In this document: in pieces, positions 1 to 36,362 of the stretch
How the letters are laid out: every line of letters begins with the position of its first letter
Numbering within the stretch: position 1 is the first letter of the stretch
Source of the DNA: Cryomorpha ignava
Lineage (GTDB): Bacteria; Bacteroidota; Bacteroidia; Flavobacteriales_D; Cryomorphaceae
DNA: 36,362 nucleotides
Assembly (NCBI RefSeq): GCF_010686655.1
Contig: NZ_JAAGVY010000046.1
Location: 1-36,362 of the forward strand
Direction: 5' to 3'
Program-made: the position numbers and the translations under genes
Notes under the pieces: generated by a model
Databases searched by the model: none
Told to the model about the DNA's origin: nothing
What the model saw: the letters and a program-made list of their open reading frames with translations, nothing else

Positions 1-38
1 AAGTAGTCAGCTCTGACAAATTTTTAATATCTTTGGAT

Positions 39-115
39 TGCAGCATTTTTACGTATTTGGAATTACGCCTTTAAGATACTGTTTTTCAGAATCTTAAAGT
101 AATAAAAATGCTGCA
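39..115. repeat. Nested inverted repeat, three-way-junction hairpin
   Basis: Thirteen-bp perfect arms (TGCAGCATTTTTA at 39-51, its complement at 103-115) enclose a second 9-bp perfect stem (CTTTAAGAT 69-77 with ATCTTAAAG 91-99) and a short CGTA/TACG stem (52-55 with 64-67). The whole can fold as a three-way junction in RNA, or a cruciform in DNA. The right arm is followed by CTTTTT, so it may end transcription coming from the left. A mobile-element end or a structured RNA are alternatives. Pairing is seen directly; function is unknown. Confidence 0.6.
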
Positions 116-169
116 CTTTTTAACTTTACAATGTTAATTATCAACACAATAGCTCCTGCGAAACTTTAG

Positions 170-427
170 ATACTAATAAAAGATGACTGGGGGGATTTCG
201 TTTTTCATAATGACTATCCCTTACTTCCTTTAAATGAGTTGCAAGATTTTATTGATAAGAATGGCCATTTGCCAGAAATGCCAACTGCCGAAAAAGTTGC
301 TGCAGATGGGTTGCAAACAGGCGAAACTATTAGATTGTTAAATATTAAGGTAGAAGAGTTGACGCTTTACTTATTGCAACAACAGAAAGAAATAGAAGCT
401 TTGCGAAAAGATCTCGAAGAAAAATAA
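170..427 (+). pseudogene. C-terminal remnant of a tail-fibre/endosialidase-chaperone-like surface protein
   Basis: The reading frame is open from just after a TAG at 167-169 but has no ATG before position 278; only a TTG at 239 could start it. The encoded peptide matches from memory the conserved C-terminal tail of many large Bacteroidota surface proteins: a DFVFHNDYPLLPLNEL block, then FIDKNGHLPEMPTAEKV, then a terminal coiled coil with KVEELTLYLLQQQKEIEALR. In that family this tail follows a long stalk and a peptidase-S74-like self-cleaving chaperone. Here everything upstream is missing, and the preceding 170 bp hold a hairpin instead of coding sequence. It is most likely a decayed 3' fragment. 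A lipoprotein gene begins 10 bp after its stop. Confidence 0.65.
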
Positions 428-437
428 CTCTATCGCT

Positions 438-1241
438 ATGAAAAATTATTTGTCTTTTTGGAACCTGATTTTTGTTTCGTCAATTTTCATCTTTCTTGTT
501 TCTTGTAAAAACGATGATGAAAATGAATGTTGCGATCCTTCAAATCCTGAATGTGAGAATTATGATCCGTGTTATGCGGTTGAAGAACCTACAGCTAAAA
601 TTCAAATGCGTGAGCAATACATTAGACCAGGTGAAGGTTTTTTTTGGGCACCTTATGATTCTGTTTTTTACAATGATGTTCAGTTTAGTTCGCCATACAC
701 AGGTCCGGAATATGAGCATACATGGTATCTTGGGTCAGAAATTATAACTGATCCGGTTTTTACTCGATCGCATCCGATAGAACGACCTCAATTCATTACC
801 GTAAGTCATGTGATTACTTTTCCAGTTGATAGTGCTTGCTATGAAAATCTGACCGGTCGAGATAGTACTAGTGCTACTTATTATATTATAGAGTTTTGGA
901 ATGAATTTCTCTCTTATGGAAGGTTTAGGATGGTGTTTGAGAATGAGACAGACTCCTTTGACCTTGAATTGACTTGGATATACGAAGATGGCTCCCCTAT
1001 AGGTATACCGCCCATTGAGGAAAATAATCCGTTGACTCTTGCCATTAACTTTCACAACCTAGGAGACACAATAGACATTCCTTTTGGTGGAAGAAATTTG
1101 GAGAACTTTCTTTCTGGTTCGGATGGAAATTTAATGCCAAGAGGATTACTCACGGTTGACTCTGTAGATAGACGTACAGTAACCATGGAATACCAATACT
1201 TAAACCAACCTTTCAAACTCTCTGGCAGAGTTTTGAATTAA
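438..1241 (+). CDS. Hypothetical lipoprotein
   Basis: A 267-residue protein with an N-terminal hydrophobic segment (about residues 8-22) ending in the lipobox LVSC, so Cys23 is probably lipidated and the protein carried to the outer membrane. Directly after it comes a Cys/Asp/Asn-rich linker (CCDPSNPECENYDPC) of a kind often seen at the N terminus of Bacteroidota lipoproteins. The remainder is a soluble, aromatic- and Asp/Glu-rich domain that I do not recognise. The start is an ATG giving a good signal peptide. It is followed after 12 bp by the 965-residue type IX secreted protein on the same strand, so the two are probably co-transcribed and may act together at the cell surface (inference). 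Confidence 0.75.
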   Translation: MKNYLSFWNLIFVSSIFIFLVSCKNDDENECCDPSNPECENYDPCYAVEEPTAKIQMREQYIRPGEGFFWAPYDSVFYNDVQFSSPYTGPEYEHTWYLGSEIITDPVFTRSHPIERPQFITVSHVITFPVDSACYENLTGRDSTSATYYIIEFWNEFLSYGRFRMVFENETDSFDLELTWIYEDGSPIGIPPIEENNPLTLAINFHNLGDTIDIPFGGRNLENFLSGSDGNLMPRGLLTVDSVDRRTVTMEYQYLNQPFKLSGRVLN

Positions 1242-1253
1242 TGACGATGAAAT

Positions 1254-4151
1254 ATGAAAAAAGATATAATATTACTCATTATTGGTATTCTCATTGCAAG
1301 CGTTAACTCAATAGCTCAATGCGAGAAGGATATTTCAACTTATCCATTAAATCCAATTAATAACGAATTTCTGCCTCTAAAAAATGATTGGTATCCGAAC
1401 AGCACAACCACCCCAAATCCAACACCATACACCATTAACTCGTTTTTAAACACGAGTATGAATTGGTCTCCTGGCACCGTTATTTCACTTGACCTGAATG
1501 CGGGGTGGGAGCATAATTTCGGAAATGCCAGTAATTACAACATGCGCAACCCTTTTGCAAACAATCATCAATCGAATCACCTCAATTCCGGAGGGGCACC
1601 AACAGATGAAAATGATCGAGATTGGCGATGGGAAGATGGCTGGGAATTACTCTGGATGAATACCGGAAAATACCCGAATGGTGATGCTTATGACAATCCG
1701 TCTACTGGCACATATTACGCTACGGGGAATGCTATAGACAATCCTTTAGATCCTGAAATTCTCGATGCTATAGCTCCCTCTAATGTACCTTATTTTGTTT
1801 TATATAATCGATATCGGGGAACTCTGAGACTTTTTGCAAATGTATGGCAAAACAATCTGTCATCAAGTTTTCAGGAATGGGCGGTAACTTTGAAATATTT
1901 AGATTTTGATCAAGTAAATCAGAATGTCTCAGGTCTTTTCCGTCATGCTTCACCATATGATTTACCTTTGGATCAACCATCTGAGTCATTTCAACAAATT
2001 GGTCCGAGAGTTCAGGCAATCAATTCTAGTGATTGGATTGTAGCTGAATTTCAAATGGCTTTTGATCCCTGTATTTGCTTAAGACAATATGATGGTTTAA
2101 AAACCCCGGGGAAAATCGAGTTTCTTTTTGAGACCATAGAAACCGTTGATATAGATTTATTGTCCCGTACAATAGAAACGGAAAATGCCATAACTGAAGC
2201 CAATCTGAATGACGAATTCTTGAATCTTTCTAAGATCGACCCTGATGACTATACCCCAGGCTCAGCCACCTACAAAAGGATGGATGATATGCTGACGAAA
2301 TATCAAAATAAGTTAGATAGTTACAACGATGATATGGATGATTTCAATGAAGGTTGGAATAATGCTAAATGGGCTTTACTCGATGTCGGCAAAAACCTGA
2401 TTACAAGCGGAGTGAATCTGGCAATTCCAGCAGGAAGCGTTTTTGATAATGTTCTCAAAGCAGAAGGGATATTTGATGGAGCCGACAGCGGTAATAAAAT
2501 AACTAATAACGCTGTTAAGGGTTTAGTTGGAGCTGGTGTGGATTATGCTGCTTTCGAAGTATTTGGCAAGAAACCAACGAAGCCTGTAAAACCTTCAGCA
2601 CCTATGGCATCATTTGCTGAGACATCATACAAAGGAGATCTTACCAGGTTATTTTACCAACGTACAACTCCATTGTTGATTCCAGGCGGAATAACTAATT
2701 ATGAAGACAATGGATCACTTTTTGGGTATGGCAAGACCCAACTTTATCCAAGTAATTTTCCGGCTTATAATAAAGTGATGGGAATAAGTGCGTTGCTTAG
2801 AATGCCTGAATTTCAAATCTTTTTTGATTCTGATCACGAATTTGAAGAGGTTGCTAATAATGAGGACGAACTTAATCAGCTTCCACCCAGCGGCAATAAT
2901 CCTCCGTATACTTGTATTATAGAAAAAGAAATTAGAGGCCACACTAGACTAAAATTAAAAGCTACTGATATTGAAATTGCTTTAAATAGAAGTCTTGATT
3001 TTGACTATTCTAAAACAAATTCATATGTTAGGATTGAAGCTACTTTAGTGAATGAGGTTCCTGAAATAGAAGATTGGAATTATTCTGGAAGCAAGTTTTT
3101 TCTAACTGAATATAATTCAAATAATTTCCATTTAGAGCATAATTTCCCTTTGGAGAACGGCGGTCTTATGAGAGAATTTGCATCAAAATGGATTCCGATA
3201 TCTAAACTAAACCAGTACGTATACTCTCTAGATATTACTGATATAGCTAGATGGGTTTTTGAAACTCCACTAGCAGATGGAGTATGCTATAATCCAAATT
3301 ATCAGCCCTTTACTCATTCAAAAATTAGAAATAGCGTAGCCCGAATAGAAATTAAGATTTTACAAGATAATTACTTTGATCAAGTTGGATATCTCGGAGA
3401 ACCGGTCAATACAACTCAAGTCACTACCGTGGTGCTATTTGATGCAGAAGACCAGATTAACTTTCTAGACAATCCTCAATCTTGGAATCTAGAAGTGCCA
3501 GGCACCTTTGATGCGTATACATCAGGAATTTTATACTTAGGCGATGAAAATTTTTCGCCTACACATCCTGAAGTTACTGAAGTTGTTGGGAACGACCTCT
3601 TTGTTCGGGCTGAAGAAATATTTATTGACGGTGATTTAACTGTCACTCCACCATACAAACTAAATTTAGAGGCTCTCAATAAAATACAGTTGAGCAACTC
3701 GTCATCTTATGAGCCAAATACAACTATGAGAATTCGCAGAGATTTTTACAATTCTCCGATTTTGGATTATATTGATAATAGCGATGTTGCTAGTTTCTGC
3801 AATAATTCAAGCTCATATCAGGCTAACAATGTTGCTTCATCGTTAATGGTTGACATTAAAGACCGTATGAATGAATTGGCTACGCCTCTTTCAATTCAGG
3901 AGAAGTCAAAAGGCTTCATAGAAGTTTTTCCTAATCCTGCTAATGATGTATTTTATATTCGCTCCACAGGAAATGATATCTCGGCTATCACCCTTTTTGA
4001 TTTGACAGGTAGGGTTTTAAAACAGAGAAACATTCAATTTTCATCTAATGAGGTTGAAATAGATCTTTCAGGAGTGGCTCCGGGAACATACATCATCAAG
4101 GCAGACTGTAATAATCAGGTATTTACAGAAAAGCTTATTGTCACAAAATAA
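1254..4151 (+). CDS. Large secreted protein with type IX secretion sorting domain
   Basis: A 965-residue protein with a Sec signal peptide (residues 1-22, hydrophobic core then SIAQ). The last ~80 residues are a type A sorting domain of the type IX secretion system: the VFPNPANDVFYI motif, an ITLFDLTGRVLK strand pair, IDLSGVAPGTYIIKA, and the terminal KLIVTK. It is therefore predicted to cross the outer membrane and be released or anchored at the surface. The middle is unusual. An acidic, Asn/Asp-rich, probably coiled segment (about 330-370) is followed by a Gly/Ala-rich stretch with hydrophobic patches (about 375-430) and a Pro/Lys linker. I recognise no enzyme domain. The only partner suggested by position is the lipoprotein 12 bp upstream. 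A short imperfect stem (4161-4167 with 4184-4190) lies behind the stop, without a clear T tract. Confidence 0.85.
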   Translation: MKKDIILLIIGILIASVNSIAQCEKDISTYPLNPINNEFLPLKNDWYPNSTTTPNPTPYTINSFLNTSMNWSPGTVISLDLNAGWEHNFGNASNYNMRNPFANNHQSNHLNSGGAPTDENDRDWRWEDGWELLWMNTGKYPNGDAYDNPSTGTYYATGNAIDNPLDPEILDAIAPSNVPYFVLYNRYRGTLRLFANVWQNNLSSSFQEWAVTLKYLDFDQVNQNVSGLFRHASPYDLPLDQPSESFQQIGPRVQAINSSDWIVAEFQMAFDPCICLRQYDGLKTPGKIEFLFETIETVDIDLLSRTIETENAITEANLNDEFLNLSKIDPDDYTPGSATYKRMDDMLTKYQNKLDSYNDDMDDFNEGWNNAKWALLDVGKNLITSGVNLAIPAGSVFDNVLKAEGIFDGADSGNKITNNAVKGLVGAGVDYAAFEVFGKKPTKPVKPSAPMASFAETSYKGDLTRLFYQRTTPLLIPGGITNYEDNGSLFGYGKTQLYPSNFPAYNKVMGISALLRMPEFQIFFDSDHEFEEVANNEDELNQLPPSGNNPPYTCIIEKEIRGHTRLKLKATDIEIALNRSLDFDYSKTNSYVRIEATLVNEVPEIEDWNYSGSKFFLTEYNSNNFHLEHNFPLENGGLMREFASKWIPISKLNQYVYSLDITDIARWVFETPLADGVCYNPNYQPFTHSKIRNSVARIEIKILQDNYFDQVGYLGEPVNTTQVTTVVLFDAEDQINFLDNPQSWNLEVPGTFDAYTSGILYLGDENFSPTHPEVTEVVGNDLFVRAEEIFIDGDLTVTPPYKLNLEALNKIQLSNSSSYEPNTTMRIRRDFYNSPILDYIDNSDVASFCNNSSSYQANNVASSLMVDIKDRMNELATPLSIQEKSKGFIEVFPNPANDVFYIRSTGNDISAITLFDLTGRVLKQRNIQFSSNEVEIDLSGVAPGTYIIKADCNNQVFTEKLIVTK

Positions 4152-4492
4152 CTTTTAAAAAATAGCAGATTTGACCTAGTTGATGCTATTACAATGAATT
4201 TAGCTTTTCGCCCGGTTCTTCTAATATCCTCGATTTGAATGACGGCTAGGATGTTAAAACAATATAACACCTCCGTGAAAGCTGATTATTTGGGAAAAGG
4301 AAAGAAGAAAATCAATGTTCAGCTTTTTGAGCACCAAAATCCCCACTTGGGGTCATAAATCTACTATTTTACGACGTTTTATTTTTAACATAATCCTTCT
4401 GTCGATAAAATTTAGAAATTTAACTGATATATTTCCTTTTAGAACGAACTATCTATATTTAAATATTTTATCATATTTGCCCCCGTTGCCCC

Positions 4493-4510
4493 TTGCAAGA
4501 TAACTTGCAA
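4493..4510. repeat. Perfect short hairpin TTGCAAG-ATAA-CTTGCAA
   Basis: Seven-bp perfect arms around a four-base loop, about 115 bp upstream of the metalloprotease start. No T tract follows on either strand, so it is not a clear terminator; it could be a regulator site or chance. Confidence 0.35.
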
Positions 4511-4609
4511 ATCAATCACAGAGAAATTTTCGTACAGATTGCCCTTTAAACTACGCAGTATCACGTTACTGTTAGTCGTTTGAGGATTCTTCTATTTATT
4601 AAAGTTTAA

Positions 4610-4619
4610 CCCCCCCCCC
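4610..4619 (+). promoter_or_regulatory. Homopolymer tract of ten C in the ribosome-binding region
   Basis: A run of ten C ends only four bases before the ATG of the metalloprotease gene, occupying the place where a ribosome-binding site would lie. Runs of this length are prone to slippage, so gain or loss of bases could change initiation spacing and switch expression. The tract is seen directly; phase variation is inferred and needs comparison of reads or strains. Confidence 0.45.
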
Positions 4620-4623
4620 TTAA

Positions 4624-5784
4624 ATGAAAATCGTTTTATTATCCCTATCGATTTTAGTATCAGCTTTTACTTTCGCTCAAAGTGGATGCGACGTCAGAAT
4701 TGCTGACACATTAGAATTTCAACAGCTGGAAGCGGCAATGCAAATGCCCCAAACAGCATCAAGATCAAATTGTAATACCCTTCGGGTAGTTGTACACGTG
4801 GTGTATGACGGAGCAATGGATAATCTGTTTTACAGTGGACAGATTACTCCCGAGCAGGTAAAGAGTCAAATAAGAATTACAAATCAGTTTTTTGCCAACG
4901 ATTCGCTTATGCAAAACGAAGGCGCTGCTCTGGACTATCAATTAAAACTCGCGGAGTACGACCCCGAAGGTAATCCCACTACCGGAATAATTTACCACGA
5001 CGGCCACGAACTTTGGGGAGACGCATGGAGCAATTACGGATTGAAGAATAATAATGTAAATGCTATTTCGGCAGGCACGCTTACAGAGGCATTGAGCTGG
5101 GGCGAAGATGCGAACGGAAAGAAATACCTTAATTCTTATGTTGTAAGCAGCATAGATGGAAATATAGGCGGTGGCGTTCAGGCATATGCCTACTTTCCCA
5201 CGACAAGCATCGTCTATGCCAATTATAATTTATACAACGCATTTGGTGCAGAACAACTCGAGGAGGAGTATGATCAAAATTTCAATTTAAAATCATATAC
5301 CGATCTTGGCTATACCTGGACCCACGAGTTACTTCACAACTTTGCCGTTTTTCACACTTTTCAGGGTCAGAGTTGCTCTGAAGAGTCCAATCCATTAATC
5401 CAGGGAGACCGCGTGGCAGATACAGCTCCGCAAACACAGGGCTCCGGCTGCAGTGGGGCTTGTGGCGACATAAGCTATAACGTGATGGATTACCTTAGTC
5501 AAAGCTGCAAAACCCTTATTACCCAGGGACAGGCCGATAGGGCCGCGAGCGCAATCGAAAACAGCTTGATTGACTTTTTGGTGTGCGATGAAGAAGAAGA
5601 TGGTGATGATTGCGCAGACAAAACAAGCGACTTTAATGGTGATGGAGTAACAAACCTACTTGATATCAGCCTCTTTAGCCAGAGCTTTGGATGCTCGGCC
5701 AGCAGCAGCTGTTACGATTTTGTTTATGATCTAAATTGCGACGGGAATATTAATCTTTTAGATTTTTCGCTGATAGCGTATTAA
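4624..5784 (+). CDS. Secreted M43-like zinc metalloprotease with dockerin-like repeats
   Basis: A 386-residue protein with a Sec signal peptide (about residues 1-19, ending FTFAQ). The zinc motif is HELLHNFAVFH at 234-244, giving three His ligands and catalytic Glu235, followed by a Met-turn NVMDY at 286-290. This pairing is typical of metzincins, best matching the pappalysin/cytophagalysin M43 family, although the usual Gly of HExxHxxGxxH is Ala241 here. Paired cysteines around 250-300 fit an extracellular enzyme. The C terminus has two Ca-binding-like repeats of dockerin type, DFNGDGVTNLLD (336-347) and DLNCDGNINLLD (369-380). The protein stops six residues after the second, shorter than a full repeat. 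No type IX sorting domain is present, so its route out is unclear. A strong hairpin terminator follows. Confidence 0.8.
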   Translation: MKIVLLSLSILVSAFTFAQSGCDVRIADTLEFQQLEAAMQMPQTASRSNCNTLRVVVHVVYDGAMDNLFYSGQITPEQVKSQIRITNQFFANDSLMQNEGAALDYQLKLAEYDPEGNPTTGIIYHDGHELWGDAWSNYGLKNNNVNAISAGTLTEALSWGEDANGKKYLNSYVVSSIDGNIGGGVQAYAYFPTTSIVYANYNLYNAFGAEQLEEEYDQNFNLKSYTDLGYTWTHELLHNFAVFHTFQGQSCSEESNPLIQGDRVADTAPQTQGSGCSGACGDISYNVMDYLSQSCKTLITQGQADRAASAIENSLIDFLVCDEEEDGDDCADKTSDFNGDGVTNLLDISLFSQSFGCSASSSCYDFVYDLNCDGNINLLDFSLIAY

Positions 5785-5810
5785 CAGCTCCCTTTATTTT
5801 TAAAAAAATA

Positions 5811-5842
5811 GAAGCCCGTGCAGATTGCATGGGCTTCTTTTT
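5811..5842. terminator. Bidirectional rho-independent terminator
   Basis: A 10-bp stem with one G-T pair (GAAGCCCGTG 5811-5820, CATGGGCTTC 5828-5837) closes a 7-base loop. T5 follows on the right and an A-rich run precedes on the left, so it can act on both strands. It sits between the convergent metalloprotease and pgk genes, as expected. Confidence 0.85.
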
Positions 5843-5875
5843 AAAAATTTCTATTGCGTAGAAGTCAGGTTAGTT

Positions 5876-7066
5876 CTACTTCCGAATGGCGGCAACGCCA
5901 GGAAGTGTTTTTCCTTCCAAATATTCAAGCATCGCACCACCACCCGTAGAAACGTAGCTCACCTGATCTGCAAGTTTAAATTTATTAATCGCAGCCACAG
6001 AATCTCCGCCGCCTACAAGCGTGTATGCTCCGTTTTTAGTAGCATCAGCAAGCGCCTTGGCAATTGCTTCGGTACCTTTTGCGAAATTATCCATTTCAAA
6101 GACACCCATCGGCCCGTTCCATAATATAACCTTGCTCTTGGCAATAACTTCCGAAAACTTTTTTACGGCATCAGGCCCAATATCAAGCCCCATCCATCCG
6201 TCTGGAATTTCGCTTGAAGCACAAAGGTCTATGCTGGCATCGTTTCTAAAATCATCTGCAATCACAGAATCTGCCGGCAAATGAATTTCTACATTTTGCT
6301 CCTTGGCTTTTTTGATAAGCTCTTTTGCAGTTTCTAAATAATCATCTTCTACCAAAGAGTTTCCCACCTTTCCACCTTTTGCCTTTTCAAAAGTATAGCT
6401 CATTCCACCACCGATAATTATGTGATCAACAACCGGAAGGATACTCTCCAGAATGGTTATTTTGCTGCTTACTTTTGCTCCACCAATGATGGCCAGAACA
6501 GGCTTTTCTTTGCTGTTGAGCACTTTATCAAGACTCTCAAGTTCATTTGAAAGCAATTTTCCAAACATCTTATCTTCCGGGAAAAAATTTGCCACTATCG
6601 TTGTGGAAGCATGCGCTCTGTGTGCCGTTCCAAAAGCATCGTTTATATAGCAATCTCCGTGCTCGGCAAGCTGTCCGGCAAAAAATTCATCACCGGCTTC
6701 TTCTTCTTTGTGAAAACGCAGATTTTCGAGTAGAACCACCTCTCCGGCTGTGATGTTTGAGGTTAGTTCTTTGGCTTCATCGCCAATGCAATCGGTGGCA
6801 AAATTTGCTATGACTCCCAACTCTTTTTCGAGCGTTGGTATGATGTGTTTTAATGAAAATTTATCTTCAGGTCCATTTTTTGGTCTGCCTAGATGAGACA
6901 TGAGCACCACCGACCCTCCTCCTTCCAAAACAGCAAGAATGGTTGGGATTGCTGCCTTAATTCGGGTAGAATCAGTTACTTCAAATTTGTCATTTAGCGG
7001 TACATTGAAATCAACACGTATCAAAGCGCGTTTATCAGTAAAATCGTAATCTTCTATGCGTTTCAT
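5876..7066 (-). CDS. pgk: Phosphoglycerate kinase
   Basis: A 396-residue protein matching full-length bacterial phosphoglycerate kinase, the cytoplasmic glycolytic and gluconeogenic enzyme that moves a phosphate between 1,3-bisphosphoglycerate and ADP. The N-terminal substrate-binding block is clear: RALIRVDFNVPLN with Asp and Asn ligands, then TDSTRIKAAIPTI, then the MSHLGRPK motif. AIIGGAKVSSKI marks the interdomain region. The C-terminal nucleotide domain shows LWNGPMGVFE, TLVGGGDSVAA and the final STGGGAMLEYLEG motif. It is transcribed alone, from a predicted Bacteroidota-type promoter, and is closed by the shared hairpin terminator. Nothing is unusual. Confidence 0.97.
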   Translation of the reverse strand: MKRIEDYDFTDKRALIRVDFNVPLNDKFEVTDSTRIKAAIPTILAVLEGGGSVVLMSHLGRPKNGPEDKFSLKHIIPTLEKELGVIANFATDCIGDEAKELTSNITAGEVVLLENLRFHKEEEAGDEFFAGQLAEHGDCYINDAFGTAHRAHASTTIVANFFPEDKMFGKLLSNELESLDKVLNSKEKPVLAIIGGAKVSSKITILESILPVVDHIIIGGGMSYTFEKAKGGKVGNSLVEDDYLETAKELIKKAKEQNVEIHLPADSVIADDFRNDASIDLCASSEIPDGWMGLDIGPDAVKKFSEVIAKSKVILWNGPMGVFEMDNFAKGTEAIAKALADATKNGAYTLVGGGDSVAAINKFKLADQVSYVSTGGGAMLEYLEGKTLPGVAAIRK

Positions 7067-7087
7067 CTATTTAATATTGCTACGCCG

Positions 7088-7095
7088 CAAAAATA
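7088..7095 (-). promoter_or_regulatory. pgk promoter, -7 box
   Basis: TATTTTTG on the minus strand fits the Bacteroidota -7 consensus TAnnTTTG exactly and lies 22 bp before the pgk ATG. No clean TTG -33 box is seen at the usual distance. Confidence 0.5.
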
Positions 7096-7479
7096 GAAAC
7101 ATTTCGTAGTTAAAAATACGGGAGTCTTTAATCTAATCAATTTGTAGTGGGTTTAGCTCTTTCAAACAGCTAATCTCAGTACACATCGTAGTTGATCATT
7201 ATACTCGTAAATTTTCAACCAATTAAAATTCTGTTAATCAATGCCTTACCGCACCTGTGCATTCCTATAATAAGGCTTTTTCAAGGAACGATATGGTGTG
7301 CGGCAGAAGCTCCCCTTCAGGGGTTGGGGGCGCGCGCAGGCATTGATAGCCAGTGGTTTGATCTTTTGAAAAACAAAAATATTCAGATTGTGATAAGAGA
7401 ATTCCATCTTGAGCAGCATTTATGTTAACGTAACTGGGTTTAGAGCAAAAAAAGATGCGTTGCATTACTTACTTCGCTG

Positions 7480-7541
7480 CATTTCGACTTTGCTCAATGA
7501 CCACGTGAGAGCGTTCCACTAAGTTGAGCGGTGTCGAAATG
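7480..7541. repeat. Imperfect intergenic inverted repeat
   Basis: CATTTCGACTTTGCTCAA (7480-7497) and TTGAGCGGTGTCGAAATG (7524-7541) pair at 15 of 18 positions, with 26 bp between. From memory, CATTTCGACT...TTGAGC arms recur between genes in Bacteroidota genomes. It may be a mobile palindromic repeat or an RNA hairpin. No transposase lies nearby. Confidence 0.55.
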
Positions 7542-7612
7542 TGTGTAGAGATTAGTTTAAACCGTGGTTATAGCGGCAGATCAGAAATTAGCTGAAAAAA
7601 CCTGATAATTCT

Positions 7613-7620
7613 TACCTTTG
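7613..7620 (+). promoter_or_regulatory. Promoter -7 box for the holB run
   Basis: TACCTTTG matches TAnnTTTG exactly and ends 17 bp before the GTG start of holB. It would drive the six-gene run from holB to the membrane glycosyltransferase. A -33 TTG is not obvious. Confidence 0.5.
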
Positions 7621-7637
7621 AGAATTAATTAGAATGC

Positions 7638-8777
7638 GTGTATTTTAAAGAAATAATAGGTCAGCAAGCTGTAAAAACCCACTTGATAAAAACGGTAAAG
7701 CAAGGTCATGTAAGCCATGCCTTACTATTTACGGGTGGTGTGGGCAATGGAAAACTTCCACTTGCACTGGCCTTTGCCGGATATATATTCTGTGAAAACA
7801 AAAGCGAAACAGATCGCTGTGGAAAATGTGCTGCCTGCAAAAAAATGGATGTGTTGGGTCATCCCGACCTACATTTTTCATTTCCATTTGTGAAAACCAC
7901 CAGTATAAAAACCTGTAATCCACAGATGCGTGAGTTTATTAGCACAGTTGCCAAAGATCCCTATCTGGATTTACGCGATTGGGAATTGCAGATAGCCAGC
8001 GAAAACAAAAAATCTATTATCACAGCCGATGAAAGCAATGAGATTGTAAAACGTCTCACCCTTAAATCGTTTGCCGGTGGTCATAAGATTTTAATCATCT
8101 GGCATGCCGATAAGTTAAACCCATCTGCACAAAACAAACTGCTTAAAACGCTGGAAGAGCCTGAACCCAAAACACTTATTATTTTGGTTACCGACTCGGC
8201 CGAAGATTTACTTCCGACAATAAACTCGCGTACCCAGCTTGTACAATGCGAACATATATCAGATGAAGTGATGGCAAATGCGCTGGTAGAGCGTTTTGAT
8301 ACCGATAGAACCAATGCACTCAATATTGCCCGTATTGCAGACGGCGATTATGCCAAAGCGAAAAAGATGGTTGCAGCCAATCAGAGCACTTCCAAATATT
8401 TTGAGTTATTTTCGCAGTGGATGCGTGCGGCAGCCACAAACGATTATTACAAGATATTGACGGCTTGTGATAAAATTTCAAAGCTTTCGCGAGACGAGCA
8501 ACAGAATTTTTTGGAATACGGACTTCAGTTCTTTCACCAAAGCATTTTATATGCTTATGTGGGTAAAGAGCAGGCACGTTTTGACAATGAGGCGGCGGGA
8601 TTTGCAGTAAAATTTGCGCCGTTTATGGTGTCTAATGATCTAGCAGGTTTTCACGATATTTTGAGCGATGGCCACTATATGGTAAAGCGAAACGTAAATG
8701 CCCATTTATTATTCATGAAAATGGGCAGCGATATGGCAAAATTATTTAAAACACGCACACCTCAACACAATTCTTAA
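7638..8777 (+). CDS. holB: DNA polymerase III subunit delta'
   Basis: A 379-residue clamp-loader subunit. The N-terminal AAA+ module begins with FKEIIGQQAVKTHL and SHALLFTGGVGNGKLPLALAFA; this P-loop (residues 33-39) ends in Lys-Leu rather than Lys-Thr, as is usual for delta', which is structural rather than a working ATPase. The zinc module is visible as Cys52, Cys61, Cys64 and Cys67 (CGKCAACKK). LLKTLEEPEPKTLIILVT is the family's sensor/arginine-region block, followed by NSRTQLVQC. The start is GTG at 7638: an in-frame TAA lies 10 bp upstream, and the ATG at 7634 is in another frame and stops at once. It is the first gene of the run and is followed after 24 bp by the ricT-like gene. Confidence 0.92.
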   Translation: MYFKEIIGQQAVKTHLIKTVKQGHVSHALLFTGGVGNGKLPLALAFAGYIFCENKSETDRCGKCAACKKMDVLGHPDLHFSFPFVKTTSIKTCNPQMREFISTVAKDPYLDLRDWELQIASENKKSIITADESNEIVKRLTLKSFAGGHKILIIWHADKLNPSAQNKLLKTLEEPEPKTLIILVTDSAEDLLPTINSRTQLVQCEHISDEVMANALVERFDTDRTNALNIARIADGDYAKAKKMVAANQSTSKYFELFSQWMRAAATNDYYKILTACDKISKLSRDEQQNFLEYGLQFFHQSILYAYVGKEQARFDNEAAGFAVKFAPFMVSNDLAGFHDILSDGHYMVKRNVNAHLLFMKMGSDMAKLFKTRTPQHNS

Positions 8778-8801
8778 TTTTGAACAAAATAATTGAAGAG
8801 C

Positions 8802-10121
8802 ATGGGATGTGAAAGTTGTAGTAATGGAAAAGGTGGTACGCCCGCAGGATGTAAAAACAATGGCACCTGCTCAACGGGCGGTTGCAGCAAGCTGGCAGTT
8901 TTTGACTGGCTTGGAAATATGGAATTACCCGGCAATGCTACGCCGTTTGAATATGTAGAAATCCGTTTTAAAAACGGGAGGAAAGAGTTTTTTAGAAATG
9001 CCACCAAGTCATCACTAAACCCCGGCGATGCTGTGGTAGTAGAAGGTAGTCCGGGGCACGACCTGGGAATAATTTCGGCATCGGGCGAGCTGGCAAGACT
9101 GCAAATGGAGACTAAGCGGGCGATGAAAAACGCACGCGATTCTCGAAAAGTGTTGCGCAAAGCCACGTCCGAAGATATGGATAAATGGCGCGAGGCAAGA
9201 GGTCGCGAGGAGGATACTATGTATAAAAGCCGTACAATTGCTATCGCTCTGGGTCTCGAAATGAAGATCAGCGATATTGAATTTCAGGCAGATAATACAA
9301 AAGCCACTTTCTATTATACCGCTGAGGGTCGTGTGGACTTTAGAGAGCTGATCAAAAAGTTTGCGGATACCTTTAAGGTGCGCATAGAAATGAAGCAGAT
9401 TGGCGCTCGCCAGGAAGCCGGTCGTCTGGGTGGAATTGGAAGCTGCGGCCGCGAATTGTGCTGTAGCACCTGGCTTACCGATTTTAGATCTGTTTCTACC
9501 AGTGCAGCGCGCTATCAGCAGCTTGCGCTAAATACTCAGAAACTTGCCGGACAATGTGGTAAACTAAAGTGCTGCCTCAACTATGAGCTTGACTCGTATC
9601 TGGATGCACTGAGCACTTTTCCTAAAAACTACAATAGGTTAAAAACCAAAAAAGGAATTGCAAACCACCTAAAAACCGATATTTTTAAGGGGATTATGTG
9701 GTATATCTATGACGAAGACGGGATATCTATCCCTGTACCATTGCACAAAGACCGGGTTGCAGAGATTTTGGAAATGAATAACGATGATAAGTTTCCTATC
9801 GATTTAAAATCATATGTAGAAACCGAAGAGCCCAAAGAAGTGGTATACGGAAACGTAGTAGGTCAAGATAGCCTTACCAGGTTTGATGAGGGCAAAAAGA
9901 AATCTAAAAACCGGAAAAAACGAAGAAACCCAAATCAGAAAGACGGTCAAAAGAAATCGCCTCAAGCAAATACCAAAGGCGCCTCAAACAGAGGTGATTC
10001 GCCGCAAGGCAAATCCAAATCAGACAACCCGGCCAAGAGTAGAAAAAACAAACCCAAACGCAGAAACCGGAATCAGGGAGATGCGGGAAAAGGAAATTCG
10101 GATAAAGGAAATGCCAATTAA
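8802..10121 (+). CDS. ricT: RicT/YaaT-like PSP1 domain protein
   Basis: A 439-residue protein starting at ATG 8802; an in-frame TTG 9 bp earlier is less likely. Residues 1-28 are rich in Cys and Gly (CESC, then CKNNGTCSTGGC), a plausible metal site. The PSP1 core follows, with EYVEIRFKNGRKEFFRN, a charged helix, then the block KQIGARQEAGRLGGIGSCGR, ELCCSTWL and GQCGKLKCCLNYEL. These cysteine motifs are those of RicT, which in Bacillus joins RicA and RicF in an Fe-S complex that steers RNase Y and mRNA processing. The last ~80 residues are a disordered, Lys/Arg/Asn-rich tail, unlike the shorter Bacillus protein and suggestive of RNA binding. Its stop overlaps the gldH start, so the two are translationally coupled. 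A role in RNA processing here is inferred. Confidence 0.85.
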   Translation: MGCESCSNGKGGTPAGCKNNGTCSTGGCSKLAVFDWLGNMELPGNATPFEYVEIRFKNGRKEFFRNATKSSLNPGDAVVVEGSPGHDLGIISASGELARLQMETKRAMKNARDSRKVLRKATSEDMDKWREARGREEDTMYKSRTIAIALGLEMKISDIEFQADNTKATFYYTAEGRVDFRELIKKFADTFKVRIEMKQIGARQEAGRLGGIGSCGRELCCSTWLTDFRSVSTSAARYQQLALNTQKLAGQCGKLKCCLNYELDSYLDALSTFPKNYNRLKTKKGIANHLKTDIFKGIMWYIYDEDGISIPVPLHKDRVAEILEMNNDDKFPIDLKSYVETEEPKEVVYGNVVGQDSLTRFDEGKKKSKNRKKRRNPNQKDGQKKSPQANTKGASNRGDSPQGKSKSDNPAKSRKNKPKRRNRNQGDAGKGNSDKGNAN

Positions 10122-10626
10122 AACTGTGAAAAGCTTTTCATTCATCTTTGCTTTTAGCGTTTTTGCTTCATTGATTTTAACATCGTGTGCCGATGATAAT
10201 TTCATCTTTGAAAAGAATGTTGAAATTCCAAATGCGGAATGGCTCACTTCAGAAAAGGCTATTTTAAAAGTGGACATCTCTGACACGGTAAGCCAGCACA
10301 ATTTTTACATCAATGTGCGCAATACCGAGGCATACCCTTATCGAAACTTATACGTATTTGTAAAAACCACTTTTCCAAATGAAAAAACTTCGCGCGATAC
10401 GGTAGGCATCGTATTGGCCGATGCTACCGGAAAATGGATAGGCAGCGGAAGCGGTTTTTTAAACAGTAGCCGACACCTAACAAATACAATTTTGTTTAAA
10501 TACAATAAGCGATTTCCAATTTCGGGAGAGTATGTGTTTGAAATTGAGCAAGCTATGCGAACAGACACGTTAAAAGGAATACAAAATATCGGGTTGAAAA
10601 TTGATAAGCAACCAGTAAACCAATAA
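10111..10626 (+). CDS. gldH: Gliding motility lipoprotein GldH
   Basis: A 171-residue lipoprotein from ATG 10111, overlapping the ricT-like gene by 11 bp. The frame stays open upstream, but that part is only the other frame of the ricT tail. The signal peptide ends in the lipobox ILTSC, placing lipidated Cys at 26. The mature part contains FYINVRNTEAYPYRNLYVFV, SRDTVGIVLADATGKWIGSG and EYVFEIEQAMRTDTLKGIQNIG, matching the conserved pattern of GldH. GldH is needed for gliding in Flavobacterium johnsoniae, although its exact role is unknown. Its place between the ricT-like gene and a class A penicillin-binding protein agrees with Flavobacteriia gene order. It supports the presence of the type IX secretion and gliding machinery elsewhere in the genome. 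Confidence 0.88.
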   Translation: MPIKTVKSFSFIFAFSVFASLILTSCADDNFIFEKNVEIPNAEWLTSEKAILKVDISDTVSQHNFYINVRNTEAYPYRNLYVFVKTTFPNEKTSRDTVGIVLADATGKWIGSGSGFLNSSRHLTNTILFKYNKRFPISGEYVFEIEQAMRTDTLKGIQNIGLKIDKQPVNQ

Positions 10627-10677
10627 ATCACACAAGTAATAAAAGCTTTTCGCGTTAGTAAAAACGAAAACAACGGT

Positions 10678-13098
10678 ATGGAAGAAACTCCAAAACAAAA
10701 GAAGAAAGTATCGGGAAAGCTTGTCTTTCTGATCTGGGTTCTTGGGCTATTGCCCTTTATTTTGCTGGGATTGATGCTTTATTTCGCATCTAACAGCGAC
10801 TTGCCTGATACGGTAGCCCTCGCCAATCCCAAAACAAATCTCGCCACCGAAGTTATTTCATCTGACGGGCAAGTGCTGGGGCGTTTTTATCTGGAAAATC
10901 GTACCAATATAAATTACAACCAGTTGTCTCCCTATATCATAGAGGGGCTTGTTGCTACCGAAGATGAGCGTTTTTACGAGCATTCGGGAATAGACTTGCG
11001 CGGAACAGCAAGAGCGGCAATTTATCTTGGTTCTAAAGGAGGAGCGAGTACCATTACGCAGCAGCTTGCCAAAATGCTTTTTACCGAAAGACCGGCAAAT
11101 GGCTTTCAACGTGTTTTTCAAAAATTTCAAGAGTGGATTATCTCTGTAAAGCTAGAGCGCCAATACACAAAAGAGGAGATACTTACTCTCTATCTCAATA
11201 AATTTGACTGGATACATCAGGCAGTGGGAATAAAATCTGCAGCGTCGATTTATTTTAACAGCAGCCCAGACACTTTAAAAATTCAACAGGCTGCAATGCT
11301 GGTAGGAATGGCTAAAAACCCGGCTCTTTTTAACCCCATTAAGCGCCCGGAAATTACAATCAAACGACGGAATGTGGTTTTAAACCAAATGGTTAAGAAC
11401 GGATATCTTGATAGAGCTTCCTACGATTCACTAAAAACGCTCCCGCTGGGTCTCGACTTTCAAACTGTTGATCACCAGGAAGGTCTGGCTCCATATTTCC
11501 GTGAAATTTTGCGCGGTGAGCTAGGGCAGCTTTTTGAAGAAAAAAACGAAAATGGAAAATTCAAGTATTCAAAGAAAAACGGCGAGCCATACAATATGTA
11601 CCGCGATGGGTTACGGGTTTTCGTAACTATAGATTCGCGTTTGCAGGCTTACGCCGAAGATGCGGTAAAAAAACATCTTGGTGGCGAGCTACAGGCACAA
11701 TTTGCCAAAGATGTGGAGCGTAACACCCACCCACCATTTTCAAACGACCTCTCTGATGAAGAGGTAGAACGCATAGAAGTAACAGCTTTGCGCCGTACAC
11801 AGCGATACCGCATAATGAGCGGAAAAGAATGTCCCAATTGTCACCGACGCGTAAATATTGAGCCGCATAAAATTGATGGACATGTGGGCTATATCTGCGA
11901 GAACGAAGACTGCCTTGAGGAATGGAAGTCTGTGCCAAAAGACAGTATTGAAACGTATTTCAGAACAGAAAAGGTCCCTATGAAGGTATTTACCTGGAAA
12001 GGAGAAAGAGATACCTTGCTTACGCCAATGGACAGCATTCTTTACTACAAAGGCCTGCTGCAAGCGGGATTAGTGAGCATTGACCCAAAAACGGGTTTTG
12101 TAAAAGCATGGGTAGGCGGCAATAACTACAAGTACTTTCAGTACGACCACGTAAAGCAGGGAAAACGACAGGTAGGCTCTACCTTTAAACCCTTCGTTTA
12201 CGCTACAGCAATTCGCGAAGGCTACTCGCCTTGTTATGAAATTCCAAAAGTGCCTACTACTTTTCACGCCGGTACATTTAACCTGCAGCAAGATTATACT
12301 CCTCACGATCCCGGCCGCGATTATGGATATATGGTTTCTTTAAAATGGGGTCTGGCCAATTCTATAAATACTGTTACAGCTTGGGTAATGAAGCAATTTG
12401 GCCCGGAGGCAATTATACAACTTGCAAAAGATCTGGGGATTAAAAGCCATATGGATCCCGTTGTATCACTTGGCTTTGGAGTTGCCGACCTTTCGCTTAT
12501 GGAAATAACATCTGCCAATGCTACTTTTGCAAATATGGGCGTACATATCGATCCTATTTATGTGCTTAGAATTGAAGATAAAAACGGAAATTCGATTTAC
12601 AATACCCAACCCGAAACAAAGGAAGCGATGGATGAACGTACTGCCTACACCATGCTTAGCCTTATGGAAGGAGTGGTTGATGGGGTTTACAACAAGCATC
12701 AGGGCAAAACTTCGGGCACGGCCATTCGCCTGCGCATGGATTTGCCCACCCGAGATTACGACGGCTTTGACCGCTCAATAAAGATTGCCGGAAAAACCGG
12801 AACGACACAGAATCAGTCTGATGGTTGGTTTATTGGGCTTACGCCCGATTTGGTTACCGGAGTATGGGTAGGTGCCGAAGATAGAAGCGTACATTTCCGT
12901 ACCTTGCAGCTCGGGATGGGTACAAACATGGCGCTACCTATTTGGGGTTACTTTATGAAGGCGGCTTATGCCGATAAAGACGTAAACATCAGCCAGTCTG
13001 ACTTTGAAAGACCTGAAGGAATTACCGTAGAACTAGATTGCGATGACTACGCACGAAATAAGAATATGTTTGATGCCCAGGACGCACTTTCCTGGTAA
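10678..13098 (+). CDS. Class A penicillin-binding protein 1A with inserted zinc ribbon
   Basis: An 806-residue bifunctional peptidoglycan synthase. A single N-terminal membrane helix (about 15-37) anchors it, with the rest in the periplasm. The GT51 glycosyltransferase shows TEDERFYEHSG (catalytic Glu95), GGASTITQQLAKMLF and KLERQYTKEEILTLYLNKF. The transpeptidase has the SxxK motif GSTFK (nucleophile Ser501, Lys504), SIN at 562-564 and KTG at 706-708. Both active sites look intact. The oddity is the linker between the domains: a four-cysteine ribbon, Cys385-x2-Cys388 and Cys407-x4-Cys412, followed by a tryptophan. This is unexpected in an oxidising compartment, where it could bind zinc or form disulfides. 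The gene lies 51 bp after gldH and 12 bp before scoA, in one transcription run. Confidence 0.95.
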   Translation: MEETPKQKKKVSGKLVFLIWVLGLLPFILLGLMLYFASNSDLPDTVALANPKTNLATEVISSDGQVLGRFYLENRTNINYNQLSPYIIEGLVATEDERFYEHSGIDLRGTARAAIYLGSKGGASTITQQLAKMLFTERPANGFQRVFQKFQEWIISVKLERQYTKEEILTLYLNKFDWIHQAVGIKSAASIYFNSSPDTLKIQQAAMLVGMAKNPALFNPIKRPEITIKRRNVVLNQMVKNGYLDRASYDSLKTLPLGLDFQTVDHQEGLAPYFREILRGELGQLFEEKNENGKFKYSKKNGEPYNMYRDGLRVFVTIDSRLQAYAEDAVKKHLGGELQAQFAKDVERNTHPPFSNDLSDEEVERIEVTALRRTQRYRIMSGKECPNCHRRVNIEPHKIDGHVGYICENEDCLEEWKSVPKDSIETYFRTEKVPMKVFTWKGERDTLLTPMDSILYYKGLLQAGLVSIDPKTGFVKAWVGGNNYKYFQYDHVKQGKRQVGSTFKPFVYATAIREGYSPCYEIPKVPTTFHAGTFNLQQDYTPHDPGRDYGYMVSLKWGLANSINTVTAWVMKQFGPEAIIQLAKDLGIKSHMDPVVSLGFGVADLSLMEITSANATFANMGVHIDPIYVLRIEDKNGNSIYNTQPETKEAMDERTAYTMLSLMEGVVDGVYNKHQGKTSGTAIRLRMDLPTRDYDGFDRSIKIAGKTGTTQNQSDGWFIGLTPDLVTGVWVGAEDRSVHFRTLQLGMGTNMALPIWGYFMKAAYADKDVNISQSDFERPEGITVELDCDDYARNKNMFDAQDALSW

Positions 13099-13110
13099 AA
13101 GTTTGAAAAT

Positions 13111-13809
13111 ATGAATAAAGTTGTGGCAAATGCCAAAGAAGCAATAAAAGGAATAGAATCTGGAATGACTTTGATGCTGGGCGGTTTTGGCCTTTGCGGA
13201 ATTCCTGAAAATTGTATTTCTGAACTTACTAAAACGGATATTAATAATCTAACTTGCATTTCAAACAATGCCGGTGTCGATGACTTTGGCCTTGGTCTTT
13301 TATTGAGAAAAAATCAGATTAAAAAAATGATTTCTTCATACGTAGGCGAAAACAAGGAATTTGAGCGCCAAATGCTTAGTGGAGAGCTTGAAGTAGAGCT
13401 CATTCCGCAGGGCACCCTTGCAGAAAGATGCCGGGCGACAGGTGCAGGAATTCCTGCTTTTTTTACTCCTGCCGGTTATGGTACTGAAGTAGCCGAGGGA
13501 AAAGAAACGCGCGAATTTGACGGCAAAATGTATGTGCTTGAACAAAGATTTGACGCCGATTTTGCCATCGTCAAAGCCTGGAAAGGAGACACAGAAGGGA
13601 ATTTAATTTTTAATGGCACCGCCCGAAATTTTAATCCACTTATGGCTACTGCCGGAAAAATTACCATTGCCGAAGTCGAAGAACTGGTTCCGGCAGGTGA
13701 ATTAGATCCCAACTGCATTCATACACCAGGCATATTTGTACAGCGCATATTCGAAGGCAAAAATTACGAAAAGCGTATTGAGCAACGCACTGTGAGACCA
13801 CGTGAATAA
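13111..13809 (+). CDS. scoA: 3-oxoacid CoA-transferase subunit A
   Basis: A 232-residue alpha subunit of succinyl-CoA:3-oxoacid CoA transferase, which moves CoA between succinate and acetoacetate in ketone-body and acetoacetate use. Family motifs are clear: the glycine-rich [19 protein letters not shown] near the N terminus, [55 protein letters not shown], and the closing [10 protein letters not shown]. The catalytic Glu is on subunit B, which normally lies directly downstream. Here scoB begins 2.4 kb away, beyond a glycosyltransferase gene and a pair of repeats. It follows the penicillin-binding protein by 12 bp and precedes the glycosyltransferase by 24 bp, so it is probably co-transcribed with both. 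The two subunits should still form the enzyme. Confidence 0.93.
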
Positions 13810-13833
13810 TCGGGTTGTAAATCCGATAAGAGC

Positions 13834-15621
13834 ATGACACAAATCCTTAACCGAAACATTTTTGCACTTACCGCTATTCTGGTTTTTATTTATCTAATAA
13901 TCAGAAGCATCACTGTACCCATTTCGCACGACGAAGCCGCTACTTTTTTCCATTATATCCAGTCAAATAAATTCGTTCCCTACTACACGCTTTGGGATGC
14001 CAATAACCATTTCCTGAACTCGCTTTTGGTCTATCCCCTCTATAAAATTTTTGGAAGTGATCTTTTCTGGCTTCGACTTCCAAATCTCATTTTGTTTCCG
14101 CTTTACGCCCTATTCGCTTATAAGCTAACCACCGAGATCAAATCAAATCTGGTTCAACTCCCTACGTCAATTGCACTAATCACAGCTCCTTTTCTTATTG
14201 AGTTTTTTGCCCAATCACGCGGTTACGGACTTAGTTTTGCATTCCTACTCGGAGCCATTTACTATATCAATGCTTTCATAAAATCAAAATCGCCACGCCA
14301 CCAGCTACTTATTTGGGTTTTTATTGCCTTAACGGTAATGGCCAATATGTCATTGATGAATACTTTTCTAATGATTCTCGGCGGAATTTTCCTACTGCTC
14401 CTTTTTAAAGGGAAGAAGAATTTCAGCCGCTCTAACTGGGTTGTCTTTGTGATGTTTGGTCTCATCCCTTTTGTCTTTGCCACAATTTACGCACTCGACA
14501 TGAAGGAAATGGGGCTGCTCTATTATGGATTGGGCGATGGATTTGTCAAAGTAACGGTAAAAAGCCTTTTTCGATTTGGCTTTGACACAGAATCGATGAC
14601 ACTTGCGTGGATGGCTACAATTATTGGGCTTATCGCCTCCGTATCTCTTATCGCCGCATTTGCGCGTAAGCATTTTAATTTTGCCAATGCGGGTATGATT
14701 GCAGCCGTTTTCCTTTTGGGAAATGCTTTGGGATCAATACTTCTGAACTTTATGATGGATGTAAACTTTCCCGAAGACCGGATAGCCATTTATTTCCTTC
14801 CACTATTTATTCTCACTTTTGGGTATTTCGTAGACCATGTTTCCACAAAATACCGCAAGTTTAAGTGGACTGTCGTACTTTTAGTCGCTTTCCCAATTAG
14901 CATGTTGGCCCAGCTCAATCTTGGTTACACCCTCGGTTGGGTTATTTATCCGGTGTCGATTGATGCGTATGATTACTTTAATGCCGAACGTGAAAAAAGT
15001 GACACCCCTTTAATAATAAGCGGCGACCGGCTCTTGTCTATGAGCTGGGGCTACCACAATGTGCGCGCCGATATAATGGGCGTTCCTTTTGCCGAAGACT
15101 GGCGCGATACATTTCACCTTTCAGATTATATTCTCTGCCATCCCATGAATTGTGTCAAAACCGAAGCTGATTACGATTTGGTTTTTGAAGATGAGAGCAA
15201 CATGAAAATTTACAAGCGCAAAGCCGATCTAAACCTTACTCCGATTTTTGAACTCGACTCTACGCTTTACTTCAATGACGATTTTGAGTATCACAATATT
15301 TTGGATACCTATAATGATACCGTAATCAGAAATGCAAATATTCTCGAAGTGGAAATTAAGGTCGCTTCTCCCAATATTCCGTTGAATACCGAAATAATCA
15401 TTACCAGCTCAAACCCTACCAACAATAAGCTTTACTACGATATTGTTCCATTGAAATGGATTCAAAACAGTTGGGACGGACAAACTTTACACTTTCGAAG
15501 ACCAGTGTCGCTACCAGCAGAAAGTGAACGCTTTGTTGTTTATTTTTGGAATATCGATAAGGTGCAGCAGGAAATTACTGTTATAAATGTTCGCTTGTAC
15601 CATGGAGAAGTTGTGGAATAG
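13834..15621 (+). CDS. Polytopic GT-C/GT39-like glycosyltransferase
   Basis: A 595-residue integral membrane protein with around ten hydrophobic segments in the first ~390 residues, then a soluble C-terminal region of about 200 residues. Directly after the first helix comes SHDEAATFF, with Asp33 and Glu34. Such an acidic pair in the first outer loop is typical of GT-C enzymes of the ArnT/PMT type, where it acts as catalytic base or metal ligand. These enzymes take sugar from a polyprenyl-phosphate donor on the outer face of the inner membrane. The overall pattern (helix 2 near LLVYPLYKIFGSDLFWLRLPN) fits glycosyltransferase family 39. Donor and acceptor cannot be read from sequence. It sits between scoA and scoB, an unusual place, 24 bp behind scoA. 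Confidence 0.75.
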   Translation: MTQILNRNIFALTAILVFIYLIIRSITVPISHDEAATFFHYIQSNKFVPYYTLWDANNHFLNSLLVYPLYKIFGSDLFWLRLPNLILFPLYALFAYKLTTEIKSNLVQLPTSIALITAPFLIEFFAQSRGYGLSFAFLLGAIYYINAFIKSKSPRHQLLIWVFIALTVMANMSLMNTFLMILGGIFLLLLFKGKKNFSRSNWVVFVMFGLIPFVFATIYALDMKEMGLLYYGLGDGFVKVTVKSLFRFGFDTESMTLAWMATIIGLIASVSLIAAFARKHFNFANAGMIAAVFLLGNALGSILLNFMMDVNFPEDRIAIYFLPLFILTFGYFVDHVSTKYRKFKWTVVLLVAFPISMLAQLNLGYTLGWVIYPVSIDAYDYFNAEREKSDTPLIISGDRLLSMSWGYHNVRADIMGVPFAEDWRDTFHLSDYILCHPMNCVKTEADYDLVFEDESNMKIYKRKADLNLTPIFELDSTLYFNDDFEYHNILDTYNDTVIRNANILEVEIKVASPNIPLNTEIIITSSNPTNNKLYYDIVPLKWIQNSWDGQTLHFRRPVSLPAESERFVVYFWNIDKVQQEITVINVRLYHGEVVE

Positions 15622-15644
15622 GGTTGCTTTCTTGAGTTTTCCAC

Positions 15645-15659
15645 ACCCTTCGGGTTTTT
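15645..15659 (+). terminator. Weak candidate terminator
   Basis: A 4-bp stem ACCC-TTC-GGGT followed by four more T lies 23 bp after the glycosyltransferase stop. The T run is good but the stem is short, so termination would be partial at best. Confidence 0.3.
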
Positions 15660-15698
15660 ATCATAACCACTTGCTTATTAACGTCTCACGCGCCCCCA

Positions 15699-15845
15699 AT
15701 CCGCTCCGCTGGGCATGCGCCCTGCGGCCATTATTATTCAATTAAATTTGGATAAGTGTTACCGTAGAAATATAATATCTCTAGAGTGAAAACATTTTCC
15801 GCAGGGTACCTACCGCTGCGGAGCGCACACCTCTATACGACTTGG
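15699..15845. repeat. GC-armed intergenic repeat, copy 1
   Basis: This 147-bp element recurs exactly 170 bp further on with no indels and 22 mismatches by my count (about 85% identity). GC-rich arms flank an AT-rich centre. CGCTCCGC (15702-15709) pairs with GCGGAGCG (15818-15825), and inside it CCCTGCGG (15720-15727) pairs with CCGCAGGG (15799-15806). Each arm can also fold on itself (GGGC/GCCC on the left, CCGCAG/CTGCGG on the right). No coding potential is seen. It resembles a palindromic REP-like or MITE-like element, but I do not recognise a known family. Confidence 0.7.
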
Positions 15846-15868
15846 CCACCGCTCCGACAATCAGTGCG

Positions 15869-16015
15869 ATCCGCTCCGCTGGGCTTGCGCCCTGCGGCCA
15901 TAATTATTCAATTAAGTTTAGATAATTGCTGCTTTAGAAATGTACTATCTCTAGTTTGAAGATGTTTTCCGCAGGGTAAATACCGCTGCGGAGCGCACAC
16001 GACTAAATGACTTGG
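15869..16015. repeat. GC-armed intergenic repeat, copy 2
   Basis: Second copy of the 147-bp element, in direct orientation at a constant 170-bp offset. Nearly all differences fall in the AT-rich centre and the right flank. The pairing arms (15872-15879 with 15988-15995; 15890-15897 with 15969-15976) are identical to copy 1. That conservation suggests selection on the stem or recent tandem duplication with a drifting loop. About 170 bp of plain AT-rich sequence follow before the promoter-like box of scoB. Confidence 0.7.
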
Positions 16016-16184
16016 TCGTCAACACTTTATCAAATTCGTCAATGATAGACTTAGAACAAGATGAGAAATTGATTTCCAATAAAATTTACTGACAATAATA
16101 TTTATTCTAGAAATGAAGAGCACCGATTTTATTATAACCGAACTAACCTTCAAATTCCAAAACCAAAAACAAAACTGGATTCCT

Positions 16185-16192
16185 TATCTTTA
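16185..16192 (+). promoter_or_regulatory. scoB promoter-like -7 box
   Basis: TATCTTTA differs from TAnnTTTG only at the last base and lies 19 bp before the scoB ATG. It would give scoB its own promoter, needed now that repeats and a possible terminator separate it from scoA. No clear -33 TTG is seen. Confidence 0.35.
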
Positions 16193-16211
16193 CAAATTAA
16201 AATAAGCGAAG

Positions 16212-16874
16212 ATGGGATTAACAAAAGATCAAATTGCAAAACGCATTGCCCGCGAATTGAAAGATGGCTATTACGTGAATTTGGGAATAGGCATTCCCAC
16301 CCTTGTTGCCAATCATGTTCCCGAAGGAATTTCAGTTGAATTTCAATCCGAAAATGGAATTCTGGGAATGGGTCGTTTTCCGCTTGACGGAGAAGAAGAT
16401 GCCGATTTGATAAATGCCGGAAAGCAAACCATTACCGCCAAGCCCGGCGCTTCGTTTTTTGATTCTGCCATGAGTTTTGCAATGATACGCGGACAGCACG
16501 TTCAGCTTACCGTATTGGGTGCCATGGAAGTTTCTGAAAATGGAGATATTGCCAACTGGAAAATTCCCGGCAAAATGGTGAAAGGCATGGGTGGCGCCAT
16601 GGATTTGGTTTCATCTGCCGAAAATATTATAGTTGCCATGCAGCACACCAACCGCGAAGGCGAAAGCAAATTGCTTAAAAACTGTTCTCTTCCGCTTACA
16701 GGCGTGGCTTGCGTAAAACGCATTGTAACAGATCTTGCGGTACTTGATATCGATCCAAATGGCGGGTTTATTCTTAGAGAGATTGCACCGGGAGTAACTC
16801 TTGATGAAGTGAAGGCAGCAACTGAAGGAAAATTGATTATTCCAGATGATGTGGTGAATGTAGAGGTGGAGTGA
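16212..16874 (+). CDS. scoB: 3-oxoacid CoA-transferase subunit B
   Basis: A 220-residue beta subunit of succinyl-CoA:3-oxoacid CoA transferase, partner of the scoA product. The N terminus has LKDGYYVNLGIGIPTLVANH, followed by the catalytic block EFQSENGILGMG; the Glu of SENG carries the CoA thioester intermediate. Other family marks are GGAMDLV, a conserved Lys-rich NCSLPLTGVACVKRI, and the C-terminal ILREIAPGVTLDEVKAATEG. Length is normal. Although its partner gene is 2.4 kb upstream, the sequence shows no decay, so the enzyme is probably working. A separate weak promoter is predicted. The next gene, a membrane glycosyltransferase, starts 70 bp later on the same strand. Confidence 0.93.
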   Translation: MGLTKDQIAKRIARELKDGYYVNLGIGIPTLVANHVPEGISVEFQSENGILGMGRFPLDGEEDADLINAGKQTITAKPGASFFDSAMSFAMIRGQHVQLTVLGAMEVSENGDIANWKIPGKMVKGMGGAMDLVSSAENIIVAMQHTNREGESKLLKNCSLPLTGVACVKRIVTDLAVLDIDPNGGFILREIAPGVTLDEVKAATEGKLIIPDDVVNVEVE

Positions 16875-16944
16875 AATCAGAATTCCTTTGATAAGATTCA
16901 AAGTTTTGAAATTAACACTTTTCAGCAAAAAATAAAAAATCATC

Positions 16945-18750
16945 TTGACCAGTAACTTCAAACTTAACCGAAGCACCCTTGTCGCACTTCTTGTAATCGG
17001 CGCATTTCTAATTTTTGAAACTAGCCGCGTAATAGGTGATGGAGGCGCTATAACGTGGGATGCCTTTGGTTTCTATTACTATTTGAAACTCATTTTTGTA
17101 GATCATTCTTTAATTTTAGAAAGCTTAGACTCTATAAAGCCGATTTTCGAAAAATACGATCCGAGTACCACACTTTATCAGTTTACAACCCTTCCCAATG
17201 GTAGAATAATAGTGAGGTACCCCATCGGTCAAGCCTTATTATATCTGCCATTCTTCATTATAGCCCATATTACAGCTTTGCTAAGCGATTTTCCCGCCGA
17301 TGGGTTTTCGAAACCTTATGATATTGCTATGCGCATTGGTGGCCTGATATATCATTTTCTCGGTTTCTATTTTGTGGGCAGAATACTCCGATTACACTTT
17401 AGTGATAAGGTAGTTGGAATTACCCTTGTAGTTCTATTTTTCGGTACCAATGCCTTCAGCCTTTTTATGGGTTCAGCGCTATCTGCTCAAGGATCGTTAT
17501 TTTTTCTGGTTGCATGGTTTATTTGGCTGGTTGACCGTTATTTTAAAGAAAAGACAAATGGCCTAATCATCGGCGTGGGATGTGTGTTTGGACTGATTTG
17601 CCTGAATAGGCCTACTGATTTTGTCACACTTATTCCCGCCATTCTGTGGCCGCTTACTATTCCGGGTTTATTCCTAAAAGAAGAAATTAAAAGTTTTTTC
17701 AAACGTAAAAAGCAGGTTTTTCTTCTTATAGGAACGATTGTGTTTTTCGCATTTATTCAATTCGGTTATTGGAAATATGCAGGTGGCTCTTGGTTTATAG
17801 ACAGCTACGGTAATCCGGCTGAAGGATTAGACTTCTTGAGCCCGCATACCATTCCATTTTTATTTAGTTTCAAATCGGGATGGCTGGTTTATACACCATT
17901 GATGATTTTAGTTCTCATTTTTCTTATTTACAAATCTTACAAAAAGGATAGAACGATGCAGGTTGTTCTGATTTACACCGTCCTTTTTATATATCTGGCA
18001 TCTTCATGGACTAACTGGTGGTATGGCAATGGATTTTCGCAAAGAGCAATGGGTCAGGCCTATGCCTTATTGAGTATCCCTCTGGCAGGATTAATTAATT
18101 TTGCATTCTTTAAGAAACACAAATTTTCATTTTTGCCGGCAATACTTATTCCCGTGTTTGTAGTTTTAAGCATTTGGCAAACCAAACAATTTCACAATGG
18201 AGTTCTCACTGGTGAAACTGTTACTGCAGATTACTACTTTGCCAGCTTTTTTGATCTGTACCAAAATCCGGAAAATAAAGATTTGCTGGGGTTTAGCCAT
18301 TACGACATATATATGCAACCTAACTATAATTTGCCCGATGGATATGAGCTCGCCAACACAGTTGAACTTGCAGTTGATGAAGAAAATCAGAACCTTGCTG
18401 GTAATGAGTGGCCAAAAGGTTTTTCGATACCCTATAAAGATTTGTCTGATGCCGATTATTCCTTCATTCTTTTTTCAGCAGTTTTTGAGGGATCTCCCCC
18501 CAAAAGCGCTGTACTCGTCACCACTTTTAATCACAATGGGGCTTACGGCTATCAGGGCAGAGACTTTCCTCAAGTATTAGTTGATACCAATTTTGTGGCC
18601 AATCTTTATACTGCTACATCAGTGTATCTTACTCCTCCAATGCGCAGCACCAACGATAAATTTAGTGCATACCTTTGGAATAGAGGTTTGGAGGCTGGAA
18701 TCTTAAAAGAATTAAGATTAGAAGTTTTTGTTAAATCTGAAGATAATTAG
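16945..18750 (+). CDS. Polytopic GT-C-like membrane protein
   Basis: A 601-residue membrane protein with about ten to eleven hydrophobic helices, then a soluble C-terminal part (from about residue 430). A TTG start is chosen because an in-frame TAA lies 9 bp upstream and no ATG occurs before about residue 125, well inside the helices. After the first helix comes DGGAITWDAFGFYYYLK, with Asp39 as candidate base. Next is the block GRIIVRYPIGQALLYLPFF, which recurs in a family of putative membrane glycosyltransferases. SWTNWWYGNGFSQRAM, in a later loop, also recurs in such proteins. I therefore read it as a GT-C enzyme using a polyprenyl-linked sugar; substrate and acceptor are unknown. The next gene, of similar kind, starts 41 bp later. 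Confidence 0.7.
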   Translation: MTSNFKLNRSTLVALLVIGAFLIFETSRVIGDGGAITWDAFGFYYYLKLIFVDHSLILESLDSIKPIFEKYDPSTTLYQFTTLPNGRIIVRYPIGQALLYLPFFIIAHITALLSDFPADGFSKPYDIAMRIGGLIYHFLGFYFVGRILRLHFSDKVVGITLVVLFFGTNAFSLFMGSALSAQGSLFFLVAWFIWLVDRYFKEKTNGLIIGVGCVFGLICLNRPTDFVTLIPAILWPLTIPGLFLKEEIKSFFKRKKQVFLLIGTIVFFAFIQFGYWKYAGGSWFIDSYGNPAEGLDFLSPHTIPFLFSFKSGWLVYTPLMILVLIFLIYKSYKKDRTMQVVLIYTVLFIYLASSWTNWWYGNGFSQRAMGQAYALLSIPLAGLINFAFFKKHKFSFLPAILIPVFVVLSIWQTKQFHNGVLTGETVTADYYFASFFDLYQNPENKDLLGFSHYDIYMQPNYNLPDGYELANTVELAVDEENQNLAGNEWPKGFSIPYKDLSDADYSFILFSAVFEGSPPKSAVLVTTFNHNGAYGYQGRDFPQVLVDTNFVANLYTATSVYLTPPMRSTNDKFSAYLWNRGLEAGILKELRLEVFVKSEDN

Positions 18751-18791
18751 AACACCTTATTTCGTGATCGACACTTGTTCTAAAGTATAAC

Positions 18792-20345
18792 ATGAAAGCC
18801 TTCCAAAATAATATTCCGTTTCTTTCTGCCATACTCGTAGGTCTCATTGCTATGCCAATCGCCCTACTGGGTTTTGACTTTTCTTTTTATCCCGGCGATT
18901 TAGGCGACGCGCGCTTCAATATCTATTTGCTTGAGCATGGATATCAGTTTTTATTGGGAAAGCACGAATGGTATTGGAACGCCCCTTTTATGTATCCGGT
19001 TGAAAACGTGATAACAGTCTCTGATAATTTGCTGGGTACTGTTCCGGTTTATTCGGTGTTTAGGGTTCTTGGCTTCGACACATTCACATCCTTTCAACTC
19101 TGGTTTATAGCGGTGTTCGCGCTTAATTTTACCGCCGCATATTGGCTATTCAATTGGTTATTTAAAAATAGGTATGCAGCAGCTGTGGCCGCTTTTATAT
19201 TCGCATTCTCCATCTCGTCACAATCCCAGATGGGGCATGCCCAAGTTTTTGCAAGATTCTTTATTCCACTTGCTTTTCTTTTCATTTTTAAATTCGGAAA
19301 AGAGTTGAAACCCAAATATTTTTTTCTTGCTGCACTTTGTGTTGTAGGTCAATTCTATTGCGGTATTTACTTGGGAATGCTAACCATTTTACCTTTCGTA
19401 GCAGTTACACTCACTTTAGTAGCGTGGCGATATAAGCTACTTCTTCAAAACGTAAAAAAGCTGAAGTGGTGGGGATTTATGGTAGCTTCAGTCATAGTGA
19501 ATGCCGCCTTGCTATTCAAATTAATGTGGCCATATTATCAGCGGTCTTTAATCTCTCTACCCGATTCTTACGAAAATATATTCGTCACTCTTCCCAAATT
19601 TATTTCTTACGTTTTTGCCAAAAACGGTAGCCTGCTCTGGAAAAGTTTAGAGGCAATTGCTACTGACATTCCTGCTTGGTATAATCATCAGCTATTTCCA
19701 GGCATATTTGTTTGTATTTCGCTCATGGCAGCATGTTTTCTTCTATTAAAATACAAGGAGAAAAATCGATTGGAAATAAGTCTGCTGTTTATCGCCGGCC
19801 TTGTCACCTTGCTCTTCTTTATTCGCGTTGACGATTTTACACTTTATCAATACATTTATAAAATTCCGGGTTTTCAGTCCCTCCGCTCCTTAACCCGAAT
19901 AATCGGAATTGACCTTCTCTTTTTTGGACTTGTGGCAGGAATATTTGTAAAATATTTGACTGAAAAATTCCCAAAAAGGCAGATGGTGATTTTTCCATTG
20001 CTTCTGGGCTTTATAGTGCTCGACAATTATGTTGATCCCAAAATGACCTATAGATCTCCCAAAAATATTGCTCGCGAAAGGGTTGATGCTTTAGTCGCAA
20101 AAATGAATCATTTGCCTGCCGGAACACTCATATCGTATGAACCCGAAATTGTAGACAACGGCGCTGCCATTCAGCTCGATGCCATGCTTGCATCACAGGC
20201 ATTAGAACTGAAATGCCTGAATGGTTACTCTGCTACTTCACCGGCAACCTTTACGCCTTATTGGATTGAACCCAATGCAGAAAACCGGGGGTACTGGCTT
20301 GAAAGTGTAGGGATTGATCCTGACTTGCGGGTGGTTATAAAATGA
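18792..20345 (+). CDS. Polytopic GT-C-like membrane protein
   Basis: A 517-residue membrane protein with about ten hydrophobic helices and a soluble C-terminal stretch of around 110 residues. The first loop reads YPGDLGDARFNIYLLEHGY, with Asp36 and Asp39 placed as in GT-C glycosyltransferases. KHEWYWNAPFMYPVENV follows, resembling loops of YfhO-like and related membrane enzymes. A late loop carries KIPGFQSLRSLTRIIGI, also seen in that broad group. The exact family is uncertain; a lipid-linked-sugar glycosyltransferase is the best reading. It lies 41 bp after the previous membrane protein and is followed by a 139-bp gap with a good promoter, so it probably ends its transcription unit. Confidence 0.65.
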   Translation: MKAFQNNIPFLSAILVGLIAMPIALLGFDFSFYPGDLGDARFNIYLLEHGYQFLLGKHEWYWNAPFMYPVENVITVSDNLLGTVPVYSVFRVLGFDTFTSFQLWFIAVFALNFTAAYWLFNWLFKNRYAAAVAAFIFAFSISSQSQMGHAQVFARFFIPLAFLFIFKFGKELKPKYFFLAALCVVGQFYCGIYLGMLTILPFVAVTLTLVAWRYKLLLQNVKKLKWWGFMVASVIVNAALLFKLMWPYYQRSLISLPDSYENIFVTLPKFISYVFAKNGSLLWKSLEAIATDIPAWYNHQLFPGIFVCISLMAACFLLLKYKEKNRLEISLLFIAGLVTLLFFIRVDDFTLYQYIYKIPGFQSLRSLTRIIGIDLLFFGLVAGIFVKYLTEKFPKRQMVIFPLLLGFIVLDNYVDPKMTYRSPKNIARERVDALVAKMNHLPAGTLISYEPEIVDNGAAIQLDAMLASQALELKCLNGYSATSPATFTPYWIEPNAENRGYWLESVGIDPDLRVVIK

Positions 20346-20421
20346 TTTTCCAATTGAAATTTATTCGCTCGATTCACATGACTGCCAAGTTTATAACCCC
20401 AAAAAATTACCCCAAAATCAA

Positions 20422-20455
20422 TTGCGTGAATCAGATAAATAAAATAATACCTTTG
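20422..20455 (+). promoter_or_regulatory. Bacteroidota-type promoter before the GT2 gene
   Basis: TTG at 20422-20424 and TACCTTTG at 20448-20455, 23 bp apart, match the -33/-7 consensus (TTG and TAnnTTTG), with spacing at the long end of the accepted range. The start codon is 29 bp downstream. It would drive the GT2 gene and the membrane protein after it. Confidence 0.6.
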
Positions 20456-20484
20456 CGGTTTGGTTCTATAAGTAGAAATACCCT

Positions 20485-21201
20485 ATGAAACAACTGTCTA
20501 TCGCAATACCTGCTTACAATGAGGGAAGAACGATTCACCTTATTCTCGACAAGATAAAAGCTGTTACGCTCGATCAGGGTATTCAAAAAGAAATAATAAT
20601 TGTGAATGACGCCTCAACTGACAATACTGAAGAAGCTGTTCAAAATTATGTGAGTCAAAATCCTGAACAAAATATTCAGTTTTTTAACCAGCCTAAAAAT
20701 ATGGGTAAAGGTGCGGCATTGCATCGTGCAATAAAAGAAGCAACCGGAGATTATATCATAATTCAGGATGCTGATCTTGAGTACGATCCCCGTGAGTACA
20801 ACCTTTTATTAAAACCTATTTTGGAAGGTTTTGCAGATGTTGTTTATGGCTCTCGTTTTATTGGCGGAAACCCCCACCGCATCCTTTTCTTCTGGCATAG
20901 CATTGGAAATAAAATGCTTACCACAATTTCTAACGTGCTAACAAATCTGAATCTTACAGATATGGAAACTTGCTATAAATTAGTGCGTGCCGATATGCTA
21001 AAGAGTTTAGCTTTAAAGGAAAACAGATTTGGCTTTGAGCCAGAAGTTACCGCCAAGCTTTCGCGAATCGAGAAAATTAGATTCTACGAAGTGGGTATTT
21101 CTTATTACGGACGAACCTATGAGGAAGGCAAGAAAATAGGCTGGAAAGATGGTTTTAGAGCGATTTACTGTATCCTGAAATATAACTTATTCTCAAAGTA
21201 A
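20485..21201 (+). CDS. GT2 polyprenyl-phosphate sugar synthase, DPM1-like
   Basis: A 238-residue GT-A fold glycosyltransferase of family 2. The nucleotide-sugar site is shown by [11 protein letters not shown] (5-14), [10 protein letters not shown] (39-48) and [13 protein letters not shown]. The metal site is DADLEYDP with DAD at 95-97, followed by [10 protein letters not shown] and the [10 protein letters not shown] motif typical of dolichyl-phosphate mannosyltransferase. It has no C-terminal membrane helices, as in the soluble DPM1 type. The likely reaction is transfer of a sugar from a nucleotide sugar to undecaprenyl phosphate on the cytoplasmic face, giving a donor for GT-C enzymes. Several such enzymes are encoded on both sides. 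Sugar identity (mannose or other) cannot be read. The next gene starts 18 bp downstream. Confidence 0.87.
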
Positions 21202-21219
21202 ATTTGCAATTCACTGTGT

Positions 21220-22845
21220 ATGTTTGGTTCCAAACTTTCTCGGCAAAAGCTTGAATTGACTGAGAAAAAACCAGTTGACTTTCTTCTAAAGAATGAAAAA
21301 TCCATTTTTTTAGCAGTTTGCATCTTTACCCTTTTACCAGTCTTCGCAGGACAATATTTCGTAACGCTAGATGGACCCTCGCATTTGTATAATGCGAAAA
21401 CCTGGAGCTTTCTTGTATTTGATTCCAATTCATTTTTACATGAATATTACAAGATTAACGCATTGATGCCAAATGTGATAAGTCATTTTGCTCTCTCTCT
21501 ATTACTCACCTTTCTGCCAGCATTTATAGCTGAAAAGATATTGGTCGTTACCTATGTCTTTCTATTCGCTTATTGCTTTAGATACCTTTTAAAATCATTT
21601 CGCGAAAGCAATATTCTACTCACTTATCTCATTTTTCCATTTATCTTTTCATACCCGTTTATATTGGGTTTTTACAACTTCAGCTTTGGCATTGTTCTTC
21701 TCTTTTTCACAGTTGGTTATTGGCTTAGGAATAATCACAAGCCTTTTTCATGGTCTTTTGCTGTAGGATTAACTGCTCTGGTTTTTCTAACCTACACAGC
21801 TCATCTTGTACTTCTCGGCATCCTACTGATGATGCTTGCGTTGGATATTGCTATTGCCTTTTTTCATTCTGCGAAAGTAAAACGGTACGACCTGATTAAA
21901 AGCCGTATAATTTCAGCGATCATAGCATCTATATTGCCTTTGTATTTTGTTTATCAATATTTCGCTGACCGCCCCATTTCAAAATCTATTTTTAACTCCC
22001 TCGATATTTCTACTTTACTAAAGCATCTTTTTGATCTTAGACCAATTATAGCTTTTAACACAGTTAACGAATTACCCTATTCCCGGATTATTGTTTTCGT
22101 TTTTTTAGGCCTGATCATAATCAGTCTAGTTAATCGATTTCGAAATAAAACCAATAATCAAGATAAACCAATCAGTATTCCTGAGAAATCCAAACGACTC
22201 TTTGCCGGTTTTGCTCTACTAACTGTTATTATGCTATACTTTTTTCTGCCCGATTCAGATGGTCGTGGCTCTTATGTCTCTCTTCGACTGGGATTGCTGA
22301 TTTTCCCTTTTTTAATACTCGTTTTATCCCTTCTGAAGTTTTCTCGCCCTACCCTTATTGTTTCTATTTCAATAATATTGTTGGCACACTTTGTTCTCGT
22401 GGCACAATATGCAGTGGTAAACATGCAGATAAATCCTTCCATTCAAGAAATATCAGAAGTATCTGAATTGATAGCGCCAAACTCGGTTGTGACAGTACTA
22501 AATGAAACTGATATATGGTTTATGGATCATTACTCAAGTTATGCAGGGCTGGAAAAGCCGATGGTCATTCTCGACAACTACGAAGCTGATTATGGATACT
22601 TTCCTGTAATTTGGAATCATGATTCTTTCCCACACCTCACCATCCATGAAAATGAAACGGGCGAAATACCTTGTCTCAATTTCAGATCTAACCTCAGTGG
22701 AAAAAGCCTGCCTGTCAATTATTTGCTTATAATTGGCAACTCAATAAATTTCTCTGAAAGTTGCCCTGAACTGTATCGCTTTATATCATCAGAAGATGTA
22801 GAAGCACTTCACCATTCAAGTCAGTATAGTCTGTATAAGCTTTAA
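21220..22845 (+). CDS. Polytopic GT-C-like membrane protein
   Basis: A 541-residue membrane protein. A charged N-terminal stretch precedes the first helix (about 28-46), after which comes VTLDGPSHLYNAKTW with Asp51, placed like the acidic residue of GT-C enzymes. Eight to ten helices follow to about residue 395, then a soluble C-terminal domain of about 145 residues. GFYNFSFGIVLLFFTVGYWL and AVGLTALVFLTYTAHLV are membrane segments. I do not recognise a named family; a membrane glycosyltransferase is inferred from topology, the acidic loop and its place 18 bp after a donor synthase. Its stop is only one base from the stop of the convergent gene, leaving no room for a separate terminator. Confidence 0.62.
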   Translation: MFGSKLSRQKLELTEKKPVDFLLKNEKSIFLAVCIFTLLPVFAGQYFVTLDGPSHLYNAKTWSFLVFDSNSFLHEYYKINALMPNVISHFALSLLLTFLPAFIAEKILVVTYVFLFAYCFRYLLKSFRESNILLTYLIFPFIFSYPFILGFYNFSFGIVLLFFTVGYWLRNNHKPFSWSFAVGLTALVFLTYTAHLVLLGILLMMLALDIAIAFFHSAKVKRYDLIKSRIISAIIASILPLYFVYQYFADRPISKSIFNSLDISTLLKHLFDLRPIIAFNTVNELPYSRIIVFVFLGLIIISLVNRFRNKTNNQDKPISIPEKSKRLFAGFALLTVIMLYFFLPDSDGRGSYVSLRLGLLIFPFLILVLSLLKFSRPTLIVSISIILLAHFVLVAQYAVVNMQINPSIQEISEVSELIAPNSVVTVLNETDIWFMDHYSSYAGLEKPMVILDNYEADYGYFPVIWNHDSFPHLTIHENETGEIPCLNFRSNLSGKSLPVNYLLIIGNSINFSESCPELYRFISSEDVEALHHSSQYSLYKL

Positions 22846-22846
22846 G

Positions 22847-24430
22847 CTATTCGTCTTTCTTTTCCATTTTATAAATGGTGCAAATCGTATTTTTACCTCT
22901 GCGAATGGTATAAACATCCATCCCCCAATAGAAAAGTGGATTTTCTGGATGCCATCTGTAATTTGTTATGTAATAGTCATCCTTGGATTTATCATTAGTC
23001 CAAAAAGTCATGTTTAATCTGGCTCGTTCGTCGGGTTTTAATAATGCAACATTTATTTCGGGAGTTGGGTTTAGCGCTCCTACATTGATAATAGCCGACG
23101 TATCGTTTTCTAAAATATAGCGCAGAGCCTCTACATTTGCTATACCCCAATAGTCCATTTCAAAGTGCCTGCGGATGTATTCAGATTCTTTAAACTCCAA
23201 TAATGAATTGAAATACACATTTTGATACGGGAAATAATACACGCTGACACCTACAAAGTAGAGCAAGGTAACGTAGGTAAACCCTTTTAGCCAATTAAGT
23301 GCCGCAAGTTTATGCAACGCAAAAATCATGAGCAACACGAAGCCTGCATACACGAAAAAGATCTGTCTCCAGCCATCGTACACCACTGAGTGGAAATAAA
23401 TGACAGCTAGAAACGGAGCAATAAAACAAGCAGCGTAGGCCAAATTATTTCTCGTAGTTGTGTTTTTAAGATATTGTAATGGTTTCTTGACAAAGCCAAA
23501 TAGAACGAAAGCGCCGCCGGTTATTCCCAAAAACAAAAAGAGAATAGGCGTAGTAATAGTAAACCATTCAGGAAGATAATACCAGGGAAGCGCATCCGCC
23601 TTTATCATATCTCCATTGAGTAGTACTGTTCCGTTCCATCTAAAATCCCGCATATTATTAAATGCTTCGAGGAAATTATCAATAGGTGCCGGCCATAAAA
23701 ACGGCCAGGTAGCATATAATGTCAGCAAGCTTACAGAAACAAACGTGATGAGATACAGGCTATTCCATTTCCAGCGCTTTTCTACAATCATGTCGAGAAG
23801 TAAAAAAGCGGGTACAATGCACAATAGCATTACTCCCATAATGCGCAGGTTAATTGTAATACCAACTGATATAGCAAGAAGCAGAAAGTATATCCACCGC
23901 TTTCGTTTAAACGCTAGAGCGAGAAAATAAAACGAAATAAAAAACATGGTAAGAAAAGGTACATCCTTGGTGTTAATGAAAGAATGAGCGTAAAGCCTGG
24001 GGTGTAGCACAATCATTAGAAATGCCACTGCGGCGAGCATTTTATTCTTGTACAACAAGTCGACCAGAAAAAAACAAAACAGCGCCCCGATCAAAAAGAA
24101 AATATGTGTAGCCAGATGTCGAAAGAGATAAATATCGTGCGAATCTGTTAAGCCAAGTGCTTTCTCGCCTATAATAAGTACGATTTCATACGCTGGACCA
24201 TAATCCTTATCGCTCCAGGTTAATAGACCCTCGTCATCGTGAAACATATAGTAATAATTCACTTGTCCGGTTCCGCGTTGCATCGGGTCATCCCAAGACA
24301 AGCCGTAGCTATCGTAAGTCAAAACACCAATAATCAGTGTTATTCCAAATAGAATAAGGCCTAAATATTTGTAAATAGAACCCCATGTCGGCGATGCGAA
24401 AAACGCTGGTCTCTGAAACATAGTACCCAT
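22847..24430 (-). CDS. GT39-family (PMT-like) membrane glycosyltransferase
   Basis: A 527-residue protein with about eleven hydrophobic helices. After the first helix comes GLSWDDPMQRGTGQ, with the Asp pair 47-48 typical of GT39. The next large loop has YGPAYEIVLIIGEKALG and then FRHLATHIFF, a conserved Arg-His pattern of PMT_2-type enzymes. HPRLYAHSFINTKDVPFL and NLRIMGVMLL are further strongly conserved blocks. It should transfer a sugar from a polyprenyl phosphate donor on the periplasmic side, to an unknown lipid or protein. It is the third gene of a minus-strand unit: methyltransferase, GT2 donor synthase, then this gene only 6 bp later. That order pairs a donor maker directly with a donor user. 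Confidence 0.8.
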   Translation of the reverse strand: MGTMFQRPAFFASPTWGSIYKYLGLILFGITLIIGVLTYDSYGLSWDDPMQRGTGQVNYYYMFHDDEGLLTWSDKDYGPAYEIVLIIGEKALGLTDSHDIYLFRHLATHIFFLIGALFCFFLVDLLYKNKMLAAVAFLMIVLHPRLYAHSFINTKDVPFLTMFFISFYFLALAFKRKRWIYFLLLAISVGITINLRIMGVMLLCIVPAFLLLDMIVEKRWKWNSLYLITFVSVSLLTLYATWPFLWPAPIDNFLEAFNNMRDFRWNGTVLLNGDMIKADALPWYYLPEWFTITTPILFLFLGITGGAFVLFGFVKKPLQYLKNTTTRNNLAYAACFIAPFLAVIYFHSVVYDGWRQIFFVYAGFVLLMIFALHKLAALNWLKGFTYVTLLYFVGVSVYYFPYQNVYFNSLLEFKESEYIRRHFEMDYWGIANVEALRYILENDTSAIINVGALNPTPEINVALLKPDERARLNMTFWTNDKSKDDYYITNYRWHPENPLFYWGMDVYTIRRGKNTICTIYKMEKKDE

Positions 24431-24436
24431 GTTAGT

Positions 24437-25171
24437 TTATTTGTAGTGTTTTCTAATTTTCAATAGATCTATTGGAATTCGGATAATGTCTGCTTTTGAA
24501 ATCTTGGAATCGCCCATTTCAGTCCACGCATCTAAAGGCATCTCTAAAACGAGAGAATAAACTGCTTCTTTGCCTACCTTTTGTTTTAAACGAATAAGTA
24601 TCTCCACATCAAAAAGCCATTTTGTCATAAAAGGCTTTTCAATTATACCGTTTAAAAAGTCTGGTTTAAACACTTTGGCTCCACATTGCGTATCGTAAAA
24701 TGGCAGGTTTATTGAAGCGCTAATCAATGTTGCAAAAAATCGTCCAATGATATGTCGCTTCACAGAGCGGTCAATATTAGAGCCCATTTTCTTCATGCGC
24801 GAACCAAAAACTGCCTGATAAGAGCCTCTTAGCAATGTATTGTTGAGCTTCTTGAACTCTTCAAGCGGTGTTGCTAAATCGGCATCGAGAAAACCTATTG
24901 TTTCAAATTCATCCCTACTTTTTAAAGCGAGAAGTCCTGCACGTACTGCTTCGCCTTTGCCCTTGTTTACATCCAGATTGAGAAGTGAAAACTGAGTGGG
25001 GTTCTTTTGGCAGAAAGCCGAAACTACCACTGCCGTTTTATCTGTACTCCCATCGTTAACAAAGCAAATGTGATACTCATTATTCGCAGAAGCGAAGGCC
25101 TCAAAACTTGCTAAATCAATCCGCTGCGCCTCGTTGTAGCAGGGAATTACGATTCCTGTTTTTGCTGGCAT
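24437..25171 (-). CDS. GT2 dolichyl-phosphate-glucosyltransferase-like (ALG5 type)
   Basis: A 244-residue GT2 enzyme from the ATG at 25171; another ATG four codons earlier (25183) is possible. Motifs: TGIVIPCYNEAQRIDL, CFVNDGSTDKT, NKGKGEAVRAGLLA, the metal site GFLDADLATPLEEF, AVFGSRMKKMGSN and the family-specific YDTQCGAKVFK. This set fits the ALG5/dolichyl-phosphate beta-glucosyltransferase branch, different from the DPM1-like enzyme encoded at 20485. No membrane helices are seen. It is expected to load a hexose onto undecaprenyl phosphate. Its start overlaps the end of the methyltransferase gene by 25 bp (37 bp with the longer start), and the GT39 enzyme follows after 6 bp, so the three are tightly coupled. 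Confidence 0.85.
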   Translation of the reverse strand: MPAKTGIVIPCYNEAQRIDLASFEAFASANNEYHICFVNDGSTDKTAVVVSAFCQKNPTQFSLLNLDVNKGKGEAVRAGLLALKSRDEFETIGFLDADLATPLEEFKKLNNTLLRGSYQAVFGSRMKKMGSNIDRSVKRHIIGRFFATLISASINLPFYDTQCGAKVFKPDFLNGIIEKPFMTKWLFDVEILIRLKQKVGKEAVYSLVLEMPLDAWTEMGDSKISKADIIRIPIDLLKIRKHYK

Positions 25172-25941
25172 ATTGTATAGCATGAAAGTCCCGAACCACG
25201 AATACCCAGACTGCGTAATCCTTTAAAAAAATGGTAGTCTAAAAGCAATGTGCTATATATAAGCTTATCAACCAGAAATACCGGCTTATAGCTGCTTATT
25301 CCCTTTTGGGCCTTTTCATCGTTGCCTATGTTTAATCTTTTCTGAATATAACGAGCAGAAACTAATGAAAAGAAAAAATAACCGCTCTTGAGTGATTTTA
25401 AGTTGCATACTTCTAAAGTCTTCAAAAGTGTCGATACCGTGTGTCTTCTAAAATGCTTCAAGAAAACATCGTGCGCACTAAAAAGGCTTTGATGAGCAGG
25501 TACAGTAATCAAAACCTTTGTTTTTGAATCAATTACATCTTGTGAAATTAAGGCTTTTAGAAACCCCTTGTCATCTTCAATATGCTCTATTACATCTAAA
25601 AGAAGAATAATATCAGGGCTGAAATTGGGGTTAGCAAGCTTGTACTCATCTTGAGAATCGTAAAGAGAAATATTTGCATCGCCAATCTGTTTCATCAGCT
25701 CCGCCTTTATCTCAGGCGTATATTCGATGTCGATACAGTGCACTTTCAATTCCGGAAAAATCCGCGTAAGCTCATATACCATATAGGCATCGCCCGATCC
25801 GATATCAAGTATATGCAGGCTGCTCGTCTTCTTTCCAAAAGTTCCTTTCAGCATGTCGGCGATTACTTTAACTCGTGCACGCTCCCAGGGATGTCGCTGT
25901 TCGCGCCAATTGGGATTATTATTTAATTCGCAAATGTCCAT
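25147..25941 (-). CDS. Class I SAM-dependent methyltransferase
   Basis: A 264-residue protein with a Rossmann-type methyltransferase core. Motif I is LHILDIGSGDAYMVYEL (Gly-rich loop 46-52), followed by the acidic strand end VHCIDIEY that binds the ribose of SAM. Motif IV is ILLLDVIEHIEDDKGFL, with Asp116, as in UbiE/UbiG-like enzymes. ITVPAHQSLFSAHD and HFRRHTVSTLLKTLE are typical of methyltransferases found in sugar and surface-glycan clusters. The substrate is unknown; its place ahead of two glycosyltransferases suggests a lipid-linked sugar or glycan end (inference). It begins the minus-strand unit and has its own promoter-like box. Confidence 0.82.
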   Translation of the reverse strand: MDICELNNNPNWREQRHPWERARVKVIADMLKGTFGKKTSSLHILDIGSGDAYMVYELTRIFPELKVHCIDIEYTPEIKAELMKQIGDANISLYDSQDEYKLANPNFSPDIILLLDVIEHIEDDKGFLKALISQDVIDSKTKVLITVPAHQSLFSAHDVFLKHFRRHTVSTLLKTLEVCNLKSLKSGYFFFSLVSARYIQKRLNIGNDEKAQKGISSYKPVFLVDKLIYSTLLLDYHFFKGLRSLGIRGSGLSCYTICQQKQES

Positions 25942-25952
25942 TTAAAATTTTA

Positions 25953-25978
25953 CAAAAATAAGACGATTAAATTAACAA
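25953..25978 (-). promoter_or_regulatory. Candidate promoter for the methyltransferase unit
   Basis: On the minus strand TATTTTTG (25960-25953) matches TAnnTTTG and lies 11 bp before the ATG. A TTG at 25978-25976 is 15 bp upstream, somewhat short of the usual spacing. The leader would be only a few bases long. Confidence 0.42.
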
Positions 25979-25996
25979 CAGAGGTATTCGCCCATC

Positions 25997-26031
25997 ATTC
26001 GGGTTTTGGACCGGCAGCTCAAGCCCCGAAT
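25997..26031 (-). terminator. Hairpin behind the ABC ATPase gene
   Basis: ATTCGGG (25997-26003) pairs with CCCGAAT (26025-26031), and after one mismatch four more pairs form, leaving an 11-base loop. It lies about 47 bp after the stop of the ABC gene on the minus strand and just before the methyltransferase promoter. No T tract follows on that strand, so it is a poor rho-independent terminator but could slow or separate transcription. Confidence 0.35.
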
Positions 26032-26077
26032 TTCAAATACTTTAAGGAAGATTTCTATCTCAACAGCAATGTGCGGC

Positions 26078-27763
26078 TTACACAACCGGAATAGCCTCAA
26101 TAAGCTCTCGCGTATATGCAGATTGTGGGTTGGCATAAATTTCACTGGCAAAACCCTGCTCTTCAATTTTTCCGCGTCGCATTACCACCAGCCTGTCTGA
26201 CATGTATTTCACTACCGATAAATCGTGTGAAATAAAAATATAAGTCAGCCCAAACTCTACTTTTAAATCGTTTAACAAATTCAAAACCTGTGCTTGTACG
26301 GAAACATCGAGGGCAGAAACAGATTCATCGCAAACAATAAATTCGGGTTCAATTACCAATGCGCGCGCTATGCATATTCGCTGTCTTTGGCCTCCCGAAA
26401 ATTCATGCGGATACTTTTTTAGAGCTGATTGAGGAAGTCCCACATAATCCATCATTTCGTCTATGCGTGTTCTGCGTAGGCGGTCAGAGCTCAAAACCCG
26501 ATGCACTTTCATGGGTTCCAGTAGAGTTTCGCCCACGGTATAGCGTGGATTTAAAGAAGCATACGGATCCTGAAAGATAAGTTGAGCTCTTTTTCTCAGA
26601 GGTTTAAATTCCTTTTGCGAAAGCGGAAGGATGTTTTTACGGTCGAAAAGGATTTCACCACTATGAGCGGGTACCAGCTTTAAAATCGCTCTGCCCAAAG
26701 TGGTTTTTCCACATCCCGATTCGCCGACAAGGCCAAGGGTTTCTCCCTTTTTTACGTTGAAAGAAACTCCATCTACCGCGTGAAAATAAGCTGTTGGCTT
26801 TCCTTTCCAATCTTTTTGAGATGGAAACCAAATATTTAAATCTTTTACTTCAAGCAAATTTTCATTGTCAGAAAAATCTACATGAACTTTATTATCGCGC
26901 TCATCTTTTGGAACTCCTTCTCCCATAAAATCGGCCACAACAGGCAGGCGCTCCGGGTTTTTGTCAAGCCGTGGCCTGCACGCCAGCAGTGCTTTTGTAT
27001 ATGCGTTTTCAGGATTGGTAAATATATCGCTCACTGGCCCTTTTTCAAGTACTTTTCCGCGATACATTACACATACATTATCGGCTACTTCGGCCACTAC
27101 GCCCAGGTCGTGGGTAATAAAAATGAGTCCAGTATTGTTCTTTTCGCAAAGCTCTTTTAGCAATTGCAATATCTTTTTTTGCACTGTAACGTCGAGTGCA
27201 GTTGTGGGTTCATCGGCAATAATTAAATCGGGATTGCAGCTAAGTGCCATCGCAATCATAATACGCTGCTTTTGCCCGCCTGAAAGTTGGTGTGGATATG
27301 AATTGTAGAGCTCAACGGGGCGAGGAAGGTTTACTTGTTCAAATAAATCCAATACACGTAGGCGAGCTTCCTTGCCGCTGCATCGCATGTGAAGTCTAAT
27401 TGACTCGGCCACCTGATCGCCACAAGTATGCACGGGGTTTAACGAGGTCATTGGCTCTTGAAAAATCATCGCAATCCGCTTTCCACGAATTTTTCTGATG
27501 GATTCACTATCCAAAAGATTAACCATTTCGTTGTCGATTCGAAATTGAATTGAACCTTTGGCGATAGTAGCGGTTTTGGCCAAAAGCCCCATAATGGCAA
27601 GCGAAGTAACGCTTTTTCCTGATCCTGATTCGCCCACAATTCCGAGTGTTTCTCCAGATTGAAGTGTGATATCAAGGTTTTCTACGGCAGTAACTGCTTG
27701 CTCACCCTGGCCGAAAGAAATGGTAAGGTTCTTTATTTCTAATAAGGGCAAATCAGATTTCAT
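26078..27763 (-). CDS. Duplicated-ATPase peptide ABC transporter protein (YejF/GsiA/DppDF-like)
   Basis: A 561-residue protein holding two full ABC ATPase domains in tandem. Domain 1 has Walker A GESGSGKS (44-51), signature LSGGQKQR and Walker [14 protein letters not shown]. Domain 2 has Walker A GESGCGKT, signature FSGGQRQR and [13 protein letters not shown], where the usual Pro after Asp-Glu is Ser. Each domain ends in the oligopeptide-transporter C-terminal region ([27 protein letters not shown]). This layout equals fused DppD and DppF and powers uptake of di- or oligopeptides or similar solutes through the inner membrane. No permease or binding-protein gene is near, so the partners must be elsewhere. 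It overlaps the upstream lipoprotein gene by 11 bp. Confidence 0.93.
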
Positions 27764-28295
27764 CGGGTAGTGGCTCCAAATAATTCAGGCTAATAAATGC
27801 GTTTTCAGCATCTAAAGATTCATTGCTTAGCGTAATCTCAATGATGTTATTAGAAACACTGAAAGTCGTCCACCGCTTCGATAAGCCATTTTCTTTAGGT
27901 TCTCCGAATCGTGAGGTTAATTGTTCTTCCAGCTTAGGCAGTAAATCCTTTGCTTTTTCATCACTTTCGGGATAGAAATCTACCTGAATCTCGAATAATC
28001 CAAACTCATCAAATGTGTAGAAAACATGCATTTCCGTATATCCGCTTTTGAGCTGATAAGTGTAATCATATTCTATAAGCGAGTCTGAGTCGATTGTTGG
28101 GATTGCCTTTTCTCTTGTCCTTATCTGTTTCGGCTGATCACTAATATTGCTTCCGCGAAAAAGGGCGCCCTTTTCTGTTCCAAAAATTGCCTCTACGCCA
28201 ACCATTTCAATTTTCTGTTCGGGCTGTGGTTCACTCTGGCACGAAATCAGCGCAAATACGAATACAAGCAGACTAAATAATCTCAATATTTTCAT
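27753..28295 (-). CDS. Hypothetical lipoprotein
   Basis: A 180-residue protein whose signal peptide ends in FALISC, making Cys19 the lipidated residue. The mature part is acidic and mostly beta by appearance: MVGVEAIFGTEKGALF, then a stretch with YDYTYQLKSGYTEMHVFYTF and LFEIQVDFYPESDEKA, and a late SRFGEPKENG followed by a Trp. The last block resembles proteins that compare short repeated sheets, but I recognise no family. It overlaps the exonuclease gene upstream by 23 bp and the ABC ATPase downstream by 11 bp, so all three are translated from one message. A link to the transporter as outer-membrane partner is possible but unproven. Confidence 0.8.
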   Translation of the reverse strand: MKILRLFSLLVFVFALISCQSEPQPEQKIEMVGVEAIFGTEKGALFRGSNISDQPKQIRTREKAIPTIDSDSLIEYDYTYQLKSGYTEMHVFYTFDEFGLFEIQVDFYPESDEKAKDLLPKLEEQLTSRFGEPKENGLSKRWTTFSVSNNIIEITLSNESLDAENAFISLNYLEPLPDEI

Positions 28296-28992
28296 TGGGT
28301 ATGAGAGGTAAATTCTTGAATTTATGCATGAGGTGTGCCACAGTAATCGTGTCTTTTTCGCAATAGATTTTGATTCGTTTCAGGTCGTTTTCTTCCCAGT
28401 AAACTCTGGCCACATCCGCACCCGAAATGTCGTCTTTGGGCGTGGGAATACCAAAAATATTTGCAAGTAAATTTAAAGAGGTAAAGTGCTTGTAATCACC
28501 GAATTTCCATAGCTCCATGGTGTCTAAATGATTCACTTCCCACGGTTTTTTGCCGGGCGTGTTCAGCATTTTAGGCAATTCTAGCCCGTGCAGTACCATT
28601 CTTCTCGCTAAATAAGGCGCATCAAACTCTTTTACATTATGTCCACATAAAAATTTATCGTCGCCATTAAAATGCTTAATCAACATCGATCCAAATTCAG
28701 AAAGCAAGGCTTTTTCATCATCTCCATAAAAGGATTTTACCCTCAGTTTATTGATCCCTTCTTTTTTATATTCAAAACAGGTAGAGATGCATACTATTTT
28801 CCCAAACTCGGCATAGATTCCGGCTTTTTCGTAAATTTCTTCGGGTGTTTGATTATCGCGCTCTTGAGTAAACCTTGTTTTCTTTGCCCACAAATCTTTT
28901 AAGCTATCGCTTAAATCGCTAAAATTATAACAGCCGGGAACGGTCTCTATATCGAGAAATAAGATTTGGTCTATGTCGATATGGTTAAGCAT
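28273..28992 (-). CDS. PolB-type 3'-5' exonuclease
   Basis: A 239-residue DnaQ-fold nuclease resembling the predicted PolB-like 3'-5' exonuclease family. Exo I is FLDIETVPG near residue 12, with the metal-binding Asp and Glu. Exo II is LCGHNVKEFDAPYLARRM with Asp. Exo III is IYCEKDTITVAHL, the YxxxD form with the last acidic ligand. All four acidic residues are therefore in place. It has no polymerase domain, so it acts as a separate exonuclease, perhaps in repair or RNA/DNA end trimming. It starts the minus-strand operon, and its promoter region is shared with the divergent small gene at 29055. Confidence 0.87.
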   Translation of the reverse strand: MLNHIDIDQILFLDIETVPGCYNFSDLSDSLKDLWAKKTRFTQERDNQTPEEIYEKAGIYAEFGKIVCISTCFEYKKEGINKLRVKSFYGDDEKALLSEFGSMLIKHFNGDDKFLCGHNVKEFDAPYLARRMVLHGLELPKMLNTPGKKPWEVNHLDTMELWKFGDYKHFTSLNLLANIFGIPTPKDDISGADVARVYWEENDLKRIKIYCEKDTITVAHLMHKFKNLPLIPNENIEII

Positions 28993-29033
28993 GGTACTGC
29001 CAAATTACGGAAATATTTCTTCAATCAGGTTAC

Positions 29034-29045
29034 ATACAATTGTAT
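29034..29045. promoter_or_regulatory. Perfect 12-bp palindrome in a divergent promoter
   Basis: ATACAATTGTAT is perfectly self-complementary, sits between two divergent genes and overlaps the -7 box of the right-hand gene. That position would suit a repressor operator. Chance palindromes of this size are possible in AT-rich spacers. Confidence 0.35.
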
Positions 29046-29050
29046 CTTTG
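29043..29050 (+). promoter_or_regulatory. -7 box for the gene at 29055
   Basis: TATCTTTG followed by C fits TAnnTTTG exactly. It ends only 4 bp before the ATG, so the transcript would start at or next to the start codon and be leaderless. No clear -33 box is seen. Confidence 0.45.
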
Positions 29051-29054
29051 CACT

Positions 29055-29408
29055 ATGGACTTTGAATTTGAAATACGCTGGAAAGAAACAATTGCTCAAC
29101 TCGAAAAAATATTTGGGGGTGCACTAGAGCTGGAAGGAATTCTCTTTTTAATAGGTGTACAGGCGCTGGGACAGGGTACTCGAAAGTTTAAAAAAGACGA
29201 GAAACTCGACCTGATTCACATCGCTATTTGCACCATTTTAACTCCCTATGGGTACTACGAGTTTTCGCATTACGACACAGATAAATGGCCGCATTTTGAA
29301 AATGTCAAAAAACTACCATTTCTAAATGATAACGATCAAAAATTATTTATGCGAAGGGCAATTGTAGATTATTTCGAAAAAGAAAATATTATTGACCTAC
29401 AAGAGTAA
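29055..29408 (+). CDS. Small conserved-type protein of unknown function
   Basis: A 117-residue soluble protein from ATG 29055; an in-frame TTG at 29040 lies inside the promoter box and is unlikely. No signal peptide or membrane helix is seen. The composition is rich in charged and aromatic residues. The segment KLDLIHIAICTILTPYGYYEF in two parts looks like a helix followed by a loop, and it ends DYFEKENIIDLQE. I recognise it only as the sort of short protein common in Bacteroidota genomes, and I assign no function. It overlaps the convergent lipoprotein gene by 20 bp at the 3' ends and is divergent from the exonuclease. Confidence 0.72.
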   Translation: MDFEFEIRWKETIAQLEKIFGGALELEGILFLIGVQALGQGTRKFKKDEKLDLIHIAICTILTPYGYYEFSHYDTDKWPHFENVKKLPFLNDNDQKLFMRRAIVDYFEKENIIDLQE

Positions 29409-29781
29409 ACGTTTTTTGATTGTTTTGCTCTTCAACGATTTTAATGATCCCTTCCATATATACGGTACTATCCGGATATTCCTTCGTGATTTCCACGTTC
29501 AAAATAGCAAACCCGCTTTGGCCGGGAACGTATAAATCTGTAAAGTCAAACTTTGCAAGACCGTTACTGGAGGTAAATTCTACTACATCAATTCGGATTT
29601 CTCCTACTTCTGTGGCGTTAGTAGTTCCTTGCCCAAATAAACGAACCTCTGCTCCGGCTACAGTAGAACCGTTCGGGGTTATTACTTTCACTTCTGCAAG
29701 TGTATCTTCTTCTTTATTACAGGCTGTAACCAGCAAAACTGCAAGAGCAATTGTAAATAAAGTTATAAAGCGACTTTTCAT
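29389..29781 (-). CDS. Small lipoprotein with Ig-like/carboxypeptidase-regulatory-like fold
   Basis: A 130-residue protein with a signal peptide and lipobox LVTAC, giving lipidated Cys21. The mature part reads as one beta sandwich: VKVITPNGSTVAGAEVRLFG, then SSNGLAKFDFTDLYVPGQSG, and AILNVEITKEY. The pattern of a 'pre-formed gap then change' loop (GSTVAGAEV) is that of carboxypeptidase regulatory-like domains, common in Bacteroidota outer-membrane and surface proteins. No enzyme residues are seen. It is divergent from the cyclophilin gene, 45 bp away, and overlaps the tail of the small gene at 29055. Confidence 0.78.
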   Translation of the reverse strand: MKSRFITLFTIALAVLLVTACNKEEDTLAEVKVITPNGSTVAGAEVRLFGQGTTNATEVGEIRIDVVEFTSSNGLAKFDFTDLYVPGQSGFAILNVEITKEYPDSTVYMEGIIKIVEEQNNQKTFTLVGQ

Positions 29782-29826
29782 TGTAATGGGTTTCTTAAAT
29801 TCGCGCTGTCACGAGAAACCAAAAAT

Positions 29827-30573
29827 ATGAAAATATTTCACAGAAAACACAATAATCGTATTCTTCTGCTTGCATTCCTATTTTGCATGGTAGGAATTTT
29901 TTGCATTTCAGCGGCATACCGCACTGATTTCAAGAAAGAAGAGATGGTGGTAATTTCCACAAAATATGGTGATATGACGGTTCGCCTATATCCCGAAACA
30001 CCCCTTCACAAAGCCAACTTTTTAAAATTGATAAACGAATCTTTTTATGATAGCACCCTTTTTCACCGCGTTATAAAAGGGTTTATGATACAAGGTGGCG
30101 ACCCTGGTTCTAGGGGCGCAACAGCCGGAGCGGCGCTTGGCACAGGTGGCCCCGGATATACTATTCCGGCAGAGTTTAACTCAAGTTTTATCCATAAAAA
30201 GGGTGCCCTATCTGCAGCGCGACAGGGCGATGCTGTAAATCCAAATAAAGAGTCTTCCGGGTCGCAGTTCTATGTAGTACAGGGAAAGCCAGTTCCAACC
30301 ACCGATCTGGAAAGAATGGTTGCTCAAAAAAACCGCAATGCAGCAGGTGTTTCATCTGTATATTCGCCAGAGCAAATTGAAACATACAATACGCTCGGCG
30401 GCACACCGCATCTTGATGGCGACTATACCGTATTTGGCGAAGTGGTAGAAGGACTGGAAGTGATAGATGCCATAGCCAACCAGCCTGTAGATGGAAGAAG
30501 CCGACCCATTGAAGATATTGTAATGTCTATGAAAATTGTAAAGAAAAAATGGCCGCTACCCACGAAGAAATAG
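29827..30573 (+). CDS. Cyclophilin-type peptidyl-prolyl isomerase
   Basis: A 248-residue peptidyl-prolyl cis-trans isomerase, a protein-folding helper. A single N-terminal hydrophobic segment (about 12-30) acts as signal or anchor, so the domain should face the periplasm. Cyclophilin marks are TKYGDMTVRLYPETPLHKANF, the catalytic block LFHRVIKGFMIQGGDP with Arg, GPGYTIPAEF, GALSAAR, and SGSQFYVV. A loop of about 35 residues (near VAQKNRNAAGVSS) is inserted before the final HLDGDYTVFGEVVEGLEV, as in other Bacteroidota members. The 3' end overlaps pheS by 25 bp, so the two are coupled. Confidence 0.93.
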   Translation: MKIFHRKHNNRILLLAFLFCMVGIFCISAAYRTDFKKEEMVVISTKYGDMTVRLYPETPLHKANFLKLINESFYDSTLFHRVIKGFMIQGGDPGSRGATAGAALGTGGPGYTIPAEFNSSFIHKKGALSAARQGDAVNPNKESSGSQFYVVQGKPVPTTDLERMVAQKNRNAAGVSSVYSPEQIETYNTLGGTPHLDGDYTVFGEVVEGLEVIDAIANQPVDGRSRPIEDIVMSMKIVKKKWPLPTKK

Positions 30574-31565
30574 AGAACGAAATTAAGAGTTTCAACGCAT
30601 CATCAGCCGATGAGCTCGAAGCTTTCCGAGTAAAATACCTTGGTAAAAAAGGAGTAATCAAGGAAATGTCGGCACGCATGAAAGATGTGGCTCCTGAAGA
30701 CCGAAAGGATTTTGGCCAAAGCTTGAATGCACTTAAAGATGCCGTTCAAGAAAGAATAGATTCACTAAAGGAAGCAATTGAAAGCCAATCGGGTACAGAA
30801 TCAAACGAAGACCTTACCCGCCCAAGTGGCTTAGAGCAAGCGGGGAGCAGACACCCTGTAACCCTGGTGCGGAATGAAATTGAAACTATTTTTCAAAATA
30901 TTGGATTCTCAATCGCCGAAGGGCCTGAAATTGAAGACGATTGGCACAACTTTTCTGCCCTGAATTTTCCCGAAGAGCACCCTGCACGTGATATGCAAGA
31001 CACTTTTTTTATTGAAAAAGACCCGGATATCGCATTGCGCACACATACATCATCTGTACAAGTGCGCATTATGGAAACCCAAAAACCTCCCATTCGCATT
31101 ATTGCACCGGGAAGGGTGTATAGAAACGAAGACATTTCATCGCGATCGCACTGTATCTTTCATCAGGTAGAGGGCTTGTATATTGACAAAGGAGTGAGCT
31201 TTGCCGATATGAAGCAAACCATTGAATATTTCGCAAAAGCATTTTTCGGCAAAACCAAAATCAGGTTGCGCCCATCGTATTTCCCCTTTACCGAGCCCAG
31301 TGCCGAAGTAGATGTGTATTGGGGTCTGGAGAATGAAATAGACCATAGAATAACCAAAGGAACCGGCTGGCTTGAAATTATGGGCTGCGGAATGGTAGAC
31401 CCCAACGTGCTGAAGGCAAGCGGAATAGACCCAGATATTTACTCCGGATTCGCTTTTGGAATGGGTATTGAGCGCATAGCTATGAACCGTTTCCAGATAG
31501 GCGATATTCGGATGCTATTTGAAAACGACATCCGCTTTTTGAAGCAGTTTCAGGGAGCCTGGTAG
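30549..31565 (+). CDS. pheS: Phenylalanine-tRNA ligase subunit alpha
   Basis: A 338-residue catalytic subunit of the alpha2-beta2 phenylalanyl-tRNA synthetase. The N terminus is a long coiled coil that binds tRNA. The catalytic core shows GFSIAEGPEIEDDWHNF, ALNFPEEHPARDMQDTF, motif 2 GRVYRNEDISSRSHCIFHQ and the motif 3 region SGFAFGMGIERIAMNRFQ, then DIRMLFENDIRFLKQF. The conserved Arg residues of motifs 2 and 3 are present. The beta subunit gene pheT is not within the window, which is common in Bacteroidota. It overlaps the cyclophilin gene, which drives it. Confidence 0.97.
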   Translation: MAATHEEIENEIKSFNASSADELEAFRVKYLGKKGVIKEMSARMKDVAPEDRKDFGQSLNALKDAVQERIDSLKEAIESQSGTESNEDLTRPSGLEQAGSRHPVTLVRNEIETIFQNIGFSIAEGPEIEDDWHNFSALNFPEEHPARDMQDTFFIEKDPDIALRTHTSSVQVRIMETQKPPIRIIAPGRVYRNEDISSRSHCIFHQVEGLYIDKGVSFADMKQTIEYFAKAFFGKTKIRLRPSYFPFTEPSAEVDVYWGLENEIDHRITKGTGWLEIMGCGMVDPNVLKASGIDPDIYSGFAFGMGIERIAMNRFQIGDIRMLFENDIRFLKQFQGAW

Positions 31566-32061
31566 CATGGAAATGAGCTGCAAGCCATTGGCTATAAGCT
31601 GCAAGACAAAAAGAGTCAGCAGGTTATACATTTCAGCTCCGCAGAATAATATTTGTTGAAAGAAAAATGTGATAAGGCTATGAATGCTCTATTGCCTTTG
31701 TTTTAGCAAGTACCATTGCGCTATTAAAACTTTTATCAAAGCTAAATATTTCCATTAATCGAAAGACTCTTCATATTTAAGTGCTAACTTCTCTTAGCGA
31801 TCTTTGCATAGAATCTCATGCCTGCAGCTTGATCTGGGATTTGCGCTCTTTGCGGTCAGACTATAAAGTTCATGAATTAAATGAGTAACCCTAAAATACT
31901 AAGTTAAAGTCGTTCGAAAGGAGATGGCGTTTCGGAGTGTGTTATTAAGTATGATTTGCTAGATCTTGATCGCACATAAAAACATTAGCTCAGGATAGCG
32001 AAGAATTTCTCCATCCACTCATCAAAACCAAAAACTAAGAACTAAACACTACAAAACCTTA
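31566..32061. other. Convergent intergenic region without a gene
   Basis: This 496-bp spacer lies between the ends of pheS and pyk. It holds short direct repeats, such as AGCTGCAAG twice within 31573-31604, which look like worn intergenic sequence. No open frame with plausible coding sequence, no RNA gene and no strong terminator is seen. Just behind the pyk stop a 10-bp unit ACCTTACTAA is repeated in tandem. Confidence 0.4.
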
Positions 32062-33483
32062 CTAAACCTTACTAAGCTTCAGCATATTCGTCTTCCCACC
32101 TTCATTAATCGGCATACTCGCCAGGTGAATTACCATATCTCCTTCTTGTACATAGCCTTCCTTTCGGAGGATGTAACGAATGTCGGCAATGGTATGGTCA
32201 GTGCTCACCATTTTATCGTAGTAAAAGCAGCGCACACCCCACACTAGACTTAGCTGGGTAAGCAACTTTTTATTTCCCGTGAAAACGAAAATATTTGCTT
32301 CAGGGCGCTGGCTCGATATTTTGAAAGCTGTATAGCCCGAGAAGGTCATTGACATAATTGCGGTAGCTTTCACCCTTTTTGATAAACGAGTGGCATTAAA
32401 GCAAATAGAATCAGTAATATACCTGTCTTCATTGCTTTCTGCAGGAACCTCTTCGTGGTGATAAATCTTATCTGATGTCTCTATTTGCTTCACGATTTTG
32501 TTCATTACCTCAATGACTCTTACCGGATACTTTCCTACAGACGTTTCTGCGCTAAGCATTACAGCGTCGGCTCCATCGAGTACAGCATTCGCTACATCGT
32601 TTACTTCAGCGCGCGTGGGAGTATAATTCTCAATCATACTTTCCATCATTTGCGTAGCAACAATTACAGGTTTTGCATTCTTCAAGCCTTTGTTTACAAG
32701 CATCTTCTGAATCAAAGGCACATTTTGTAGCGGAATTTCAACACCCAGATCTCCGCGCGCAACCATTATGGCATCCGTTTCACGAACTATATCTGCAATA
32801 TCGTCTATCGCTTCCGGCTTTTCTATTTTGGCAACTACCCGTGCATGCTTTTCTTTTGATTTAATAATATGCTTAAGCTCGATAATATCACGTGCAGAAC
32901 GTACAAATGATAAACCAATCCAATCTACATCCCGATCTAGCACAAAATCAAGATCTTTCAAATCCTTTTCAGTAAGGCAGGGCAACGAAATTCGTGTGTT
33001 GGGCAGGTTTACGCCTTTATTGCTTTTCAATATACCCCCATGAACCACAATGGCTTTCACCTCTTTCTTATTATCTGTATAAGTTACTTCCAGCGCTAGC
33101 TTACCGTCGTCGAGCAAAATACGCTCTCCAACATTTACATCTCGAGCAAATTCAGGATAATTGATAAATAATTTATCAGATCCTTTTTCCTCTGTAGTTG
33201 TAAAAATAACCTCAGCCCCTTCTTTGAGCATTAGGTTGTCGCCTTCAATTTTGCCTACGCGCAATTTAGGCCCCTGCAAGTCGGCAAGAATTGAGGTATG
33301 TGTTCCCAATTTCTTGTCTGCCTCGCGAATATTCTTTATCGTTTGATCGTGCATTTTGTGGGTGCCGTGCGAAAAATTAATACGGCATACATCCAGTCCT
33401 GTCGTAATCATTTCCATGATTATTTCTACGCTGTCTGATGCTGGGCCCAATGTTGCCACAATCTTTGTCTTCTTAGTATTCAT
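32062..33483 (-). CDS. pyk: Pyruvate kinase
   Basis: A 473-residue enzyme that makes pyruvate and ATP from phosphoenolpyruvate, the last step of glycolysis. The start has KTKIVATLGPASDS and CRINFSHGTH. The substrate and metal site is VVAKIEKPEAIDDI, with Lys and Glu, then ARGDLGVEIPLQ. VIVATQMMESMI, SAETSVGKYPVRV and a C-terminal domain with ATAIMSMTFSGYTA complete the fold. The C-terminal domain is of normal length and shows no added domain. It is the last gene of the acpP operon and overlaps the preceding gene by 4 bp (ATGA). Confidence 0.97.
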   Translation of the reverse strand: MNTKKTKIVATLGPASDSVEIIMEMITTGLDVCRINFSHGTHKMHDQTIKNIREADKKLGTHTSILADLQGPKLRVGKIEGDNLMLKEGAEVIFTTTEEKGSDKLFINYPEFARDVNVGERILLDDGKLALEVTYTDNKKEVKAIVVHGGILKSNKGVNLPNTRISLPCLTEKDLKDLDFVLDRDVDWIGLSFVRSARDIIELKHIIKSKEKHARVVAKIEKPEAIDDIADIVRETDAIMVARGDLGVEIPLQNVPLIQKMLVNKGLKNAKPVIVATQMMESMIENYTPTRAEVNDVANAVLDGADAVMLSAETSVGKYPVRVIEVMNKIVKQIETSDKIYHHEEVPAESNEDRYITDSICFNATRLSKRVKATAIMSMTFSGYTAFKISSQRPEANIFVFTGNKKLLTQLSLVWGVRCFYYDKMVSTDHTIADIRYILRKEGYVQEGDMVIHLASMPINEGGKTNMLKLSKV

Positions 33484-33899
33484 GCTGTTAACATTAAATT
33501 TTGTTTATTCTTCAGGTTCTCTATGTCTATTTCAAAAGCCAGTAGAACCTGTCTTATTTCTTTAATTTTTTTTAATATCCCTTCCATATCAACACTTTCC
33601 GATTCATCTATAATGAGTAAATAATCAGCCTGTTGAACTTCAGTTAAAAATCGACTATTGCCGCGCTTATTCTCTATAAGCCGAAACTTTAAATTAAGCT
33701 CTTCATTCGTGTAAACAAAGTAGCTATGCGCTACAATATCTTTGTTTTTTGAATGCACATCAATTGAGTCCTCACGTTTTAAAGCAATATTTAATGCTTT
33801 ATTTATGCTCCAGCAAATGCGGTAATCTTTGGCCGACGCATTAATACCTATTAAGTAATACGGATATTCCTCGTCAAACCTGAGCGTGAATTTCGCCAT
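33480..33899 (-). CDS. IPExxxVDY-family-like protein
   Basis: A 139-residue soluble protein from the ATG at 33899; an in-frame TTG four codons earlier is less likely. It matches the pattern of the IPExxxVDY family: an N-terminal YYLIGINASAKDYRICWSIN, then KALNIALKRED, a middle SYFVYTNEELNLKFRLIENK, and the late motif FLTEVQQADYLLII. Here the name-giving IPExxxVDY reads LTEVQQADY, so three of its six fixed residues differ (Ile, Pro and Val). Function is unknown, but position between rnc and pyk fits known Bacteroidota gene order. The ATGA overlap with pyk points to translational coupling. Confidence 0.8.
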   Translation of the reverse strand: MAKFTLRFDEEYPYYLIGINASAKDYRICWSINKALNIALKREDSIDVHSKNKDIVAHSYFVYTNEELNLKFRLIENKRGNSRFLTEVQQADYLLIIDESESVDMEGILKKIKEIRQVLLAFEIDIENLKNKQNLMLTA

Positions 33900-33935
33900 A
33901 CTTATTGTCAATATAACACGAAGGTAAAAAATAAA

Positions 33936-34664
33936 CTATTCTATTGAGCCATTTAGTTTTTTGAGCCCTTGCTCAGACGCCCTTTGCTCGGCTTTTTTCT
34001 TAGATGAACCCGTTCCCTCCCCAATCTTCAATTTATCCATATACACTTCAGAAACGAAAGATTTAACACCCGACGACCTTTCTATGGCTCGTGTATTAAA
34101 GCTTATTTCAGATTTCCTTTTATGCGCTTCTTCATAAATCCGGCTTTTGAAATCAGCCTCCTGATCTTCAATTGTATTCATGTCAGCAAACTCGCTGAGA
34201 AGCATCAATATTGTTTTACGCGTTCGCGGATAGCCAAGGTCTAAAAATACAGCACCAAAAAGAGCCTCCAAGGCATTGCCTGCAATAGAACCTCTGGAAT
34301 GAGTGGCTTGCATATCTGTTTCTATGAGCATATCAATACCCATTTCCCGTGCCATGCTATTTAAATTTGTGCGACTTACTATGCGGCTCTTTACTTGAGT
34401 AAGATCGCCTTCTTCTGATTGCGGATACTTAAAAAACAAGTATTCGGCTACTACAGAATCAAGTATAGCATCTCCGAGAAATTCTAATCGCTCATTACTG
34501 CTATCGGGCTCATTGTAAATATTACGCGCCGCCGATTTATGCCTAAGTGCAGTTAAATAAAAATCTATTTTACGGAATGATATATGAAGCTTACGCGTTA
34601 AGAGCCTTGCGACTTCGATTTCGCGCTTATTTCGGAAAGGCTTAAATAACCGTCGGAAGTTCAA
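33936..34664 (-). CDS. rnc: Ribonuclease III
   Basis: A 242-residue double-strand-specific ribonuclease that processes rRNA precursors and structured mRNA. The signature is SSNERLEFLGDAILDSVVAEYLF (in the motif the Glu and Asp bind Mg), with the second acidic site near AGNALEALFGAVFLD. The C-terminal third is a dsRNA-binding domain, from DFKSRIYEEAHKR to KKKAEQRASEQGLKKL. Both domains are complete. It follows fabF by 9 bp in the operon and precedes the IPExxxVDY-like gene by 36 bp. Confidence 0.96.
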   Translation of the reverse strand: MNFRRLFKPFRNKREIEVARLLTRKLHISFRKIDFYLTALRHKSAARNIYNEPDSSNERLEFLGDAILDSVVAEYLFFKYPQSEEGDLTQVKSRIVSRTNLNSMAREMGIDMLIETDMQATHSRGSIAGNALEALFGAVFLDLGYPRTRKTILMLLSEFADMNTIEDQEADFKSRIYEEAHKRKSEISFNTRAIERSSGVKSFVSEVYMDKLKIGEGTGSSKKKAEQRASEQGLKKLNGSIE

Positions 34665-34673
34665 GCTTTTGAT

Positions 34674-35927
34674 TTAATCAACAAATTTCTTGAAAATCGC
34701 AGATGTATTGTGTCCGCCAAACCCAAAAGTATTACTCAGAGCCACATCTACTTTACGTTCCTGCGCTTCGTTGAGGGTGAAATTGAGTTTATTATCAATT
34801 TCGGGATCTTCCTCTTGAAAATTAATAGTAGGAGGTATAATATTGTTCTGAACAGAGAAGATACAAGCAATAGCTTCCACAGCTCCTGCCGCTCCTAATA
34901 AGTGACCTGTCATACTCTTGGTAGAAGAGATGTTCAAATCATAGGCGTGATTTCCAAAAAACTGCTTTATAGCAATAGTCTCTGCAATATCACCAAGGGG
35001 TGTAGAAGTACCATGAACATTGATATAATCAATTTCGTTCAAGTTCATTTCGGCATCCTGAAGCGCTCTTTTCATTACGCTTAATGCTCCTAGACCTTCG
35101 GGATGCGGCGCAGTAATATGGTATGCATCGGCACTCATTCCACCGCCACCAATCTCGGCATAAATTCTCGCACCACGTTTTTTTGCATGCTCCAATTCCT
35201 CAACGATTAACGCCCCTGCTCCTTCTCCCATAACAAATCCATCTCTGGTTCTGTCAAAGGGTCGTGACGCCGTTTCAGGCGATTCATTTCGCTGCGAAAG
35301 CGCGTGTAATGCGTTAAAGCCGCCTATTCCGGCTTCATAAATGGTCGCTTCAGAGCCGCCACATACAAAAGCATCAGCTTTACCGAGCCTGATGAGATTA
35401 TACGCATCAATAATGGCATTTGTACTTGAGGCACAAGCTGCAACTGTGGTATAATTCGGGCCGCGGAAATTGTACTTAATAGAAATAAGACCAGATGCTA
35501 TATCCGCAATCATCTTGGGGATAAAGAATGGATTAAATCGCGGGGTTCCATCTCCTTTAGAAAACTCAATCACTTCGTCCTGAAACGTTTGCAAGCCTCC
35601 GATACCGGAACCCCAAATAACACCAATTCTATCGACGTCTAATTTTTCGGGATCTAACCCGGAGTCACGCACAGCCTCTTCTGCCACTACCATGGCAAAC
35701 TGTGCGTATGGATCCATTTTGCGGGCTTCTTTCCTGTCAAGGTGATCTTGAATGTTGAAGTTTTTCACTTCACACGCAAAACGAGTCTTGAATTTAGAGG
35801 CATCAAAACGGGTAATAGGAGCAGCGCCGCTTACCCCCTTTGTCAATGCCTCCCAATAATCATGAGCGGTATTGCCAATTGGTGTAAGCGCTCCAAGTCC
35901 TGTTATGACTACGCGCTTTAGCTCCAT
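34674..35927 (-). CDS. fabF: 3-oxoacyl-ACP synthase II
   Basis: A 417-residue condensing enzyme of fatty acid synthesis that extends acyl-ACP with malonyl-ACP. The active-site Cys165 lies in TVAACASSTNAI. The two catalytic His are in INVHGTSTPLGD and KSMTGHLLGAAGA. The N terminus RVVITGLGALTPIGN and the C-terminal SNTFGFGGHNTSAIF are standard for FabF. Length is normal. It lies 12 bp after acpP, which encodes its carrier protein, and 9 bp before rnc, an arrangement shared with many bacteria. Confidence 0.97.
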   Translation of the reverse strand: MELKRVVITGLGALTPIGNTAHDYWEALTKGVSGAAPITRFDASKFKTRFACEVKNFNIQDHLDRKEARKMDPYAQFAMVVAEEAVRDSGLDPEKLDVDRIGVIWGSGIGGLQTFQDEVIEFSKGDGTPRFNPFFIPKMIADIASGLISIKYNFRGPNYTTVAACASSTNAIIDAYNLIRLGKADAFVCGGSEATIYEAGIGGFNALHALSQRNESPETASRPFDRTRDGFVMGEGAGALIVEELEHAKKRGARIYAEIGGGGMSADAYHITAPHPEGLGALSVMKRALQDAEMNLNEIDYINVHGTSTPLGDIAETIAIKQFFGNHAYDLNISSTKSMTGHLLGAAGAVEAIACIFSVQNNIIPPTINFQEEDPEIDNKLNFTLNEAQERKVDVALSNTFGFGGHNTSAIFKKFVD

Positions 35928-35939
35928 AAGTAAGCTCTC

Positions 35940-36176
35940 TTACTTTTTGTTGTTTTCAATATACTCTACTGCCTGACCAACTGTACCGATCTTCTCGGCC
36001 TGATCGTCAGGAATAGCGATATTAAATTCCTTTTCAAATTCCATTATAAGTTCTACAGTATCTAGAGAGTCAGCTCCCAGATCGTTTGTAAAACTCGATT
36101 CTAAATTTACTTCTGATTCGTCAACTCCTAATTTATCAACGATAATCTTGGTAACTTTTGATTTAATATCTGACAT
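35940..36176 (-). CDS. acpP: Acyl carrier protein
   Basis: A 78-residue acidic four-helix protein. Ser37 in [16 protein letters not shown] carries the phosphopantetheine arm that shuttles fatty acyl chains. Length and acidic helix II are typical. It is the first gene of the acpP-fabF-rnc operon and follows a promoter that fits the Bacteroidota consensus. Confidence 0.97.
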
Positions 36177-36208
36177 ATCCGTGCAGGTTTGTGTTTAAAT
36201 TTCAGTTT

Positions 36209-36240
36209 GCAAATAAATGAATAATACCCATACTTTCAAA
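36209..36240 (-). promoter_or_regulatory. acpP operon promoter
   Basis: On the minus strand TTTG (36240-36237) and TTTATTTG (36217-36210) are 19 bp apart, the preferred spacing for -33/-7 elements in Bacteroidota. The -7 box has one mismatch to TAnnTTTG. The leader to the acpP ATG would be about 30 nt. Confidence 0.5.
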
Positions 36241-36243
36241 ATC

Positions 36244-36362
36244 CTATTTATAATCTACAAGTATCTTACTGACAGGATGTTTCATTATATTGGGCACTTT
36301 TAGGTCTGGATGTGGATAGCCTACAGGGATCAATAAGTAGGGTCTTTCGTTATCCGGACGGT
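36244..36362 (-). CDS. Nitroreductase-family protein, C-terminal end (partial)
   Basis: The window cuts this minus-strand gene, leaving the last 38 codons and a TAG at 36246-36244. The peptide reads RPDNERPYLLIPVGYPHPDL, then KVPNIMKHPVSKILVDYK. The RPxNERPYLLIPVGYP block is recognisable as the C-terminal flavin-side segment of Bacteroidota nitroreductase-family proteins, FMN enzymes that reduce nitro or quinone substrates. The rest of the gene, and so its activity, cannot be judged. It ends 67 bp before the acpP start, so the acpP promoter lies in that gap. Confidence 0.65.
   Translation of the reverse strand, partial: RPDNERPYLLIPVGYPHPDLKVPNIMKHPVSKILVDYK

Follow-up and report, generated by a model that had tools for sequence, protein, structure and literature searches.

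We analysed a 36,362-nucleotide stretch of the Cryomorpha ignava genome (contig NZ_JAAGVY010000046.1, hereafter the window), in which positions 13834-25941 had been predicted to encode a dense glycosylation block of five polytopic membrane proteins, two soluble GT2 enzymes and a SAM methyltransferase. All of these proved to be intact open reading frames (ORFs), arranged in two convergent units that meet at 22845/22847: a plus-strand unit, scoA-GTC1-scoB-GTC2-GTC3-GT2a-GTC4, and a minus-strand unit, MT-GT2b-GTC5. The genes are as follows.

13111-13809, plus strand: scoA, CoA-transferase subunit A (PF01144, E 1.1e-77), a context gene and the upstream half of the scoA/scoB pair
13834-15621, plus strand: GTC1 (P0001), predicted GT-C-type transferase of 595 aa with D33-E34; PMT_2 matches in its family and a profile link to GTC2
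16212-16874, plus strand: scoB, 3-oxoacid CoA-transferase subunit B (TIGR02428, 329.1 bits, cut-off 243.55), not a glycosylation gene
16945-18750, plus strand: GTC2 (P0002), predicted GT-C-type transferase of 601 aa with invariant D39 and, as called, a TTG start; PMT_2 matches in its family
18792-20345, plus strand: GTC3 (P0003), polytopic protein of 517 aa with a GDLGD motif, possibly a GT-C, without a Pfam family; weak profile links
20485-21201, plus strand: GT2a (P0006), soluble protein of 238 aa, putative DPM1-like polyprenyl-phosphate-hexose (probably mannose) synthase (PF00535, E 2.8e-32)
21220-22845, plus strand: GTC4 (P0004), probable GT-C-type transferase of 541 aa with invariant D51, without a Pfam family; profile link to GTC1
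22847-24430, minus strand: GTC5 (P0005), GT-C transferase of 527 aa by its AlphaFold2 model, with D47-D48 (PMT_2, 32.2 bits, above the cut-off of 26.1)
24437-25183, minus strand: GT2b (P0007), soluble GT2 of 248 aa assigned to the GtrB/ArnC/DPM1 group (PF00535, E 1.1e-20)
25147-25941, minus strand: MT (P0008), SAM methyltransferase of 264 aa (PF13489, 28.7 bits, cut-off 27)

The original prediction had passed over scoB, an intact gene inside the block. Because scoA lies upstream and scoB downstream of GTC1, the scoA/scoB pair is split by GTC1. The interval 15622-16211 has no ORF of at least 90 aa in the ORF list and contains two copies of a dispersed repeat, and the MT and GT2b reading frames overlap by 37 bp.

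The acidic residues that had been pointed out just after the first helix of each polytopic protein lie where they were described and are conserved in aligned homologues: D33-E34 of GTC1 in 29 of 30 rows and D36 and D39 of GTC3 in 7 of 8 (the remaining row ends short of the site in each case), D39 of GTC2 in 27/27, D51 of GTC4 in 28/28 and D47 of GTC5 in 5/5, with D or E at position 48. In a simple hydropathy analysis, each of the five ORFs has 10-11 hydrophobic segments. GT-C enzymes have been characterized by 8-13 transmembrane helices together with acidic residues conserved in a loop outside the cytoplasm (PMC5836110). By hydropathy count and alignment, all five proteins have a predicted helix number in that range and conserved acidic residues in a loop that may lie on that side.

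An AlphaFold2 model of GTC5 built from six sequences (pTM 0.69, pLDDT 66.6) gave VIA-align Z scores of 22.0 to 11.2 at ranks 1-45 and a drop to 4.7 at rank 46. Ranks 1-45 are OST, PMT, ALG, DPY19, ArnT, Emb, Aft, PimE or GPI-mannosyltransferase proteins, or subunits of complexes that contain OST or GPI transamidase, of which we take the GPI-transamidase subunit to be GT-C-like. GTC5 as modelled thus carries a GT-C fold, and the comparison with ArnT/PMT folds that had been suggested as a check bears out the assignment for this protein; the single-sequence AlphaFold2 model of GTC3 (pLDDT 40.6) was too low in confidence for use. PMT_2 matches at E <=0.05 occur in 8 of 30 members of the GTC1 family (best 5.7e-6) and in 11 of 27 of the GTC2 family (best 4.5e-7), and the two families are joined by a profile link of 98.7% over 477 columns; GTC2 also reaches 37 bits against NF047440 (LA_3751/LA_3752 family), below the cut-off of 200. 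None of the 28 GTC4 family members matches PMT_2, and five unrelated models are hit by one member each, including DUF6541 (0.0086) and EpsG (0.015), the latter presumably a polymerase-like family; GTC4 is linked to GTC1 at 96.2% over 204 columns. Profile links also draw GTC5 into this group of GTC1, GTC2 and GTC4. Profile evidence therefore supports a predicted GT-C fold for GTC1, GTC2 and GTC4, in a comparison where some GT-C families score no higher than the non-GT-C controls (F4, acyltransferase-like; F8, LptF-like; and F9, unknown; names that we assumed from the look of the sequences).

GTC3 is plausibly a GT-C by its topology, motif and position: among 8 family members there is one weak DUF5490 match and nothing else, the link to GTC1 is 15%, and its best link to another family is a weak 68.8% over 57 columns. 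Searches of the five polytopic families against solved-structure sequences returned no meaningful match (one spurious GTC3 hit, E 0.34), and viral contigs searched with GTC3 and GTC4 yielded no relatives of these two, either of which could represent a new GT-C family. The predicted logic of GT-C enzymes served by polyprenyl-phosphate-sugar synthases thus holds up through the model for GTC5 and through profiles for GTC1, GTC2 and GTC4, and is plausible for GTC3.

The same data bear on whether the block is a conventional O-antigen, capsule or exopolysaccharide locus whose polytopic proteins include polymerases or ligases, GTC3 or GTC4 for instance. Cross-matching between hydrophobic families, the weak EpsG match of one of the 28 GTC4 members and a GT2b-adjacent GT-C-like protein whose sole match is a weak one to Wzy_C would fit such a locus, whereas the conserved first-loop acidic residues and the GT-C fold of the GTC5 model speak against it. 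In addition, the 10 ORFs scanned in or beside the block include no Wzx or Wzy family and none for nucleotide-sugar synthesis or polysaccharide export, and we consider such a locus very improbable. A standard O-antigen locus was rejected as the main reading since neither Wzx nor Wzy was recognized in the block by Pfam or NCBIfam, as had been predicted.

The two GT2 enzymes differ, in line with the prediction. GT2a, described there as DPM1-like, matches dolichol monophosphate mannose synthase (PDB 5mlz) over residues 3-233 with E 3.3e-17 and is, by homology, a full-length homologue of dolichol-phosphate-mannose synthase; its product would be a polyprenyl-phosphate hexose, most likely mannose. 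The 'ALG5-like' label for GT2b did not survive: its best solved relatives, over partial length, are sll0501 (E 6.7e-8), which we take to be GtrB-like, and an undecaprenyl-phosphate formamido-arabinose transferase (E 4.5e-7), presumably ArnC; the remaining ones include dolichol monophosphate mannose synthase. Homology thus points to both as GT2 polyprenyl-phosphate-sugar synthases. The methyltransferase assignment of MT was upheld by the PF13489 match, and MT has no solved relative at E 0.01. ArnC is also among the solved relatives of GT2a, and GTC5 matches ArnT in fold at Z 19.3, as modification of lipid A or another outer-membrane lipid by ArnT-like enzymes, one GT-C each, would suggest. ArnT holds no special place among these GT-C matches, however, and no arn-type sugar synthesis genes occur among the 28 window ORFs scanned, leaving this reading very unlikely.

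The two units differ in distribution. Among 199 genomes, matches were found to GT2a in 113, GTC2 in 95, GTC1 in 49 and GTC4 in 29, and to GT2b in 10, MT in 4 and GTC5 in 4; GTC3 is present in 9 of 100 genomes and GT2a in 33 of 296 phylum genomes (both GT2a tallies at E 1e-45), all these tallies counting the window's own genome and using E-value cut-offs that differ between genes. No GT2b homologue was labelled in 60 GT2a-centred stretches. The idea that the block forms one pathway was therefore rejected, given the differing distributions and the convergent strands. GTC5 and MT occur together in none of the 198 other genomes, so none of these can hold the whole block; the conserved linkage expected in close relatives was found for certain gene pairs and not for the block as a whole.

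Several pairs lie close together in relatives far more often than random placement in 3.3 Mb would give. Within 5 kb, GTC1 and GT2a are found in 15 of the 45 genomes holding both (expected 0.27), GTC2 and GT2a in 19 of 77 (0.54), GTC1 and GTC2 in 8 of 36 (0.31), GTC4 and GTC2 in 3 of 16 (0.12) and GTC4 and GT2a in 2 of 26 (0.12), with GTC1 and GTC4 linked in 0 of 12; these counts leave out the window's own genome, use 89 of GTC2's 95 genomes and come from related genomes, hence not from independent events. For the minus-strand unit, each of the 3 other genomes (of 198) that has an MT match shows it overlapping a GT2b match in the window's gene order. In 6 of 9 other genomes the next gene after GT2b, at most 4 bp away, encodes a polytopic GT-C-like protein: a PMT_2 family protein in 3 (one by clustering only), a YfhO protein in 1 (L223) and a protein without a Pfam match in 2. 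A search of genome contigs with GTC5 yielded 58 pattern matches and, from these, 4 loci; three lack any further block gene at E 1e-4, and at the fourth (L011) GT2b directly follows GTC5, opposite to the window order.

A recurring gene order in relatives is pbp1A-scoA-(GT-C)-scoB-(GT-C)-GT2a, in a set of loci picked for holding homologues, so that the splitting of scoA and scoB by GTC1 there gives no frequency. Across 8 genomes including the window's, the scoB-ABC interval has a different content in each, from empty to its fullest in the window genome. Such variability, which extends to genes without a glycosylation match, some secreted-looking by eye (G008, G003, G027), would be expected of a permissive slot in which GT-C genes accumulate as harmless insertions and work in unrelated pathways, on donors whose synthesis is encoded elsewhere in the genome, with no functional module around GT2a. 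So would the PMT_2 proteins encoded at 4 places in the genome outside this contig, and the 26 of 59 GT2a loci that lack both a GT-C-like gene up to 4 kb away and sco genes up to 6 kb away, with some of the stretches cut short by the end of a contig; these loci place GT2a outside the sco/GT-C setting as well. Against this, 19 of 59 loci have a GT-C-like gene on the same strand no more than 300 bp from GT2a, compared with 2 of 243 for the other soluble genes at the same loci. The GT-C-like class includes family F6 (L176, L187, L192, L197) and motif-only proteins read by eye; leaving out one motif-only case lowers the 19 to 18, and leaving out the four F6 members too lowers it to 14. Three F6 members scanned had no Pfam match. 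The 60 stretches were drawn, mostly as best-scoring rather than at random, from 112 other genomes with GT2a, and one (L202) has no called GT2a. The pairs also include loci where the fetched stretch shows no sco gene within 6 kb (for example, L019, L168, L205, L208 and L211), and we hold the permissive slot to be a possible but unlikely account. A GT-C partner is thus encoded beside a GT2 in the window and at both these GT2a loci and the GT2b loci of other genomes. Families within 4 kb of GT2a comprise GTC1, GTC2, GTC3, GTC4, a MORN-tailed PMT_2 family and other PMT_2 proteins.

We favour, at a probability of about 0.6, a reading of the block as two multi-component extracytoplasmic glycosylation modules in the variable slot of a recurrent Bacteroidota locus. 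In the plus-strand module A, GT2a would load a hexose, most likely mannose, onto polyprenyl phosphate at the cytoplasmic face, a flippase other than GtrA would turn the lipid-linked sugar over, and GTC1, GTC2, GTC4 and possibly GTC3 would transfer the sugar to a periplasmic envelope glycan or glycoprotein, each serving its own acceptor position. In the minus-strand module B, a second lipid-linked sugar made by GT2b would be used by GTC5, and MT may methylate the sugar or the product. On this reading, the GT2 enzymes would form the stable part and the GT-C enzymes would be swapped between species, which would therefore differ in the decorations added. No flippase was recognized in the block by Pfam, and GtrA (PF04138) has 0 matches at E 0.001 in the genome, which is 99.85% complete, compared with matches in 7 of 14 control genomes.

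Several known systems resemble these modules. In Gtr and other three-component systems (GtrB, a GtrA or MATE flippase and a GT-C), one enzyme supplies the lipid-linked donor and the GT-C, which is the serotype-specific component in Gtr, acts in the periplasm (PMC11127046). The window genome differs in its lack of a GtrA match and the block in its lack of a recognized flippase; because GtrA has no match in the genome, we liken the block to Gtr in its working only and do not class it as Gtr. The CsbB-YfhO operon of lipoteichoic acid glycosylation also pairs a GT2 with an adjacent GT-C (PMC5836110), and L223, one of the relatives, encodes a YfhO-family protein right after GT2b, whereas no window GT-C matches the YfhO Pfam model. 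In the side-chain system of Streptococcus mutans, SccN/SccP and SccM/SccQ likewise form one cluster with two polyprenyl-phosphate-sugar synthases and GT-Cs and no identified flippase, but with two GT-Cs, a Gram-positive host and a known acceptor and sugar, compared with five polytopic proteins and a methyltransferase here (PMC11754754). The locus of fragilis glycosylation (LFG), which belongs to general protein O-glycosylation and also lies in Bacteroidota, shows a similarly changing glycosyltransferase content at a fixed locus, which opens with metG and wzx and closes with two conserved glycosyltransferases (PMC12871550); neither metG nor wzx was found among the 28 window ORFs scanned. Flavobacterium psychrophilum fpgA is a GT2 in a different gene context (PMC4293000), and our literature search, at the level of listings, turned up no paper on this gene neighbourhood. 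By analogy, the two modules, with their exchanged GT-C enzymes, would work in the manner of CsbB-YfhO and SccN/SccM.

A further candidate role is the core of Bacteroidota general protein O-glycosylation, in which GT2a would make polyprenyl-phosphate-mannose and one GT-C would add the first mannose to D-S/T motifs in the periplasm. According to a 2025 review, this glycan starts with mannose or hexose, the enzymes that make and attach its core, including flippase, OTase and ligase, are described as unidentified, and homologues of eukaryotic O-mannosylation are recommended as a search target (PMC12871550), a profile that the DPM-synthase homologue GT2a would suit. The core is described as common to most characterized species, yet GT2a is found in a minority of phylum genomes and in 113 of 199 relatives, and even the most widespread GT-C of the block, GTC2, in 95 of 199, although other DPM1-like GT2 enzymes might take the place of GT2a; we regard this role as highly improbable, and a phylum-wide core was rejected as the main reading on the 33/296 phylum count. 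The two-module reading admits a broader, quite speculative extension, which we think doubtful: GT2a may be the central donor enzyme of modular glycosylation in the Bacteroidota periplasm, a conserved lipid-phosphate-mannose synthase serving a species-specific set of at least six exchangeable GT-C kinds (those listed above within 4 kb), two of them without a Pfam model, that jointly build a variable portion of a surface glycan or of the general protein O-glycan outside the cytoplasm. If true, it would run against the proposed model of glycan assembly on the cytoplasmic side followed by flipping. With its recurrent genomic address and changing GT-C neighbours, GT2a offers concrete deletion targets for asking whether envelope glycans are partly made in the periplasm.

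The block at 13834-25941 of the window is a genuine feature that is conserved in part, and what is new here is a recurrent pbp1A-sco address with stable GT2 genes amid different GT-C families. The window is one entire contig (36,362 bp) of a 5.0-Mb genome in 149 contigs, and GldH and a Por_Secre_tail protein assign it to Bacteroidota. Its genes include five polytopic proteins (GTC1 to GTC5), two GT2 enzymes (GT2a, GT2b), a SAM methyltransferase (MT) and two CoA-transferase subunits (scoA, scoB); pbp1A is our name for the gene of a penicillin-binding protein that combines a transglycosylase with a transpeptidase domain.

Gene order in the window
Upstream of scoA, in order: holB, PSP1, gldH, pbp1A
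13111-13809, plus strand: scoA
16212-16874, plus strand: scoB
Plus-strand order: scoA, GTC1, scoB, GTC2, GTC3, GT2a, GTC4
Minus strand, as listed: GTC5, GT2b, MT, GsiA-like ABC ATPase

Plus-strand gaps are mostly short (scoA-GTC1, 24 bp; scoB-GTC2, 70 bp; GTC2-GTC3, 41 bp; GTC3-GT2a, 139 bp; GT2a-GTC4, 18 bp), the longest being GTC1-scoB at 590 bp. Among the minus-strand genes, MT shares 37 bp with GT2b, and 6 bp separate GT2b from GTC5. GTC4 and GTC5 are convergent and 1 bp apart, which implies two transcription units or more. The 590-bp gap held no ORF of at least 90 aa; it contains two copies of a 147-bp element (15699-15845 and 15869-16015), 85% identical and with hairpin-forming ends. Both window copies counted, the genome has 32 matches to the element, full or partial, and single ends of it also occur alone and grouped on contigs C30 and C48. 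It looks like a dispersed repeat of the REP/REPIN type. Elsewhere in the window, the protein encoded at 4624-5784 joins a metallopeptidase domain (PF05572) to a type I dockerin domain (PF00404) and adjoins a Por_Secre_tail protein.

Linkage in relatives, defined by coordinates as a pair lying within 5 kb in genomes with both genes, exceeded chance expectation for several pairs: GTC1-GT2a in 15/45 genomes (0.27 expected), GTC4-GT2a in 2/26 (0.12) and, among the matches listed, GTC2-GT2a in 19/77 (0.54), GTC1-GTC2 in 8/36 (0.31) and GTC4-GTC2 in 3/16 (0.12). The conserved linkage sought by the original prediction has a mixed outcome: these pairs are recurrently close, GTC1-GTC4 lay within 5 kb in none of the 12 genomes with both (0.08 expected), and the whole block is impossible in the 198 other genomes, since GTC5 and MT never occur in the same one. 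We also retrieved 60 GT2a-centred stretches, mostly the best-scoring of 112 other genomes with GT2a, and the GT2a gene was called in 59. A GT-C-like gene lay within 4 kb of GT2a in 28 of these loci, and scoA or scoB within 6 kb in 19. A same-strand GT-C-like gene lay within 300 bp in 19 (18 without one motif-only case, 14 without also four members of family F6, which lack Pfam support); among the remaining soluble genes of these stretches (180-350 aa), which served as the control, 2/243 had such a neighbour under the widest definition. The most frequent neighbours within 5 kb were scoB (18 loci), PBP1-like genes (17), scoA (14), GTC1 (11) and GTC2 (11). Counting against a glycosylation-module reading, 26/59 loci had neither a sco gene within 6 kb nor a GT-C-like gene within 4 kb.

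The polytopic proteins had been predicted to share GT-C folds; a structural model shows this fold for GTC5, profiles make it probable for GTC1, GTC2 and GTC4, and GTC3 is a possible GT-C. GTC5 scores above the PMT_2 cut-off. Its AlphaFold2 model, built from six sequences (pLDDT 66.6, pTM 0.69), gave 16 Foldseek matches with E of 0.001 or better; ranks 1-27 were GT-C enzymes or chains of OST-containing complexes, the first receptor appearing at rank 28. A second structural comparison returned 45 rows at Z 22.0 to 11.2 before a fall to 4.7, comprising oligosaccharyltransferases, Pmt1-Pmt2, Pmt4, ALG9, ALG12, ALG6, DPY19, ArnT, Emb, Aft, PimE and GPI-mannosyltransferase chains, or chains of OST-containing or GPI-transamidase complexes. 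GTC1 and GTC2 are linked at 98.7% across 477 columns, most of their length, and PMT_2 matches 8/30 and 11/27 of their family members, respectively. GTC4 links to GTC1 at 96.2% over 204 columns; it has no Pfam family, PMT_2 matches 0/28 members, and five Pfam models, DUF6541 and EpsG included, each match one member. GTC3 has weak links to GTC4 (68.8% over 57 columns) and the GTC5 family (64.4%), and next to none to GTC1 (15%). None of the control polytopic families F4, F8 and F9 exceeded 3% against GTC1 to GTC5, but several presumed GT-C families were equally low in some rows, and the comparison can therefore discriminate in one direction only. Acidic residues of the first loop are conserved in all five families. 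A further new element of the block is a pair of possible GT-C families that no Pfam model covers.

The closest solved relative of GT2a is dolichol monophosphate mannose synthase (5mlz, residues 3 to 233, E 3.3e-17); GT2b is closer to sll0501 and ArnC. Among the 112 other genomes that match GT2a, 93 do so at 61-80% identity (one partial match left out), yet GT2a was found in only 33/296 genomes sampled across the phylum. GT2b is rarer (10/199), and MT (METHYLTRANSFERASE) rarer still (4/199), its match lying upstream of and overlapping the GT2b match in all three other MT-bearing genomes. A 2025 review describes the core flippase, OTase and ligase of Bacteroidota O-glycosylation as undiscovered, and homologues of eukaryotic O-mannosylation as worth seeking (PMC12871550). 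GT2a is a homologue of that kind. Its patchy distribution argues against a universal core step; it may serve a lineage-specific periplasmic addition.

In the known scheme, as set out in three papers, a synthase makes a polyprenyl-phosphate sugar, a flippase moves it and a GT-C enzyme transfers the sugar outside (PMC11127046; PMC11754754; PMC5836110). The window fits two such synthase/GT-C pairs, the functions of the block genes being ones we infer. In S. mutans, two synthases that make opposite anomers supply different GT-Cs (PMC11754754), which by analogy would be a sensible model for the presence of two GT2 enzymes here. A genome-wide search found no GtrA homologue, so a flippase of another family must act. 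In one relative (G180), the MT-GT2b pair has a 616-aa polytopic ABC protein 223 bp away (L215:6785-8635; L numbers denote fetched loci), and this protein is a possible flippase candidate for that module.

GT-Cs within 4 kb of GT2a belong to different families, GTC1 to GTC4 among them, and GT2b, compared for downstream neighbours in nine other genomes, shows a similar picture.

GT-C or GT-C-like neighbours of each GT2 in relatives
Near GT2a, PMT_2 family with MORN-repeat tail: L164, L170, L175
Near GT2a, other PMT_2 proteins: L162, L168, L205
Near GT2a, family F6, no Pfam match: L176, L187, L192, L197
After GT2b, within 4 bp, PMT_2-family protein: L216, L217, L220 (the last placed by clustering alone; in Pfam it matches Wzy_C, weakly)
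After GT2b, within 4 bp, YfhO protein: L223
After GT2b, within 4 bp, polytopic protein without Pfam match: L222, L224
After GT2b, unclassified 993-aa polytopic protein: L219
After GT2b, no polytopic protein: L215, L218

GTC5 and GT2b also adjoin in L011, in reversed order relative to the window. The MORN-tailed proteins (L164:6171-8069, L170:97-1989, L175:3209-5116) belong to the PMT clan and carry their repeats C-terminally; GT2a of L170 and L175 is also adjoined by a protein with 26-29% identity to MT. At L013:2014-12189, in a run of five consecutive polytopic genes, three members of F5, a family that profile-matches the GTC5 family, flank two GTC5 homologues.

In 15 fetched loci from families f1, f2, f8 and f11, the scoA-scoB pair is split by GTC1, with or without GTC2 (L156, L192, L196, L197, L200, L201, L204, L206; L214, L227, L228, L230, L232, L233, L234), and six loci have the sco genes side by side with no GT-C between them (L162, L183, L184, L188, L198, L207). 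A pbp1A-like gene is upstream of scoA in these loci, gldH being labelled farther upstream in only some. The interval from scoB to the ABC gene was compared in eight genomes with both genes, the window included, and its content varies from one to the next.

Contents of the scoB-ABC interval
G006: empty
G008: one gene, secreted-looking
G003: GT2a and unrelated genes
G017: GT2a and a GT-C-like protein without Pfam match
G012: GT2a, a PMT_2 protein, another gene
G027: another gene, GT2a, GTC2
G038: GTC2, GT2a, a motif-only polytopic protein, a second GT2
Window: seven glycosylation-type genes

The window also carries pgk (phosphoglycerate kinase) about 12 kb from GTC3, and in two other genomes (L015 and L017) GTC3 homologues lie about 0.6 kb or less from phosphoglycerate kinase. 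The GTC3 homologue of G003 (L022:1386-2874) is split into two ORFs in different frames, a broken gene or a sequencing error.
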